Below, piece after piece: positions 1 through 64,000 of a stretch of DNA of 64,000 bases. The notes beneath the pieces were generated by a model. That model was not told the origin of the DNA and made no database searches. It saw only the letters and a program-made list of their open reading frames with translations. Location: contig NZ_FQYU01000002.1 in the NCBI RefSeq assembly GCF_900141855.1, forward strand, positions 620,001 to 684,000, in the 5' to 3' direction. The stretch's first letter is position 1; each line of letters starts with the position of its first letter. This DNA is from Pseudozobellia thermophila. Lineage in GTDB: Bacteria; Bacteroidota; Bacteroidia; Flavobacteriales; Flavobacteriaceae. A program made the translations under genes and the position numbers.

Positions 1-1160
1 ACTTTATAGGTACCCGTGTTATGACCGCAAAAAAGATCGCCATCGGTAATATTCAAATCCCACACATGACCTTGTGATCCTTCCACAAAATGCAAGCCAT
101 CGTTCTTAAAATAATAGACCCCCGTATTACTGGCCATATATAGAATATTGTCATGAACGGCCAGATCGTACACCGTACCCACGGCTCCCGTATAATCGGT
201 ATAATAGGTCAGCGGATAGTTTAACTGTATCCTATCGATCCCATTGTCCAATCCTACCCATAATTGGTCTTTATACTGTGTCATGGCCAACACGGTATTG
301 TTTTGCAATCCTACTTGACGGTTTACCTCTTGGCCGCTCCCTTTATCCTTATCATAAAGGTATATACCGTTCTTTATGGTACCGAAGGCAATCATGCTTT
401 CCGAAAGCGGCAAGATCTGATTGAGCTGATGTTGGCTTAACTGGTCATCGATGGGGGTCTTAAAATGCCTTAGCCCTTGATCGTTCAGAAGAAAACAGGC
501 GTTGCGTCTAGTGCCTATCAAAAGACCTTCTTCGATCTCGGTCATCCCAACGATCACCTTATCGGTAAACAGCTCATGCTCCTCCAAGGGTACCAACACA
601 TCATCTACCAGTTCGTATAATTTGTGATGTCCGGCAGCAACCATGACCCTGCCCCGGTATTCGGCAACATAATTGACCACAACGTCGGGGGCGATTACCT
701 TGACCTCATTATCCCTAAGGATGTATATGCCGTTAAAGGACCGGAAAAGCACGTCATCGCCATAGGGTATAATTTGCCAAAACTCCTCGTTGGTAAAGGT
801 GTGGTCCCTTATGAGGTGTGTTAGGGAAGTATATTCCAGAAGGCCGTAGGCATTCTTCTCCCAATACCCCAGCTCTTCATAAGATCCCGTATATATTTTT
901 CCCTTGATCTGGGCCACGGAACGGATGGTTGTGTTGTCCGGAAGCTTATAAAGCCGCCATTTCTCCCCGTTGAAGTGAAGTAACCCACTATTGTTGGCCG
1001 CAAACAATTCTCCCGCCCCGTTGGTCGACAAGCCCCAGTTTTTGCTATCGGCCCTATACTCGAAAATCTTGTAATTGTGTATCGGCGGCAAAAGATGTTG
1101 CCCACTTAACCGCGACAATGCGGCGAATATGGTTAGAAGCAGGACGAAAAACAATCTCAT
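1..1160 (-). CDS. Two-component propeller sensor/regulator, N-terminal part (partial at window edge)
   Basis: Reading leftwards from an ATG at 1158-1160, the frame stays open for 386 codons to the window edge. It starts with a signal peptide (MRLFFVLLLTIFAAL...SGQ). Short propeller-blade segments follow, such as GLSTNGAGELFAANNSGLL, YTGSYEELGYWEK and GTIKNGIYLYDK. This pattern is typical of Bacteroidota reg_prop sensors, whose periplasmic propellers are followed by a Y_Y_Y domain, a membrane helix, and a LuxR-type HTH or histidine kinase. The output part lies outside the window, so its type is unknown. Such regulators usually control neighbouring glycan-utilisation genes. Here the nearest such genes begin at 20861, beyond an A/T-rich insertion, so the regulator may have been separated from its targets. 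Base composition matches the region right of 20.8 kb rather than the adjacent island. Confidence 0.85.
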   Translation of the reverse strand, partial: MRLFFVLLLTIFAALSRLSGQHLLPPIHNYKIFEYRADSKNWGLSTNGAGELFAANNSGLLHFNGEKWRLYKLPDNTTIRSVAQIKGKIYTGSYEELGYWEKNAYGLLEYTSLTHLIRDHTFTNEEFWQIIPYGDDVLFRSFNGIYILRDNEVKVIAPDVVVNYVAEYRGRVMVAAGHHKLYELVDDVLVPLEEHELFTDKVIVGMTEIEEGLLIGTRRNACFLLNDQGLRHFKTPIDDQLSQHQLNQILPLSESMIAFGTIKNGIYLYDKDKGSGQEVNRQVGLQNNTVLAMTQYKDQLWVGLDNGIDRIQLNYPLTYYTDYTGAVGTVYDLAVHDNILYMASNTGVYYFKNDGLHFVEGSQGHVWDLNITDGDLFCGHNTGTYK

Positions 1161-1520
1161 GTAAACACCTATTTTTCCCTTTGAGGGGTAAAGATAAGTA
1201 GAAGTAACGTCATAGTATGGGCCGTGGACGTGAAGTATAGCAAGAGGCAGGCCAGGATATCCCCATTTCAGGAGGTCTTATATCATCCACATAGAAATGG
1301 CTATCTTTACATCACCCGATACCTAGTCCTCGTTTCCGCATTAGGGCAAGGAGGTTTTTGTTGTCGGGACGACCACTCTCGACACATCATTACGCTATCA
1401 AAGACAGTATAAACAAGAGATTAAAAATATAGGCATTTCCACCAACCCACCAATGAATTAATTCCTATTTCGTCCATCATTTTTTGCCCCGGTCCCCTTC
1501 TTCCTTTAGTTTTCATAAAG

Positions 1521-1554
1521 AAAAAATCCAACCACCTTCGTGATTGGATTTTTT
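1521..1554. terminator. Hairpin terminator at left island edge
   Basis: An 11-base perfect inverted repeat (AAAAAATCCAA / TTGGATTTTTT) with a 12-base loop and A/T tails could terminate on either strand. It sits just outside the tRNA-end-like sequence at 1557. That is the place expected for the original terminator of tRNA-Pro if an element had inserted into the tRNA 3' end. Confidence 0.65.
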
Positions 1555-1556
1555 TG

Positions 1557-1569
1557 GTCAGGATGACAG
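1557..1569. repeat. Degenerate copy of the tRNA-Pro 3' end (att-like site)
   Basis: GTCAGGATGACAG matches GTCGGGATGACAG at 20647-20659, the 3' end of tRNA-Pro read on the plus strand, at 12 of 13 positions and in the same orientation. The match continues as ATT if one G is skipped. It is short enough to arise by chance. Its position beside a terminator and at a composition change is what makes it credible as the displaced att site. Confidence 0.4.
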
Positions 1570-1632
1570 ATTACACCCACACCCCAAAACACAACTCATT
1601 ATCAATTAGTTATAAAAACAAAAAATTAAACT

Positions 1633-1650
1633 GTTAACTGAATTGTTGAC
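1633..1650. repeat. Left copy of an 18-base end repeat
   Basis: GTTAACTGAATTGTTGAC matches 20525-20542 at 16 of 18 positions, in the same orientation. It lies about 65 bases inside the left att-like site, while the right copy lies about 105 bases inside the tRNA end. It could be an integrase arm-type site. Confidence 0.35.
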
Positions 1651-1736
1651 GTTATTCTTGTAACCTTAAAGTAAGGTGCTTTATTTCTGATAATTAAATA
1701 TAGATAGGCAAATTTAGTAGAGCCTTAGAATAAGAC

Positions 1737-1847
1737 ATGGGCATTTTTAGAAAACAATGGAGTAGGTTGCGCCCTATCATGTTCTTGCTTTACGCTTATC
1801 TGCCGGAACGCTACAAAAACCCGATAGGATCCATGCTCAAAAGTTAG
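1737..1847 (+). CDS. Possible 36-residue basic peptide
   Basis: A short ATG-to-TAG frame encodes 36 residues, starting MGIFRKQWSRLRP and containing a tyrosine- and proline-rich stretch (LLYAYLPERYKNP). The composition looks protein-like, rich in Arg/Lys and aromatics with no low complexity, but no family is recognised. It lies alone upstream of the kinase gene. It may be a small protein, a remnant left by island insertion, or chance. Confidence 0.25.
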   Translation: MGIFRKQWSRLRPIMFLLYAYLPERYKNPIGSMLKS

Positions 1848-2086
1848 GGATAAGGTTTGGGTAAGTTCCAAAATTTATTGATTTCATGTTACGAAACAAA
1901 TAAACATCCTGCCCTTGCAAATATTTATTCAAACATTACGCATATAAATTGATAGTAGTATACCACCAAGAAAATTACGCTTATATTTTCTGAAGGAGAT
2001 TAAAAACCCGTATTTTGTTTTAAGTCAAGCCTCTCAGCCAATAAGCAAATGAGTAAACCAGCCGTATCAATTTTTTTATTTTAATT

Positions 2087-4339
2087 ATGCATTTCTTATG
2101 TAAAATAGCCAACATAGGGGTCAATAGAATTACGTCGATTTTTTGGAATCAAAATTCTCCTATTCAAATTTTTATTCTCATTTTTTTGTTAATCACAAGC
2201 GCAATAAGAGCCCAGGAAATCAAAATAGACAGCTTAAAGAAAGAATTGGCACTTCATACCAAAAAAGACACTGTAAAAGTTAATTTATTAATCGAGCTTT
2301 CTAAAAGTTATTCTACAGCAGATATAAACCGATCCAACGAAAAGGCTCAAGAGGCCTATGATTTGGCCAAAGCGCTTAATTACAAAAAGGGAACTGCAAA
2401 TAGTCTACTAAGATTAAGCAACAATGCCTTAAGAAACAGTGAACGAGATAATGCCGAAAACTATACGCTTAAAGCCTTCGAAATATGTAAGGAACTGAAG
2501 GACCCGGATTGTATTTATGCTTCCTACACATCTTTGGGAAAAATAGCATACTTAAACGGTAAATTTGATAAGGCCACCGACTTTTATAAGAAAGCACTTG
2601 AACTAAGCATTAAAAATGGTGACTCATTAGTTCAAGCAAAAATGTATAATCATATTGGAACCTCCAGGTACAGAAAAGGAAATTTTGATGAAGCTATCGA
2701 CCTGTTTAAAAAAGCAGCTGATATAAGTGAACAATTAGGTGAGGAAAAATTAAACCTGGACATTTTAAATAACATTGGTGCTATTTGCCTTAATCAAGGT
2801 AGATATACAGAAGCTCTAACTTATTTTAATAAGTGTTTGAGCATACATATTACAAATGATGAAAAGGAAGATATTGCCGTTTCTTCTTATAACATAAGTG
2901 CGGTTTATTATGAATTGAAACAGTACGACAAAACTCTTGACCATCTAGATATTGCACTAAATATTTATAGGGAATTAGATGATAAGAAACAGATTTCCAG
3001 AACATTGATCAACAAGGGTGCGGTCTATGCAGATTTAAAAGATTTTGAAAACGCCTTGTCGTATATGACAAAATCCATAAACCTTAGCAAAGAAATCAAT
3101 GATAAAACAGAATTAAGTGGGGGTAATTTTCAACTTGGGGATTTATACTTTTTAATGGATCAACCTAAAAACGCTTTGAAACATTATAAAGCTTGTTTAG
3201 AGATAAGTGAATCTATTGAGGATAAGATTTATAGTTGCCATGCCCATATTGGATTGGCAAAAACTTATGCTTCGCTCAAAAATTATTCCAATGCCCTAAT
3301 ACACGCCGAGAACGGAAAAAAAATAGCAAATGAACTAGAACTTCTGCCTCAGCAAATATTGGTATACAAAACATTGGCAACCATATATAGCGCAAAGGGG
3401 AACTATAAAAAAGCCCTTGAAAGTCATCAGCAATTCAAATTATTGAACGACAGCCTTTTTAATAAAGAAAATATCGAAAAAATTGCCCAGTTGGAATACG
3501 AATACAAATACAGGCAGGCATTGGATTCGGCTAGTATTCGCGAATTAAAACTTACCAAAACGGTAATGAGCACTTCACAAGACCTTGCAAAGACCAAACA
3601 AAATTACCTTTGGGCCGTTATCGGCATTTTGGTTATCTCTATCCTGTCAGGTTCTTTGGTATTCTATCAAAAATACAAGAACGTTAAAGTAAAAAACCAA
3701 AATATTATTACCGAACAAAGGTTATTGCGCTCACAAATGACGCCACATTTTATATTTAATTCGCTTTCAGTCTTGCAGGGCATGATCTTGAACAAAGAAG
3801 AGAAAAAATCAATTACCTATCTATCAAAGTTCTCAAAACTACTGCGACTTGTTCTAGAAAATTCAAGGGACAAAATAGTTCCCCTCATTCAAGAATTGGA
3901 TGCCATAGACAATTATATGATCTTACAAAATATGGACGCCAATTCACCTTATGACTATAGTTTGGTGGTGGATGAAAACATAAATATCAATCTCTTTTTG
4001 GTTCCTCCCATGCTCATTCAGCCCTTTATTGAAAATGCTATAGAACATGCATTTTCTATTAATCAAGAACATCGGGAAATAGAGGTTCACCTTAGTTTCA
4101 ACAATCAAAAGTTAAGCTGTACCATAACGGACAATGGTGTTGGAATAGATGCCATGCTCCAAAAAACAAATACAAAAAAGAAGTCGTTGGCCACCACCAT
4201 TACCAGTGAGCGGCTAAACCTTTTGTCCAAAGATTTCAACATGCCTGGATCTGTATTTGTCGAGGATAGAAAAAAATATAATGAGCAAGGAACCAAAGTT
4301 ACTTTGATCATTCCCTATAAAATAATAAAGAATTCATGA
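2087..4339 (+). CDS. TPR-repeat LytS-type sensor histidine kinase
   Basis: This 750-residue protein has a signal-anchor or signal peptide around residues 27-42. Tandem tetratricopeptide repeats fill about 60-455, with the recurring pattern of Gly/Ala-Tyr and a final Ala-Leu pair. A single membrane helix follows at about 507-527. The cytoplasmic His_kinase domain (PF06580 type) has the phospho-acceptor in MTPHFIFNSL (His554), an N-box in QPFIENAIEHAF (about 645-656) and a G-box DNGVGID (about 682). The TPR array probably sits in the periplasm and senses a peptide or partner protein. The stop overlaps the start of the LytTR regulator by 4 bases (ATGA), so the two are translationally coupled. 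The ligand is unknown. Confidence 0.93.
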   Translation: MHFLCKIANIGVNRITSIFWNQNSPIQIFILIFLLITSAIRAQEIKIDSLKKELALHTKKDTVKVNLLIELSKSYSTADINRSNEKAQEAYDLAKALNYKKGTANSLLRLSNNALRNSERDNAENYTLKAFEICKELKDPDCIYASYTSLGKIAYLNGKFDKATDFYKKALELSIKNGDSLVQAKMYNHIGTSRYRKGNFDEAIDLFKKAADISEQLGEEKLNLDILNNIGAICLNQGRYTEALTYFNKCLSIHITNDEKEDIAVSSYNISAVYYELKQYDKTLDHLDIALNIYRELDDKKQISRTLINKGAVYADLKDFENALSYMTKSINLSKEINDKTELSGGNFQLGDLYFLMDQPKNALKHYKACLEISESIEDKIYSCHAHIGLAKTYASLKNYSNALIHAENGKKIANELELLPQQILVYKTLATIYSAKGNYKKALESHQQFKLLNDSLFNKENIEKIAQLEYEYKYRQALDSASIRELKLTKTVMSTSQDLAKTKQNYLWAVIGILVISILSGSLVFYQKYKNVKVKNQNIITEQRLLRSQMTPHFIFNSLSVLQGMILNKEEKKSITYLSKFSKLLRLVLENSRDKIVPLIQELDAIDNYMILQNMDANSPYDYSLVVDENININLFLVPPMLIQPFIENAIEHAFSINQEHREIEVHLSFNNQKLSCTITDNGVGIDAMLQKTNTKKKSLATTITSERLNLLSKDFNMPGSVFVEDRKKYNEQGTKVTLIIPYKIIKNS

Positions 4340-5073
4340 AGGCACTTATCGTTGAGGACAAAGCCTATATTAGAAAAGGCTTGATAAATCTTTTGGAAAC
4401 GGTTGAAACCAATATAGAAATCATAGGTGAATGTGCTACGGTCAAGGAGGCCGTTGTGGTCTCGAATGCCTGTAAACCAGAATTGATATTTCTGGATATC
4501 AATCTCACAGACGGTACTGGATTCGACTTTCTCGACCAAACCGAGCATCTAAGCTTCAAAACCATATTCATTACCGCCTATGAAGAATATGCTTTGAAGG
4601 CACTTAAGGCTGGTGCCGTAGATTATCTTTTAAAACCTGTTGACGTTGAAGAATTGGATTTGGCCTTAAAAAAGATAAAGGCCTTACCTATTACCGAACA
4701 AAAAGAGCAAATAAATACGGTAAAAAAGGTTTGGTATCAAGATGATGCCACCTTGGTTCTTTCGCTTAGCGACAGTTTTCAGGTCATAAACCTGCAAGAA
4801 TTATTGTACTGTGAATCCGACAAAGGGTATACGACATTCTACTTGGCCAATAATAAAAAATACGTGGCTTCCAAACCATTAAAGGAATACGAGGAGAAAC
4901 TTCAAAAAGTCAATTTCACTAGGCCCCACCAGTCTTTCATGGTAAACTTGAAATTCATAGACAAATACGATAAGTCGGGCATCATCTATTTAAAAGATGG
5001 TCAAAAAATTCCTGTTTCCTCCCGAAAAAAGGAAGCTTTTATAACCACTTTTTTGAATTACAATAGTCATTGA
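4336..5073 (+). CDS. LytTR-family response regulator
   Basis: This 245-residue protein pairs with the upstream kinase through a 4-base overlap. A receiver domain covers about 1-120, with the acidic pocket in VEDK, the phospho-acceptor Asp54 in IFLDINL, a Thr at about 80 and the conserved Lys100 in YLLKP. A LytTR DNA-binding domain covers about 145-240, with features such as YCESDKGYTTFYL, the PHQSFMVNLKFI segment and a C-terminal KIPVSSRKK. LytTR proteins bind pairs of short direct repeats near promoters. Likely targets are the envelope-protein genes just downstream, but no binding repeat was identified. Confidence 0.93.
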   Translation: MKALIVEDKAYIRKGLINLLETVETNIEIIGECATVKEAVVVSNACKPELIFLDINLTDGTGFDFLDQTEHLSFKTIFITAYEEYALKALKAGAVDYLLKPVDVEELDLALKKIKALPITEQKEQINTVKKVWYQDDATLVLSLSDSFQVINLQELLYCESDKGYTTFYLANNKKYVASKPLKEYEEKLQKVNFTRPHQSFMVNLKFIDKYDKSGIIYLKDGQKIPVSSRKKEAFITTFLNYNSH

Positions 5074-5304
5074 GAACTATTGCCCCAATGATCAGTATCA
5101 CCGGAAATAGCTATCTCTCCAAAAACGCATATTTCCTTACTTCGCACGAATAATGATTCCCGGCTCACGAAAATAGATTGGCTATTTCATAGGAAATGCC
5201 ATTGCCCCATCTTTACCCTGACCAAACCATTTCTTACTTAAGTCCTCTTTGAAAATCACACTTTTCCAATGGTGCTTATCAAGAAATATTAATATCAAAT
5301 ATTA

Positions 5305-5517
5305 ATGGAAAACATCAAATCCAAACTAGGCCAAGGAGGCCTTGTACTTGCAGCTATGGGCCTAATTTCTGCCCTTTTGTCAATTTTTAATTACAACATC
5401 AGATTACTTGCTTGGATAGATGGCTGGGGCAGTACCATGGGATGGGGGCTCAGGGCAGTATTGATTCTAGCAGGTGGCGCGCTGTTTTTCCTATTTGGAA
5501 GAGTAGAAGAGGAATAA
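5305..5517 (+). CDS. Small two-helix membrane protein
   Basis: Seventy residues with two hydrophobic helices (about 12-29 and 47-63) separated by a Trp/Gly-rich turn (WIDGWGSTMGWG), plus a short acidic tail. The family is not recognised. It lies 230 bases after the LytTR regulator and 25 bases before a lipoprotein gene, so it probably shares a transcript with the latter. It may be a membrane partner of that lipoprotein, but nothing in the sequence shows a function. Confidence 0.7.
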   Translation: MENIKSKLGQGGLVLAAMGLISALLSIFNYNIRLLAWIDGWGSTMGWGLRAVLILAGGALFFLFGRVEEE

Positions 5518-5542
5518 TCAATCAATTTAAAGAATCATATCA

Positions 5543-6103
5543 ATGAAAACACAGCTAGTAATTTTAATGATAGCGATAACGCTGGTTTCCTGCGGAGAAA
5601 ACACGGCAAAACTACCTGCCAACGCCGATGGCTTTGCGGGTATTGAGAAAGAACTGAAAAGTGAATTTGGGGATAGTGCTTACTATACCGAATTGACTAT
5701 CATATACAATGAATCGATCGGTAATAGCATTTCGACCACGGTAACCGATGCCCCTGAATCTTTAAAAATGGGGCAATGGACCTACTCGTTGGGCAACTGG
5801 AACCAAACTTCCGAAGTAACCTTAGAAATACCAGAGGGTACCAAGGCGGCCGATTTTATGTTTCAATTGGGTGAAAAAATCAGTCTTGGGAAATTAGGAG
5901 AACTCGTTGAAAAATCGAGTGAGCAATTAAAGGCCGAGAAAGACATCGAGAACCCCCGACTTGAAATGGCCTTTGTCAAATACCCAAAGAACGGTGATGT
6001 GAGTGATGCCCAATACATAGTAAAACTACAGCCTGAAAACGGGGGGACTTCTTTTACTTTTTCATACAAAATAGACGGTTCATTAATTGAAATGGACTAC
6101 TAA
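5543..6103 (+). CDS. Predicted lipoprotein, unknown function
   Basis: This 186-residue protein has a lipoprotein signal ending in LVSC (Cys17), so it is probably anchored in the outer or inner membrane facing the periplasm. The mature part is acidic, alternating beta-rich and helical segments, with no motif I recognise. It follows the small membrane protein by 25 bases and precedes the cadherin-like repeat lipoprotein by 50 bases. All three point away from the kinase/regulator pair and may be its regulon. Confidence 0.75.
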   Translation: MKTQLVILMIAITLVSCGENTAKLPANADGFAGIEKELKSEFGDSAYYTELTIIYNESIGNSISTTVTDAPESLKMGQWTYSLGNWNQTSEVTLEIPEGTKAADFMFQLGEKISLGKLGELVEKSSEQLKAEKDIENPRLEMAFVKYPKNGDVSDAQYIVKLQPENGGTSFTFSYKIDGSLIEMDY

Positions 6104-6153
6104 AATTCCGAACCTATTCCTTCATTAAATTAATTTATTTAACCCAAACAATC

Positions 6154-7848
6154 ATGAACAATAAACTTAAAACTATTTACTTAACCGTAAGTCTACTTTT
6201 TCTATGTGTTGCCTGCAACAATGATGATGATGATGGAGCCGTAACCGTAACACTGTCAGATTTAGAGGTAACCCTAGATGAAAATCCCCAAGAAGGTGAT
6301 CCCGTGGGCACCGTAAAAACCGATGTTTCTACCACAAATTTTAGTATCGTCTCGCAAGCACCTACGGGAGCTTTGAATATTGACGGTTCTACTGGAGAAC
6401 TTACTGTAGCCAATGCGGCCTTATTCGATTTTGAGACGCATCCTACGATTACGGCAACCGTTACCGCGGACAATGCTGAAAATTCGGCAAGCATTACCAT
6501 AAACCTGAATAATGTGAATGAGGTTTCCGGTCAGAATTTAGAGGTGACCGTAGATGAAAATCCTGCCGAAGGGCAAGTTATCGGTAGTCTACAGACCATT
6601 GGCAATGCTTCGGGCTTTGCCATTACGTCCCAGACACCGAGCGGCGCTATGGATATTGATTTCAATTCGGGCGAACTTACCGTATTGGATGCTTCGCTAT
6701 TCGATTTTGAAACCAATCCTGTATTGACAGCGACCGTTTCTATTGAAGATGCAGATAATCCGGTAACCGTTACGGTGAACCTTGAGAATGTAATTGAAGT
6801 AACGGCCCAAGACCTTACGGTCTCCATTGATGAAAATCCAACGGACGGACAGGTTTTAGGAACGGTACAGGCCAACAGCAATAGTACTTTAGCGTTTTCA
6901 TTTACCTCGCAATCACCCATGGGCGCCATGGCCATTGATGCCGCTACAGGAGAATTAACGGTAATTGACCCCAACCTATTCGATTTTGAGACCAACCCCG
7001 TGATTACAGCTGAGATTTCAGTGACAGATGGTGCGGAAACAGCTACGGCCACGGCCACCATCAATCTAAACGATGTAGACGAAGTATCTGCCACAAATAC
7101 GGATTTGACCATTGATGAAAACCCTTCCAATGGCGATGTTGTGGGAACCATACAGGCCAGTGGCTCAAATCTAACCTATACCATTACGTTCCAAAATCCG
7201 GCTGGTGCATTTACGATAGATCAAAATACAGGTGAATTGTCCGTAGCGGATGAAACCCTTTTCGATTTTGAAACTAACCCCAATATGTTGGCCACCATTT
7301 CGGTAAGCAATGGTACTGAAACAGTTTCCGCCAATGCGTTCGTAGAACTTAATGACTTGAACGAGATTGGGGAATTCAAGTATGGTGGTGTTATTTTTTG
7401 GATAGACCCTACAAGTAACAATAGTGAAGGCTTGGTTTGTGCAATTTCAGGTCTAACCGTTAACGCCTGGGGTTGTTCAGGTATACTAACAGGGGCTTCT
7501 GGAAGTGGTATCGGAACAGGAGAAACCAATTCTGAGGCAATTATTGCCGCAGGTTGTATTCCATCTGCCGCATTAACTATTTCCAATTTGGATTGGAATG
7601 GTTATGATGATTGGTTTTTACCAAGTGTGGATGAATTCAATGAAATAGCGATAAACTACGACGATTACATTGCACCGACGATACTCGCCAATGGAGGAAG
7701 CGCCCTTTTTAGTACAGTATGGACTTCTACAGAAGTTAATGCAAATGATGCTTATATAGCTTTTTTAGGGGGTAGTGCTCCCATAGCCCTTCCTAAAAAC
7801 ACTGCAAATTTCACCGTATTGCCAATCCGGTCTTTTACCGACTTTTAA
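6154..7848 (+). CDS. Lipoprotein with four cadherin-like repeats and a C-terminal DUF1566-like domain
   Basis: The 564-residue protein has a lipobox ending CVAC (Cys21) followed by an acidic Asn/Asp run that resembles a surface-export signal. Four tandem repeats (about 36-123, 128-215, 219-310, 315-404) each carry a DENP...G...G start, a Q-P-GA--ID--TGELTV core and a strongly kept FDFETNP motif, as in cadherin-like Ca-binding modules. Residues about 405-564 match the Lcl/DUF1566 type (YGGVIFWID, DWFLPSVDEF, WTSTE), often found at the end of surface adhesins. It ends at a strong terminator (7861). Likely role: an exposed adhesin or matrix protein. Confidence 0.85.
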   Translation: MNNKLKTIYLTVSLLFLCVACNNDDDDGAVTVTLSDLEVTLDENPQEGDPVGTVKTDVSTTNFSIVSQAPTGALNIDGSTGELTVANAALFDFETHPTITATVTADNAENSASITINLNNVNEVSGQNLEVTVDENPAEGQVIGSLQTIGNASGFAITSQTPSGAMDIDFNSGELTVLDASLFDFETNPVLTATVSIEDADNPVTVTVNLENVIEVTAQDLTVSIDENPTDGQVLGTVQANSNSTLAFSFTSQSPMGAMAIDAATGELTVIDPNLFDFETNPVITAEISVTDGAETATATATINLNDVDEVSATNTDLTIDENPSNGDVVGTIQASGSNLTYTITFQNPAGAFTIDQNTGELSVADETLFDFETNPNMLATISVSNGTETVSANAFVELNDLNEIGEFKYGGVIFWIDPTSNNSEGLVCAISGLTVNAWGCSGILTGASGSGIGTGETNSEAIIAAGCIPSAALTISNLDWNGYDDWFLPSVDEFNEIAINYDDYIAPTILANGGSALFSTVWTSTEVNANDAYIAFLGGSAPIALPKNTANFTVLPIRSFTDF

Positions 7849-7860
7849 AAACAATCTACC

Positions 7861-7889
7861 GCCACAGATGGTTTTGACCATCTGTGGCT
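7861..7889 (+). terminator. Intrinsic terminator after the cadherin-like gene
   Basis: An 11-base perfect stem (GCCACAGATGG / CCATCTGTGGC) with a short loop is followed by TTTTC. It separates the kinase/adhesin unit from the following gene run, so the run from 7919 probably has its own promoter. An ATG at 7868 falls inside this hairpin and is unlikely to be a start codon. Confidence 0.85.
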
Positions 7890-7918
7890 TTTCATTTATA
7901 ACCAAAATCATACAACCA

Positions 7919-8305
7919 ATGGAGAACTTAATTCAAATAAAACAACCATACAATTCTTTAGACGAACTCTGTAAAGTCTTAAAAAAAGAATCCGGTTTTG
8001 AGTGTTCAAAAGAATATGATGTTTGGGAACATCGCACGGACACCAGCGGACAAATGGCACCATGTATTGTACTTAAAAAAAGTGGCATGCACGCTGTTAA
8101 GTTACTTTTTGTGAATGAAAACACGGTGAAAGTAAACCATATCATTCCCAATAAACTAATGCATGCCTATTTCGGAAAAAGTGTAAAGGTTCGCAGAAGC
8201 ATCTTAGAAGTGATTACTGGAGCCATAAAACAGGCCGTCTTGGTAAAATCGCAACAGCAAGCCTTTGAGGAATTGGAGGGCAAAATTAAAAGTTTAGCGG
8301 CCTAA
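7919..8305 (+). CDS. Hypothetical cytoplasmic protein, 128 residues
   Basis: I place the start at the ATG at 7919 (MENLIQIKQPYN), because the in-frame ATG at 7868 lies within the preceding terminator. The product has no signal peptide or membrane helix. It shows a mixed alpha/beta pattern with a C-terminal coiled-coil-like stretch (about 95-125). The family is not recognised. It is the first gene of the run that leads into the YbjN-like protein (37-base gap) and the trypsin-like protease, so it may be a subunit or regulator of that group. Confidence 0.7.
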   Translation: MENLIQIKQPYNSLDELCKVLKKESGFECSKEYDVWEHRTDTSGQMAPCIVLKKSGMHAVKLLFVNENTVKVNHIIPNKLMHAYFGKSVKVRRSILEVITGAIKQAVLVKSQQQAFEELEGKIKSLAA

Positions 8306-8341
8306 AATAAATAATGTAATCCAATTAATTACGTAACAATA

Positions 8342-9547
8342 ATGGACAAAAACAACAAGTATTTTCCACCAATACATCCTAAAAAATCATCGACAAGGCA
8401 GGATGAAAAATGGGACGAGGCAGTAGCTCTTTTTAACAGTAAACAATATAACGAGGTAGTGCCTACCCTATTGGATTATGTCGGGAATCATCTTTCCGGT
8501 AAAAAAAAAGGTGACACCTACGAAATACCCCATGGGTCGGTAGTGGTATCCATTACCCAAACAACTGATGAACTGTTGATCAAATGTCCTTTTTTGAACA
8601 TAAAAAATGCCAAAAAAGTACCCATGATGCGAAAATTGGCAGAACTCAGAATGTATCCGCTCAATTTGACCAATATAGTCTTGGATAATCATTTGGTGTA
8701 TTTTTCCTTTTCATGTCCAATAAGTCTTTGTGAGCCGTACAAAATCTATGGGGTGCTTCGGGAAATATGCTATTACGCAGATAGCTATGACGACGAGTTT
8801 ATAGAAAAATTTGGTGCAGCCCACATACAAGAGCCAAAAACAAGCCCTTTTCCAGAAAACAGCAAACAGGAAGCTTACGATAATTATCTAAAAATTTTGG
8901 CGGATGGCCTTCAACGATTTGACCGGTACATGGAAAAACGGCATGGAAACAATGCATGGTACATGTTGAACATCACCTTGAAAAAGATAGAGTTTCATGC
9001 AGAGCCCCAAGGGTATGTACGTACCCTATTGGAAAAGGCGATAGACGGACTTTTTGATGGTAGGCTACCATTTCATGACCGGTTGCTGAATGGAAAATCG
9101 GCCTTGGAAAAATTGAAAGAACTCCCTAAGGAGCAATTCATGGCCGACCTCTATCAGACAGAAACCTTTATTCCCTATAAATACAGCGGAAAAAAGGAAA
9201 ACATCAGAGAAAATTGGCAAGAAAATTATGAAGAAGCGCAGGAAATGATCGCCAACTCCAGATTCGAGGATGCTTCCAATCTTATACAGTCCTGTTTTTA
9301 CAATATGTTCTTTTACAATTTGGTGAACGAAGAAATCAACAAACCCATCACCGACGCCCTATCACAGGCCAGTGATTTGCCATGGAGCCAAGCGGCCCCC
9401 ATCCTTTTAAAGGGCATGCAAGCCATCATGGAAGATACCTTTATGGATGCCGATTACGGTATGGACCTTACAAAACTTATGGGCGAACAAATGCAGCAAT
9501 CTATGGCGGCCATGCAAAAGATCATGGCAAACCTTAAAACCAATTAA
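8342..9547 (+). CDS. YbjN-like-domain protein with long helical C-terminus
   Basis: This 401-residue cytoplasmic protein has no signal peptide. Residues about 35-160 align by eye with the C-terminal domain of the protease encoded next (9558): both keep a Leu-Asn turn, a Pro-x-Leu segment, a beta strand ending in Tyr/Phe-Ser, an Ile-Ser pair, and an Ala-Asp...Asp...Phe...PheGlyAla end. That pattern and fold order resemble YbjN / type III chaperone-like proteins. The remainder (160-401) is mostly helical and ends Met/Gln-rich (GEQMQQSMAAMQK). It lies 10 bases upstream of the protease start. A chaperone or adaptor for the protease is plausible but unproven. Confidence 0.65.
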   Translation: MDKNNKYFPPIHPKKSSTRQDEKWDEAVALFNSKQYNEVVPTLLDYVGNHLSGKKKGDTYEIPHGSVVVSITQTTDELLIKCPFLNIKNAKKVPMMRKLAELRMYPLNLTNIVLDNHLVYFSFSCPISLCEPYKIYGVLREICYYADSYDDEFIEKFGAAHIQEPKTSPFPENSKQEAYDNYLKILADGLQRFDRYMEKRHGNNAWYMLNITLKKIEFHAEPQGYVRTLLEKAIDGLFDGRLPFHDRLLNGKSALEKLKELPKEQFMADLYQTETFIPYKYSGKKENIRENWQENYEEAQEMIANSRFEDASNLIQSCFYNMFFYNLVNEEINKPITDALSQASDLPWSQAAPILLKGMQAIMEDTFMDADYGMDLTKLMGEQMQQSMAAMQKIMANLKTN

Positions 9548-9557
9548 GCAAGGAATC

Positions 9558-10622
9558 ATGAAGAATATAGAAAGTTCGGTATTTAAGATAAATACTGCAA
9601 ACGGAACGGGCACTGGGTTTTACAACAAAGAAAATGACCTTATCATCACAAACTACCACGTTGTGGCGGGTTGTCATACCGTTAGTTTGGAAGGGAAAGA
9701 TAAAAACAGGTACTTGACCCAAGTGCTTTATGTAAATCCGGGAAAGGACATTGCCTTTTTGCGAGCTAACGACCTTCCAAAACCTATTGAAACGGTGGTA
9801 ATTGAACATCAGACAGAATCAAAATCAAGAGACAAGGTAATCGTCTTGGGCTATCCTTACGGTATGCCATTTACAGTTACCGAAGGTATTGTTTCAAATC
9901 CACGCCAAAGTATAGGAGGCAACTATTATATTCAAACGGACGCAGCCATCAATCCAGGAAATAGCGGTGGGCCGGTAATCAATGAAAAAGGGGAGTTAGT
10001 GGGGATTGCGACCTCAAAATTTTCCGATGCCGACAACATGGGTTTTGCCATTCCCATGGAAACCCTTCGGGAAGAATTAACGATAGTCAATGATATGACG
10101 GATGCCTTTACCCTTGGTTGTTCCAACTGTGGGGGACTTATTGAAGAAAAGACCGATTACTGCCCCAATTGTGGCACACTTGTAGACGAAAAGTTATTCG
10201 AAGAAATGGAACTATCCGATTTCAGTCTAAAGGTGGAGGAAGCCATATCCAAACTGGATATCAATCCCATTTTGGCAAGGTCGGGCAGGGAGCGTTGGTA
10301 TTTTCACCAAGGCAGTGCAGAGATACGCATATTCGTTTATGACAACAATTATCTATTCGCTACCTCTCCCCTAAACGACTTGCCCCGTAAAAATTTGGCC
10401 GAGATTTATGAGTACATCCTAACCGCGGATATGGGCCCGCATCGATTGTCCATTTCCGATAATCAGATCTACTTATCGTATCGCATCCATATCAGCGATT
10501 TGTATTCCGATCATAAGGACGAAATACTGGAATGTCTGGCCCAGCTTGCAACCAAAGCCGATGAACTGGACAATACATTTGTAAACGATTTTGGAGCGGA
10601 AATGACGCATTATAGCAAATAG
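9558..10622 (+). CDS. Cytoplasmic trypsin-like serine protease with zinc ribbon and YbjN-like domain
   Basis: I start at the ATG at 9558 (MKNIESSVFK), 10 bases after the previous stop. The upstream in-frame extension overlaps that gene and looks non-coding. The 354 residues hold an HtrA/trypsin-fold protease (about 1-175) with His34 in TNYHVV, Asp64 in GKDIAFL and Ser136 in NPGNSGGP. A four-Cys zinc ribbon follows (CSNC at 188-191, CPNC at 202-205), then a YbjN/chaperone-like domain (about 218-345) shared with the preceding gene. There is no PDZ domain and no signal peptide, so unlike DegP it should act in the cytoplasm. The substrate is unknown. The architecture suggests a regulated protease whose C-terminal domains receive a partner. 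Confidence 0.88.
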   Translation: MKNIESSVFKINTANGTGTGFYNKENDLIITNYHVVAGCHTVSLEGKDKNRYLTQVLYVNPGKDIAFLRANDLPKPIETVVIEHQTESKSRDKVIVLGYPYGMPFTVTEGIVSNPRQSIGGNYYIQTDAAINPGNSGGPVINEKGELVGIATSKFSDADNMGFAIPMETLREELTIVNDMTDAFTLGCSNCGGLIEEKTDYCPNCGTLVDEKLFEEMELSDFSLKVEEAISKLDINPILARSGRERWYFHQGSAEIRIFVYDNNYLFATSPLNDLPRKNLAEIYEYILTADMGPHRLSISDNQIYLSYRIHISDLYSDHKDEILECLAQLATKADELDNTFVNDFGAEMTHYSK

Positions 10623-10646
10623 TGCTTCCTAAGTCTAAAATATCAC

Positions 10647-11762
10647 ATGAAGCAGGTAAACTTAAAAGGATCAATGGTTCCACAATATAATATTTCACAG
10701 CATGGCACATTCTTAATAAAGTTTAGTGCTATGCTGTTCATTGCCCTGTTATTTGTTTCATGTAAAGCATTAGTACATACTTCTAGAGGAAAAGTGGTTT
10801 TTAAGACATCGGATTCCGTAATGTATCCATTTCAAGAAATCACGAATGAAAATGTTTCCAAATCGTTTTCTGATTTGCTTGAAGAAAAAGAAATCGTGCT
10901 TTTAGACGATTGGAGAGAGTCAACATCAATTTTAGCAAATTTTATTCGAGCGGAATGCGCAGGCTGCTCCAACCGAACAGCAGACCTAAAACCCCTTTAT
11001 AAAGTAGAAAAAGGAAAGTTTATCCATTTTGGAATTCAAACCGAGATGGGTGTTGAAAATTGGGTTTTTAAGAAAAACGGACGATTTATGACCCGTTTTT
11101 ATATGTTTCAAGGCGAAACACAAGAAAAAATCAACGAAGAACTAAAAGACTTTCGAAATATAGACTACGTGTTGGAAGGAGTTTATCCAATCGAAATCAA
11201 TACTAAAAATGCTTACCTAGAACATGTATCATATGCTCATGGTTTAGATGCCGACAATCAATGGTACAAAACCATATATCCAACAAAAATCAGCTATGCT
11301 ATAGACTTAAAGAAAAAAAATCCCGTTTTAAGATTTATGTTCAAAGGTGGACTCTACTCGTATCAAACACCTAGTAAAAATGGGCGAAATCAAATCATCA
11401 ACTTTGTGGAGCCCTCTTTTTACGGCAATGCTGTAACTATTGATGAGACTCAATCCTATTCTTCCTATACCGACGCCTTTTATGCCAATGCCACATTTTT
11501 CTTGTTCTTTTTGGAGGAAGATGCCGAAGTTTCAGTCCGTATGAAGTCAAAGATAAAGGGTGTGGATTTCCGTTTCTCCGTGCTAGAAAACAATGGTTTT
11601 TATACCATGGAAGAATACCTCAACAAAAAGGGGAAATTGCATGGTCAATATCGAGAAAAATTAAGGAAGGGAGAGTACTTGATCCGGGTTGCACATGAGA
11701 ATGCAGATTTTATGCAAAATCCATTGTATACCGTTGAGATAGATAAAGAAAACGTGCATTAA
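10647..11762 (+). CDS. Predicted lipoprotein, unknown function
   Basis: This 371-residue protein has a hydrophobic leader ending in the lipobox LFVSC (Cys39). The leader is long if the first ATG is used, and later starts (10674 or 10731) are possible. The mature part is beta-rich, with Cys-x-x-Cys (AECAGC) near residue 95 and many aromatic residues. No family is recognised. The gene is 24 bases after the protease stop, on the same strand, and begins a series of envelope proteins, so the cytoplasmic protease and these lipoproteins are probably co-transcribed. Confidence 0.7.
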   Translation: MKQVNLKGSMVPQYNISQHGTFLIKFSAMLFIALLFVSCKALVHTSRGKVVFKTSDSVMYPFQEITNENVSKSFSDLLEEKEIVLLDDWRESTSILANFIRAECAGCSNRTADLKPLYKVEKGKFIHFGIQTEMGVENWVFKKNGRFMTRFYMFQGETQEKINEELKDFRNIDYVLEGVYPIEINTKNAYLEHVSYAHGLDADNQWYKTIYPTKISYAIDLKKKNPVLRFMFKGGLYSYQTPSKNGRNQIINFVEPSFYGNAVTIDETQSYSSYTDAFYANATFFLFFLEEDAEVSVRMKSKIKGVDFRFSVLENNGFYTMEEYLNKKGKLHGQYREKLRKGEYLIRVAHENADFMQNPLYTVEIDKENVH

Positions 11763-11807
11763 CCCGAAGCTATGAAATCATTTGACCATTAAAAATAAAC
11801 CAACGTT

Positions 11808-12425
11808 GTGTTCATACTAGTCATTACCATACTGGTTATTGTAGCAATTCTGCTGTTGATTCTTGCCTTCAGGTTTTTCAAGTGGACCTTAAAAAGCAAA
11901 AGACGGGTTCAGACAGCTTTGGTCGTGTTGGTATTTGGTGCGACGGGACTGGTAATCCACCACTTCTTTTTTAAGGATATGCGGTTTATTCAGTCAAACG
12001 TATATCCCAATTTGTATTTGGTAAAATATCCGGATAAAGATTATTCCGTAGTACAGAATGCCATACAAGAAAAAATAAAGGCGCACCTAAAGACCGAGCA
12101 TAAAACCGGAAAACCACTTTCGTATACCGGCGAAAATGGGATTCATTTTTATGAATACGGGGGAATGACCTTTGGTTTTATTGGGGAAGCTGGCACAGGC
12201 TATTTTATTGACCATGAAGAGGATTTAGGGGGCTTTGTAAGCGAAGAACTGGGTATGTACCGAGATTACCGCTTGGCAGAGTTTTATTATGACCCATGCC
12301 TAAATGATTCAACCTTATACTGTGGTGAAATCAATTATTTTAAAGAAGGTGAATTCTTCAAAGCCGATAGCCTAAAGAATATTTTTTCAAATGGTATTTA
12401 TCCTAAAACAAAACGTGTAAAATGA
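11808..12425 (+). CDS. Membrane protein with two N-terminal helices, unknown function
   Basis: This 205-residue protein starts at GTG (11808), with no nearby ATG. Two membrane helices (about 2-22 and 34-52) are followed by a soluble domain, probably periplasmic, with a Gly-rich segment (GENGIHFYEYGGMTFGF) and two Cys residues that could form a disulfide. It overlaps the next gene by 4 bases (ATGA), a sign of translational coupling. The family is not recognised. Confidence 0.7.
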   Translation: MFILVITILVIVAILLLILAFRFFKWTLKSKRRVQTALVVLVFGATGLVIHHFFFKDMRFIQSNVYPNLYLVKYPDKDYSVVQNAIQEKIKAHLKTEHKTGKPLSYTGENGIHFYEYGGMTFGFIGEAGTGYFIDHEEDLGGFVSEELGMYRDYRLAEFYYDPCLNDSTLYCGEINYFKEGEFFKADSLKNIFSNGIYPKTKRVK

Positions 12426-13594
12426 AGTTTCAAGTTGTCATTATAGCACTCTTATTACTGTCTTGTGGCCAGGAGAACAAGCGCGTTGAAAAAGAGCAAA
12501 AAGCTAAAGATTCGGTGAATGCCCTTCTTATGGAAGCTTCAGAAAACTTAAACGCGGACGAATGGGAAGCTCCAGTCGAGAAAAGTACCCAAGAGCCCAA
12601 GGACATCAGCATCCATAACCTATATATTGCTATGGCAGATAAAGACGAGGAAGAATTTCTACGGCAGTTCCCTAAGGATTTTAAACAATTCCAAAGTTAT
12701 TTTGGCTGGGATACGCCAAATGACGCTCCCCATAAACTTTACGAACACAGTGTACATTATATCGAATACTTGTTTCATCTGTTGCGAACCAACAAATACC
12801 CTAGTTATGAAAAAAACATTATCCGTATTTGTGAGAACGGACAATGGGAAGCAGATGGGGTCAACTACTTTCAACATCATGTGCTAAACTATGTAAGGGA
12901 ACACAAAAAATATTACCTGATAAACGAGTTAAGTAACGAAAAGGCAAAATCAGTGCTATTCTTTCTCTTTGACGGGCCACATCCAAAATTTGATGCTGAT
13001 TTTGCATCCCATTTAAATACTTCGAAAAAACAGATTTTAGAAGATTTATTTGAAACAGCGTTTTTTGATGACAATGAAAATCCGGACCCATTTCCAGATG
13101 ACCAAACCAATAGCACCTACTCCTTATCGGATTACATGGAAAACGAGCACTTTTTTATCAGGGATATTGACATCAACAACGATGGTGTACTTGATAAAAT
13201 AGTAAGTGCAGGGCCTTATCAAGGAGACGAACTATTGCTCTTTACAAATGAAGGGGAAGCATACCAATTCGCTTTAAAAACCACCAATTTTTCTGAAGAT
13301 GGAGGCAATCAAATTGTTGATGTGGTCGCAGAACCCGATGGTTTTTTCATTAAAACCGCCTTTCCTGATGGCGGACTAAACGAGGCCTACCATCACATAG
13401 CCTTTAACAAGAATAGTTGGATACTGACCAATTCGGTCTACAGAACCCGAAGCAGCAATCAAAAAGATGCTTTTATCTATGTATGCGATGTAGCGCAAGG
13501 ACTAAATATGGCCGGCACCCATTTTTTTGAGAAACTAAAGGGAATGCCCGATGAAGTTGAAAAAGACACTGTTTGCACGAAAGAAATGTTATAG
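12422..13594 (+). CDS. Predicted lipoprotein with an EF-hand-like FG-GAP segment
   Basis: This 390-residue protein has a lipoprotein leader ending LLSC (Cys15), then a charged linker and a helical middle. Near residue 240 a Ca-binding-like repeat DIDINNDGVLDKIVSAG resembles a single VCBS/FG-GAP blade. The C-terminus is beta-rich with two Cys. It overlaps the gene before it by 4 bases and directly abuts the one after it. The same Asn/Asp-Gly-Asp blade recurs in the gene at 15866, so these secreted proteins may be distantly related. Function unknown. Confidence 0.7.
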   Translation: MKFQVVIIALLLLSCGQENKRVEKEQKAKDSVNALLMEASENLNADEWEAPVEKSTQEPKDISIHNLYIAMADKDEEEFLRQFPKDFKQFQSYFGWDTPNDAPHKLYEHSVHYIEYLFHLLRTNKYPSYEKNIIRICENGQWEADGVNYFQHHVLNYVREHKKYYLINELSNEKAKSVLFFLFDGPHPKFDADFASHLNTSKKQILEDLFETAFFDDNENPDPFPDDQTNSTYSLSDYMENEHFFIRDIDINNDGVLDKIVSAGPYQGDELLLFTNEGEAYQFALKTTNFSEDGGNQIVDVVAEPDGFFIKTAFPDGGLNEAYHHIAFNKNSWILTNSVYRTRSSNQKDAFIYVCDVAQGLNMAGTHFFEKLKGMPDEVEKDTVCTKEML

Positions 13595-13936
13595 ATGCGA
13601 ATTTTAAGATACATATTGGCCTATCTATTTTGGACGCTGTTGTGCCTGTTCATAGGCATTGGCTACATGCGTTTGGTTTTAGGAGCCAATACGGTAAGCG
13701 AAGAAGGATTGGGCTATTTGCTACATCTATTTTATGATATAGGGATGATTCAAGTTGGTCTGTGGGTTGGGAGCGCCATTGCATTATGCTTCGTGTTGTT
13801 AGATATTTTTTACCTACGAAAGAAACTAAAAAACAACCCGAAAAGGACGGTTATCCGTTTGGCGGTATTGCTAATGATTACTGTACTCGTTGCCATAGTG
13901 CATTATTTACTCGAAAAAGTCATTGACGTAATATAG
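13595..13936 (+). CDS. Small integral membrane protein, three helices
   Basis: This 113-residue protein starts immediately after the previous stop. It has three clear hydrophobic helices (about 5-28, 45-70, 86-108) and basic residues in the loop after the second (LRKKLKNNPKRT). The family is not recognised. It is coupled to the two genes before it, so it may anchor or assist those lipoproteins. Confidence 0.7.
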   Translation: MRILRYILAYLFWTLLCLFIGIGYMRLVLGANTVSEEGLGYLLHLFYDIGMIQVGLWVGSAIALCFVLLDIFYLRKKLKNNPKRTVIRLAVLLMITVLVAIVHYLLEKVIDVI

Positions 13937-13985
13937 CATAAGAAACTAAAAACAGTGGATTTATATAAACCATAATCGGCATTAA

Positions 13986-15863
13986 ATGAAAATTCAATAT
14001 CACATAGCCTTACTAGTACTTACAATCTCCTGTGGCCAAGGCTCCAAAACGGATAAAGAACGGGAGATCGAAACCCAAGGCGCCGTTGAAATCATTGAAA
14101 CGGCTTTGGACACCTTACCTAAGAGCGTGCATTTAGATTTTGCCGAAGTAATTGCCAACAGCCAAACCAAAAAATTGCCACACATCGAAGACACAAATTT
14201 TGACAGTTTTATCGATGAAGACGATTATGATGAGGTAGATGCCAAAGCTTTGAAATTGAATCAAATCTATCCTGATTTTAATTCGGAAGGTCATAATTAC
14301 AGGGCAATCACCATCTATAAGCTACCTGTGAATACAAATTTTCACACCATTGTAACAACCATTCAACACGGGGACCATGAAATGGAGACGATTATAATCA
14401 ATTATGATACGGAGGGGAACATCATAGATCACAAACAAGTAGCTTTCGATGAAATAGCCGAAAGTATGTCCAGGACAGTCTCCCGAATTAGCGAAAGCAA
14501 ACTAACGGTAAACAAAATATTTTGGGGCAACACCAAAGAAGTGGAAGAAATTGAATATGAAATTAGGGGTAATGGCACCATTGAAAAAATAGATGCCAAA
14601 AGATTGAACGATTCCTTTAAAAATTTTGCGCTGATCAATGGCGTTTTAACGGACCTGAATTTGGATTGGGTGCAAACAAAGACCGATTTGATTACTACTC
14701 TGGAACACCCAGACAATCCCAACGAAAGCATTGTGGTCATCCCAGAAGTCGTGGATGAAGGCGAACAGTATTTTGACCTCAACAGCCACATTGTTATTGC
14801 GGACAACCGTTCTGGAAAAATAATGAACAAGTACTTTGAAAGTCACCAGACCAACCAATGGATTTCTGATGCCATTGAGTTAAATGAAATTCAGATTGCC
14901 CCAAATTTATTTGAGATTACTGAAAACAAAGTGGCTTTCGGTTTGTACGTTTCGTACTTCGGACACTCAAGGGTTAATCCATACCAAAATAAAACCCTGT
15001 CCCTTTTCATGAAATCAAAAGATAGTTTGATCAAGGTGCTTGCCAATTATACCGTTGCCATGAATCGTGGAGAATGGGATGGGGATTGTGACGGAAGATT
15101 TAAAGATGAAGAAAAAGCGGTGGTGATGAGCACTAAGAAGACCAATGACCATCTTGATATTCTGATAAACAACAAGATAACCGAAACCAAGATGTTTAAA
15201 GATAATGATGGGGAATGCCAAACAGAAAAATCGTTTCAAGTTAAAAACAATGTCTTGAAATTTAATGGAAGTACGTATACCGAACATGATTCTGGGGCTA
15301 TTTTGTTTTCCGAGTACGATCCAGAAAAATTGGAGGACATTCACATAGACAGGTTTGATGTAGATTACGCCTATCAGTTGGAGGCATTCAAAATAGCAGC
15401 AGGAAACTATAAACCAGAAGACGGACGAACCGTAGCCCCAGATACCGAAACGGATTGGGGCGATAGACTTTTAATGTTGGATGCATCCAACAAAATAGTA
15501 TACCAATCAAAAGGTATAGATGACGCCTATCTATTTGAGCCCCATTTTTATAAAAGCAACGCATCGGACAAAGTCATTATTATTTGTCAAATGGCATTTG
15601 AATATCCATTTGGAGGTGAGGCTTTTATTCTTGAAAACGGAACCCTGAAGTCTATGGGAACCCTTGAAATTGAGCCCTATGGTGAAAATTTGGATAATTA
15701 TTTGACAGATGTTTTAGAGATAAATGAAATAGAAGGTAGCCTTGTTTTCACCCTCAAATCTGAAGAAGTGATTCTTAAGCCTGGTTCAGAAGACACGCTT
15801 AAGACCAACAACAATGTCACTTACGTGTATCAAAACAATGAATTGGCGTTGAAAACAAATTAG
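13986..15863 (+). CDS. Large predicted lipoprotein, unknown function
   Basis: This 625-residue protein has a lipobox leader ending TISC (Cys16). The mature part is rich in beta strands with repeated short Tyr/Phe-containing hairpins, which suggests a propeller or beta-sandwich on the envelope, but no motif I can name. A Cys-bearing acidic segment (GEWDGDCDGRFKDEE) sits near residue 365 and a matching DGEC near 400, probably a disulfide. Only 2 bases separate it from the next gene. Function unknown. Confidence 0.7.
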   Translation: MKIQYHIALLVLTISCGQGSKTDKEREIETQGAVEIIETALDTLPKSVHLDFAEVIANSQTKKLPHIEDTNFDSFIDEDDYDEVDAKALKLNQIYPDFNSEGHNYRAITIYKLPVNTNFHTIVTTIQHGDHEMETIIINYDTEGNIIDHKQVAFDEIAESMSRTVSRISESKLTVNKIFWGNTKEVEEIEYEIRGNGTIEKIDAKRLNDSFKNFALINGVLTDLNLDWVQTKTDLITTLEHPDNPNESIVVIPEVVDEGEQYFDLNSHIVIADNRSGKIMNKYFESHQTNQWISDAIELNEIQIAPNLFEITENKVAFGLYVSYFGHSRVNPYQNKTLSLFMKSKDSLIKVLANYTVAMNRGEWDGDCDGRFKDEEKAVVMSTKKTNDHLDILINNKITETKMFKDNDGECQTEKSFQVKNNVLKFNGSTYTEHDSGAILFSEYDPEKLEDIHIDRFDVDYAYQLEAFKIAAGNYKPEDGRTVAPDTETDWGDRLLMLDASNKIVYQSKGIDDAYLFEPHFYKSNASDKVIIICQMAFEYPFGGEAFILENGTLKSMGTLEIEPYGENLDNYLTDVLEINEIEGSLVFTLKSEEVILKPGSEDTLKTNNNVTYVYQNNELALKTN

Positions 15864-15865
15864 AA

Positions 15866-16588
15866 ATGAATTTTAGGAACATCCCATTTTTGATAGCATT
15901 CTTTTTGGTTCAGGTGTTTTACGCCCAAAGTGAACCTATGCTGCCTGAGCTGCCCGCCAAGGGAAGGTCAATGCAAAATATAATCCCGACCCATTGGAAA
16001 ATTTTGTCAAAAGCTTCAGGAAATCTAAACGGAGACGGTTATAAAGACATCGTATTTGCAATCGAAAGTCCCATAGAGAAAAAATATGTCTACAAGGACG
16101 GTTCTGATAGCGATACGCTACACATTAACCCGAGGGTATTGGGTATCTACTTTGGCAAACGCAATGGAAAATTCAAGAAAGTGCTTCAATCCAACGCGTT
16201 TATCATCAACCAAAATACACCCACGATGGAAGAACCTTTTAAAGGGCTTCAAATTCTACAAAATGGTGAATTACAGATAGATTTCTATATATGGCCATGT
16301 CGCGAATGTACAACATGGTCTTCCCACGAATATATTTTCAGGTTTCAAAATAGAGTTTTTGAATTGATTGAATATAAGAAAAGTGCAGCCCAAAGGGTGT
16401 CGGGCGATGAAATGAATTATAGCATCGATTTTCAAAATAAAACACTGAAAATCACAACCGAAACCCGCAATGAGGACGATGAGCGAGAATATAAAGAGAC
16501 CTTACAAAAATTTGAGTTAGATCACCTAAAAACAATCCAGTCTTTGGGCAAACCTTTTGAGTGGGAATTTCAACAGTTACGTATATAA
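15866..16588 (+). CDS. Secreted FG-GAP-like protein, unknown function
   Basis: This 240-residue protein has a signal peptide (cleavage after VFYAQ, about 21). Near residue 52 is an FG-GAP-like blade (SGNLNGDGYKDIVFAIE), a pattern common in small periplasmic proteins of this phylum. A Cys-x-x-Cys (WPCREC) near residue 145 may be disulfide-bonded. It sits between the large lipoprotein and lemA. Function unknown. Confidence 0.7.
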   Translation: MNFRNIPFLIAFFLVQVFYAQSEPMLPELPAKGRSMQNIIPTHWKILSKASGNLNGDGYKDIVFAIESPIEKKYVYKDGSDSDTLHINPRVLGIYFGKRNGKFKKVLQSNAFIINQNTPTMEEPFKGLQILQNGELQIDFYIWPCRECTTWSSHEYIFRFQNRVFELIEYKKSAAQRVSGDEMNYSIDFQNKTLKITTETRNEDDEREYKETLQKFELDHLKTIQSLGKPFEWEFQQLRI

Positions 16589-16606
16589 CCATTTAAAAAA
16601 AGTAAT

Positions 16607-17167
16607 ATGAAAATCATTATCGCCATTGCAATTCTAGCGCTTATCGGGCTTACTGGCATTATTGTCAACAACCGGATAATTGGTAAAAAAAATCAAATCA
16701 AACAGGCCTTTGGCAGCATTGAGATTTATCTTAAAAAAAGGTTTGATTTGATTCCGAACCTTATCGCCATGCTCAACAAATATCTGGCGCATGAAAAGGA
16801 AACCTTGCTAAAGATCACAGAACTACGCCGTGCTGTTGAAAAAGCCTCTGGGGCGAACGAAAAAATAAAGGCTTCAAACGAGCTAACGCATATTATTAGC
16901 GGGTTGAACATCAACGTGGAAAACTACCCTGGTTTAAAGGCCGACAAGCAATTCACGAACATCGAACATGAACTTTCTGATATTGAAGACCAGATATCCG
17001 CGGCACGCCGTGCCTACAATGCGGCGGTCACCAGCTATAACAATACCATAGAAATGTTTCCCGCAAGTATTATCGCGGGTATTCGAAAAGACCAACCCGG
17101 TACGCTATTGGAAATTCCTAAAGCGGAACAAAAAGAAATCAACGTTAATCAATTTTTAAATTCATAA
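16607..17167 (+). CDS. lemA: LemA family protein
   Basis: A 186-residue LemA protein: one N-terminal membrane helix (about 3-21), then the family's helical body with NxIxGKKNQIKQAFGSIE, the highly conserved RFDLIPNLIAMLNKYL, and NNTIEMFPASIIAG near the C-terminus. LemA proteins are inner-membrane anchored with the helical bundle exposed. Their biochemical role is still unsettled. It is 3 bases upstream of the DUF1266 gene, followed in turn by a DUF3137 gene. LemA next to DUF3137 is a recurring bacterial pairing, so the three probably work together at the membrane. Confidence 0.93.
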   Translation: MKIIIAIAILALIGLTGIIVNNRIIGKKNQIKQAFGSIEIYLKKRFDLIPNLIAMLNKYLAHEKETLLKITELRRAVEKASGANEKIKASNELTHIISGLNINVENYPGLKADKQFTNIEHELSDIEDQISAARRAYNAAVTSYNNTIEMFPASIIAGIRKDQPGTLLEIPKAEQKEINVNQFLNS

Positions 17168-17170
17168 ATC

Positions 17171-17977
17171 ATGCAAATGTTCGAAAACTTACCCTGGTAC
17201 GGTTATGTGATACTGGCCATCGCTATTGCTTCTTATGCCATTCGTTATTTTAAATTTGGAAAGAAAGAATACGATGCCCCGGTCAAGACGAAGGCAAAAT
17301 TTAGGAAGTCGCCAAACAGTGACCTCAATCACGATCAATTATTTGGCTTAGCCTTGTATACGCCCATAGCCGAATGGTGGAAAGCCAACACCAACACCCT
17401 ATCATTTCTCACTGCCAAAGATGTTAAACCCTATCTGGAAGGTTGGGGCATTGATACCGTGGAAGGGTATTGGGATTTGACCGAGTATTTTATGAAAGAT
17501 GGTCGCCGATGGTACTTTGATTTTATCCAAGGAATGATTGAAAACGAACCTCAAGAAAAATGGGGCGAACTAATGGATCAAAAATTCGGCAGTAATGAGC
17601 GGGCCCATCGTTATTTGAAAACGTTAAGTTCTGGAGAAGCCCTAAACAGTTTAAAGCAAAAAGGCATCATCCTTTTTGATTCCGAAGTAAAGCTTGGTGT
17701 GGCAGGTTATGATGCGGCAGTATTGGTCGGGCAGGCACGTAAAGCCTATACCGGCAATCTTATTTCTGAGGAAGAAGCCTGGAAGGTCATGAATTTTGCC
17801 AAAGCATTGGCCTTGCAACATTTTTCTTCTTGGGAAGATTTTGGAAAAAGCTTTGCCCTTGGTTTTGCCATAGATATGAGTGCCAATTCCAATACGTACA
17901 AAGAAGAAGTATTCCACCTTTACAAACAGGTTTTGGAAAGCCCAGACAGTCCGTGGAACAACATAAAATGGCCCTAA
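17171..17977 (+). CDS. DUF1266 membrane-anchored protein
   Basis: This 268-residue protein has an N-terminal membrane helix (about 9-26). The C-terminal half fits DUF1266 (PF06889, the YbeR/YbeU family): GYDAAVLVGQARKAYTG, then NLISEEEAWKVM, then FSSWEDFGKSFALGF, with the family's Trp-Asp/Ser-Trp pattern and a WGI segment near residue 94. The function of DUF1266 is unknown. The gene sits between lemA (3 bases) and DUF3137 (10-base overlap), which suggests a three-subunit membrane module. Confidence 0.85.
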   Translation: MQMFENLPWYGYVILAIAIASYAIRYFKFGKKEYDAPVKTKAKFRKSPNSDLNHDQLFGLALYTPIAEWWKANTNTLSFLTAKDVKPYLEGWGIDTVEGYWDLTEYFMKDGRRWYFDFIQGMIENEPQEKWGELMDQKFGSNERAHRYLKTLSSGEALNSLKQKGIILFDSEVKLGVAGYDAAVLVGQARKAYTGNLISEEEAWKVMNFAKALALQHFSSWEDFGKSFALGFAIDMSANSNTYKEEVFHLYKQVLESPDSPWNNIKWP

Positions 17978-19053
17978 GTAAGATAATGCAAGAACGCATA
18001 GTGACGGCCTATTCCGAAACCAGCAAAGTGTTGGATACGCTTTATAAAAAAAAGAAGCACACCCTTTTTTTGCAAAGAGTCATGTGGGGCATTACCGGTG
18101 TGTACCTCATATTTATGCTTGCATTGTTGGGCATACAATACATACCAATGCTCCAAAATACTTCTTTGGCTTTTTTGGATGTATTTAAGCCTACACCCGC
18201 CAATCCCTACGCATCCCTCTATCCAATAATGGGGCTGATGGTCCTTTTGTATCCGACCACCATCTTTTTTACCAGGACATTTCAAAAATTCAAAACCATT
18301 GAACAGAAAACCATTGCTAAAATGGTCAAAATGCTGTTTCCACAAGTTGAGTTTACCCAAGGTGCAATGGCCCCATCCAATGAAGTGGTAAAAAGCAAAT
18401 TATTCCCTTGGATAAAGGAAGAAGCACCAGTTTATAGTTACGGACAGATTAGACGGAGAACCAATAATACAGAAATAAACATAGCGGACTTGGGCATTGT
18501 GGAAAACAATGTAGCCAACAAGTTTTGGAGTATATTAATGCGTATTCCCGTTTTAAATATGTTAGGCGTTATGTACCAGACCGTATTCAAGAATATGGTA
18601 ACCAAAAAATTGGTAGATAACACCAACTATTCTTTTCGAGGTATGTTCTGTTGGTTGCAGTTTAAAAAGAAATTGAACGGCCATACGGTGGTATTGTCCA
18701 AAAACCAAATGACAAAATTGGACCGATTGGCCAGTTTTAATTTTAAGGAAGAACAGGAAATACATTTGGAAGATCCAAGGTTTACCAGCAAGTTTATGGT
18801 GTACGGTACCGACCAAGTGGAGGCCCGTTATGTTCTATCTGCTTCAATCATGGAAAAAATTGTTGCTTTAAAAGAAGAATTTGACCGCCCCATATCGATG
18901 TCTTTTCAAAATAGACAAATGTATGTGGCCGTAAAAAATGAGAATGGGCTGTTTTCATTTCCATCAGGAAAGCTGGACAGTATGAAGCTAGTGGAAGAAT
19001 TGGCCAATGACATTGAAACTGCCTTGGAGATTTTCGAAGAATTAAAATTGTAG
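17968..19053 (+). CDS. DUF3137 membrane protein
   Basis: I start at the ATG at 17968 (MALSKIMQER), which overlaps the DUF1266 gene by 10 bases. A longer in-frame extension lies wholly inside that gene and is discarded; 17986 is an alternative. The 361 residues have two membrane helices (about 38-58 and 80-104) and a long cytoplasmic C-terminal part matching DUF3137: FRGMFCWLQF, then a Tyr-Gly-Thr-Asp...ARYVLS segment, and IEMSFxNxxMYVAV-like sequence before a helical tail. It ends the gene run; what follows is remnant DNA. No terminator was seen directly after it. Confidence 0.88.
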   Translation: MALSKIMQERIVTAYSETSKVLDTLYKKKKHTLFLQRVMWGITGVYLIFMLALLGIQYIPMLQNTSLAFLDVFKPTPANPYASLYPIMGLMVLLYPTTIFFTRTFQKFKTIEQKTIAKMVKMLFPQVEFTQGAMAPSNEVVKSKLFPWIKEEAPVYSYGQIRRRTNNTEINIADLGIVENNVANKFWSILMRIPVLNMLGVMYQTVFKNMVTKKLVDNTNYSFRGMFCWLQFKKKLNGHTVVLSKNQMTKLDRLASFNFKEEQEIHLEDPRFTSKFMVYGTDQVEARYVLSASIMEKIVALKEEFDRPISMSFQNRQMYVAVKNENGLFSFPSGKLDSMKLVEELANDIETALEIFEELKL

Positions 19054-19730
19054 ATTATGTATTCATCTGATAATATGGGAATTTCTTGGTGAAACCGTCG
19101 CTTTAAGATTAGCTCCAATAAGCTAATTATTATTAATGTTACTTTGCGAAACACCCATAAGTTTCGCCACTGAATGTCCTTATTTTTCACTAAAACTTGT
19201 ACAGTCTTGACAAGTTCCATAAGTGCATTAGCAATTCTTTTAAAGCCAGTTGCTCCCCGAGTGTACGGGAAGTTAAGCGAGGTGAGCGGCTGGCTTTGAT
19301 ATAGAATTGGTTATGTACTGCCTGTTTTTCGATGACCCGAAAAACAACAAAGGCTTTATCCATTATAGACCCCTTAAAATTTGTAAGACAACGGTTCGGC
19401 TTTTAGGGATGCCCGCGCAAGGACACAGGAAGTCCTTGCGATAAATCCCGTTAAGAAACCGAGACGTTGGCTTTCCGATCAAGAAAGCGGACTTATCCGT
19501 TTTTTGTAACGAATTGAAGTGTCCCACACCAGCACAGCGGTGAGGGAAAACGAAATGAAGGAAGCAAAACAACGGATAGGTCCAAGACTTCCTAAGCGAA
19601 GCTCTTTTCCCGGAATGGAGAAAAACGGAATGTAGGGGAATGTGCTGAGCGGTATATTAATAAATATTGTTTATTTCAACCTTTGATTCTATTCTGTTTT
19701 GCCGAAAAAGTGTCATAACCTATTATTTAG
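19054..19730. other. Non-coding stretch with several strong inverted repeats
   Basis: No convincing gene is seen. Three hairpins stand out. The first, 19242-19297, has a 14-pair stem that needs two G-U pairs and so favours a plus-strand RNA, with a second small CCCG/CGGG hairpin inside its loop. The second, 19323-19346, has a GTTTTTCG/CGAAAAAC stem. The third, 19416-19440, has a CGCAAGGA/TCCTTGCG stem. The spacing and unusual base content suggest a structured RNA or the non-coding end of a lost mobile element. I cannot name a known RNA family. Confidence 0.45.
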
Positions 19731-19907
19731 CTACCCCACAATGGGCCACTCCACATACTGCCCTTCGGCTTGTTCTATGACTTCTTTTAGTAACTTGTCC
19801 AATTCGGAGAAAGGCACCTTGCCCCGTAGTTCTTTTTTGACCGCCAAGCGAATAGCTGCTTTGGCTTCTTCTTCCTTCGTCCTGTCGAGTTGTAAGTCCA
19901 ATTGGTT
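19731..19907 (-). pseudogene. C-terminal fragment of an unidentified gene
   Basis: This minus-strand frame is open for 58 codons from a TGA at 19908 to a TAG at 19731. It has no start codon and reads as strongly protein-like helical sequence (EEEAKAAIRLAVKKELRGK, then FSELDKLLKEVIEQAEG and VEWPIVG). It is probably the tail of a gene lost when the island decayed, and it lies just downstream of the integrase remnant on the same strand. The family is not recognised. Confidence 0.4.
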
Positions 19908-19985
19908 TCACAAAAGCAAAATGACTCAGGAGATAAAAATAAAATGGAAAAAACAACAGGTAGACAATCCTAGCCACAATTTTAT

Positions 19986-20396
19986 TTACGGTTGATTAGA
20001 TACAGCTACGTAGCTATTCCTTCCTGATTCATTTAATCTTCGCAGTTTACACTTTAAATCTTGAATATCACCGCTAATTTTTTGCTCTAGAACCCGTGCA
20101 TAGACCTGAGTGGTAGAAATTTTGGCATGCCCAAGCAATTTTGAAACCGTTTCAATAGGAACACCGTTTGAAAGTGTAACCGTTGTCGCAAAAGTATGCC
20201 TTGCGATATGAAAAGTCAGATTCTTCCGTATGCCGCAAACATCGGCGATTTCCTTTAGATAAGAATTCAGTTTTTGATTGGACATCTTGGGAAAAACCCG
20301 TCCCCGTGAAATAGACTTCGTATGGTTCTTATACTTTTCTATAATGAATAAGGCCTTCGGAAGTAATGGTATATGGATAGGTTTTGAGGTTTTCAT
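19986..20396 (-). pseudogene. Truncated tyrosine recombinase (integrase), catalytic half only
   Basis: These 136 residues match the C-terminal catalytic half of Bacteroidota phage-type integrases. IHIPLLPKAL leads in, HIARHTFATT supplies the His-x-x-Arg box, and LLGHAKISTTQVYARV supplies the final His and the Tyr nucleophile. The usual enzyme is about 400 residues. The N-terminal arm-binding and core-binding domains and the first catalytic Arg are absent, and the frame meets a stop just upstream. The ATG at 20396 is probably an internal Met. It lies 250 bases from tRNA-Pro, the expected place for the integrase of a tRNA-targeting element. Confidence 0.85.
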
Positions 20397-20489
20397 GATT
20401 TTCGTCTTTTTGTTTAACCCTTAGTTACCATCAGACGAAAGCCAAATCACTTTAAAGTTACATCTATTTAGTCAAATCACGGTCTTTTT

Positions 20490-20539
20490 AACAATTCGGT
20501 CAACACAAATGTTAAAATTGTTTTGTTGACCGAATTGTT
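20490..20539. repeat. 16-base perfect inverted repeat beside the integrase remnant
   Basis: Arms 20490-20505 (AACAATTCGGTCAACA) and 20524-20539 (TGTTGACCGAATTGTT) are exact complements around an 18-base spacer. The right arm is also the sequence repeated near the left island end (1633-1650). The location between integrase and tRNA fits an integrase-binding or att-flanking site. The spacer is too long and T-tails are missing for a terminator. Confidence 0.55.
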
Positions 20540-20590
20540 GACTTTTGTTTCCCTATCAATTGACTGCAATTGACGCCCTTAAAAAACACA

Positions 20591-20623
20591 AAAACCTGTT
20601 AATCATACGATTAACAGGTTTTT
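20591..20623 (-). terminator. Terminator of tRNA-Pro
   Basis: A 14-base perfect stem (AAAACCTGTTAATC / GATTAACAGGTTTT) with an ATAC loop lies 25 bases downstream of the tRNA on its strand, and the minus strand then runs into T-rich sequence. Confidence 0.8.
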
Positions 20624-20647
20624 GATAGTAATTGATATTACAATTCG

Positions 20648-20721
20648 TCGGGATGACAGGATTTGAACCTGCGACCACACGGCCCCCAGCCGTGTGCGCT
20701 ACCGGACTGCGCCACATCCCG
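20648..20721 (-). tRNA. tRNA-Pro (anticodon GGG)
   Basis: A 74-base cloverleaf can be drawn. The acceptor stem CGGGATG pairs with CATCCCG. The D arm is GCGC...GCGC. The anticodon stem CACGG/CCGTG carries a CTGGGGG loop with GGG in the anticodon position. The T arm contains GTTCAAAT, and the discriminator base is A. CCA is not encoded. It is the apparent integration target of the island to its left. Confidence 0.95.
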
Positions 20722-20860
20722 AATTCGGATGGCAAAAATATAAAACTTTCTCAAAAAAATAACACAAAATTTAATTCTTATTTTACGGTAGCCCAAAAAG
20801 GCATATACCAAAAATATATTAACTTACTGACTAACAGCCATCACAGCAAAAAAAATCACA

Positions 20861-21784
20861 ATGAAAAATTATTCTAGGAGGCAGGCCATTAAGTCAATAT
20901 CTTCCCTTACCGCCGGCACTTTGGTATGGCCCCAATATGCCCTTGAGGCCAAGAAAGAAATGGGCCACAGAAAAATTCCCTCTACAGGTGAGCTTTTGCC
21001 CCTTGTCGGCCTGGGCACCTGGCAGTCGTTCGATGCCGGTAACGATCAAGACCTGCGAAAACAACTTACCAAAGTCCTGTTGGAAATGTATAAAAAAGGG
21101 GGGCGCTTGATCGACAGCTCGCCCATGTACGGCAGTTCGGAAAAAGTGGTGGGAGACCTTACCTCAAAACTTAGGGTACAGGACTCCTTTTTTTATGCCA
21201 CCAAGGTGTGGACATCGGGAAAGCAGGCCGGAGTTGATCAGATCGCGCAGTCAATGCAAAAAATGAAACGATCCAAAATGGATCTGATCCAAATACACAA
21301 CCTGGTCGATTGGAAGACACACCTTGCCACCTTAAAGGAGATGAAGGCCCAAGGCCAAATAGGGTATTGGGGTGTTACCCATTATACCGATTCTTCCCAC
21401 GCCGCATTGGCCAAGGTCATTAAAGACGAAAGGCCCGATTTTGTCCAATTCAATTATTCCATCATGGGGCGTCATGCCGAGAAGTTTTTGTTGAATACCG
21501 CAAAAGAACAGGGCACCGCCGTAATTATCAACAGACCGTTCGAAGGCGGTTCGCTTTTTCGCAAGACCAAGGGCAAGGCGCTTCCCCCATGGTGCGCCGA
21601 ACTGGAAATTGCCTCGTGGGCCCAATACTTTTTAAAGTATATCCTTTCCGAGGAGGCAGTGAACTGTGTCATCCCCGGAACCTCAAAACCGCACCACGTG
21701 GTCGACAACATGATGGCCGGCCATGGCAAGCTTCCAAATCTATCGGAACGCAAAAAAATGTTGGCTTATATCAAGAGTATTTAA
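20861..21784 (+). CDS. Aldo/keto reductase, secreted by Tat
   Basis: This 307-residue protein starts with a Tat-like leader (twin Arg in YSRRQAIKSISSL). Then comes an aldo/keto reductase barrel: GLGTWQ, the catalytic Asp and Tyr in DSSPMYGSSE, the Lys in FYATKVW and the His in IQIHN, with a late VIPGTSKP cofactor-binding segment. It probably interconverts a sugar carbonyl and alcohol using NAD(P)H; the cofactor would be loaded before Tat export. It overlaps the convergent esterase gene by 4 bases. It is the first gene to the right of the tRNA and belongs to the G/C-richer carbohydrate region. Confidence 0.85.
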   Translation: MKNYSRRQAIKSISSLTAGTLVWPQYALEAKKEMGHRKIPSTGELLPLVGLGTWQSFDAGNDQDLRKQLTKVLLEMYKKGGRLIDSSPMYGSSEKVVGDLTSKLRVQDSFFYATKVWTSGKQAGVDQIAQSMQKMKRSKMDLIQIHNLVDWKTHLATLKEMKAQGQIGYWGVTHYTDSSHAALAKVIKDERPDFVQFNYSIMGRHAEKFLLNTAKEQGTAVIINRPFEGGSLFRKTKGKALPPWCAELEIASWAQYFLKYILSEEAVNCVIPGTSKPHHVVDNMMAGHGKLPNLSERKKMLAYIKSI

Positions 21785-22704
21785 TCGGCCTGTTCCAAGC
21801 TCTCCATCCATTCGAACAACCTTTCCGTCCATGTTCTTAGATGGCGGTCTCCACGGGCCAGGGAAAATCCGTGCCCGCCTTTTGGATAAATGTGCATGGT
21901 GGCCGAGACCCCATGGTCTTTCAAAGCCTGAAAGAACATTAAACTGTTCTCTACCGGTACCGATTTATCATCTGCGGCATGTACAAGAAGCGTAGGCGGT
22001 GTATCGGCCGTTACGTGCAACTCGTTGGAAAAGTGTTTTAGCATTTCCTCCGATTCGTTTCCTTTTAACAATGCCTTTTGGGAACCGGAGTGCTTCGTGG
22101 TTTGGGTGAAGGTCACCACAGGATAGACCAAATTCATAAAGTCGGGCCGGGCACTCAAGGCATCGGCCCCATCAACGGCTTCATATACCTTTTCGTTGTA
22201 ATGGGTGCCCAAGGTCGAAGCCAAGTGCCCCCCTGCAGAAAAGCCCATTATTCCGATCTTGTTCGGTGAAATATTAAATTTATCGGCATTCGACCTTACC
22301 AATCTCATCGCCCGTTGGGCATCGATTAAAGGAACATTATGTTTTTCTTTTAGCGATTCGGAGGTAGGCAAACGGTATTTGACCACTATGCCCGCAATGC
22401 CTTTTCCGTTCAAGAATTTGGCAATATCGGTACCTTCCCAATCGTAGGCCAAAATATGATACCCTCCGCCCGGAAATATAAGCATAGCCTGTCCGGTAGC
22501 GTTTTGTTTGGCCGGCAGATACACTTCTATAGTCGGTTCTTGAACCTTGCTTATACGCAAAATTCCCTCCTTTTCATGAATTTCCCTTTCACCTGACGGC
22601 ACGCGATTGGGAATTTGACCTTCGGGCCATAAGGGAATAATGGTATCTTGTGCAAATGTGTTCATTGATATGGAAAATAGAAGTAATAGAATCGCTTTTT
22701 TCAT
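21781..22704 (-). CDS. Secreted alpha/beta hydrolase, BD-FAE/acetyl-esterase type
   Basis: I start at the ATG at 22704 (MKKAILLLLF), which gives a clean signal peptide ending FAQ. The longer frame adds a charged extension without sense. The 307 residues have an oxyanion segment FPGGGYH, the nucleophile elbow GFSAGGH, an acid near HAADDKSVP and the His in KGGHGF. Related enzymes remove acetyl or feruloyl esters from plant or algal polysaccharides. It ends tail-to-tail with the aldo/keto reductase, overlapping it by 4 bases, and starts 20 bases after the dipeptidase gene on the same strand. Confidence 0.85.
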   Translation of the reverse strand: MKKAILLLLFSISMNTFAQDTIIPLWPEGQIPNRVPSGEREIHEKEGILRISKVQEPTIEVYLPAKQNATGQAMLIFPGGGYHILAYDWEGTDIAKFLNGKGIAGIVVKYRLPTSESLKEKHNVPLIDAQRAMRLVRSNADKFNISPNKIGIMGFSAGGHLASTLGTHYNEKVYEAVDGADALSARPDFMNLVYPVVTFTQTTKHSGSQKALLKGNESEEMLKHFSNELHVTADTPPTLLVHAADDKSVPVENSLMFFQALKDHGVSATMHIYPKGGHGFSLARGDRHLRTWTERLFEWMESLEQAD

Positions 22705-22724
22705 GTTTAGTCGTTTGTTTATAA

Positions 22725-23456
22725 TTATTCGCAGGGCCATTTAAAATCGGCCACCTTATCATTTGAACCTGCTGCCAGGTTGTAGTGCCACCATTCGGTC
22801 CGAATAGACCAAAAGCCATGTTTCTCCATGGTTTCCTTTAGTAATTTTCGGTTGTCTAAAATGTTCTTGGGTAAATCGAGGTTGTCGTGATATGCCCGTT
22901 TTCCGAAGAAATCGAAATCGGTTCCCATATCGAGTTCTTCACCGTCCAAGGTTTCCAAGGTAATATCTACGGCACCTCCCTTATTGTGTATAGAGCCTTT
23001 TTTAGGATTGGCCACATACTGGGGGTTGGGTACAATTTCCCACATCTTGTATTGCACCGAATTCGGCCTATAGCAATCAAAGAACTTAATACGGACACCC
23101 TTTTTGCGAAAGTCGGAATTTGCCGCCAGCAAGGCCTTGGCCGTTTTTACACGGGTGTAGCATTCGGCGCACTCGTACACCTTTTCCTTTAGAAAATTAT
23201 TTTCGGTAGCATAGCGCAGGTCGTAGGCAAAACCGTCGCTAAAATCTGCCAATCGAACAAAGGTGGTATCGGCCAGGCCTTCAAAACTTCGGAAGGTTTT
23301 TGGGGTTTCCCCAATTTTCAAATCATTGGTATCGACCACCACTTTTTTTATTTCTTCTTTTATTTCTTCCTCCACTTTACCCTCGTGCTGTTTCGGAGTT
23401 TCTTTACAGGACAACAAAAGAAAACCTAGGGAAAGGAATACATTGCTATACTTCAT
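22725..23456 (-). CDS. D-Ala-D-Ala dipeptidase, VanX/DdpX-like lipoprotein
   Basis: This 243-residue protein has a lipobox LLLSC (Cys17). Peptidase family M15D signatures are present: CYRPNSVQ near 128, SIHNKGGAVDITL with zinc ligands His157 and Asp164, and EWWHY (about 221-225) with the catalytic Glu and third ligand. This enzyme class hydrolyses D-alanyl-D-alanine from peptidoglycan turnover. In VanX the same activity gives vancomycin resistance, but no vanH/vanA ligase pair is present, so recycling is more likely. Two Cys (YECAECY) may form a disulfide. It lies between two carbohydrate-active genes. Confidence 0.88.
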   Translation of the reverse strand: MKYSNVFLSLGFLLLSCKETPKQHEGKVEEEIKEEIKKVVVDTNDLKIGETPKTFRSFEGLADTTFVRLADFSDGFAYDLRYATENNFLKEKVYECAECYTRVKTAKALLAANSDFRKKGVRIKFFDCYRPNSVQYKMWEIVPNPQYVANPKKGSIHNKGGAVDITLETLDGEELDMGTDFDFFGKRAYHDNLDLPKNILDNRKLLKETMEKHGFWSIRTEWWHYNLAAGSNDKVADFKWPCE

Positions 23457-23486
23457 TAAACCAAATATTATTACGCTTTAAAACAT

Positions 23487-25358
23487 TTACTTACTTCTGG
23501 CAATCACTATCACCCAATCTTTATGGTCTTGGCCGTTGAAGGCCGAAAGCTCTACACTATTGGGCTTGGTAATTTTCCAACCTTCGTTCTGCTTATCGTA
23601 GAGCTTGCCGCCCTCTACGGGGTCATAAAATGCTATTGAGAAGGCCCCATCGCTTATCTGCAGGTCGGTTCGCTCACCTTTAGGCAAATAAACCACATAA
23701 ATTTCATCTTTTTTAGCAAAGCAAAAGGCTTTGTCGTTGCTCAGGAGTTCATCGTGCCCCTGCATTTCCCAAAACGGAAGGTGATTCCTAAAGAACTGCG
23801 TGGCATTATTGCAAATATCCCACCATTTGTCCCTGGCCCTAAAATCTTCGGCGGCCATATCGCCATTGGCAACATCTTGCCCTCCGAAATACCATGAAGC
23901 ACCGGCCGCACCCGACATCAAGCTGCCCCACAAGGCGCTGCGCATTACCATGGGGTGGTTATTGTTTGCCGCGGTATCGGTGGTTACCCCGATATTCCAA
24001 TGTCCGATTTCGTCGAGATAAACGACCCATGGTTTTTTCTTTTTCTTGGACAGGTCTACCCATTTCCTTACCTCTGCATGAATTTCGGTCGTATCGAACA
24101 TTTGCAGCGAAGGTATTTCAAAATCTTTGTACCCCAACATCGGGGCAAAGGTCTCCTTGATGGGATCCAAAGGCCTCCCTTCTACCCTTTTTCCCGTAAC
24201 CCTAATGTGATTGTGTACCGCAATAGGATGGTCGTAGGGGTCGATACTGCGAATGTACGAAGCATAGATTTTTAATTGCTCGGGGGTGTGATTGGTTTCC
24301 TCCCCCAGATTCCATACCACCCCCAAATGATGGCCGAACCTGGCCACCAGCTCCCTATAGTACAGCATTCGCTCCCGACCGAGCTTCCCTCGGTTCAAAA
24401 TTGAATCGTTTTCGGTCTCTTGGGTAAACACGTTCATGGCCATACCAAGTTGGTCCATATGGGTAAATACCTTTTCCCATTGGGCCAGTTTGCTCACGTC
24501 ATATCTTGTTTGTTCTTCAGGACCAATCCATGGCCACACATTATCCCCGTCCCCGTGCACGTTCATGGTCATAAAATACAGGCTGTTCATCCCCTTTTCG
24601 GCAAGGTAGTTCAGGGCTCCCATTATTGCCTTTCCCTTACCGTCTCCCCATGTGGCATCATCATCCTCCCAAATGGACCCACGGTCGTCCCAATCGTCGG
24701 TATGGGCCCGATATTCGTGTAAGCCCTCGTTCAATGTTGGGGTGTCGATCCCTCCGTTATCATAGGTAGCATCAAATTCGTGGAAGGCCAGAAAGGTTTC
24801 GGGACTACCGACACCATTTTTTAAAAAGGCCTTTTGGGTTTCACTTTCGATCAGGTAACGACTTCCGTTATAAACCAAGCGACCCGTCTTGTAAAACCCC
24901 TTGGCCAAGGAATCTACCGGTTGAATTTGAAAACTCCCGGAAATGTTCCAGATCTTATCGTTCTCTTTGGGAAGGGAGTATTGCGTAACCGCAATATCCT
25001 TGCCCTCCATCAGGTACGCGGTAAATTCCCATACCCCTTCTTTGTCGGGCGAGAACTTTACCTGCCATTTATCACCGCTATCGGCACTCGAATCGGCCGC
25101 ATTGCCATCGGCAGCAAAATAGCCGTTAACGGTATACGAATTGTCGCCATTAACAAAGTTCACCACCAAACTGTAATCTAAAAATGGATTACGGTCATCC
25201 CTTTCAGAAGTTTGGGGGCCGTCAAAGGTTATGGTTATCGGCTGCCACTTCCTCAAGCTACCTTCGAGCACATATTGCCGTTGTTTTGGGTTTTTAGAGC
25301 ATCCCCATAATACGGTTACAAGTCCGCAAAGGAAAAAGATTGATCTACAAGATCGCAT
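23487..25358 (-). CDS. DUF5060 / TIM-barrel glycoside hydrolase-like lipoprotein with C-terminal beta domain
   Basis: From the ATG at 25358 (MRSCRSIFFL...VLWGC) this is a 623-residue lipoprotein; starts at 25385 or 25418 are possible. An N-terminal beta-sandwich of DUF5060 type (WQPITITFDGPQ...NPFLDY) is followed by a TIM barrel with candidate catalytic acids in VVWNLGEE and VYLDEIGHWN. It ends in a beta domain like the putative collagen-binding module (FCFAKKDEIYVVYLPKGE). Such proteins are common in marine PULs for sulfated galactans and act as exo-hydrolases where tested. The substrate cannot be told here. The divergent neighbour is a sulfatase, which fits removal of sulfated sugars. Confidence 0.8.
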   Translation of the reverse strand: MRSCRSIFFLCGLVTVLWGCSKNPKQRQYVLEGSLRKWQPITITFDGPQTSERDDRNPFLDYSLVVNFVNGDNSYTVNGYFAADGNAADSSADSGDKWQVKFSPDKEGVWEFTAYLMEGKDIAVTQYSLPKENDKIWNISGSFQIQPVDSLAKGFYKTGRLVYNGSRYLIESETQKAFLKNGVGSPETFLAFHEFDATYDNGGIDTPTLNEGLHEYRAHTDDWDDRGSIWEDDDATWGDGKGKAIMGALNYLAEKGMNSLYFMTMNVHGDGDNVWPWIGPEEQTRYDVSKLAQWEKVFTHMDQLGMAMNVFTQETENDSILNRGKLGRERMLYYRELVARFGHHLGVVWNLGEETNHTPEQLKIYASYIRSIDPYDHPIAVHNHIRVTGKRVEGRPLDPIKETFAPMLGYKDFEIPSLQMFDTTEIHAEVRKWVDLSKKKKKPWVVYLDEIGHWNIGVTTDTAANNNHPMVMRSALWGSLMSGAAGASWYFGGQDVANGDMAAEDFRARDKWWDICNNATQFFRNHLPFWEMQGHDELLSNDKAFCFAKKDEIYVVYLPKGERTDLQISDGAFSIAFYDPVEGGKLYDKQNEGWKITKPNSVELSAFNGQDHKDWVIVIARSK

Positions 25359-25511
25359 TTGGTGGTAGTTTGTTTTAGCGGGCATAAGATAACGATATTT
25401 TCCGGAGTCAAAATCCAATTCAACCTAAAACCCCATCGCAAACGATAGTATCTTACATTATCGGAAAAAACCTTTATCTTCATTTTCATTCCACCAGAAA
25501 AAAAGCCCACT

Positions 25512-27338
25512 ATGCCGACCAAAGCCATAACCCAAGTACTTTTCAACACAAGTCGAACACGGGCCGTATTTTTGATGCTCCTGCCCATCATCTTTTCGTG
25601 TAAAGAGGATAAACAACCACAAGCCTCTTCGGGCCCTAGGGAAGGGAAAAATCCCAATATCGTATTGATCCTTGCCGACGACCAAGGGTGGGGCGACCTA
25701 TCCAGTAGCGGAAACGCCAACCTCAGCACGCCGAATATCGATGCGCTGGCACTAAATGGGGCGTCTTTTGAAAATTTTTACGTACAGCCGGTATGCTCCC
25801 CTACCCGGGCCGAACTGCTTACGGGAAGGCATTTTCCACGAACCGGGGTGTACAGCACATCATCGGGGGGAGAACGAATGGATTATAACGAAACCACCCT
25901 TGCCGAAATACTTAAGGGTTCGGGCTATAGAACGGCAGCCTACGGCAAGTGGCACAACGGAATGCAAGCCCCATACCACCCCAACTCACAAGGTTTTGAT
26001 GACTTTTACGGATTTGCTTCGGGACATTGGGGCAATTACTTTAGCCCCATGCTCGAACATAATGGCGAAATAGTTAAGGGCAACGGTTTTCTGGCAGATG
26101 ACCTTACCGATCACGGGTTGGACTTTATAGAAAAATCAAAATCGGAACCTTTTTTTCTGTATTTGCCCCTTAACACGCCCCACAGCCCGATGCAGGTTCC
26201 CGAAGCCTACTGGAACCGTTTTAAAAACAAGGAACTCCGGAAGTTTTCGGACGACGGGAACAAGGAAGACCCTGACTTTACCCGGGCCGCCCTGGCCATG
26301 GTCGAGAATATAGATTACAATGTTGGGCGCATAATAGAGCGGCTAAGAAAGTTACATCTAGAGGACCAAACTATTGTCGTTTACCTTTCCGACAATGGCC
26401 CCAACAGCTTTCGATGGAACGGGGGCATGCGCGGCAAAAAGGGCAGTACCGACGAGGGCGGGGTACGCAGCCCCCTTTATATACAGTGGACAAATGTCAT
26501 CCGTCCCGGAACAAAAATCGAAACAACGGCCAGTGCCATAGACCTTTTGCCCACCTTGACGCATATGGCCGAACTACAGCCTAGGACCAACAAACCCATT
26601 GACGGCAAAGACCTGAGTCCCTTGCTATTTGATACGGACAAAGCATGGCCCGACCGGATCATATACAACCATTGGAACGGAAAAACCAGCCTGCGTACCC
26701 AGAACTACCGTTTGGATAATGGGAATCGACTCTACGATATGCAAAAAGACCGTTCCCAAAAAAACGATATCTCAAGTCAGTTCCCCAAGCTGGTCGATTC
26801 GTTGGTAAAGGCAAAAAAAGAATGGTTGGATGCCGTTGACCCCTTGACCCGCGATACCGACGACCGATTCTTTACCTTGGGGCACCCGGATTATACATTT
26901 ACCCAATTGCCCGCGCGCGATGCCATGGGCCACGGCAACATAAAGCGCAGCAACAAATATCCCAACGATAGCTTTTTGACCAATTGGAAGAGCGTGCAGG
27001 ACAGCATTACGTGGCATGTTGAAGTCCTTGCCGATGGCCGGTTTGAAGTAGATCTTTTTTATACCTGCCCAGAGGAGAGCGTGGGTTCGATCGTTGAGCT
27101 CAGTTTAGGAAGCAGTAAGATTGCCCAAAAAATTTCGGAAGCCCACGACCCGCCCTTATCCGGCCAGGAAAACGACCGTGTACCCCGCATGGAATCTTAC
27201 GTCAAGGATTTCAAGCCCATGGGATTGGGAACCATGACACTACGAAAAGGCCGGGGCACCCTCACCCTAAAAACTACGAAAGTTGCCGACGGGGAGGTGG
27301 CCGATGTGCGTATGCTCTATTTCAAGCGCATCGACTAA
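25512..27338 (+). CDS. Sulfatase (formylglycine type), lipoprotein
   Basis: This 608-residue protein has a lipobox IIFSC (Cys30). The sulfatase fold begins NIVLILADDQGWGDL with metal-binding Asp pairs. The signature CSPTRAELLTGR (Cys95) supplies the cysteine matured to formylglycine. KWHNG and LSDNGPNSFRWNGG carry further active-site residues. A C-terminal beta region (about 480-608) is longer than the minimal fold. Expected role: hydrolysis of sulfate esters on an algal polysaccharide in the periplasm or on the surface. A formylglycine-generating enzyme must be elsewhere. It overlaps the convergent second sulfatase by 4 bases. Confidence 0.95.
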   Translation: MPTKAITQVLFNTSRTRAVFLMLLPIIFSCKEDKQPQASSGPREGKNPNIVLILADDQGWGDLSSSGNANLSTPNIDALALNGASFENFYVQPVCSPTRAELLTGRHFPRTGVYSTSSGGERMDYNETTLAEILKGSGYRTAAYGKWHNGMQAPYHPNSQGFDDFYGFASGHWGNYFSPMLEHNGEIVKGNGFLADDLTDHGLDFIEKSKSEPFFLYLPLNTPHSPMQVPEAYWNRFKNKELRKFSDDGNKEDPDFTRAALAMVENIDYNVGRIIERLRKLHLEDQTIVVYLSDNGPNSFRWNGGMRGKKGSTDEGGVRSPLYIQWTNVIRPGTKIETTASAIDLLPTLTHMAELQPRTNKPIDGKDLSPLLFDTDKAWPDRIIYNHWNGKTSLRTQNYRLDNGNRLYDMQKDRSQKNDISSQFPKLVDSLVKAKKEWLDAVDPLTRDTDDRFFTLGHPDYTFTQLPARDAMGHGNIKRSNKYPNDSFLTNWKSVQDSITWHVEVLADGRFEVDLFYTCPEESVGSIVELSLGSSKIAQKISEAHDPPLSGQENDRVPRMESYVKDFKPMGLGTMTLRKGRGTLTLKTTKVADGEVADVRMLYFKRID

Positions 27339-28966
27339 TCTACCTTATACTCCAAAAGTTCACTGTCCGAATACCCGATGCGTTCAGCCTTTGCCACAAA
27401 CGAAACGTCTTTGGGCAAGGGCTTGGCGTAGACTTTCCAGATAGAATCCTTTACCCCCTTCCAAACGATGGTAGCATCCGGTTTGGGAGAAATCAGTTCC
27501 ACCCCCGATTCCGATTCTTCGAGCTGCAAGGGCTTCAATCGGGGCTGTTCACCGTCGACCAACCACCTGGCCATTAAGTCCCTTTCATCGATTCCGCCCA
27601 AATCCTTGGTCTCGACCATCCAATCCTTGAGTAATTTTCTATAGTGTACCAAGGTGTCCTGCATCCCCGGCACTTCAGCCAAGTTGTTCAGCTCGTAGGG
27701 GTCCTTCGCCAAGTCGTACAGTTCTTCCTTTGGTTTGGTCGGATGCAACCATAACGCTTGTTCCCTGTTCAAGCGTCCATCGGCGTACAACCTCCGCAGT
27801 TCCCTCATCATGGGCATCTGCTCACGGTACGAGACGGGCAGGGCGTGACCGATTTCGGTATTAAAACTCCTTATGTACTTAAACCTTGGCGATCGCACGG
27901 CCCGAAGACGGTCGTAAATCTCATCAAATCGGTCGGAAGTATGATAGGTATACTGCGGCTTCCGTTCGGCCTCAAAACGACCGAACTGGGCGGTGCCCTG
28001 CATTACCTTTGGGGGTTTGATCCCTGCCAGCGAGAGTACCGTAGGCGCATAATCGATAAAGCTGATCTGCCGATCGTCGCGAGTGCCCGCCTTTTGGTTC
28101 TTCGGGAATTTTATAACCAAGGGTACCTTTACCCCGGTATCGTACAGGGCCCTTTTATGCCTTGGGAACGGCCCTCCATGGTCTCCGTAAAAAAAGATGA
28201 TACTGTTTTCGTAAAGACCGTCTTCCTTAAGGTCGGCAATAACCTCGCCGATTTGGTCGTCCAAGCGTTTTAGGTTGCTATAGTTAACCGCCAAATCGTG
28301 GCGAATCGTATCGTTATCGGGAAAATATGGCGGCACGGGAACCTTTTGGGGATCGACGAACAAGGAATCCTTCCCCCTGGCCCATATTTGGGATTCGTGG
28401 GTTACCGTAAAATTGAAAACGGCAAAAAAAGGCTGGCCCTCGCCCCGCTTTCTAAAATGCCTTTTTCCACTACTTTCATCCCAAGCGCCATCGGTTTTTT
28501 CAAAATTATAGTCCTCTTTGGGGCCGTTCACCGCATAGTAGCCCTCCTTTCGCAGATACTCCGTAAACATCTTAACCCCCTCGGGCACTACGGGGGAATA
28601 ACTGGGCAAACTATCCAATAAGGGTTCGTTGATTTTACGCCATGCGGCATAGGTTCTCATATTGTGCGTCCCCAGCGTAGAGGGATACATCCCCGTAATC
28701 AGTGAACTTCGGGCCGGGGCACAGACAGGAACGGGGGCCACGGCATTGTCAAAGGTAACCCCGTCGTTGGCCAGCCCCTCTAGATTGGGTAGCGAGATGG
28801 TGCTGTCGCCGTACATGGGGAACCATTCGGGCGACTGGTCCTCGGCCACCAACCAAACAATATTTGGTCGATTTTCGGTAGGGTCATCGCCATCTTTTTT
28901 TTGGCTTTCGGTACAACCCCATAAAAGGGTTATTACCGCAATAATCAATAAGCTCTTGGTTTTCAT
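27335..28966 (-). CDS. Sulfatase (formylglycine type), lipoprotein
   Basis: I start at the ATG at 28966 (MKTKSLLIIA...LLWGC), giving a lipoprotein of 543 residues. The signature CAPARSSLITG has its formylglycine Cys at about 82. AEDQSPEWFPMYG holds metal ligands, and YGDHGGPFPRHKRALYDTG the later active-site residues. The signature differs from the convergent partner (CAPAR against CSPTR) and the rest is quite diverged, so the two belong to different subfamilies and probably cut different sulfate positions. The shared gene ends overlap by 4 bases, so transcripts from the two could interfere. Confidence 0.95.
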   Translation of the reverse strand: MKTKSLLIIAVITLLWGCTESQKKDGDDPTENRPNIVWLVAEDQSPEWFPMYGDSTISLPNLEGLANDGVTFDNAVAPVPVCAPARSSLITGMYPSTLGTHNMRTYAAWRKINEPLLDSLPSYSPVVPEGVKMFTEYLRKEGYYAVNGPKEDYNFEKTDGAWDESSGKRHFRKRGEGQPFFAVFNFTVTHESQIWARGKDSLFVDPQKVPVPPYFPDNDTIRHDLAVNYSNLKRLDDQIGEVIADLKEDGLYENSIIFFYGDHGGPFPRHKRALYDTGVKVPLVIKFPKNQKAGTRDDRQISFIDYAPTVLSLAGIKPPKVMQGTAQFGRFEAERKPQYTYHTSDRFDEIYDRLRAVRSPRFKYIRSFNTEIGHALPVSYREQMPMMRELRRLYADGRLNREQALWLHPTKPKEELYDLAKDPYELNNLAEVPGMQDTLVHYRKLLKDWMVETKDLGGIDERDLMARWLVDGEQPRLKPLQLEESESGVELISPKPDATIVWKGVKDSIWKVYAKPLPKDVSFVAKAERIGYSDSELLEYKVD

Positions 28967-29017
28967 TTTTGGTCGGTTTGTATTCTTTATAAATATACTT
29001 GTTTTTGCCACAAAAAA

Positions 29018-29053
29018 AAGAAACCCCTTGCCTGTTGGGGCAAGGGGTTTCTT
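29018..29053 (-). terminator. Terminator after the TIM-barrel isomerase-like gene
   Basis: A 15-base perfect stem (AAGAAACCCCTTGCC / GGCAAGGGGTTTCTT) with a 6-base loop sits 16 bases past the stop at 29070, followed on the minus strand by a run of T. It separates that gene from the sulfatase. Confidence 0.88.
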
Positions 29054-29069
29054 AATGGGTACTTATAAA

Positions 29070-29891
29070 TTATTCGAGTGTTTTCAAATACTCCAAGCTT
29101 TGGGGTACCTGCTCGACCACCCTGGAGGACTCGTCTTCGATGAACATATATTCAATGCCCAATTTTTTGGCTTCCGCCACGGTACCGGCGATATCTACCT
29201 GCCCTTGTCCGAGTACCACATTGGTCTCCACGTCTTCGTGACCGGTATTGTTGCCCTTTACCCCGTGTCGCATGTCCTTCAAGTGCATCAAGGTAAATTT
29301 CTTGGGATATTTCTTCATCAAGGCCAAGGGGTCGGCACCTCCGTGATGCGCCCAAAATACATCGAGCTCAAAGGTAAAGTGTTTCGCATGCTCGGCCATA
29401 TAGTCGAAGAGGGTACCGTCTTTATACGGCCTAAATTCGTAACCGTGCGCATGGTAGGCCAAGGTAATTCCGTGTTTTTTAAGTTCCTTCCCCGACTTGT
29501 TAAATACCTCGGTGGCATGTTGGGTCTCTTCCAAGTCCCATTTATTGTCATCGTGCGGTACCCAGGCACACATGACATATTTGGCGCCAAAGGCCTTTGC
29601 ATTGTCGATTACCTTTTGCACGTTGTTCTCAAGGTCTTCGAATCCGGCACCGACACTTACAACGTCTAGGTTATTACTTTGCAGCAAGGCCTTAAACTCA
29701 TCCATAGAAAGGCCGTAGGTACCGCCCCCTTCAATTTTTGTTATGCCCCAGCCTTTGATTATTTTAAGCGTGCCGGGCACATCTTCCTTAAATTGGTTTC
29801 TAAGGCTATACAACTGCAAGCCTACTTCTTGGGCCTCTAGGGTAACCATGCCGGCAAGGGCCATGAACAGGGTCAATACTTTTTTCATCAT
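29070..29891 (-). CDS. Secreted sugar-phosphate isomerase/epimerase-like TIM barrel
   Basis: I start at the ATG at 29891 (or the adjacent one at 29888), because MMKKVLTLFM...LEAQ is a clean signal peptide. The remaining frame upstream runs into a terminator. The AP_endonuc_2 / xylose-isomerase-like barrel shows LQLYSLRNQF, VSVGAGFED, YHAHGYEF, FELDVFWAHHGG and MHLKDMRHG, with metal-ligand Glu, Asp and His residues. Periplasmic members of this family sit beside GMC and Gfo/Idh/MocA oxidoreductases and some cleave 3-keto-glycosides. That would fit the upstream GMC pair. It has terminators on both sides and is its own transcript. Confidence 0.88.
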   Translation of the reverse strand: MMKKVLTLFMALAGMVTLEAQEVGLQLYSLRNQFKEDVPGTLKIIKGWGITKIEGGGTYGLSMDEFKALLQSNNLDVVSVGAGFEDLENNVQKVIDNAKAFGAKYVMCAWVPHDDNKWDLEETQHATEVFNKSGKELKKHGITLAYHAHGYEFRPYKDGTLFDYMAEHAKHFTFELDVFWAHHGGADPLALMKKYPKKFTLMHLKDMRHGVKGNNTGHEDVETNVVLGQGQVDIAGTVAEAKKLGIEYMFIEDESSRVVEQVPQSLEYLKTLE

Positions 29892-29943
29892 ACTGTTTTT
29901 TTTGGTGGCATACGAATATGCCAAGTTATGCAATTTCAAAAAC

Positions 29944-29977
29944 AAAACACCTCCCAAATTGCAAAGGGAGGTGTTTT
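29944..29977 (-). terminator. Terminator after the GMC / subunit-3 operon
   Basis: A 12-base perfect stem (AAAACACCTCCC / GGGAGGTGTTTT) with a 10-base loop and T-rich flanks lies 50 bases past the stop at 30028. Confidence 0.85.
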
Positions 29978-30027
29978 TGGACAATACCTTCAAAGGGTGC
30001 ACCTTACATACGCCCCGGCAAACGGTA

Positions 30028-30750
30028 CTAAGTCAAAAGATTGCCGTCCTCATCCCACTCGGCAATAACGTTTCGCTTGCTCTGGTCTACGCATTTGGCG
30101 ATCCATTCCGGGTCGTATTCCACCCCGTGTTTTTTAAGTACCTCATCGGGTACCCCGTCCCAAACGTTGGGACTATTGCCCTTATAGCCGAGATCGGCAA
30201 TTCCTACCTTTGAGGTGTAATAACCGGTAACGACCAGGTTGCGCATAAGGGCAAAGAACTGGATTTCCAAGGGTTGGTCGTCCAAGGGGACGTCCAGGTC
30301 AGGATGGCAGATCGTGTCCAAAATCTGCTGTTGCTGTTCCAAGGTAGCCGATTTAAACTCGACCCCAAATTCGGTATTCGATTTATGGTCCAACCACATC
30401 AAGCCCCCTAAAAGCGTGTTTTGCATTTGGGGCATATCTTTACCGATAAATTCAATAAACTCGGGTACTTCGGCCTCTATCGGACCTCCGAAAGGCTCCT
30501 TGGGTGGAAGGATTACCGTACTCAGTACGGAAATGGTCTCCATTTCATGCTCATTGAACAACTGCTCCGCATTCAACTTTTCGATGCGTTCCAGTTCCTT
30601 GGGGGTTCTCCCAAAATAGTTGGTATCGGTGTTAACGGCAGTTTCTGGAGCCGGGGCCTCACCTCCTTCGGGCTTACACCCGTGAAATGCAAGTGCAGAG
30701 GCACCCACACCCAAAATCATCGTTTGTATACTCTTTCTTCTGTCCATCAT
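30028..30750 (-). CDS. Gluconate 2-dehydrogenase subunit 3-like, Tat lipoprotein
   Basis: This 240-residue protein has a twin-Arg leader (MMDRRKSIQTM) and a lipobox-like AFHGC. The body fits the gluconate 2-dehydrogenase subunit 3 family (PF13618): LFNEHEMETISVLSTVILPP and the region ending ...FFALMRNLVVTGYYTSK. These small subunits export and mature the flavin subunit encoded next to them. The stop of the GMC gene directly abuts this start, so the two are co-translated. Together they should oxidise a sugar in the periplasm. Confidence 0.9.
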   Translation of the reverse strand: MMDRRKSIQTMILGVGASALAFHGCKPEGGEAPAPETAVNTDTNYFGRTPKELERIEKLNAEQLFNEHEMETISVLSTVILPPKEPFGGPIEAEVPEFIEFIGKDMPQMQNTLLGGLMWLDHKSNTEFGVEFKSATLEQQQQILDTICHPDLDVPLDDQPLEIQFFALMRNLVVTGYYTSKVGIADLGYKGNSPNVWDGVPDEVLKKHGVEYDPEWIAKCVDQSKRNVIAEWDEDGNLLT

Positions 30751-32469
30751 TTAGATATTTTGTTTTTTCAATTGATCGATAATATAATCGGATGCTCTCC
30801 AAGACAGGGCCAAAATGGTCCACGTACAGTTTTTATCCGCTTGCGACACGAACGGTCCCGCATCAACGATAAAGACATTATCGACATCGTGCAATTGATT
30901 GAACTTGTTGGTTACCGATGTTTTCGGGTCATCGCCCATACGGGTGGTACCCACTTCGTGAATGATCTCACCGGGGGCATGGAGCCCGTAGTCCTTGTCC
31001 TTGCCCGGTTTGTTGAGATAAATACCTCCCATGTTATGGGTAATTTCCTCAAAAGTATCTTGCATATGTTTCGCCTGGCGTACTTCTATATCGGACCATT
31101 TGTAGTTGAACTTCAATACGGGAATACCGTAGTCGTCAACTGTGGTCGGGTCTATTTCGCAATAGTTTTCCTTTCTGGCGAGGCCTTCCCCCCTACCACC
31201 AAAGCCGATTACGGCCCCGTAGTACCTTTTTACCTCTTCGCGAAGCTTGTCTCCGTACCCTCCGGTAGGAAAGCCCATCAGTTTGTTGAAGTTGTCCATA
31301 TCGAAGCCGAAACCGTAGTTGGGTTGGCTCATACCTCCCCAAACCTCGATGTGATAGCCCCGGGGAAAATCGAGCTTACTGTGGTCGCCCCACCAAGGTG
31401 AATACACGTGCATACCGCCAACGCCGTCTTCGTTGTACGTAACGTCCCGGTTCATAAGATCGGGGATAAATGCCGCACCGCTACTTCCGGTGGAATCGTG
31501 TAGGTATTTCCCGACCAGGTCGCTGCTGTTGCCCAACCCGTTCGGATGTTGCTTGCTTTTACTGTTCAATAGGATGCGCGCCGAACTACAGGCCGAGGCC
31601 GCAAGTACGACTACCCTTCCCCTTAACTTGTATTCCTTTCGGTCTTCTTTGTTGACATACGAGACGCCCGTTGCCCTTCCTTCCTCATCGGTGGTTACCT
31701 CGCGCACCATGGCGTTGACGTATAGCCTTACCTTACCCCCGTTTTTCTGGGCAGGGAATATCAAACAACTACCTGACGAGAAATCGGCGTACACTTGGCA
31801 AGAACGGTTGCATTGCCCGCAGTAAAAACAAACGCCACGTTCGTTGTTGATACGCTTGGTCAACATCGAGAGCCGGCCCGGTATAACGGGAATACCCGAT
31901 TTTTTCGCCCCTTTTATATAAAAAAGTTCGTGCAACCTGGGTTTTGGAGGGGGAAGAAAGAAACCGTCGGGATCGTTCTCCCTGCCTTCCTTCGTCCCAA
32001 ATACCCCGATCAACTTATCGACCTTGTCGTAATAGGGTTTTACATCCTCATAACCGATCGGCCAATCCTCGCCATAGCCATCACGGGTTTTTCCTTTAAA
32101 ATCCTTCGGCCCGAAACGCAATGAAATGCGCCCCCAGTGGTTGGTACGGCCACCGAGCATTCGGGCACGCCACCATTTAAAGGTGGTTCCTTCTTCCGTG
32201 GTGTAAGGTTCACCATCTACATGCCAATCGCCCCAAGATTGGTCCCATTCACCAAACGCACGGGTGGTACCCGCTCCACGTCGGGGCGAATCATAAGGGT
32301 TCTTTAATTGGGTCATGGTCTTGGGGTCGGCCGGATCGAAAAACGGACCTGCCTCTACAACGGCAACGTTGTACCCGGCGTCGGCCAATTGTTTGGTAGC
32401 CATACCACCACCGGCACCGGAACCGACAATGATAACATCATACACTTCAGGAGATTCCTTAATCTGCAT
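30751..32469 (-). CDS. GMC-family sugar oxidoreductase with a four-Cys cluster
   Basis: This 572-residue protein has an N-terminal FAD-binding VIIVGSGAGGGMAT, the GMC segment ARMLGGRTNHWGR, and a C-terminal HEVGTTRMGDD holding the catalytic His, followed by a late FAD-contact segment (VDAGPFV...). Unusually, residues 214-224 carry CFYCGQCNRSC, a Cys-rich motif that suggests an iron-sulfur or other metal centre for passing electrons on. It has no leader of its own and is probably carried through Tat by subunit 3. Likely reaction: oxidation of a sugar hydroxyl, perhaps at C3. The electron acceptor may be a cytochrome such as that at 58192. Confidence 0.92.
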   Translation of the reverse strand: MQIKESPEVYDVIIVGSGAGGGMATKQLADAGYNVAVVEAGPFFDPADPKTMTQLKNPYDSPRRGAGTTRAFGEWDQSWGDWHVDGEPYTTEEGTTFKWWRARMLGGRTNHWGRISLRFGPKDFKGKTRDGYGEDWPIGYEDVKPYYDKVDKLIGVFGTKEGRENDPDGFFLPPPKPRLHELFYIKGAKKSGIPVIPGRLSMLTKRINNERGVCFYCGQCNRSCQVYADFSSGSCLIFPAQKNGGKVRLYVNAMVREVTTDEEGRATGVSYVNKEDRKEYKLRGRVVVLAASACSSARILLNSKSKQHPNGLGNSSDLVGKYLHDSTGSSGAAFIPDLMNRDVTYNEDGVGGMHVYSPWWGDHSKLDFPRGYHIEVWGGMSQPNYGFGFDMDNFNKLMGFPTGGYGDKLREEVKRYYGAVIGFGGRGEGLARKENYCEIDPTTVDDYGIPVLKFNYKWSDIEVRQAKHMQDTFEEITHNMGGIYLNKPGKDKDYGLHAPGEIIHEVGTTRMGDDPKTSVTNKFNQLHDVDNVFIVDAGPFVSQADKNCTWTILALSWRASDYIIDQLKKQNI

Positions 32470-32794
32470 AGTTAGTTTAGTTTTTATTAGGCCACAATTT
32501 AAAAATTAAAAATGAAATTATGGGGTTTTACACACTGCATATGGCATATTGGTACAATATGTACCCCAATGCGACAAAATGGTGCGCACCTATTTTTTTT
32601 TGATTGTCCAAGGGCCCGTTCAACGGTCTTTTCCGGTAGTTTACATGTAGTATTCTGGCATACATGGATATACGTTCGGCCGTCAAAATAAGGGTCGTAC
32701 ATAAAAGATGGCACACCCCATATCTTACCGCCGACTACCGATGTGTTTGAGCGATCTTTCTTTGGGCAAAAACATGGCGTAACCGCCAAAAAAC
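32470..32794. other. Intergenic region with a gene remnant
   Basis: About 325 bases upstream of the GMC operon and downstream of the esterase. The GMC promoter should lie in it. Apart from the fragment at 32590-32702, nothing else is recognisable. Confidence 0.5.
32590..32702 (-). pseudogene. Remnant of a YyaL-type (DUF255) thioredoxin-domain gene C-terminus
   Basis: The minus strand encodes MYDPYFDGRTYIHVCQNTT, then CKLPEKTVERALGQ. This closely resembles the extreme C-terminus of YyaL / spermatogenesis-associated-20-like proteins (pattern T-YVC-N--C-LP---VE-AL). A run of nine A follows; one more A would give a TAG stop straight after the family's usual end. Nothing upstream encodes the other 650 residues. 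It looks like a leftover from deletion or rearrangement. Confidence 0.45.
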
Positions 32795-34183
32795 CTATTC
32801 ACTGGTAAAGGCCGAAGCGGGAAGCCCGGCCCCGTTGAACAAATTGGGTTCGGCCACGTTGTCCCATGCAAACCTTACGTTGACCGGTAGGGGTACTTCT
32901 TTCGACGATACAATAACCTTGTCGTTCTTGATCACGGCCTTTGCGGGGTAATATTTACCATCGGCCCCGGCCACCTCAAAATGGGTAAGTTTTTTTCCTT
33001 TGGCCATCAGTCCCTCCGCATGGTCAAAAACAACCTCTATTTTCTTTCCGACTACCTTGTGCGCCTTAAAAAGGGGGCCGTTTACTTCCCCGTCATAACT
33101 ATTATAGGCTTTCTTCAAGGCGAGATTGGCCAATCGCAACCCCACGTCCTGTTTATTGGGCGGATGAATGTTATCGACCGTGGCAATGTCGCTGACCACG
33201 ACCATACCCGATCGGGGGATTACCTTCAGGGCTTCCCTTTGGGCATTCCTTAAATACACTCCCTCTTCGGGATTTTTATACTTATACGGCGCAATTTGCA
33301 CATAATAAAACGGGAAATCGTAGCCCCAGGCATTACGCCACGATCCGACCATTTCGGCAAACAATTTTTTATAGCGGGCATGACGGCTTACGTTCGACTC
33401 GCCTTGGTACCAGATAACACCCGCGATCTTAAAGGGGGTAAGTCCGTGCACCAATCCGTTGTACAGGGACGATGGGGCAACCGGGCTCCAAGGGGTCTCC
33501 TTAAGGCCCAAGGCATCTTCCTTCAGGTCCGGATTTTGGTCGAAAACCGATTTTGTGGCCCAGACCTCGGCCGGGGATCCTCCCCAGGCATTGTCGATCA
33601 GGCCTATGGGTATGTTTAACTGTTCGTGAAGCCTTCTTCCGAAAAAATAGGCGACCGCACTAAAGTCTTTCATGGTTTCAGGAGTGCAGACCTCCCACGA
33701 GCCGGGTACATTCTCCTGCGGGTATTCGGCCGTTCTTCTTGGGACCGAAAAAAATCGGATATTGGGATAGTTCGCATTTTTTACTTCCTCCTCGCCATTA
33801 ACTATACCGGTGGAGGTAGAGGCGCTCCACTGCATGTTCGACTGGCCGGAACAAACCCAGACCTCACCGATCAATACATCGCCCAAAACGATTTCATTGT
33901 CCCTCCCTTTAAAGGATATGGTATAAGGTCCTCCCGCTTCAGGGGTGGAAACCTCCACCTCCCACTTGGCGGTGATGGGGGTCTTGATTTGGTAATGCTT
34001 ATCGTCCCACCCCGTGACAATGGTAATTTCCTCCCCGGTATCGGCCCAGCCCCAGAGTTTAACACTTTGGTTGCGCTGCAGGACCATTCCTTCCGAAAGA
34101 ACATTTGGCAGGGTAATTTCGGCCGTGGCGATTTGAAACGAAAACAGAAACAATAAACTAAAAAAACAGTACTTGACTTTCAT
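32795..34183 (-). CDS. Sialate O-acetylesterase-like carbohydrate esterase
   Basis: This 462-residue protein has a signal peptide (cleavage near IATAE). The SASA/SGNH fold is shown by LSEGMVLQR at the start, the nucleophile block VCSGQSNMQW (Ser at about 115), a WYQGESN block and DNIHPPNKQ with the catalytic Asp/His. Despite the family name, PUL-borne members commonly remove acetyl groups from plant or algal polysaccharides. It is the first gene of a minus-strand group, with 185 bases and a terminator upstream. Confidence 0.9.
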   Translation of the reverse strand: MKVKYCFFSLLFLFSFQIATAEITLPNVLSEGMVLQRNQSVKLWGWADTGEEITIVTGWDDKHYQIKTPITAKWEVEVSTPEAGGPYTISFKGRDNEIVLGDVLIGEVWVCSGQSNMQWSASTSTGIVNGEEEVKNANYPNIRFFSVPRRTAEYPQENVPGSWEVCTPETMKDFSAVAYFFGRRLHEQLNIPIGLIDNAWGGSPAEVWATKSVFDQNPDLKEDALGLKETPWSPVAPSSLYNGLVHGLTPFKIAGVIWYQGESNVSRHARYKKLFAEMVGSWRNAWGYDFPFYYVQIAPYKYKNPEEGVYLRNAQREALKVIPRSGMVVVSDIATVDNIHPPNKQDVGLRLANLALKKAYNSYDGEVNGPLFKAHKVVGKKIEVVFDHAEGLMAKGKKLTHFEVAGADGKYYPAKAVIKNDKVIVSSKEVPLPVNVRFAWDNVAEPNLFNGAGLPASAFTSE

Positions 34184-34315
34184 GGTTATATGGGTTGGTT
34201 CTATGCCTTAAATATATCACATTTAGCACAGAAAAGCATCCCGTCGTATGTTTATACCTTATGGACCGAAGCCATTCCTTTGAAGTCGGGTCATGATACT
34301 GAAGGAATAGGACAT

Positions 34316-34351
34316 AAAAAAGGCGGAGTCCACAAGTGGTTCCGCCTTTTT
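34316..34351. terminator. Bidirectional terminator after the 2591-residue gene
   Basis: An 11-base perfect stem (AAAAAGGCGGA / TCCGCCTTTTT) with a 13-base loop lies 18 bases past the stop at 34369. A and T tails on both sides allow termination from either side. Confidence 0.8.
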
Positions 34352-34368
34352 ACTATCCCTATAAAAGC

Positions 34369-37300
34369 TTAGTGCCGGATCAAAAGGCGTTCGTTTATTT
34401 CCTTTCCATCCACGTCTTTCGTCCTCATAATATACATTCCGGCAGACAATCCCGCTACTTCGACCTCGTAGGTACTACTGGCAGATGTGCCCGGGTTTTC
34501 TATGTAGAGTACCAAATTACTTCCCATATCGAATATCGAAATGGTCTCAAGCCGTACCGGGGCCCCAAACCCTATGGTCACCCTTACCGAAGCCGGATTC
34601 GGGAACAAGCGGAATTCATCCTCATCGATATCCGGTGAATTGGAAACCGTAATGGTGAGTGAGTCTTGGCCAATTTCACCTTCTCCGTCCTCTACCGACA
34701 AAGTGACCGTATACGAGCCGGGCTGGTTATAGGTATGGGAGGCAAGCGCACCGTTTACGGGATCCGAACCATCCCCAAAATCCCAAGTATAGCTAACGAT
34801 TCCACTGTCATCGGTTGAATCTTCGCCATTGAAGTTAACCAACAGGGGCGCATAACCCGATACAATATCGGCCAGGGCAACCGCCGTAGGGGCACTGTTC
34901 GACCTTTCGAAGACAACCTCCATCGTATGGTCCGAACCCACATGGGCAAAGGTGTATTCCTGCACAATATCGACTTCCTCGTTGTCCACTAAAATCCGGG
35001 CTATACGGAAACCGTCATCAGGGCTAATACCAATAACTTGGTCTTCTCCCTTGTCGACCGTAATCGTACCGTTGGGATCTACCGTTCCCCCTTCCGAGTA
35101 AGTTACCGTTATCGTGTAGGTATCCCGATCTGATTTTTCCTTAAAGACAGCCTTAATGGTATGGGGTTCGGTTACGTTTTCAAAGGTATATTCCGTTATG
35201 TCCTTCACCACTTCACCATCCACCTCGAAATAGTCGAACTCGTAACCGGCACTGGCCGTAACCGAAAAGCTCAGGCTTTCGGACTCCACTACCAAGTTCT
35301 CGCCTATAGGTGTAATAGTACCTCCATAGCCGGCCGATGCGATGATCAAATAGCTGGGCTTTTCGACCTCGGTAAATACCGCCTTAATGGAGTGTTTCCC
35401 GGTGATATCCTCAAAGAGGTATGAAGGTTCGTGAACAATAAACTGATTGTCCACAATAAAATAATCAAATTCGTAGCCTTCATCCGCAGTAGCGGTAAAG
35501 ACCTGATCTTCCCCTCCATCGAAGAAGAGTGCCCCCTCGGGGGAAATGCTACCTCCATCACCGGCGGTAGCTGTTATGGAGTTCGGTATCTCGACGAATA
35601 CGGCTTCAATCGTATGGTCTTCGGAAACCTCGTTGAAGGTGTAGCTTTCAAGGGCACCTTGGGAAACGCCGTCAACAAGTACATTTTGGATCGCATACCC
35701 TAGATCGGGCGTGATGAGGAACACTTGGCTTTCGCCCTCGACGACCTTGACATCCCCGCTGGGACTTATGGTTCCGTTGGCCGCCGACACCACCGATATC
35801 GTATATTCCACCGCTGGTGTTACCGAAATTTCCACGGTATCGCTATCCGTCTTACCGTCGCCATCGGTTACCCGTAACAGCACGGTATAGGTACCGGGTT
35901 GCGTAAAGGTAAAGCTTGGGTCCGCTTCGTCCGAAGTCGAAGAAAGCGCATCGCCGAACTCCCAGCTATAATCGACTATACCCACATCGTCCGCTGATCG
36001 ACTACCGGTAAAATTGACCGTGAGGGGTGCACTTCCCGATAGGGGATCGGCTCCCACGACTGCAAAGGGATTACCCGAATTATCGACCACCCATTGAAAT
36101 TCGACGGAAGAGGAAATTCCAGTGTTTTGGGCGGTTACCACCACGCTGTACGGACTATTGTCAGCCGCGCCTTGGGTCGTGCCCCCGCTTCGTTCGGATT
36201 CGCCCAAGGCGGTCAATTGCCCATCTGAATAGGATGTCCCGTCAAGTTTGTACAGGGCCATCTTATCAATCGTATGGCCTGCCGACCTTTCCGATATTTC
36301 CATGGTATACGTACCCGGGTTAACAAACCAGACATACACATTGTGCGCGTCTTCATCACTTGTTTTGGCTTGCCAATCATAGGTTTCCGACGTTCCACCA
36401 CTTCGCCATATCTTGAAGTACCCGTTACTTCCGCTCCCCTCCGGTGTCGTTTCGGAAGTTACCCTTGAGCTGCCTTTCGGGAAGACTACGTTTTCTTGTT
36501 CCCCCGTTAGATTCGCAATTAAGCTCGCTTCATCGGCAGGGGTACCTTTGTAACCAAAGAACCAAACGTTTTCGTTGTTAGGGAACCTGAGCCAGCTATC
36601 GTTTTCATCCGTTGAACTATCTCCCGAATAAAAACTTCGCCAGTTAAAACGATAAACGCCCGGGTTGGTAATTTGTATCTGATATGGGATGGTGCCCTTG
36701 CTTTGTGAATTAAAACTGTCGTTCGTAGCTATTATACCGACCGCACCACCAGTGGTGGTCTCCGTCCACCCCGGCGTGAGCGTACCCGATTCGGCTTCTA
36801 TGACCACCAGACCGTTGTCCTCTATAAACGCCCCGTCGGAATCGCCGGAACCTATAATACCGCTGATCAATCCGGTAGCCTCGTCAATTTCGAGTCCGGG
36901 AGGAAGCCCTTCGGCAGAAAAGGTTAGGTTACTGCCCATATTCTCGGCGACCAGCTGCAGGTTAACACTTTCACCTTCTGCATTGTATTGGGTACCGGGA
37001 TCGACGATACCCGCATTGTATTCCCCATTTTTTAGAACAATATCAACTGCCGAACCAGCACCGTATTCAATGGTAAGAATCGCATGGGTATCCGCACCTG
37101 ATTCGTCCAATGCGATAGCCAGTTCGTACAGACTATTCGCTTTAAGCAAGATGTTTTCCGTTTCGGTCGAAGTAATGGTGTAATGTGAGCTATCATCACC
37201 CGACAGCTTCATCGACCGAATAAATATACCGTTGTTTCCGTCGGTCACCTGCAAATTGACATGGCCTGTTTTACCCACTTCAAAATCAACGATATCGGGA

Positions 37301-40300
37301 ACGGAAAGCGCACTTGCCGCGATGGCTTCGCCCACAGGGGCGTCGACGCCATAGTATTCCATGTTCTTTTGGTTTCCGCCTCCTTTGACGGGTGAACCGG
37401 CCAAGACATAGACCCCGTTTCCGGAAACAATGGCCTGGGTACCATGTCGCGCATGGTTCAGGTCGGGCAATCTCGACCAAGACTGGCTTTCCGGGTCGTA
37501 TTCCTCGGTAACCGCCAAGGCTCCCGAAGTTACCTCACCGTAAACTTCCTGGTCTTCGACTTCGCCACCTGCCACTATAAGTTTTCCGTTGAAACCGGCT
37601 ACCGCGGCGGCGGCCCTCGGCGTAGGTATATTTTGATCGGAGGGAAGTGTACTCCAGGTACCCGTACTGAAATCATACACGTCTACCTCGGCGACCGTAG
37701 GTTTGAAAACCCCTTCATCGCCTCCGGAAAGACGGCCTCCGACCAAGTACATTTTGTTTTCCAAAACCGCAGCATGGAAATGATCTCTGGCCCTCGGGGC
37801 ATCGTCTAAAACAGTCCACTGCCCTGTTGCCGGATCATACTGGTCGAACCAGTTTACATATCCTCCATCATGGCCATCGGTGTTTCCTCCGGAAATATAG
37901 AATTTATCGTTGTACACTACCAATCCGGTAGACCCACGCCTTCTGTTCTCGGGTATTTCGGGCCCTTTTATCCATTCTTCGTTCGCCGGATCAAATGCCC
38001 AGATATATTCGGCAGGTGCTTCATTGGGAAAGCTATTGGTCTTAAAGGCCCCGATTACCCAAATGAGACCTTGGTATTCAACAGCTTGAAAATGATTGAA
38101 CTCCTCCGGGGACGAGTTCGATATTTGGGTCCACGTATCGGAGGCGTAGTCGTAGACATCAATGGTTTTGGCATTCTCCCGCCCCCCCATCAAATAGAAC
38201 TTATCGCCCGCTTGTACCAAAGAACACTCATGGCGCGCCGTATAATTCCCATCCTCATCCTTATCGGTCCAATAACGATTGTCAACCGTCCACGTAAAGA
38301 CTGTGCTTTTGCTGACCGATCCAGGTTTGCTGACCTTAACGGTTACCGTGTGGATACCGTCATTATTGGTTCCCCCGGTAAGTGCTGAGCTTGCAATGGT
38401 TCCGTAAATATGGCCATTGGTAGGTTCTATATTGATACCATCGGGCTGGCCTGCAATGGCATAGGTAAAGTTCTGGTTGGCGTCGCCACCGCTTGCCGAC
38501 ACCGCCAAATCGATATGGTCGTCAACAAAACTGAACTGATCTTCGATGGGCACAAGCGTAACGGGAGCGCTCCCTTCGATAACCTTCAACACCTCTATGC
38601 CCTGCAATACAGGGTTTTCAACGCCTGTATGACCGAACAGCACATTAAGTTCGCCATCGGAAACGGAAACTTCGTACGAAAGCATACCGGCGTAAAAATC
38701 GGTTCCTCCGCCGCCGAACAAGGCTACCACGTCAATATCGTCTCCCTTTAGTTCCGACTCTATGAAGATATCGAAAATTCGGTCCCCTATATGATTTGCC
38801 GGGCCATAGCCATTACCTGTATAGATATTTACAATGTAATCGCCATTTTCCACGGGAAACTTGAATTCCATGTCCGCCCCACTGGAACTGTCGTACCTTT
38901 CCTTGGAATAGATGGCATTAAAGGTAGCCTCATCAATATAGGAAGGAACGGAGATATGCCTGTTCTCGTAAAGGAAGGTATTCTCGGCCGACGGTATAGA
39001 CCCTGTATTCACTGAATACTTATCCCCTGTTACGGCCCCACTGGCGGCATTCGCTTCCCAATCGAGTTCACCGTCCGTTGCGGGCACCGCCGGACCACCG
39101 GCATTGACGCGGGCCACCACCTCATAGGACGGTTCTATTTTAACCTCCAAGGTTGAGACCAAGGGAACAATATAGGGTGAGTTTTCGCCACTGTGAACAA
39201 ATTCCAAGTTAGCTGTTTTGACACCTTCCACGTTATCGGGAAAAAAGTTCAACTGTATGGTTTTATTGGCCCCGGGACCTAAGATCAAGGGCAATTCGAC
39301 GTTGTAATCGAACAAATCGGCATTTGCGCCTGTAATCCGAACATCGGTAATTTCGATGGCTCCGGATGCCGGCCCTCCCCCGTTTTCGAGTGTGGGAACA
39401 AGCTGCACTTGGCCCGATCCCGTATACAGGGTACCAAAGTCAATGGGGCTGTCAGAAAGGGCCAATTCCGTATTCCCATCAACTTTCACATTAATATAAT
39501 CCCACGTCGCGGTAAAAGGAGTACCTCCGTTCGAAGTTGCGATAAGGCCCACGGCCATACCTTGGTCATCATTGGGGTCTAAAAGGGCCGCCGGCAAAGC
39601 GACGGGCTCGCCCAAGGGATAAACATTTTCCCCTCCATCTACCGAATAATAGGGTTGTGCCGTATTCGCTTGGGGATCTACACTAATATAGACATAGGCC
39701 GCGGACGCCCCTTGCAGTCCCACCACATCGTACTTTTGTGAATAAACGGTCGATGTGCCGTCCTCACGTACAACCTCGAAGCCCAAAACCCCATCATCCG
39801 GAAGGGTTCCATCCATAAGGGCCAACTTAAGATAATGGTCTTGGTCTCCGTTACCGATAAAAATTCCGTATGAATTGTTCTCGGTCGAAGAAACATTGGC
39901 AAAGGGGGTTTCAATTTTCGAATGAACCGTGAACGGCGGGGAATTGGTATCGACATTTACCCCAAATTGAAAGCCGTTGTTTTGTGTATTAGTGAGGGCA
40001 TCGCCTTGGTCTACGAGGTCGATCGTAGCCTTGCCCCCTGCCCCTCCAAAGGAGAGGTTGTCCCCATCAAATTGGTCTAAATAATCGGTCGTACCGTCCA
40101 AGGGCAGCATCAGACCGGTAAAACCCAAGCCGAAAAAACCCGTTCCTGGATCATTGCTCCAAAAGGGGTACTCAACGGGAAGGTTGGTCGCCAAGCCATT
40201 GGATGCATCGATCGCGAAGGGGTCGTTGACATCGGGGATGCCATCATTGTCATCATCGGGGTCGTTCAGGTCGGAAATAAAATCCCCGTCGTTATCGGTG

Positions 40301-42144
40301 GGTTTGCTTCCGCCCGAGCAGATATCCGTTCCGTTGGCCAATTCGTCATCATTGGTATAGCGATCATAATCGTAGTCGGCCGTACCATCGTATTCGGGGT
40401 CCGAGGGTTCTACACAATTACCAAAATCGGTAGGCTCGAATACGGAAATGCTGTTCGACTGATAGTTTGCGACCCATATGGTACCTGGAAAAAGATCCAA
40501 GTCCCCTTGGGCGATAACATCGAGCGGGATTGAACCAAAGCCCGATAGAAAATTATTGTTCTTCCCGTTTAGGCCGTCGCCACTTTCATTTAAGATGTAG
40601 CGGTTGATTTTTCCGTTGTGCGAGGCCGTTAGGATATTTCCCTTCATCGCCCCGTCGAAATTGCTCGCCGTGTACTCACATATACCGTTGGTGGAAGAGT
40701 TGACGATATCCAAAATCCTCATTCTCGGATCGTCATCTACGTTGGACAAATAGGCTCCCTGTATCGGGTCATCAGGAAAATCCGATAGATCAAAGGCTGG
40801 ATTGTAGTAGCCCGAAACCCCGGTAAGCAGCTCGCCTAAATTATATTCCTCCTCAATTATCCAATTCTTGCCGTCAAACTCGTAAACTTTTAGACCGGCC
40901 CTTGAGGGAAAAGCCCTGATCGGTACCGGGTGCCCGGCATAATAGCTTCCGTTGGCATCCGTTACTTGCCCTACATAATGCAAGGGATCGCCATGCCCTA
41001 AATGTCCCGATTCATTCAACTCATTGGTAATATAATCGCCATTGTCAGGGTCGTAGACCGTGGTGCTCTCGTCCCCTTTACGTTGGCCGTCGGCGGTGTA
41101 AATGACCGGTAGGCCTCCCCAAGTTTTATTAGGTCCGTTGTCTACCGAGTATACCCTACCATCTGCGGTTATCATCACATCGTAGCCATTTCGCCACCCC
41201 GGGGAAAAGATCTGGACGGGTCCGCCCTCTTCGTGAAATGCTTGGTTCAAGCCATTATTCCCCCCAAAGGGATCCCCTTTGTCAATGGTAGCATTGTACA
41301 TGGGATGACCGACAGGGTAAGGAAATTCGGGATCGGTATTGTCAATATCGGGCCTACTGGGGTCGTTCAATGTAGGTAAGTCGTAAATAAACTTTGTATT
41401 TCCCTGTCTGGTATCGACAAAGGGCCCGCCGTTCGCAGCCTCGATCTCTTCCAACTGCGTAAGGTCAATAATCAACATGGCACCCGACAAAAAGGTTTCG
41501 GGGGTACCGGCAAAGTTATTGCTTGGTGCCCCCTTGTTGGCATTTCCCCCTTGTTGCAACAGCAGATAGGTATTCCCATTGCGTTCAAATATCTCCATCC
41601 CGTTCGTGGAATGGTTTTCCTCACAGCGGGGCAAGCCCCTGACCAGGTCCACCTTGTCCCAAGTCGTACCGTTATAGGTAAGCCTGGAGAGCACACCCGA
41701 ATTGGTATCGAGGTTTTTATCGTTGCCACTTCCCCCTCCTCCGATCCTGGAGTCGGAAGAACTGACATAAAGCACAGGTACCGTGGCCGTTCCTGCGGCC
41801 AACAAACCCGTTATCTGACGTACGTTTTCCGTATTGATGGTACCGTCATCATTGTGGTTGGGCACCTCGTTACGAACAATGTCTATGGTTTTTGTATCGA
41901 CGGCGGTATAGGTGCCCTGCCCCGGATCGGCATCATCGCGTAAAATGCTATATTCCTTGATCGTTCCGTCTTGTTGGGCCACATAGAGCTTTCCATTGGG
42001 ACCGAAATCCAAGGATGTAGGCTTTAAGATTTCGGCATCGACAAGGTTGGTCGCATTAAAGCTTTGGGCGCGCCCCGCCCCAATAAACAACAAACAAAAC
42101 AAAGATGTAAGAAACACCGAGTATACAGTGTAGTGTTTTTTCAT
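34369..42144 (-). CDS. Giant T9SS-secreted multi-domain protein (2591 residues)
   Basis: Signal peptide 1-26. Rough domain order: a beta-propeller like PQQ/sorbosone dehydrogenases (about 28-570, starting LKPTSLDFGPNGKLYVAQQ); a Ca-binding thrombospondin-3-type Asp repeat (about 600-640); a LamG-like domain (about 670-885); a choice-of-anchor domain (890-1000); a malectin-like domain (1010-1185); a cadherin/Ig-like domain; kelch repeats (about 1300-1605); a second anchor-like domain; a carbohydrate-binding-like domain (1780-1985); a PKD domain (about 2030-2110); four InlB-B-like repeats (2120-2415); a second PKD; and a type A T9SS sorting domain (from about 2510, FRLFPNPAS). It should be exported and fixed to the cell surface. 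Enzymatic activity of the propeller is unproven. It is a single transcript flanked by a terminator and a 370-base upstream region. Confidence 0.9.
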   Translation of the reverse strand: MKKHYTVYSVFLTSLFCLLFIGAGRAQSFNATNLVDAEILKPTSLDFGPNGKLYVAQQDGTIKEYSILRDDADPGQGTYTAVDTKTIDIVRNEVPNHNDDGTINTENVRQITGLLAAGTATVPVLYVSSSDSRIGGGGSGNDKNLDTNSGVLSRLTYNGTTWDKVDLVRGLPRCEENHSTNGMEIFERNGNTYLLLQQGGNANKGAPSNNFAGTPETFLSGAMLIIDLTQLEEIEAANGGPFVDTRQGNTKFIYDLPTLNDPSRPDIDNTDPEFPYPVGHPMYNATIDKGDPFGGNNGLNQAFHEEGGPVQIFSPGWRNGYDVMITADGRVYSVDNGPNKTWGGLPVIYTADGQRKGDESTTVYDPDNGDYITNELNESGHLGHGDPLHYVGQVTDANGSYYAGHPVPIRAFPSRAGLKVYEFDGKNWIIEEEYNLGELLTGVSGYYNPAFDLSDFPDDPIQGAYLSNVDDDPRMRILDIVNSSTNGICEYTASNFDGAMKGNILTASHNGKINRYILNESGDGLNGKNNNFLSGFGSIPLDVIAQGDLDLFPGTIWVANYQSNSISVFEPTDFGNCVEPSDPEYDGTADYDYDRYTNDDELANGTDICSGGSKPTDNDGDFISDLNDPDDDNDGIPDVNDPFAIDASNGLATNLPVEYPFWSNDPGTGFFGLGFTGLMLPLDGTTDYLDQFDGDNLSFGGAGGKATIDLVDQGDALTNTQNNGFQFGVNVDTNSPPFTVHSKIETPFANVSSTENNSYGIFIGNGDQDHYLKLALMDGTLPDDGVLGFEVVREDGTSTVYSQKYDVVGLQGASAAYVYISVDPQANTAQPYYSVDGGENVYPLGEPVALPAALLDPNDDQGMAVGLIATSNGGTPFTATWDYINVKVDGNTELALSDSPIDFGTLYTGSGQVQLVPTLENGGGPASGAIEITDVRITGANADLFDYNVELPLILGPGANKTIQLNFFPDNVEGVKTANLEFVHSGENSPYIVPLVSTLEVKIEPSYEVVARVNAGGPAVPATDGELDWEANAASGAVTGDKYSVNTGSIPSAENTFLYENRHISVPSYIDEATFNAIYSKERYDSSSGADMEFKFPVENGDYIVNIYTGNGYGPANHIGDRIFDIFIESELKGDDIDVVALFGGGGTDFYAGMLSYEVSVSDGELNVLFGHTGVENPVLQGIEVLKVIEGSAPVTLVPIEDQFSFVDDHIDLAVSASGGDANQNFTYAIAGQPDGINIEPTNGHIYGTIASSALTGGTNNDGIHTVTVKVSKPGSVSKSTVFTWTVDNRYWTDKDEDGNYTARHECSLVQAGDKFYLMGGRENAKTIDVYDYASDTWTQISNSSPEEFNHFQAVEYQGLIWVIGAFKTNSFPNEAPAEYIWAFDPANEEWIKGPEIPENRRRGSTGLVVYNDKFYISGGNTDGHDGGYVNWFDQYDPATGQWTVLDDAPRARDHFHAAVLENKMYLVGGRLSGGDEGVFKPTVAEVDVYDFSTGTWSTLPSDQNIPTPRAAAAVAGFNGKLIVAGGEVEDQEVYGEVTSGALAVTEEYDPESQSWSRLPDLNHARHGTQAIVSGNGVYVLAGSPVKGGGNQKNMEYYGVDAPVGEAIAASALSVPDIVDFEVGKTGHVNLQVTDGNNGIFIRSMKLSGDDSSHYTITSTETENILLKANSLYELAIALDESGADTHAILTIEYGAGSAVDIVLKNGEYNAGIVDPGTQYNAEGESVNLQLVAENMGSNLTFSAEGLPPGLEIDEATGLISGIIGSGDSDGAFIEDNGLVVIEAESGTLTPGWTETTTGGAVGIIATNDSFNSQSKGTIPYQIQITNPGVYRFNWRSFYSGDSSTDENDSWLRFPNNENVWFFGYKGTPADEASLIANLTGEQENVVFPKGSSRVTSETTPEGSGSNGYFKIWRSGGTSETYDWQAKTSDEDAHNVYVWFVNPGTYTMEISERSAGHTIDKMALYKLDGTSYSDGQLTALGESERSGGTTQGAADNSPYSVVVTAQNTGISSSVEFQWVVDNSGNPFAVVGADPLSGSAPLTVNFTGSRSADDVGIVDYSWEFGDALSSTSDEADPSFTFTQPGTYTVLLRVTDGDGKTDSDTVEISVTPAVEYTISVVSAANGTISPSGDVKVVEGESQVFLITPDLGYAIQNVLVDGVSQGALESYTFNEVSEDHTIEAVFVEIPNSITATAGDGGSISPEGALFFDGGEDQVFTATADEGYEFDYFIVDNQFIVHEPSYLFEDITGKHSIKAVFTEVEKPSYLIIASAGYGGTITPIGENLVVESESLSFSVTASAGYEFDYFEVDGEVVKDITEYTFENVTEPHTIKAVFKEKSDRDTYTITVTYSEGGTVDPNGTITVDKGEDQVIGISPDDGFRIARILVDNEEVDIVQEYTFAHVGSDHTMEVVFERSNSAPTAVALADIVSGYAPLLVNFNGEDSTDDSGIVSYTWDFGDGSDPVNGALASHTYNQPGSYTVTLSVEDGEGEIGQDSLTITVSNSPDIDEDEFRLFPNPASVRVTIGFGAPVRLETISIFDMGSNLVLYIENPGTSASSTYEVEVAGLSAGMYIMRTKDVDGKEINERLLIRH

Positions 42145-42514
42145 GTTTTAAAAATTTGGGTCACCCGAAAGAGTGGTTAAACATCTTAAGTTCACCATCG
42201 AAATTACGTGTAGGAAACAAGCCTCAAAAATTAGTTTTAGATTAATCGTCGATATTGGGTTTCAGTACGATGAACGACTGCCCTTTTTAACATATCGCCC
42301 CAAACCCCCATGCACCTCCGTATCCATTAATCGAGTAAATCCACTCTTTGTCGACTCCCAATATTTTCAGTGCCCAAGGCCAAAAGCCAAGAACAGCAAA
42401 CACACCATAACGCCTTGGCCATCCCACGCCCCCAAAACGGGCAAGCACAAATTAATTGCGGGGAAATAACGTAAATTACATAACTTTAAAAACCAACTAA
42501 ATTTTTATCTACAA
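42145..42514. other. Divergent promoter region
   Basis: This 370-base region lies between two divergent genes and must hold both promoters. Upstream of 42515 there is a TAACTTTA at about 42481 that partly fits the flavobacterial -7 box, but the TTG upstream of it is too far away (22 bases). Nothing else is recognised. Confidence 0.35.
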
Positions 42515-43891
42515 ATGCAAGGCAAAAACTTTTATATCAACCGACGAAATTTTTTAAAGGGCACTTCGGCAGCAATAGCACTTTCTTCCTTTGGGGCATA
42601 CGGCATCGATTTAATGCACCGCGAAAAACCGCTACGGGTAGGCCTTATCGGAACAGGTTGGTATGGCAAAAGCGATCTTTTCCGACTGATCCAGGTAGCG
42701 AATATAGAAGTGGTATCCCTTTGTGATGTAGACCAAAAAATGCTGGCCGGGGCCGCTACTTTGGTGAGTCAACGACAAAAATCGGGCAAAAGACCAAAAA
42801 CCTTTAGCGATTATAAAAAAATGTTGGCCTATAAGGACTTGGACATCGTTCTAGTAGGGTCGCCCGACCATTGGCATGCATTGCAGGGCATCGAGGCCAT
42901 GAAAGCGGGTGCCCACGTGTATTTACAAAAGCCTATCAGTGTCGACGTTATCGAAGGGGAGGCCTTGGTCGCCGCCGCCGCTAAATACAATAAGGTAATT
43001 CAGGTAGGCACCCAGCGAAAGAGTACCCCCCACTTGGTCGAAGCCAAAAAGAATATCGTTGATGCCGGACTATTAGGAAAGGTATCGCATGTCGAAATCT
43101 GCTGTTACTATCACATGCGCGACACCAAAAACCGCCCCGTGGTACCCGTTCCCGATTTCTTTGATTACGATATGTGGACAGGGCCCGCACCCCTTCGGGA
43201 GTTTGACGGGCTTCCCCATCGTAGGTGGCGTGCGTTTATGGAATACGGTAACGGTATCGTCGGCGACATGTGCGTGCATATGTTGGATACGGTTAGATGG
43301 ATGCTAGACCTGGGGTGGCCCAAACGCATCAGTTCAACGGGCGGTATTTATGTGCAAAAGGATGCCAAGGCCAATATTACCGATACCCAGAATGCCGTTT
43401 TCGAGTTTGATGAAATGGAGTGCATCTGGAAACACAGGACATGGGGCACGGCACCGGACCCCGAATACCCTTGGGCCTTTAAAATTTTCGGGGAGAAGGG
43501 CACCCTTGCCGGAAGCGTAAAGCAATACGACTTCATACCTGTGGGAAAAGGCCAAAAGATCCATAAGGATGTGATCTACGAACGGGAGGAATACCCCGAG
43601 GACTTAACAGAAAAAGACATAGAATTGCACGCGGCCCCGGCGACCAGGGCACATATGCTGGATTTTCTTGCCGCCATCGACAAGGGTAGCCAGCCGGTCG
43701 CCAACATTCAGGAAGGGCATATATCCACCGCCAGCTGCATATTGGCGAACATGGCCCTCGAACTGCAAAGGCCCCTATCGTACGATCAGGACAAACAGAT
43801 CGTTTTGAACGACCCCGAGGCGACCCGATTGTTGCAACGAAGCTATCGTGAGGGCTGGAGTCACCCCCTGCCCGATATGTTTAAGGGATAG
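42515..43891 (+). CDS. Gfo/Idh/MocA oxidoreductase, Tat-exported
   Basis: This 458-residue protein has a Tat leader (twin Arg in INRRNFLKG) and a Rossmann domain with GLIGTGWYG (about 43-51). The family's second motif appears as SPDHWHA, and the usual Glu-Lys-Pro appears here as LQKP, keeping the Lys that assists catalysis. The C-terminal dehydrogenase fold includes GDMCVHMLDTVRW. NAD(P)-dependent members act on sugars and inositols. Exported ones probably oxidise or reduce glycosides in the periplasm with a tightly bound cofactor, including as NAD-recycling glycosidases. Divergent from the giant protein. Confidence 0.9.
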   Translation: MQGKNFYINRRNFLKGTSAAIALSSFGAYGIDLMHREKPLRVGLIGTGWYGKSDLFRLIQVANIEVVSLCDVDQKMLAGAATLVSQRQKSGKRPKTFSDYKKMLAYKDLDIVLVGSPDHWHALQGIEAMKAGAHVYLQKPISVDVIEGEALVAAAAKYNKVIQVGTQRKSTPHLVEAKKNIVDAGLLGKVSHVEICCYYHMRDTKNRPVVPVPDFFDYDMWTGPAPLREFDGLPHRRWRAFMEYGNGIVGDMCVHMLDTVRWMLDLGWPKRISSTGGIYVQKDAKANITDTQNAVFEFDEMECIWKHRTWGTAPDPEYPWAFKIFGEKGTLAGSVKQYDFIPVGKGQKIHKDVIYEREEYPEDLTEKDIELHAAPATRAHMLDFLAAIDKGSQPVANIQEGHISTASCILANMALELQRPLSYDQDKQIVLNDPEATRLLQRSYREGWSHPLPDMFKG

Positions 43892-44077
43892 GGGCCTGCC
43901 AATTCCCTGACTGAGTTCTTATCACCGAAAAAACATCCGGCTTGGCAAAAATGAACGTGGTGCATCCTTTCTATGCAGGCATGCATACTTTCTACATCGA
44001 ATCTTAGGGAAATACTTAAAAAAAAGCACTTATTATTTGATATCGTGTAATTTATCAAAAATTTGACAGCATCCTTC

Positions 44078-44106
44078 TTTGTTAAAAATATATTTCTCCA
44101 TCTTTG
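44078..44106 (+). promoter_or_regulatory. Probable flavobacterial promoter of gmd-fcl
   Basis: TTTG at 44078-44081 and CATCTTTG at 44099-44106, separated by 17 bases, resemble the Bacteroidota sigma-A pair (TTG ... TAnnTTTG). The first base of the -7 box is off. It lies 33 bases before the gmd start. Confidence 0.4.
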
Positions 44107-44139
44107 TGGAGTTATTTTTGAACTACCAATTTTTATCAA

Positions 44140-45252
44140 ATGAAAAAGTGTTTAATTACAGGTATAACCGGCCAAGACGGGGCTTATTTAGCCGAGTTTT
44201 TATTAAAAAAGGGATATCAAGTGCACGGCCTCAAGCGAAGGTCATCACTTTTTAATACCGATAGGATCGACCATCTCTATCAAGATCCCCATGTAGAAAA
44301 CCGGAACCTGCATCTACATTATGGCGATATGACCGATAGTACCAACCTCATTCGCCTGATCCAAGAAATACAACCCGATGAGATTTACAACCTGGCGGCC
44401 ATGAGCCATGTGGCCGTATCGTTTGAAACTCCCGAATATACGGCCAATGCCGATGGAATAGGAACACTTAGGATACTAGATGCCGTGCGCCTTCTCGGGC
44501 TTGAAAAAAAGACCCGTATCTATCAGGCCTCGACCTCTGAGCTATACGGCAAGGTTCAAGAAGTACCCCAATCGGAAACTACCCCGTTCTACCCAAGGAG
44601 TCCGTATGCCGTGGCTAAAATGTACGCCTACTGGATTACGGTAAACTACCGTGAAGCCTACGGCATGTTCGCCTGTAACGGTATTCTTTTCAACCACGAA
44701 TCGCCCATACGCGGAGAGACCTTCGTTACCCGAAAAATTACAAGGGCCGCCTCTAGGATCGCCTTGGGACTACAAGACAAGGTGTATTTGGGGAATTTGG
44801 ATGCCAAGAGGGACTGGGGCCATGCCAAGGATTATGTCCGTATGATGTGGATGATCCTTCAAGCCGATGAACCCGAGGATTGGGTCATTGCCACGGGAAA
44901 GACCACTACGGTCAGGGACTTCGTCAAAATGAGTTTTGCCGAGGCCGGTATCGAAGTAGAGTTCAAGGGTGAGGGCGTTGACGAAAAAGGCTATGTAAAA
45001 GCCTGTAACGACCCCAAGTACCAATTGGAAATAGGTACCGAAGTGGTGGCGGTAGACTCCCGCTATTTCAGGCCTACGGAGGTCGACCTATTGATCGGCG
45101 ACCCCACCAAGGCGAACACCAAGTTAGGGTGGACCCCCAAATATCAACTGGAAGACTTGGTCAAGGATATGATGCAGAGCGATTTGAAATTGATGAAGAA
45201 GGATACCTATCTAAAAGAAGGGGGTTACCGCATCATGAACTATTTCGAATAG
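44140..45252 (+). CDS. gmd: GDP-mannose 4,6-dehydratase
   Basis: This 370-residue member of the extended short-chain dehydrogenases has [14 protein letters not shown] (the Gly-rich NADP motif), MSHVAVSFE, the Thr/Ser-Glu pair [11 protein letters not shown], the Tyr-x-x-x-Lys [10 protein letters not shown] and the family-typical [10 protein letters not shown]. It converts GDP-D-mannose to GDP-4-keto-6-deoxymannose. The next gene, 5 bases on, finishes GDP-L-fucose, so the pair supplies activated fucose in the cytoplasm for surface glycans. Length and motifs are those of an intact enzyme. Confidence 0.97.
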
Positions 45253-45257
45253 AGGGC

Positions 45258-46340
45258 ATGGACAAAGATTCAAAAATTTATATCGCAGGGCACAGGGGCC
45301 TTGTGGGCAGTGCCATTTTAAAACAGCTTAAAGCGCAGGGGTTTACCAACTTCGTTTTAAGGACGCATTCAGAGCTTGATCTGGTCGATGCAAGGGCGGT
45401 CGGCGATTTCTTCGCCCAAGAAAAACCGGAATATGTTTTCTTGGCAGCGGCGAAGGTAGGGGGCATCGTAGCCAACAATACCTACCGCGGCGATTTTATC
45501 TACGCCAACCTGATGATCCAGAACAATGTGGTTCACCACAGTTATCTCAACGGGGTCAAAAAACTCCTCTTTCTGGGAAGCACCTGTATCTACCCGAAGG
45601 AGTGCCCACAGCCCATGAAGGAAGACTATTTGTTGACCGATACCTTGGAATATACCAACGAACCCTATGCCATCGCCAAAATTGCGGGCATCAAGCTTTG
45701 TGAGAGCTATAACCTGCAATACGGTACCAATTTCATTTCGGTAATGCCCACCAACCTATACGGACCCAATGACAATTTCGATCTTGAAAAGTCGCACGTA
45801 CTGCCCGCTTTGATCCGAAAAATGCACTTGGGAAAGGCCTTGGAAAACCAAGATTGGGAGACCGTGAAAAGGGACTTGAACGCCAGGCCCATAGAATCGA
45901 TCGACGGCAACGCCGACGAATCGAAGATCATCGAAGTGCTCAACAAATACGGGATCGTGAAATCGGAAGATGGCATCGCGGTCGAGATATGGGGAAGTGG
46001 AAGGCCCATGCGCGAGTTCCTCTGGTCGGAAGATATGGCCGAAGCCTGTATATTTATTATGCAAAACCGAAACTTCGAGGATACCTACGAGGCCGGGCAA
46101 AAAGAGATCAGGAACACCCATATCAACATAGGTACGGGCAAGGATGTTTCCATTAAGGAACTGGCCGAAATGATCAAGGCCATGGTCGGCTTCGAGGGCA
46201 AACTCCAGTTCAACGCCGACAAACCCGACGGCACCATGAAAAAACTTACGGATGTCAGTAAGCTTCACGGCCTGGGCTGGAAACACAATATCGAACTTGA
46301 GGAAGGGCTGGAGAAAATGTACAAATGGTACAATAGTTAG
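45258..46340 (+). CDS. fcl: GDP-L-fucose synthase
   Basis: I start at the ATG at 45258 (MDKDSKIYIAGHRGLVG), 5 bases after gmd. The longer frame lies inside gmd. The 360 residues carry the NADP motif GHRGLVGSA, the Ser/Cys pair in LGSTCIYP, YAIAKIAG with the catalytic Tyr-x-x-x-Lys and GSGRPMREFLW. The enzyme epimerises and reduces the gmd product to GDP-L-fucose. An insertion at about residues 200-230 (KRDLNARPIESIDGN...) occurs in many Bacteroidota versions. A terminator follows. Confidence 0.97.
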   Translation: MDKDSKIYIAGHRGLVGSAILKQLKAQGFTNFVLRTHSELDLVDARAVGDFFAQEKPEYVFLAAAKVGGIVANNTYRGDFIYANLMIQNNVVHHSYLNGVKKLLFLGSTCIYPKECPQPMKEDYLLTDTLEYTNEPYAIAKIAGIKLCESYNLQYGTNFISVMPTNLYGPNDNFDLEKSHVLPALIRKMHLGKALENQDWETVKRDLNARPIESIDGNADESKIIEVLNKYGIVKSEDGIAVEIWGSGRPMREFLWSEDMAEACIFIMQNRNFEDTYEAGQKEIRNTHINIGTGKDVSIKELAEMIKAMVGFEGKLQFNADKPDGTMKKLTDVSKLHGLGWKHNIELEEGLEKMYKWYNS

Positions 46341-46361
46341 AAAGTCCGAACCCGATAAAGG

Positions 46362-46390
46362 AAAAAGGCACCGTTAAGGGTGCCTTTTTT
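46362..46390. terminator. Terminator between convergent fcl and Gfo/Idh/MocA genes
   Basis: An 11-base perfect stem (AAAAAGGCACC / GGTGCCTTTTT) with a 6-base loop and T/A tails lies 20 bases past fcl. It can serve both converging genes. Confidence 0.85.
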
Positions 46391-46398
46391 GGTTTGGC

Positions 46399-47727
46399 CT
46401 AGCTGTATTTTCTATTTTTTCGCTTGCGCATCTTATTGGCTTCCCCATCGCCTTTGAACTTTTCCTTCACGGGATCCCATTCCAAGGGCCTGCCCAGTTC
46501 GTAGGCTATGTTCGCCACATTGCATACCGTGGCCGAACGGTGGCCGGTCTCCACGTCGCAGATCGTCTCTCCCCTATCTCTGATGGCCGTCAACCAATTT
46601 TCGTAGTGGTTGCCCTGGTCCTTGAACAACTGGGAAGGATCTCCGCCCTGGGGCATCAAAATATTGGCCGGGGTGGTTTCCAAAAAGCCCCTGCTTACAT
46701 CCATAGTACCTTCGGTTCCGATAAAGCGTACGGCCCATCCCCTACCGAAATCCTCGTGCACCATTTCAATGCCGTTTTCATAGAACATACGCAAGCCGCG
46801 AACGGCCTTCGGATCTTTTGGCGGAATATAGCGTACCGGACCTGTACGGTCCATTCCCAAGCACCATTGCGCAATGTCGAACATATGGGCGCCCCAATCG
46901 GAGAGAATGCCTCCCCCGGTTTCCTTGAAATCCCTCCAGCGGGGATATTTTTTGACTATGGCCGGTGCAACGGTATGGTGGTAGGTCAACAGGGGCGCCG
47001 GGCCGCACCACAGATTCCAGTCGATTCCTTCGGGGGTCGGTTCAGCCGGCAGGTCGTAGGGCCTTGCCGGATCGCCCACGTTTACCAATACCTTGGTTAT
47101 TTCGCCAAGTTGGCCCGAACTTACCAATTCTTGCGCCTTTTTAAACCGTTCCCAAGACCGTTGCATACTCCCCACCTGAAATACGGTCTTGTTCTTGGTA
47201 GCCGCATCGACCATCATCCTGCCTTCGACAATGGTATTGGTCAATGGCTTTTCGCAGTATACGTCCTTGCCCGCCTCCATGGCATCTATCGATTGTATCG
47301 CATGCCAATGGTCGGGCGTCGCGACCACGACCCCATCGATGCCCTTGTCTTCCAACAGTTCCTTGTAGTGGAGGTAGGTCTTTACCCCCTTGTAACTGCT
47401 TACCCCCCGGCTTTTGGCATAGTAGCCCTCGACGAGCTTTTTAAAGGCATCGCGCTTGGTATTCCAGACATCGCTGCCCGCGACCACTTGGGCCCCGGTT
47501 TGGGCAACAAACCTGTTCGACAGGATACCGCCCTGTTTTCCCAGACCGATATACCCCAGGTTAATTTTGTCGTTAGGTGCCGTATACCCCCTTCCGAGGA
47601 CATGTCTGGGCAAAATGGTCACCAAACCCGCCGCCAAGGAAGTATTGCGGATAAAGCTTCTTCTAGATATCGAATGGTCCGGCTTCAAGTCTTTCCCCAT
47701 TCTGTTTTTTTCCTCTTTTTTCATCAT
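46399..47727 (-). CDS. Gfo/Idh/MocA oxidoreductase, Tat-exported
   Basis: This 442-residue protein has a Tat leader SISRRSFIRN. The Rossmann motif is GYIGLGKQGG, followed by TPDHWHA and the Glu-Lys-Pro YCEKPLTN. The C-terminal sheet domain includes GGGILSDWGAHMFDIAQW. The tail is basic (MRKRKNRKYS). It is likely to act on a sugar or glycoside in the periplasm. The upstream gene on the same strand (16-base gap) is a GH105-like hydrolase, so the two probably share a transcript and substrate. Confidence 0.92.
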   Translation of the reverse strand: MMKKEEKNRMGKDLKPDHSISRRSFIRNTSLAAGLVTILPRHVLGRGYTAPNDKINLGYIGLGKQGGILSNRFVAQTGAQVVAGSDVWNTKRDAFKKLVEGYYAKSRGVSSYKGVKTYLHYKELLEDKGIDGVVVATPDHWHAIQSIDAMEAGKDVYCEKPLTNTIVEGRMMVDAATKNKTVFQVGSMQRSWERFKKAQELVSSGQLGEITKVLVNVGDPARPYDLPAEPTPEGIDWNLWCGPAPLLTYHHTVAPAIVKKYPRWRDFKETGGGILSDWGAHMFDIAQWCLGMDRTGPVRYIPPKDPKAVRGLRMFYENGIEMVHEDFGRGWAVRFIGTEGTMDVSRGFLETTPANILMPQGGDPSQLFKDQGNHYENWLTAIRDRGETICDVETGHRSATVCNVANIAYELGRPLEWDPVKEKFKGDGEANKMRKRKNRKYS

Positions 47728-47743
47728 TTGCTTTTCGATCGTA

Positions 47744-48850
47744 TTATTTGTCCATCTTTAAAATTTCACTTCCCGCCAACAAGAAAGCCCCCGTTCCGAA
47801 ATTTTGCCAACTATCGGCCGAGGCCGGCTCCGGACTGGCCCCTATGTCTTGTACCCAGCCGACCATACCGTTCTCTTTTTGGCATTTCTGCAGGGCCGTC
47901 CATGCTTTTTTCACCACCGGGACGTACTCCTTTGCGTTCAACAGGCCCTGATTAACGCCCCAAGCCAGAGCAAAGGTATAGAACCCGCTGCCACTGACCT
48001 CACCGTGGTCGTACGACTCGGGGGACAAGAGGCTTGTGCGCCACAATCCGTCCGCGTGCTGCACCTCCTTAATCTTTTGGGCCATTTCTTTGTACAAGTT
48101 TACATAAAATTCGCGATGTTCATAATCTTCGGGCATATCCTCCAAGACCAGGGCAAGGCCTCCCAGCACCCATCCGTTGCCCCGTGACCAAAAAATCTTT
48201 TTCCCGTTTTTCTCCTTCAGATCATCGGGACTTCCCGTCCAAAGGAACCTAATGTCCCTGGCAAAAAGATGCTCTTCCTTGTCGTACAACAGGTCATAGG
48301 TTTCCATATAGAGCTTGTGCATTTCGTCGAGATACCTGTCTTCACCCGTAAGCTTGGCATAAGCTGTAAGTACCGGAGGAGCCATAAAAAGGGCATCGCA
48401 CCACCACCACAATATCTTCTGGTCTTTTCCCTCTACGCCTTCGCGCCAGGGATGGGGCTTGTACAAATGGTCCAAAATAAATTGTTCGGTAGGTTCGAGA
48501 TCGACCATGCCTTTGCGGATTTCATTGACATAGAGGTAGGAGTACGAGATAATAATATCATCGGCATGATAGAAACGTTTCCAAGGCTTCCAGTGGTTTC
48601 TGTAGCCCATGGTCTTGAGGGCTGCGGAAAAAATCGGGTTGTTGGTCGCCTCGTGCGCTTTGGAAACCCCTACATAATAGGCACCGTTCGTCCAATCCGT
48701 CGGGGCCGAGGTAAAAATAGGATGCTGCTCCTGCCATTCCATGGCCTTGACCATGGACGCCTCAACCGATTGTTTATCAATTTTTTGGGCCTTTACCATC
48801 GTCAGCGACAGTATAATCGTTAAAACGGTCGGGATATTCAGCAACTTCAT
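47744..48850 (-). CDS. GH105-like unsaturated uronyl hydrolase
   Basis: I start at the ATG at 48850 ([10 protein letters not shown]...VKAQ), a clear signal peptide; a start at 48862 is possible. The 368-residue (alpha/alpha)6 barrel shows family GH88/GH105 marks: [17 protein letters not shown] with the likely catalytic Asp, [11 protein letters not shown] and [16 protein letters not shown]. These enzymes remove the 4,5-unsaturated uronic acid left by polysaccharide lyases acting on rhamnogalacturonan, ulvan or similar polymers. It implies a uronic-acid-containing substrate, although no lyase gene is in the window. Confidence 0.92.
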
Positions 48851-49168
48851 GTGTTTTAGCATAATGTTCAAGTTATAGTTTGTATTTCAAAAGTGTTTTT
48901 ACCCAGTTCTATTCTACGGGACGGCTTTCGGCATATCGCACTCGGCACCAACCTTGTCCGCCCGCCATTCCTTCGTCCTTTTCCGGTCTCGATGACAATA
49001 CCGTCAAGACAACCACCGAACTTAACCATTTTTCACTCTACCCCTATCCTGTACTATCCTGAATGTCCGTCAAGGGCTTCCAATCGACAAAAGACCAACG
49101 CGAGTGCCTAAATGACCGACACTCGCAACTGCCCGCCCCACCACGGCCCATGGATTCCAGAACCCAAT

Positions 49169-49480
49169 TCACGAAGGGAGGCCCTTCATTCTTTCACGAA
49201 ATTCATCGCCTAAATGCTCGGCAAGGCCGGTTATTTTTTTGACCACTTTGTTCGGTTTGTTTTTCACAAAAAATAACGGTCAATAAAAATCCCGGGAAGG
49301 CACCGAACATCATCAATGCTGCCATCTTTATTCCTATGGGCCCTATATCGCCATACCGACTGCCCAAGACACCTATTAAGAAAGAAAAACAACATCGTCC
49401 GCCTTACCATGTAAGTACTAAGGCAAACCATAAGGAGGCCTCGAACGGACTTGAAGCCGCCCTGGCATTCCAAAAAGGGC
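49169..49480 (-). pseudogene. Frameshifted C-terminal remnant of a membrane transporter-like gene
   Basis: On the minus strand one frame reads like two membrane helices (VVFLFLIGVLGSRYGDIG, then IGIKMAALMMFGAFPGFLL). A +1/-1 shift then leads into a natural-looking cytoplasmic tail (FVKNKPNKVVKKITGLAEHL, then GDEFRERMKGLP) ending at a TGA at 49169-49171. No frame spans both parts and no start is visible. A decayed sugar transporter fits the location between sugar-catabolism genes, but the family is not identified. Confidence 0.4.
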
Positions 49481-49683
49481 CTAGCCGAAGGAAATCACTT
49501 CAAACCAACATTAAATCCCCTACATTCGCAGGCGAAGTTCGATACGTATTGTCGGTCCGTTCTTTTTTAACAAAAATTAAGGAGTAAAGCAGTACAGTAC
49601 AGGATGGTAATGCCCAAACTTTGTACTAATATAGTAATCGAAAGGAGTGATACCCTTTTGAGTTGTTTGAGTTAGTTTAATTT

Positions 49684-49714
49684 AAAGGGGCGAATGTTGT
49701 TTTTTGCCCCTTTT
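49684..49714 (+). terminator. Orphan plus-strand terminator
   Basis: Stem AAAGGGGC / GCCCCTTT with a 14-base loop is followed by TTCT. No plus-strand gene ends upstream, so it may mark the end of a small RNA. Confidence 0.5.
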
Positions 49715-49771
49715 CTGACTAAACAATGGAAAGGATTCCCTTAAAGAAGAAACCGACCAACCTTTATATTT

Positions 49772-49822
49772 AAAAAATCCCGATTCCGAAACGAGAACAT
49801 CGCTTTCAGATCGGGATTTTTT
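49772..49822 (-). terminator. Terminator of the 50-64 kb operon
   Basis: A 13-base perfect stem (AAAAAATCCCGAT / ATCGGGATTTTTT) encloses a 25-base loop, 18 bases past the stop at 49841. The last gene of the minus-strand operon ends here. Confidence 0.75.
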
Positions 49823-49840
49823 TCATTAGGGAAACCGATT

Positions 49841-50989
49841 TTACAAACCGGTATCCTGCCAGCTTTTGGAATTGGCCGAATTGATGACCGCTTCACAAAC
49901 CTTTTGGGTCATCATCGCATTTTTAAAAGTCGGTTCGCATGGCACGCCATCCTCTAGGCTCTTGAGGAAATCGGCCACCTGATGAACGAAGGAATGCTCA
50001 TAGCCTATGGATGTACCGGGAATCCACCAACGATCCATATAGGGCTGATCGCTATCGGTAATCAATACTTTCTTCCATCCTCTTGTTACGGGCTCATCGG
50101 CATGGTCGAACATTTCCACGTAGTTCATGTTGTGCAGGTCCCACCTCAAGGAAGCGTGCTCCCCGTTGATTTCCAAGGTGTACAAGGCCTTATGGCCCCT
50201 GGCGTATCGTGTGGCCTCAAAAAGCCCCAACGACCCATTTTCGAAATGGCAGTGAAAAATACAGGCATCGTCGATACCTACTTTTTGCTTTTGCCCGGTG
50301 CCCTGGTGCACACGCTCCTTAACAAAGGTTTCGGTTACGGCCGATACATCCTTGATCGCCCCGTTCAACCACATGGCCCCATCGATACAGTGCGCCAACA
50401 AATCGCCGGTTACGCCCGATCCGGCAGCATCGACATCGAGCCTCCATAAGGCTTCGCCACCTTGGGGAAGTTCTGGGTTAATGGTCCAATCTTGCAGGAA
50501 GTTCGCCCGGTAGTGGAATATTTTACCCAGTTTGCCCGAATCTATAATTTGCTTTATCAAGGTAACTGCGGGTATTCTGCGATAATTATAAAAAACCGTA
50601 TTGGGCACACCTGCCTTTTCAATGGCATCTACCATTGGTTGTGCCTCGGCCACGGAACGTGCCAAAGGTTTTTCGCACAGTACCATTTTTCCGGCCTCGG
50701 CCGCGGCAATCGCTATTTCAGCGTGCATATCGTTGGGCGTACAGATATCGACGGCATCGATATCGTCCCTGTCTATTACTTTTCTCCAATCGGTTTCATA
50801 CGAATCGTAGCCCCATTGTTCGGCAAAGGCCTTTACCTTTTCCTCGGTACGGGAGCATACCGTTTTCAGTACGGGCCTATATTCCAATTCCGGGAAAAAA
50901 TCACGGATCCGATTATAGCCATTGCTATGGGTCCTTGCCATTAAACCGGTGCCTATCATTCCGATACGTAGTTCTTTTTTATTTGCCAT
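49841..50989 (-). CDS. Cytoplasmic Gfo/Idh/MocA oxidoreductase
   Basis: This 382-residue protein has no leader, unlike the two Tat-exported relatives in the window. It has a Rossmann motif [20 protein letters not shown], the Glu-Lys-Pro LCEKPLARS and [14 protein letters not shown]. It probably oxidises or reduces a monosaccharide or its keto form with NAD(P). As last gene of the operon and next to two TIM-barrel isomerase-like proteins, it may regenerate the normal sugar from a 3-keto intermediate. Confidence 0.92.
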
Positions 50990-51026
50990 TTTTCATAAAT
51001 TTTAATTCCTTGATTCTATTATTCGT

Positions 51027-51839
51027 TTACAATAGAGGCCTTAAGACCTCATCAATATAAACCCCGTCCTTTTCGGTTACACCGTCGGGGTCGGTAATCG
51101 CCTCGTCGCATTCGTCCTCGACGATGATCCACCCTTCAAAATCGCTCTCCTTCAGGTATCGGGTAATTCCCTCGAAGTCGATAATCCCTTTGCCCATTTG
51201 GGCCCAACGGCCGTCTTCGTACATATCCTTATAGTGTACGCAATTGACGATATCACGGTATTCCTTGATCACTTTCAGCGGATCCATGCCACCTTTGGCC
51301 ATGTGCCCGACGTCAGGGGTATACTTAATGACCCGACTGTCCAGGCCGTTCAGCAAGATTTTATAGTCTTCCTCGGTTCGGTAAATCGACCCCATGGGCG
51401 AATTCGGGTGATAGGAGCATACGATACCCTGGTCGGCAGCCCTGGTCGCGATAGCGTTTACACAGCTCAACAAATTTTGCTGACGTTCCTTTAAATTTTC
51501 GCGATCCGCACCGGGCATTTGCACCAGCAATAAAATAGCCTCCGGGAAGTGCTTCATAAACTCGATCCATTGATCGGCATTCTTCCGTTCGGCATCGGTT
51601 TCCTTGGGGTTTCTCCAATCTTCGACATGGCACAGCACCGATAGTTCCATTTGGTTACGCTCCAATGCCTCCTTGAATACCCGAGGATCGGTAAAACCGT
51701 TCATAAAACCCGTATCGGGCTCTATACTTTTAAAACCAGACCTCGACATTACGCCAAGAATATGCTCCAATTTGTCCTTGTATGCATCACCCGACATGGC
51801 CCAGGTATAGGTCTCACATCCTATTCTTATTTTCTTCAT
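51027..51839 (-). CDS. Cytoplasmic sugar-phosphate isomerase/epimerase-like TIM barrel
   Basis: A 270-residue AP_endonuc_2-type barrel without a leader: IGCETYTWAM, KSIEPDTGF, VCSYHPNSP, TPDVGHMAKGG, VHYKDMYEDG and IIVEDECDE supply the usual Glu/Asp/His metal ligands. Such proteins isomerise, epimerise or dehydrate sugars and keto-sugars. It differs clearly from the other barrels at 29070 and 52702, so each probably performs a separate step. Confidence 0.9.
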   Translation of the reverse strand: MKKIRIGCETYTWAMSGDAYKDKLEHILGVMSRSGFKSIEPDTGFMNGFTDPRVFKEALERNQMELSVLCHVEDWRNPKETDAERKNADQWIEFMKHFPEAILLLVQMPGADRENLKERQQNLLSCVNAIATRAADQGIVCSYHPNSPMGSIYRTEEDYKILLNGLDSRVIKYTPDVGHMAKGGMDPLKVIKEYRDIVNCVHYKDMYEDGRWAQMGKGIIDFEGITRYLKESDFEGWIIVEDECDEAITDPDGVTEKDGVYIDEVLRPLL

Positions 51840-51862
51840 TTTTACTTCTTTTTACTTAAAAT

Positions 51863-52669
51863 TCAATACTTGGCCTTTAACCAATTCAACACCCTAGGGT
51901 TGAAATCTTCCAGTTTTTCCCAGTGGAAGGCATGGCCCGCATTTTCATAAAGGTGGATTTCGCTATCGGGAATACCGTTGGCCACCTCCAGTGCCATCCA
52001 TTCGGGGATAAACTGATCTTCCTTGCCTCCGATAACCAGGCTCGGGACCTTAATTTCGGGTAGTTGACCGACCACGTTGTGCGAAATACAGGCATGGGCC
52101 TGCCCTTCCAACCCGTGCAAGGGCTGGGGCGTTTCACCCAAAGCGGCCTCTTTTTGGCCGGCAATCAGGCCTTCGTATTCGGTATCGTCATCCCAAGTGG
52201 ATTTATGAAAAATGAGTTGCTGTACAAAATTGCTGAAATGTTCGGGACGCAAGTGGGCCTTGGCATGCATCATATGGGTAAAAACGGCCTTGGTCTTGCG
52301 GTCACAGCTTGCCCAAGGACACATAAGCACCAACGACGCCACAGATGCCTGGTGCCTGATGGCCAATTGAAGGGCGATGGCACCCCCCATTGAAACCCCC
52401 ACTACGGCCGCTTTGGAAATACCCAAGGCGTCCAGCAGGGCGGCACTGTCATCGGCCATCTGGGCCGTCGTATAAGGCCCTTCGGGCTTTTCGGACAAAC
52501 CGACGCCCCTATTGTCGAAGAGGATACAGCGGTAGTGCTTCTCCCAATACGAAACGTGTTTCTCCCAAACCGATAGGTCGGCCGTTATGCCCATTATCAA
52601 CAACAGAGGCTTGCCCGATCCACGTTCTTCGTAATGGAGTCGTATCCCGTTTGCTTGTATATATGGCAT
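51863..52669 (-). CDS. Cytoplasmic alpha/beta hydrolase
   Basis: This 268-residue protein has no leader and a standard fold: oxyanion region LLIMGITAD, FDNRGVGLS, nucleophile elbow GVSMGGAIA (Ser at about 94), an acid in GGKEDQFIP and a His in ENAGHAFHW. The substrate could be a lactone or ester produced by sugar oxidation (lactonase role) or a carbon-carbon bond. The position between two TIM-barrel genes favours the former. Inference only. Confidence 0.85.
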   Translation of the reverse strand: MPYIQANGIRLHYEERGSGKPLLLIMGITADLSVWEKHVSYWEKHYRCILFDNRGVGLSEKPEGPYTTAQMADDSAALLDALGISKAAVVGVSMGGAIALQLAIRHQASVASLVLMCPWASCDRKTKAVFTHMMHAKAHLRPEHFSNFVQQLIFHKSTWDDDTEYEGLIAGQKEAALGETPQPLHGLEGQAHACISHNVVGQLPEIKVPSLVIGGKEDQFIPEWMALEVANGIPDSEIHLYENAGHAFHWEKLEDFNPRVLNWLKAKY

Positions 52670-52701
52670 TGTAGTAGTTTAAATTGTAGTTGACGTTTGA
52701 T

Positions 52702-53730
52702 TTATTCGCTCCAACCGTGCAAATCGCGAACCTCGACCAATTTGGCCAGGATATCGTTCCACGTTTGTTGTTTCATCATAACATCGTTATCGAACATACA
52801 TCCATCCCAGCAGATATGCTTAAAGGCCTTGGTCAGGTTGCCGTTGCCATCGCGCAACCAATAGCCGGCGTCCTTGGCTACGTCCAACTTACCGTTGGGA
52901 TCGGTGGCCAAGCAATGCCTTCCGGTCTTATCGTGGGATCCGGTACCGTGAACGGTACCATCGTTTTGCGCCACGTGAAAATCGATGGTCCAAGGTCTGA
53001 GGGCATCGGTTACCGTTTTCAATCCGGCTTCCAAAACGCTTCTATCCGACCAATCGAAATCTTTGGGGAGTATCCTGTGCTCCGGGGCATTATAGCCCAG
53101 CAAATATAACAGGGTATGCGACATATCAGCCTGAAAACCAATGTTCGGCCTATCGACGGCCTCCAAGGTATCGACCATGATCTTCCAGCTGTGCATACCG
53201 CCCCAGCAAATTTCACCTTCAGCGGCCAGTTTCTCGTCGTACTCGGCAGCCACGTCGCAGGCCGCCCTAAAGGTCTCGACGATCAGTTCCTTGCTCTTTT
53301 CCGGGTCTTTGGACCATTGTTCGGGACTTGAGGCCGAATCTATACGGATGACGCCGTATTGCCGTATCCCATGTTCGCGAAGCACCTTGCCAAAGTGGCA
53401 GGCCTTGCGTACCATCTCGACAAAGGTTTTTCTATCCTCATCGGACCCCAAGGTGGGGCCGCCCCAGATGGGGGCCACCAAACTGCCGACATTGAGGCCA
53501 TAGCCCGCGATCTTGTCGGCCAATCTCTTTATTTCATCGTCTGAACTATCGATATTGATGTGCGGATCTAAAAGTCCGAGGTCAACACCGTCGAATTTAT
53601 TTCCGTTAACCTCTGCGGCCGCCGTCATTTCAAGCATTTTGTCTAGAGGAATGGGAGGTTGTGAATCGGGTCCTTTACCCACTATTCCCGGCCATGTGGC
53701 ATTATGTAGTTTTGGAAAATTATTTTTCAT
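52702..53730 (-). CDS. Cytoplasmic TIM-barrel sugar isomerase-like protein
   Basis: A 342-residue protein of the xylose-isomerase-like superfamily, longer than the other barrels here. Landmarks are [45 protein letters not shown] and DFHVAQNDG. No leader. The substrate is unknown. Homologues occur next to Gfo/Idh/MocA and ManA-like genes. It starts 38 bases after the cupin gene in the same operon. Confidence 0.82.
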
Positions 53731-53767
53731 GATCTCTGTATTTAAAATTAGACTTCATTTTCACTGG

Positions 53768-54976
53768 CTAGAGTTTCAAATCGGGGTTATCGGGACCAAA
53801 ATGTTTGAGCATGACGATAGGATCGGTCGGGCTCAAGTTGGTTATCGTAACCCCTTCCTTAGCGGCCTTTTCGGTAACAAAGTACTCATCGTGGGTCAAT
53901 TGCCCGTAGCGTATCAACGAAGGGGTCTCAATAGGCCAGTCGCCCATTTTACCATGGCCCTGCATCATGATCATACCGTAGCAGGCACTGTCTTTGATGG
54001 TTACGGTCTTACCGGGCAGTACGGTCAGCTCTTTGGCACTAAAGGCATCGGACCGGTAACAGATCCATTTATCGATATAGCCCTTGGCTTCCATTTCTTC
54101 CATTGGTTCTACGGGAATGGGCCTCATAAACCTTGTTTCCAACATGTTGGGGTCGGTATTCAATTCCCAATCGATCACCTCCATCAATTGGTCGTAATCG
54201 CCCATGCGGTCTTTAGGCGTACCGTTCCACAACAGTTCCTCGGGAATAATGGCCTCGTTAACCAAAGATTGGTACATGGCGAAAACGTCAGAGGCTTTTT
54301 GTGGCTCATAGGTACACATGCTTCCCGGTGCATGGAGCATTCCCGGTGGTACGTCCCAACCTGTACCGGGTTCCAAACGGAACGCAGAGGAATAATTGGT
54401 GATTTTGTTATCGCCCTTGGTAAAGTTCATCAGGCATTCCTTGATCTGTTCCTTTGTGGTACCCGGCGTTATACCGAAAAAGGTATAGGGAAAATCTCCG
54501 CCGTGATTGTTTACCTGTGGTGGAAAATAGTAGGCTTCGGGTTTCCCCTTTTGGCCGATTTTTGCCGCATGCTCGTCGTTATGGTGGATGTGGTGCGGCA
54601 AGGGGCCCATATTATCGAAGAACTTGGAGTACATCGGCCAGCTCTTATATTCGTTCCAAAGGCGATCCCCGATGATCTCTCCCTTCAATTCATCGATCAC
54701 ATCCTTGAGAAGAATTTGAACCTCCTTGCCCCCATCTTCGAGCACAACGTGGCTCAATCCTTCGTTCTTGCCGGTAAGGGGACCGTTTTCAGCCGGTGTC
54801 GTGGAAGAGAACCAACGTTCGTCGATTCCTCCCCTTTCCCCTCCCAACACGTAATAATCGTCGGGGTGCAGTTTGATTCTTCTTCCGGGCACACAAAAAG
54901 AACGTGGTACCCAAGTTGGCGATAAGCGCAAAATTCCTTTGCCCTGTTCGAGTGCTTTTTCAGCCAATGTTGCCAT
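53768..54976 (-). CDS. ManA-like cupin (phosphomannose-isomerase class I type)
   Basis: A 402-residue cytoplasmic protein with metal ligands in PLPHHIHHNDEHAA (His at about 128-132, Glu135) and a distal PPGMLHAPG (210-218). This matches the first cupin of class I mannose-6-phosphate isomerases. The second half contains another cupin-like barrel. It differs enough from housekeeping ManA that an unphosphorylated aldose/ketose substrate is possible. Operon member, 13 bases after the DUF4432 gene. Confidence 0.82.
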   Translation of the reverse strand: MATLAEKALEQGKGILRLSPTWVPRSFCVPGRRIKLHPDDYYVLGGERGGIDERWFSSTTPAENGPLTGKNEGLSHVVLEDGGKEVQILLKDVIDELKGEIIGDRLWNEYKSWPMYSKFFDNMGPLPHHIHHNDEHAAKIGQKGKPEAYYFPPQVNNHGGDFPYTFFGITPGTTKEQIKECLMNFTKGDNKITNYSSAFRLEPGTGWDVPPGMLHAPGSMCTYEPQKASDVFAMYQSLVNEAIIPEELLWNGTPKDRMGDYDQLMEVIDWELNTDPNMLETRFMRPIPVEPMEEMEAKGYIDKWICYRSDAFSAKELTVLPGKTVTIKDSACYGMIMMQGHGKMGDWPIETPSLIRYGQLTHDEYFVTEKAAKEGVTITNLSPTDPIVMLKHFGPDNPDLKL

Positions 54977-54988
54977 ATTACTCTGGTT

Positions 54989-56074
54989 TTATAGTTTAAA
55001 TTGATTTATAAATTCTGATAAATTTTCCTTTTCCAACACCTGCAATTGCAAGGCATACTCCTTGCGTTCGCCCGGATTTAGGTACGTCAATGTATTTTCT
55101 TCCCTGGCCGCCTTTTGCCCTATGGGCGGATGAGTGGCCGGTTCGAGGGCCGTAACGTATTCGTGTTCCCCCCAATGCTGCCAGTTGACCAACCAGGGCA
55201 ATTGTTTTTTGGAAAAGCGCATCGAAAGGGCCATATGCAACTTTTCATTGTAGAGCCCGCAGGTTGAAATGCCTTTGTCGTCGGCCTCGATGTCGATAAA
55301 GGCGACATCTTCCCCTGTTCCCGAATGCGATTTCATCGGGGACTGGCAGGTCTTAAAGGGGTTTCCTTCCTTAAAAATTTTCTTGTCGGAATCGGGCGTC
55401 GGGGAATGCCAGTCGCCCTTCCACAGTAATTTTGTGCCCTCATCGACCAAGGGCCATCCGAAGTTCACATGGTACAACAACATGTGCGGAACTTTTTGGT
55501 TGCCCCTGTTGACCACCTCGTCCTTTATCACAATCTTGGCCTCGCCAAGTTTTCCTGAAATCGTACGCTCCAATTGTAGGGAAGGGCCAAAAACCTGGGT
55601 TTCACGGATTATTCCCGTAATACTCATTTCCATGATGCCCTTGATCGGATCGGGCTGGATTACCGATACGATTTCGGCCGGGGTATTGCTTATTCGGCCA
55701 TGCAGGCCTCTATGCCCATTCGCATCCTCTTCCGGGCCGCCAACATGTGAAAGTCCGCATGTAGTCAAGAGTCCGCCCCCAAAATTTCGTATCCATCCCA
55801 TACCCTGATCCGAAAAACGATCGGGCGGCATGGCCCCTGCGTGGCTCAACCAAGCCAGGCTATACTGGTTGTAAAAGGCATCGGAAATATCCATGGCACG
55901 GTCCAACAACACCTTGTACCGCAGGCCCGTACCCGTATTGATCCAAGCTATACGAGATCCCCGTCCCAAACCATTGTCTAAAATAGAGGTCTCTATACCG
56001 CCCACTTGGGCCGAATTGCCCACTTTGTTCCTTCCCATAAGAATCCTAGCTGTATCCGGCATCATCTCTTGCAT
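54989..56074 (-). CDS. DUF4432 (aldose-1-epimerase-like) protein
   Basis: A 361-residue beta-sandwich of the galactose-mutarotase superfamily: VLLDRAMDISDAFYNQ, FGGGLLTTCGLSHVGG, RGLHGRISNTPA with likely sugar-binding His, LLYHVNFGWPL and ALEPATHPP. No leader. DUF4432 proteins are thought to convert sugar anomers or keto-sugars in the cytoplasm. The gene lies 9 bases after the DUF1080 gene, where the operon passes from exported to cytoplasmic products. Confidence 0.85.
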   Translation of the reverse strand: MQEMMPDTARILMGRNKVGNSAQVGGIETSILDNGLGRGSRIAWINTGTGLRYKVLLDRAMDISDAFYNQYSLAWLSHAGAMPPDRFSDQGMGWIRNFGGGLLTTCGLSHVGGPEEDANGHRGLHGRISNTPAEIVSVIQPDPIKGIMEMSITGIIRETQVFGPSLQLERTISGKLGEAKIVIKDEVVNRGNQKVPHMLLYHVNFGWPLVDEGTKLLWKGDWHSPTPDSDKKIFKEGNPFKTCQSPMKSHSGTGEDVAFIDIEADDKGISTCGLYNEKLHMALSMRFSKKQLPWLVNWQHWGEHEYVTALEPATHPPIGQKAAREENTLTYLNPGERKEYALQLQVLEKENLSEFINQFKL

Positions 56075-56083
56075 AAAATTTTA

Positions 56084-56890
56084 CTATAACTGTTTTAAAC
56101 GAATGTTCCTGTATTCGACCTTCATCGGGGGCCCCACATGTACTTGTACCCCCAGGTATCCCGAAGCCTTACGGTTGACCGTATCCTCATCGACCACATC
56201 GCTCATGAGAACGCCATTGACATAATGCTGCAAATGGTTGCCCTTGATGATAAGGTGTACCTCGTTCCAGTCTTCGTGTTTAATTTTTGTTTTCAAGGCA
56301 TCCGATTCGCCCAAGGAGCCTACTACCTCCCTGCTCTGCCAGCAATTGCGCTGAACATTGGCCCTGAGGGATCCCGGCTCGTCCGGATGGTCTTGGGTAT
56401 GGATGACGACCTTTTCGCCGCGATAGGCCAAGGTGGCCCTTTTTTTCTCCTCATAATTCTGGCCCGTATACCTGATTTTCCCGTCAATATCGGCCTGATA
56501 GCCCCTCAAAGCGTAGGGAATCGTATCGATTTTATCGCTGCGATAGTTGATTCCACTGTTTCCGGCATCGGCGATCCTAAACTCCAACTTCAGTTCGAAA
56601 TCGCTAGGCTGGCCTCCTTGCCAAATAATGAAGGTATTGTTGTCAAGCAGGGTTTCGGGAGTAACCTCCCCGGTTAAATTACCGTTTTGCACACTCCAGT
56701 ATTTGGGGTCTCCTTCCCATCCGTCGAGGGTCTTACCATCAAAGATAGGTACAAATCCATCCGCATCCGCCACCACTTCTTCCGCAAGTCCTTTGCCTTC
56801 TTTTTTTTCTTGTTTTTCCTTACAGGCGTTTAGGCCTAAACTTAGGACCATGAAAACGACCAGTCCGTTATTTCCAATTTTTTTTATCAT
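56084..56890 (-). CDS. DUF1080 (3-keto-disaccharide hydrolase family) lipoprotein
   Basis: I start at the ATG at 56890 (MIKKIGNNGLVVFM), leading to the lipobox GLNAC. The 268-residue protein is a concanavalin-like sandwich of PF06439: FVPIFDGKTLDGWEGDPKYW, NSGINYRS, YALRGYQADIDG and WNEVHLIIKGNHLQHYVNG. Characterised relatives cleave glycosides already oxidised at C3 by elimination or hydrolysis. In this operon it is the natural candidate for that step in the periplasm. Confidence 0.92.
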   Translation of the reverse strand: MIKKIGNNGLVVFMVLSLGLNACKEKQEKKEGKGLAEEVVADADGFVPIFDGKTLDGWEGDPKYWSVQNGNLTGEVTPETLLDNNTFIIWQGGQPSDFELKLEFRIADAGNSGINYRSDKIDTIPYALRGYQADIDGKIRYTGQNYEEKKRATLAYRGEKVVIHTQDHPDEPGSLRANVQRNCWQSREVVGSLGESDALKTKIKHEDWNEVHLIIKGNHLQHYVNGVLMSDVVDEDTVNRKASGYLGVQVHVGPPMKVEYRNIRLKQL

Positions 56891-56917
56891 AGTATAATTT
56901 TCTAACAATCCGTTAAT

Positions 56918-58189
56918 TTAGTTGGTTTTCAACTCTTTGTTAAGAAAGACGACCAGTCCGTCTTTCCCTGCCACGACGACATCCTTCCTATGGTCGTTGT
57001 TTACATCGGACACGGCAAAATAAACTCCGGTGCCCTTGCCTTTGCCATAGGTTCCATAATCGATTACCTGTTTGCTAAAATTCTCCCCCGTCCATTTGAA
57101 ATAATACAGGCCAACGGGATCAAATCCTCCGGGATCCTTTCCATTGTGCGCCTTATAGCGTTTGCCCGTAACCAATTCGTTTTGGCCATCCCCATCAAGA
57201 TCTTCCCACTCCATTGTGTGGTATTGGGAATTAAAGGGGTCGATTACATGTTTCTTCCACCGCAAGCCTTTCCCTTTTTTTAGGGGTATTTGTTCGTACC
57301 AGTGCAAGCCGTAGCCGTGCCCCTGTCCCGCGATAAGATCGCTCAGGCCGTCGTGGTTTACATCGGCCACTATAATGGGTACGCTGGTGGTTCCAAGGTC
57401 AAACTCTTGGTGAAACGGCCAGGCGTCCTGAAGGGGTCGTTCGGGCGCTTCGAGCCATCCGTTGGGCACAACGATGTCTACCCGCCCATCTCCGTTGATA
57501 TCGCCAAAACCCAGACCGTGGCCTTGTTTATCGGCAATGGCATGCGATAAGAACCTTACGCCTTCCTTACCGCTTTCACCGCGTACCAATTTATGTATGC
57601 GCAGCGAATCGTTGGGTGTGTTGGGAACGATCTCCAATACCCCGTCTCCATCAATGTCCCACGCCCGGGTCGTTTCAATGTTTCCGATTTCGGCTATCAA
57701 ATGTTCAGGCCAAGGGCCTTTTTTGCCCGTATTTTTCTTCCAGACCAAGCGTCCATCGAACCATCCCCCGGTAACAAAATCGGTTTTTCCGTCACCGTCG
57801 ACATCCAAGGGAATCGTCGAAAAATGATCGTAGTACTCACCGAAGCGTTTGGGGCCGCCTATATCGTGTCTTTTTTCGAAGGAGGGTCCCTCGTACCAGA
57901 ACGCCCCGGAAACGATATCCACATTTCCGTCGTTGTCGACATCAAAGACATCGACCGATTCGTAGCTTTCGGAAGCTATCGGCCATTTTTCAAAATGGAT
58001 ACTCCTGACAACCTGGGAATCTGCCTGCCCGTATAGCGGCCCGTTTGCCATAAAAGCAAACATGCCAATGGCATAAAACCTGTACGCTTGGCGTACAGGT
58101 TTTATGTTTTGCAACACCCTCAAATCGAAGCGTCTAGTAAAAAAAGCTATGTTAGACATCTTGGAATAGGCAATTAAAGTTTCGTTCAT
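56918..58189 (-). CDS. Secreted FG-GAP/VCBS repeat beta-propeller protein
   Basis: This 423-residue protein contains at least six FG-GAP blades with Ca-binding loops (DVDNDGNVDIV, DVDGDGKTDFV, DIDGDGVLEIV, DINGDGRVDIV, DVNHDGLSDLI, DLDGDGQNELV). The leader is unusual: the hydrophobic core near residues 38-52 follows a long basic stretch partly encoded by a perfect palindrome (58072-58106). The start may be 58189 or 58159. It could bind a glycan or hold the neighbouring cytochrome protein. Confidence 0.85.
   Translation of the reverse strand: MNETLIAYSKMSNIAFFTRRFDLRVLQNIKPVRQAYRFYAIGMFAFMANGPLYGQADSQVVRSIHFEKWPIASESYESVDVFDVDNDGNVDIVSGAFWYEGPSFEKRHDIGGPKRFGEYYDHFSTIPLDVDGDGKTDFVTGGWFDGRLVWKKNTGKKGPWPEHLIAEIGNIETTRAWDIDGDGVLEIVPNTPNDSLRIHKLVRGESGKEGVRFLSHAIADKQGHGLGFGDINGDGRVDIVVPNGWLEAPERPLQDAWPFHQEFDLGTTSVPIIVADVNHDGLSDLIAGQGHGYGLHWYEQIPLKKGKGLRWKKHVIDPFNSQYHTMEWEDLDGDGQNELVTGKRYKAHNGKDPGGFDPVGLYYFKWTGENFSKQVIDYGTYGKGKGTGVYFAVSDVNNDHRKDVVVAGKDGLVVFLNKELKTN
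58072..58106. repeat. 16-base perfect palindrome inside the FG-GAP leader region
   Basis: CATAAAACCTGTACGC and GCGTACAGGTTTTATG are exact complements around a TTG loop. The hairpin is as strong as a terminator but lies within the predicted leader codons and has no clear T run. It may attenuate the operon or indicate a later start codon. Confidence 0.7.
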
Positions 58190-58191
58190 GC

Positions 58192-60885
58192 TTACTGCCC
58201 GGCCTGCGCTTCATCTTCCCCCGAAAAAATGGGGTTGTCCTTATTTCCACCGGCTATCAAATACGCCAAGAGGTCTTTCACCTCATCAGGGCCCAATCGG
58301 TTTATGGTTCCGGGAGGCATCAGCGAAATGGTCGACATTCTCGTACCCGTCACCTGTTCTTTTGGAATACTCCTGATAACATCGGGCGCGTATGGGTTTT
58401 GGCTTATTTTATATTCGTCCCCCTCTTCACTGATCAAGCGTCCCACTACCGAATTCCCGTCCTTTAGGGTAAAAACCGTCGAGTTGTATTGGTCGGAAAT
58501 CACCTCGCTGGGATCGATAATGGCCTTGAGCATATCGGCCGGAGAGAACCGGGTTCCTATTTGTGTAAGATCGGGTCCGATATTCTGTCCTTCGCCCCGC
58601 ATGCTATGGCAAGTGATACAGTTGGTGGCCAGGAACATGTTCCTGCCCTGCTCGAAATCCCTGTTTTGGAGCCCGTCCGCCAACAAGGGCTCGATATCCT
58701 CCACTGCCCAATTCTTTCTAGGTCCCTTGGGTTGCACCGCGTTCGAGACCAGATCGTTGCCCGAACTGCTCAATAGGGAATCGCCTGACATTTCGTTATA
58801 GAGATCAAACTTGCTTTTAGAAACGTTGGCCAAGGCACTTTGCCTTGCTTTTTCTATAAAACCGATATAGCTTCTTCCCGCTTTGTACGAAAAGGCCTTG
58901 TAGAACCATTTAAAGTATTTCTCCCTGAGTTCGGGCGTCCATCCATTGGTCGCCTCGCTAAGTACCGTACCGTAATAGGTGCTTTGGGCCGGGGGCATAT
59001 TCTTCAAGGTCTCGGCAATGTCCATTCCGTACTGCGGATTTCTCAAGATAAGGTCGGCGGCCTCGGTAGCCGTATTGGCCATTACCGATGCGTTCTCCCC
59101 TTTTGGCGATTCCAACAAGGCCAAGGTTTTGGAAACCACGGTTGGCTCGCCCACATAAACCAATGTCTTGCTCAACAACTGATTGAGCACATCGGATTCG
59201 GCGGGATAGTGCGATGCCAGGTAATCGCGTACCCGCTTCTGTGCAGCCGTACCCGGTTTGCCCATGCGTGCCAAGGTCAGTTCGATGGCCCGTACCAAAT
59301 CTACTTGTTGGGCCGTGCTTAGATTGATGTAGTCGATTTCCGTTAATGCGTTCAACAATTTATCCTGCTGGCCGCTGTCGCCCTGTCGGGCCAAGGCAAT
59401 GGCCGCTTGGATCTTTTTAACGGCGTCGGTTTCGGCATACACCTTATCTTGCCACAAACGAACAGGTTGATGTTCTATGGCCACCCTTGCAGCATATTGC
59501 AAAAAGCGGTCTTCACTGTCCAAATAGGGCCAAGCTGCCTCTACCGCCCCATCTTTAGGACCGAGGTGATAGCTTTCCAGCTCCTTTCGTAATTTGTTTT
59601 CCTCGGTCTGTTCCAGGGCCAAGGCCGTGTTCCCAGCCTCGTCCAAATCCCCATCGTAATACACACGATATAGGTCGGAATCGAGCCTTCTCCCCCCTGT
59701 CATGAAATACATCGCCCCATCGGGTCCGATAACGCCGTCGGTCAAGGGCAAGGGCAGACCCGACAAAAATTCTTCCTTGGTTCCCGTATAGGAAGACCCC
59801 TTGGTTTCCAGTTCAATGGCATAGACGATACCGAAACTCCAGTCAAAGGCAAAAACGCTGCGCTTGTATTTGTCAGGAAACTTGGCATTGATGCCATACA
59901 TGACATTGGTCGGTGATCCCTGGCCGATGTTCATCAGGGGCGGAAGGTTGTCCGGGTAGGCCGGCGACCATTTTCCATTACCCGTTCTCCAACCGAATTC
60001 GGCACCGCTTGTCACATGGCAAATTCTAGTGGGCCGGTACCAGGGCATCCCCAGGTCCCATTCCATATCGGAATCGTAAACGAACATATCGCCCAATTCG
60101 TTAAAGGCGAGGTCGTAAGGGTTTCTAAACCCGGCGGCCACCAACTCCCAATTCTTACCGTCGGGGTCGAGCTTGGCCACCCATCCACCTGGAGCCCCCC
60201 TATCGTTGGCGTGGCCACGGGGATCTTTGATCTGAGGGAAAAGGTTATCGTCTTTCCAATTGTTGGGCAAACGATAGGTATCCATTTCAGGAAGATCGGT
60301 GTGGTTCCCGGCAATGACATACAAAGACTTGCCATCGGGGGAAAGCACAATACTGTGCGGACCGTGTTCGCCCGCTCCCTTGAGTTCTTGCAACAGGGTT
60401 ATCTTGTCGTATTGGTCGTTATTGTCGGTATCTTGAAGCCGGTAAAGACCACTGCTTTTCTCGAATTCTTCGTTACCCCAATGATTGACCATCACATACA
60501 GACTGTTGAAGGCATGCAGCAAGCCCTGGGCATAGCCCATTTGGATAATCGAATCGGGCACCTGACCTCCGGTCTCGATCTTTAATTTTTCGATTTTCGG
60601 GGTCAGATTATCAGATCCGATAGGAGCCACTTCCATTCGATAAAGCGAACCGTACTGATCGGAAGTGATCAAACGTCCTTTGTCATCAAAGGTCATGGCC
60701 ACCCATGATCCCGTACCCGCCTCGCTCGGACTATATAAATGCTCGGCCTCAAACCCGGGTTGAAGCTTTAACTTGGCTATTTTAGGGTCTTGATTTTCAG
60801 GGGCATCCGCCTTGCTTCCTTTATCCGGTCCACAAGAGACCAGTAAAAGGACCATAGCGGCAGCCAAAAGTGAAATTCTGTTCAT
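58192..60885 (-). CDS. PVC-type sugar-dehydrogenase-like propeller with c-type heme, lipoprotein
   Basis: This 897-residue protein has a lipobox LLVSC (Cys18). An N-terminal six-bladed propeller of the membrane-bound dehydrogenase type covers about 35-410 (LQPGFEAEHLYSP, AAGFRNPYDLAFNELGDMF, TDGVIGPDGAMYFM). A helical repeat region covers about 440-720. A c-type cytochrome domain follows, with heme site CITCH (about 752-757) and an axial-ligand Met region late (SLMPPG). These proteins pass electrons from sugar oxidation into the respiratory chain. Here it likely accepts electrons from a glycan oxidase, perhaps the GMC enzyme. First gene after susD. Confidence 0.92.
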   Translation of the reverse strand: MNRISLLAAAMVLLLVSCGPDKGSKADAPENQDPKIAKLKLQPGFEAEHLYSPSEAGTGSWVAMTFDDKGRLITSDQYGSLYRMEVAPIGSDNLTPKIEKLKIETGGQVPDSIIQMGYAQGLLHAFNSLYVMVNHWGNEEFEKSSGLYRLQDTDNNDQYDKITLLQELKGAGEHGPHSIVLSPDGKSLYVIAGNHTDLPEMDTYRLPNNWKDDNLFPQIKDPRGHANDRGAPGGWVAKLDPDGKNWELVAAGFRNPYDLAFNELGDMFVYDSDMEWDLGMPWYRPTRICHVTSGAEFGWRTGNGKWSPAYPDNLPPLMNIGQGSPTNVMYGINAKFPDKYKRSVFAFDWSFGIVYAIELETKGSSYTGTKEEFLSGLPLPLTDGVIGPDGAMYFMTGGRRLDSDLYRVYYDGDLDEAGNTALALEQTEENKLRKELESYHLGPKDGAVEAAWPYLDSEDRFLQYAARVAIEHQPVRLWQDKVYAETDAVKKIQAAIALARQGDSGQQDKLLNALTEIDYINLSTAQQVDLVRAIELTLARMGKPGTAAQKRVRDYLASHYPAESDVLNQLLSKTLVYVGEPTVVSKTLALLESPKGENASVMANTATEAADLILRNPQYGMDIAETLKNMPPAQSTYYGTVLSEATNGWTPELREKYFKWFYKAFSYKAGRSYIGFIEKARQSALANVSKSKFDLYNEMSGDSLLSSSGNDLVSNAVQPKGPRKNWAVEDIEPLLADGLQNRDFEQGRNMFLATNCITCHSMRGEGQNIGPDLTQIGTRFSPADMLKAIIDPSEVISDQYNSTVFTLKDGNSVVGRLISEEGDEYKISQNPYAPDVIRSIPKEQVTGTRMSTISLMPPGTINRLGPDEVKDLLAYLIAGGNKDNPIFSGEDEAQAGQ

Positions 60886-60924
60886 GTACTTTTTTTTAGT
60901 TATTTGGTTTGTCCCTTGAAGGTA

Positions 60925-62418
60925 CTAAAAATTTGGGTTTAGAGACGATTCGGAAGCTGGAAGCCCAAATGTTAGGCTAATATTGGTAAAAGCATTGCTT
61001 CTGGGCTCCGCCCCTTCCGGGTAATAATAATCGTTCGGATTTGATTTGATCCGGTTCCCATAAGCGGTAATCACATCTACCGCACGCCCCGTTCTGACCA
61101 AATCCAACCAACGTTTGTTCTCAAAGGCCAATTCTACCCTACGCTCCCTAAAAATGGCTTCGCCCAGGTCGCCGACCGGATCTCCCAGACCCGCACGTGC
61201 GCGCACTTGGTTCAAAAATGGCAGGGCCTCTCCCGATTTTCCTTGCTCCTCAAGGGCTTCCGCCAAGAAAAGCAATACCTCGGAGTAGCGATAGACCGGA
61301 AAGTTCATACCGTGGTTGCCGTGCAATGAATGCGGCTCGACATACTTTTTTATGATCGGATAGGTACCATCCCTCCAGAAGCTTTCGCTGAGGGTTACAT
61401 ATTGTATCGATGCATCCTTTCTTAGGTCACCATCCTCATAGGCGGCGATAATGTCGGGAGTGGGAATGTTGTTCCCTTCCCCGTTCAAGGGCTGGGGGTT
61501 TGAAGTTTGGGTAATGGCCCCCACCTCTTCGGCCGTAATCGGCCTGGGCAAGAAGTTATAGAGGAAGCTTCCGTTCAGGCCTTCGGCCCCTTCTTTGTAC
61601 TGCACTTCGAAAACCGACTCCATGTTGTTCTTGTTATCGCTGTTTCCTGAAAAGGCATCTTCGTAATTGGGCATCAGCTCGTATTCGTTGCTGTTGACCA
61701 CGGCCCTTAACTGGGTTTCCGCCTCGGCCCATTGTTGGCGTACGATGTACATATTGGCCAAAAGCGTTCGGGCCGCCCCGGAGGTTACCCGACCGGCCTG
61801 TTGTTGCGATTTTGGGGGCAACAAGGTAATGGCCGTCTGTACATCGCCGATGATCTGTGCATAGATCTCATCGGGACTTGATAGTGGCAAAGCCGCATCT
61901 TCCCTTGAGAGAACGGGTACCAAGTGCATAGGCACGCTACCAAAAAACTGAACCAGGTCAAAGTAGGAGAAGGCCCTCAAGAACAAGGCCTGCCCTTTGA
62001 TGTTGTTTTTTTCGGCCTCGTCAAATTCGGCCTCATCTATCGTAACCAGGATTTGGTTGGCGCGGGCAATGATCTTGTAGTGCTCTACATAGATATTGGT
62101 TACATGGTTATTGGTCGTAATACCATTATCGGTAGGAATGGCAAAATCGGCCACATCTTCCTGTTGTTCGGTAGCCCCGAACGCCGTGTTACGGGCGTAA
62201 TAGGTATTATCGGAGTGCATTTCGCCCAAATACGCCTTTGATTGGTTGTATATGGTTCGCAACGGCACGTAAGTACCATTGATCGCCTGCTCAAAATCGA
62301 CCTGGGTTTGGTAGAAGGTAGGAACACTTAACGAATCTTCGGGGAAGATGGTGAGTTCGTCTTCGCAACCCGTGGCCAAGACCCCTAGCATTACGAGAAA
62401 TAAATATATTTTTTTCAT
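60925..62418 (-). CDS. SusD/RagB-type outer-membrane glycan-binding lipoprotein
   Basis: This 497-residue protein has a lipobox LATGC (Cys18) and SusD/RagB hallmarks: PEDSLSVPTFYQTQVDFEQAINGTY, a TPR-like helical core, FPVYRYSEVLLFLAEALEEQG and the C-terminal FRERRVELAFENKRWLDLVRTG. SusD lids the SusC channel on the cell surface and captures oligosaccharides. It starts 53 bases after the SusC stop. Specificity cannot be read from sequence. Confidence 0.97.
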   Translation of the reverse strand: MKKIYLFLVMLGVLATGCEDELTIFPEDSLSVPTFYQTQVDFEQAINGTYVPLRTIYNQSKAYLGEMHSDNTYYARNTAFGATEQQEDVADFAIPTDNGITTNNHVTNIYVEHYKIIARANQILVTIDEAEFDEAEKNNIKGQALFLRAFSYFDLVQFFGSVPMHLVPVLSREDAALPLSSPDEIYAQIIGDVQTAITLLPPKSQQQAGRVTSGAARTLLANMYIVRQQWAEAETQLRAVVNSNEYELMPNYEDAFSGNSDNKNNMESVFEVQYKEGAEGLNGSFLYNFLPRPITAEEVGAITQTSNPQPLNGEGNNIPTPDIIAAYEDGDLRKDASIQYVTLSESFWRDGTYPIIKKYVEPHSLHGNHGMNFPVYRYSEVLLFLAEALEEQGKSGEALPFLNQVRARAGLGDPVGDLGEAIFRERRVELAFENKRWLDLVRTGRAVDVITAYGNRIKSNPNDYYYPEGAEPRSNAFTNISLTFGLPASESSLNPNF

Positions 62419-62471
62419 CTTTTTATTTTTTTACGGATAGTCAGATTCATTTAAAATGAAATGACGATTGA

Positions 62472-64000
62472 TTAGAAGTTAAAGTTTAATCCAAGACTAA
62501 ATATGCGTGGTACCGGATAACCCGATATATCAACTCCAGAGGCCAAGTTGCCCCCATCGCCGTTACCGTCGTTCTGAACACTGATCTCGGGGTTAGGTCC
62601 GCCCCAGTACTTCGTAAATATATAGGCGTTTTGTACGGATGCATAGATTCTGGCCGACTTAAAGAAGCGGTCTACCCCATCCAATGTATAGCCCAAGGTA
62701 ATATTGCGAATGTTGAAGTAGGATGCATCGGCCACAAAACGATCGTTGATCCAATCCCTTTCGATACCGGTAACGTTACCGCCACCTACAGTGGTACCGT
62801 AAAAGCCCCTACCCGGGTTCTCTTCGGACCTAAATCGATATTTTACATCCGACAGCAGGTTGAATACGCCGTCCAAGTTGGTGGTACTGTACAAGTGGCG
62901 CACCAACAGCTCGTTGCCCTGTGATCCCGTACCCACTATTGAGAAATCCCAATTGCCGTACTTGATGTTATTGGTTATACCATAGGTAAAATCCGGAAAC
63001 GGATTGCCCATAATGGCGCGATCGTCGTCGTCACCTCCACGGGTAATTACCCCGTCGCCATTAACGTCGATCAATTTAATACTTCCGACGGTAGACCGGC
63101 CGGGCACCTGTGGGGAGTTGTCCAAATCTTCTTGGTTCAAATAAACCCCGTCGGACAAGTGGCCGTAAAACTGGCCAAAGGGCTCACCTACCTTGGTGAT
63201 GTGCCAGCCACCGGGACCGTAGACCCTGTCGATACCTTCTGCCAGTGCCACTACCTCATTTCGGTTAAAGGAAATGTTGGCATTGGTGGTCCACTTGAAC
63301 TTACCCGTAGTATTTACGGTATTTACGGCAAATTCGTGGCCCCAGAACTTAATTTCACCAATGTTGTCACTAAAGTTGGTAAAGCCCGACTCACGGGGAA
63401 CCTGTACATTGTACAATAAGTTGGTCGTGTTCTTGGTATAGAAGTCATAGACAAAGGCCACCCGATCGTTGAAAAGGCTTAGATCAAGACCTACATCGAA
63501 CTGCTTGGTCGTCTCCCAGCCCAAGTTTGAGTTGGAAAGCGAGCTTACCGCCGATCCCGGTGCAAATTCGTTGTCGAATACGGCGTTTACCGTGTTGTCG
63601 ATCAAGGCGTACTGGGTATAGTTACCTATATTGTTGTTACCCGTTACCCCGTAACTGGCCCTTAACTTCAGCATGGAAATGGCTTCTTGGTTTTCCATAA
63701 AGGTTTCATCGGACATGATCCAACCGGCGGATACGGATGGGAAATTACCCCAACGGTTATCGGCCCCGAAACGGGACGAACCGTCCCTACGTATGGCTGC
63801 CGTAAGCAAGTATTTTCCCTTGTAGTTATAGGTCAACCGCGAAAGAAAGGAAACCAAGCTCCATTCCTGTACCCGATCGTAGGTACCGCCCCTGTTGATA
63901 TTGGCCGCCCCCTGAATGGTGGGCAAACGGTCGTCGGCAAAAGTATCGGCGGCGACCCGGCTAAAGTCCCTTCTGAATTTTTGATAGGTGAACCCGCCCA
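62472..64000 (-). CDS. SusC/RagA-type TonB-dependent receptor, C-terminal part (partial at window edge)
   Basis: The frame is open from the window edge to the stop at 62472, about 509 residues of the beta-barrel half. SusC features are plentiful: LTYNYKGKYLLTAAIRRDGSSRFG split over two strands, SVSAGWIMSDE, LRASYGVTGNNNIGNY and a final FSLGLNFNF ending in the Phe expected for outer-membrane insertion. The plug, TonB box and N-terminal extension lie beyond the window. With SusD it imports oligosaccharides for the operon downstream. Confidence 0.97.
   Translation of the reverse strand, partial: GGFTYQKFRRDFSRVAADTFADDRLPTIQGAANINRGGTYDRVQEWSLVSFLSRLTYNYKGKYLLTAAIRRDGSSRFGADNRWGNFPSVSAGWIMSDETFMENQEAISMLKLRASYGVTGNNNIGNYTQYALIDNTVNAVFDNEFAPGSAVSSLSNSNLGWETTKQFDVGLDLSLFNDRVAFVYDFYTKNTTNLLYNVQVPRESGFTNFSDNIGEIKFWGHEFAVNTVNTTGKFKWTTNANISFNRNEVVALAEGIDRVYGPGGWHITKVGEPFGQFYGHLSDGVYLNQEDLDNSPQVPGRSTVGSIKLIDVNGDGVITRGGDDDDRAIMGNPFPDFTYGITNNIKYGNWDFSIVGTGSQGNELLVRHLYSTTNLDGVFNLLSDVKYRFRSEENPGRGFYGTTVGGGNVTGIERDWINDRFVADASYFNIRNITLGYTLDGVDRFFKSARIYASVQNAYIFTKYWGGPNPEISVQNDGNGDGGNLASGVDISGYPVPRIFSLGLNFNF

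Follow-up and report, generated by a model that had tools for sequence, protein, structure and literature searches.

The closest described systems, by fold, are the soluble quinoprotein glucose dehydrogenases (sGDH) and aldose sugar dehydrogenases (PF07995; structures 1c9u, 3das and 3a9g), whose ligand roles are taken here from excerpts of two publications (PMC6881789, PMC6881810). They share with the protein described below a six-bladed propeller, the catalytic His, the Arg-Asn pair and a Ca-loop Gly at the sGDH spacing. Unlike them, the propeller studied here apparently lacks the Lys377/Arg406/Arg408 clamp, measures about 550 aa with long polar loops, forms the N-terminal domain of giant modular proteins and is hardly detected by the Pfam model. 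The second group comprises the fungal AA12 PQQ pyranose dehydrogenases (6jt5, 6i1t), in which Lys377 is absent too. They differ in that PQQ is held by Arg273, Arg621, His539 and His560, as given in an excerpt of PMC6881789, and their likeness to the present propeller lies in the fold and the absence of Lys377. The third is HHIP (7pgn, 7pgm, 2wfx; one entry solved with heparin), a secreted multidomain animal protein with an sGDH-type propeller, likened here by fold alone. Relatives of the protein itself appear in records from Hymenobacter, Rufibacter and Halobellus as 'malectin domain-containing carbohydrate-binding protein', which is only a label and leaves the propeller unmentioned. A literature search of limited reach returned no description of the module architecture presented here.

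The window, a stretch of 64,000 nucleotides from Pseudozobellia thermophila (contig NZ_FQYU01000002.1, positions 620,001 to 684,000), carries on its minus strand (34369-42144) an ORF of 2591 aa with an ATG start and an intact frame. Two relatives have nearly the same length (2603 aa in L002 and 2594 aa in L003), and the ORF and its domain order are real. The encoded protein consists of the following parts:

42067..42144, minus strand: signal peptide-like N-terminus, residues 1-26 (sequence read by eye)
40420..42066, minus strand: sGDH-type six-bladed propeller, residues 27-575 (AlphaFold model and structural matches)
40180..40419, minus strand: Asp-rich thrombospondin-3-like repeat, residues 576-655, probably Ca-binding (sequence)
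39430..40179, minus strand: ConA/LamG-like segment, residues 656-905 (weak Pfam match to GH43_C2)
38626..39120, minus strand: malectin domain, residues 1009-1173 (Pfam)
38284..38565, minus strand: He_PIG Ig-like domain, residues 1194-1287 (Pfam)
37345..38268, minus strand: kelch propeller, residues 1293-1600 (Pfam, best stretch 1279-1527)
36085..36849, minus strand: CBM6/CBM35-type domain, residues 1766-2020 (predicted fold and structural matches)
35779..36045, minus strand: first PKD domain, residues 2034-2122 (Pfam)
34909..35778, minus strand: four InlB-B type repeats, residues 2123-2412 (Pfam for three stretches, the fourth by eye)
34645..34899, minus strand: second PKD domain, residues 2416-2500 (Pfam)
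34381..34608, minus strand: T9SS type A sorting tail, residues 2513-2588 (Pfam and NCBIfam)

The malectin, He_PIG and kelch domains, the two PKD stretches, the InlB-type repeats and the T9SS tail scored over the Pfam/NCBIfam cut-off, with Por_Secre_tail exceeding both cut-offs. The sequence-library searches left residues 1-575 and 1766-2020 nearly undetected. The second of these segments was predicted by AlphaFold as a beta-sandwich (pLDDT 84, pTM 0.79) with the best structural match to residues 793-973, in the C-terminal part of a GH115 enzyme (Z 13.5); CBM6/CBM35 entries scored Z 9-11, with other sandwich domains also at 9-10. According to this model, the segment, described as carbohydrate-binding-like in an initial annotation made from the letters of the window, is predicted to fold as a CBM6/CBM35-type sandwich. 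The kelch segment (60-81% identity to 18 aligned relatives) gave matches to generic kelch and Keap1-like domains only. The weakest point of the module parse is the segment 656-905, for which the ConA-like match to GH43_C2 was below threshold (E 0.011), so that a LamG-like assignment is weakly indicated. Apart from that segment, the module order proposed in the initial annotation held in the Pfam/NCBIfam, AlphaFold and structural comparisons, and its large glycan-binding architecture was recovered in the malectin, kelch and CBM6/35-type modules. The surface sorting proposed with it agrees with the T9SS tail and with SprA, found in the same genome at 2887 bits, which indicates that a T9SS is present in the host.

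The AlphaFold model of residues 27-575, calculated from the alignment of relatives, was a six-bladed propeller (pTM 0.84, mean pLDDT 76) in which several loops, conserved ones included, had a pLDDT <50. The VIA-align list was headed by five sGDH-type chains (Z 24.8-26.1), the following rows being at 23-24. The top match was the PQQ sugar dehydrogenase 3a9g (Z 26.1, 303 residues aligned, 3.3 A, 15% identity) and the next matches of this kind were 2ism and 3das (both Z 25.4). The margin of the sGDH-type structures is moderate because designed propellers, DFPase and Drp35 also reached Z 23-24; AA12 scored about 23, Acinetobacter sGDH about 20 and HHIP about 18-19. The top four rows in Foldseek were all AA12 domains. 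The best single Pfam lead, the strictosidine synthase-like SSL_N family (E 0.005-0.007), was dropped because sGDH-type structures outscored strictosidine synthase (Z 25-26 vs 21).

The sequence signal for this superfamily was faint. With the propeller as a single query, PDB and Pfam yielded no useful match, a 32-row propeller profile run by hmmsearch against PDB sequences returned 0 matches, and the propeller of the window had no match to the GSDH model (PF07995). The same model matched 16 of the 32 aligned members weakly (E<=0.1, best 5e-5). A profile alignment with 14 ordinary GSDH proteins reached E 0.00095 at a probability of only 22%, with the His, RN and GP motifs in register. The modelled fold points to a divergent member of the soluble quinoprotein glucose dehydrogenase superfamily, and the dehydrogenase-like propeller of the initial annotation was borne out by the sGDH-type structures at the top of the fold comparison.

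The initial annotation had proposed a surface-tethered sugar oxidase or a glycan-binding scaffold and had named the PQQ/Ca ligands of the propeller as one of the points to check. The positions concerned are given below in full-length numbering, which equals domain numbering +26:

41611..41613, minus strand: His178 (domain 152) in the motif EENHxxNG, aligned with the catalytic His144 of sGDH (alignment)
41188..41193, minus strand: Arg318-Asn319 (domain 292-293), aligned with Arg228-Asn229 of sGDH (alignment)
41128..41139, minus strand: Asn336-Gly337-Pro338-Asn339, aligned with the Ca loop Gly247-Pro248 of sGDH (spacing from Arg equal to sGDH)
40516..40536, minus strand: residues 537-543, aligned with the clamp Arg406-x-Arg408 of sGDH (profile and by-eye alignment)

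Gly247-Pro248 of sGDH lies 19 residues after Arg228, and the same distance separates R292-N293 from G311-P/A312 in the propeller (domain numbering, used from here on). H152, R292, N293, G311 and N313 were invariant in 32/32 aligned sequences, those of the window and of Thiocapsa included. Among 17 further sequences from other Bacteroidota, Hymenobacter, Haloarcula, Halobellus and Parasedimentitalea (three of them distant and partial), R83, H152, R292, N293, G311 and H379 were identical in 17/17 and N313 in 14/17. The sequences with the invariant site cover both bacteria and archaea at an overall identity of about 40%. The invariant residues lay in coil in 56/91 cases vs 52% overall, an enrichment so slight that the test says little.

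The clamp stretch gave a different result. No Arg was present in columns 511-517, which correspond to Arg406/Arg408 of sGDH, in any of the 32 sequences, and a single Lys occurred there, at 513. Column 484, corresponding to Lys377, held K or R in 2/32. The by-eye alignment pairs Arg408 with L515, which is Leu in 32/32 sequences and in all 12 further rows covering the column; the C-terminal profile alignment (E 1.9e-4, probability 47%) is shifted by one residue, and neither alignment places an Arg at the clamp stretch. The basic PQQ-carboxylate clamp of sGDH therefore appears, from these alignments, to be lost in the propeller family. The ligand check thus came out in two parts, with the His, the Arg-Asn pair and the Ca-loop Gly kept and the Lys377/Arg406/Arg408 clamp seemingly absent. 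Ordinary PQQ chemistry is doubtful because the clamp residues are apparently missing. The clamp may possibly have been relocated as in AA12, with the invariant R83 as a candidate.

Loss of the clamp counts against an active propeller, as it could mean a non-catalytic domain. The whole protein would then be a surface glycan-binding scaffold or adhesin, serving matrix attachment or the capture of algal polysaccharide for the neighbouring degradation genes. The many binding modules and the sulfatase, GH88 and SASA neighbours described below fit such a scaffold as well. That 32/32 and again 17/17 sequences agree at the His, the Arg-Asn, the Ca-loop Gly and further polar residues, with an overall identity of about 40%, goes beyond what a scaffold should need, and we regard the non-catalytic reading as possible, with the odds against it.

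The genes closest to the 2591-aa gene are the following:

32795..34183, minus strand: SASA-type acetylesterase, which follows in the same orientation and is retained at L003 and L036
30028..32469, minus strand: Gluconate_2-dh3 and GMC oxidoreductase genes, with a GMC gene also near the L036 relative
42515..43891, plus strand: divergent GFO/IDH/MocA oxidoreductase, likewise retained at L003 and L036
44140..46340, plus strand: GDP-mannose dehydratase gene and epimerase gene (GDP-fucose synthase-like)

The oxidative operon noted in the initial annotation is present as the GMC/gluconate-dehydrogenase-type pair downstream. This pair suits a PQQ-dependent, surface-tethered sugar dehydrogenase passing electrons or lactones to the adjacent operon. 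The fold and the catalytic residues match sGDH, and AA12 enzymes bind PQQ with no Lys377 and with a different arginine, according to the same excerpt (PMC6881789). Five PF07995 matches over the cut-off were found in the genome, one of them an ordinary 373-aa GSDH with the RxR motif; these genes suggest that the cell may use PQQ for some purpose, and PQQ may therefore be scavenged. Against such a dehydrogenase stand the absence of Arg from columns 511-517 in 32/32 sequences, a basic residue at the column of Lys377 in just two of them, and the absence of a pqqE gene over the family cut-off from the genome. The last result has no positive control, as none of 14 control genomes gave such a match either. 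Classical PQQ chemistry is accordingly judged unlikely, as is the PQQ-dependent dehydrogenase as a whole. The plain PQQ sugar oxidase of the initial annotation gained no support from the clamp stretch or the pqqE search, and the GSDH genes of the genome weigh on the other side. The combination named there as refuting, a lack of any catalytic residue together with a lack of any surface signal, does not apply, as catalytic residues and a surface-sorting tail were both found.

Relatives of the propeller were detected in 24 of 199 genomes of the family of the window organism (Flavobacteriaceae), 18 of them strongly, with open frames of up to 3832 aa for the strong matches. The six other matches (G001, G035, G079, G103, G175, G183) were weak and partial. 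These distant, partial propellers (L024-L029) belong to ORFs of ~3000-7100 aa, and those of L024-L026 keep the His, the Arg-Asn and the Gly and have lost several Asp/Glu positions. In a phylum-wide set of 395 genomes 12 matched the propeller, plasmid records gave eight matches, two haloarchaea and one alphaproteobacterium among them, and Thiocapsa marina carries one relative. Dockerin type I proteins are encoded after the giant propeller gene on two haloarchaeal plasmids (L147 14488-18411; L148 19300-19488), as judged by Pfam for two Haloarcula proteins and by annotation in Halobellus, which places them outside the usual cellulosome hosts.

The propeller, the Asp-rich repeat and the ConA-like segment were matched together in 33/33 ORFs scanned (31 when one duplicate locus and one truncated copy are set aside), and this co-occurrence excludes a chance order of modules. 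Malectin was matched in 29 of the 31 non-duplicate ORFs. Kelch was found in 20/32 proteins and the CBM in 12/32, that of the window being counted in both. Compared with its two nearest relatives, the protein of the window is 76-82% identical in both propeller and kelch, whereas against a distant Flavobacteriaceae clade the propeller is about 39-42% and the kelch 60-73% identical. The intermediate relatives L036 and L037-L041 carry no kelch, L037 and L039 being cut by contig ends. The two clades of the propeller tree stand apart on long stems, of 0.77 and 0.92 changes per site. For kelch, the stem leading to the window protein and its two nearest relatives measures 0.2, and the midpoint root nests the three inside the other clade. 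We read this as a probable transfer of the kelch module, perhaps together with the CBM, between lineages. As the nesting hinges on the midpoint root, the pattern may instead reflect strong selection on kelch; the equal identities of the two domains among close relatives argue against this. At L044, L048, L051, L040 and L055/L063 two giant genes stand in tandem, and both kelch domains of the L044 pair are identical.

Several neighbours of the window gene are shared with its relatives. The SASA gene, both GFO genes, the GDP-fucose pair and GH88 recur around L003, and SASA, GFO and GMC genes around L036; none of the neighbours was found in the surrounding DNA examined for L002. The GDP-mannose dehydratase and its epimerase partner, presumably a GDP-fucose synthase-like protein, adjoin the gene in the window, in L003 and, in another arrangement, in L056. 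The window also holds sulfatase, GH88 and esterase genes, which suit algal glycan catabolism. A role confined to algal glycan fits the neighbours in the window better than those of many relatives and was set aside.

Two further genes of the window were recorded. The one at 23487-25418 encodes a DUF5060/apiosidase-like protein. Larger proteins related to it (38-40% identity) adjoin the giant gene in L047 and L050, and the one next to L047 overlaps a CBM domain match (G049:C4:21529-22119). The gene at 58192-60885 encodes a protein of 897 aa that matches cytochrome c, in a minus-strand run with a GFO/IDH gene and TIM-barrel isomerase-like genes.

Capsule and exopolysaccharide export genes lie near many relatives, which is invisible to a reader of one window. 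A PF02563 export gene was located <=20 kb from the propeller gene in 10/26 genomes and 13/39 loci, with 0.48 genomes expected under random placement and with contig breaks ignored. A match split into pieces entered the count once, and three weak G368 matches, one of them 2 kb from an export gene, were left out of the 39 loci. The ten genomes were all among the 18 of the Flavobacteriaceae, and none was among the eight outside; the other 16/26 genomes showed no export gene within this distance, some of the contigs being short. The nominal P of 8e-12 overstates the case because sister genera may share inherited gene order. Both PF02563 genes of the window genome are on other contigs, and the capsule link in the window therefore consists of the GDP-fucose-type pair alone.

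A census of 112 neighbour ORFs, taken from 165 of >=180 aa by a length of 200-850 aa and a distance of no more than four ORFs, was led, among the best 25 of 131 families, by Epimerase (11) and GDP_Man_Dehyd (10), which are overlapping SDR families; Poly_export, Wzz and Polysacc_synt_2 followed with six each and CpsB_CapC with five. The neighbours of L049, from the other clade, included Wzc-like, Wza-like, CapD-like, DegT and CpsB/CapC proteins. The evidence for a glycan link from farther relatives is mixed. The Parasedimentitalea plasmid relative lies inside an exopolysaccharide cluster with a sugar transferase, glycosyltransferases, an export protein and sulfotransferases, a glycosyltransferase gene adjoins the Thiocapsa relative, and sugar nucleotidyltransferase annotations are near the Halobellus one. 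No glycan-assembly genes were seen near the Haloarcula and Hymenobacter relatives, four of the eight plasmid matches having been inspected. A SecA gene is located directly upstream of the giant gene in L041 (11444-14797, G106), and ORFs of 1117 aa precede it in L038 and L039.

These neighbourhoods bear on a further explanation, a T9SS-type gliding or cell-cell adhesin with no specific tie to exopolysaccharide. The T9SS tail, the large size, the repeat-rich stalk and the presence of SprA would all be expected of such an adhesin. Proteobacteria and haloarchaea are not known as T9SS organisms, and the proteobacterial relatives and one haloarchaeal relative keep the propeller and sit near glycan genes; export-gene adjacency is, moreover, far above expectation in the Flavobacteriaceae. 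This makes a plain adhesin very improbable.

From the domains, the fold, the residue conservation and the genomic context of relatives, all computed directly, we infer the surface location, the glycan target and the catalysis of the reading that we prefer. The protein would be exported by the T9SS and sorted to the cell surface by its C-terminal tail. Its malectin, CBM6/35, ConA-like and kelch modules would hold a glycan, in many cases probably the exopolysaccharide or capsule of the cell itself, with the Ig, PKD and InlB modules forming a stalk. The propeller, keeping the catalytic His, the Arg-Asn pair and the Ca-loop Gly and seemingly devoid of the PQQ-carboxylate clamp, may have one of the sugars of this polysaccharide as its substrate and use a cofactor or a chemistry that departs from the standard PQQ mode. 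A fucose-type substrate is a cheap first guess and no more, as it derives from the docking of TrAA12 with L-fucose reported in an excerpt (PMC6881810) and from the GDP-fucose-type genes beside the window gene, L003 and L056.

That the protein is a polysaccharide-associated surface protein is quite probable. The predicted activity of the propeller is an evenly balanced matter. The complete reading, a surface-displayed, polysaccharide-associated T9SS protein with an active non-standard propeller, has about an even chance of being right. More tentative is the broader proposal of a deeply conserved clade of quinoprotein-fold enzymes in bacteria and archaea, which would act outside the cell on its own exopolysaccharide with a non-classical cofactor or reaction, as the leading domain of a giant surface protein that exchanges its other modules.

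Should the propeller prove active, it would be an enzyme that works outside the cell and edits the polysaccharide of capsule or matrix once this has been exported, and its site would be one shared by Flavobacteriaceae and haloarchaea alike. Activity would also provide a testable function for proteins now labelled 'malectin domain-containing' or 'hypothetical'. An active group of sGDH-fold proteins with the PQQ clamp changed or dropped and the catalytic core kept would be a natural experiment on how a fold gains new chemistry.
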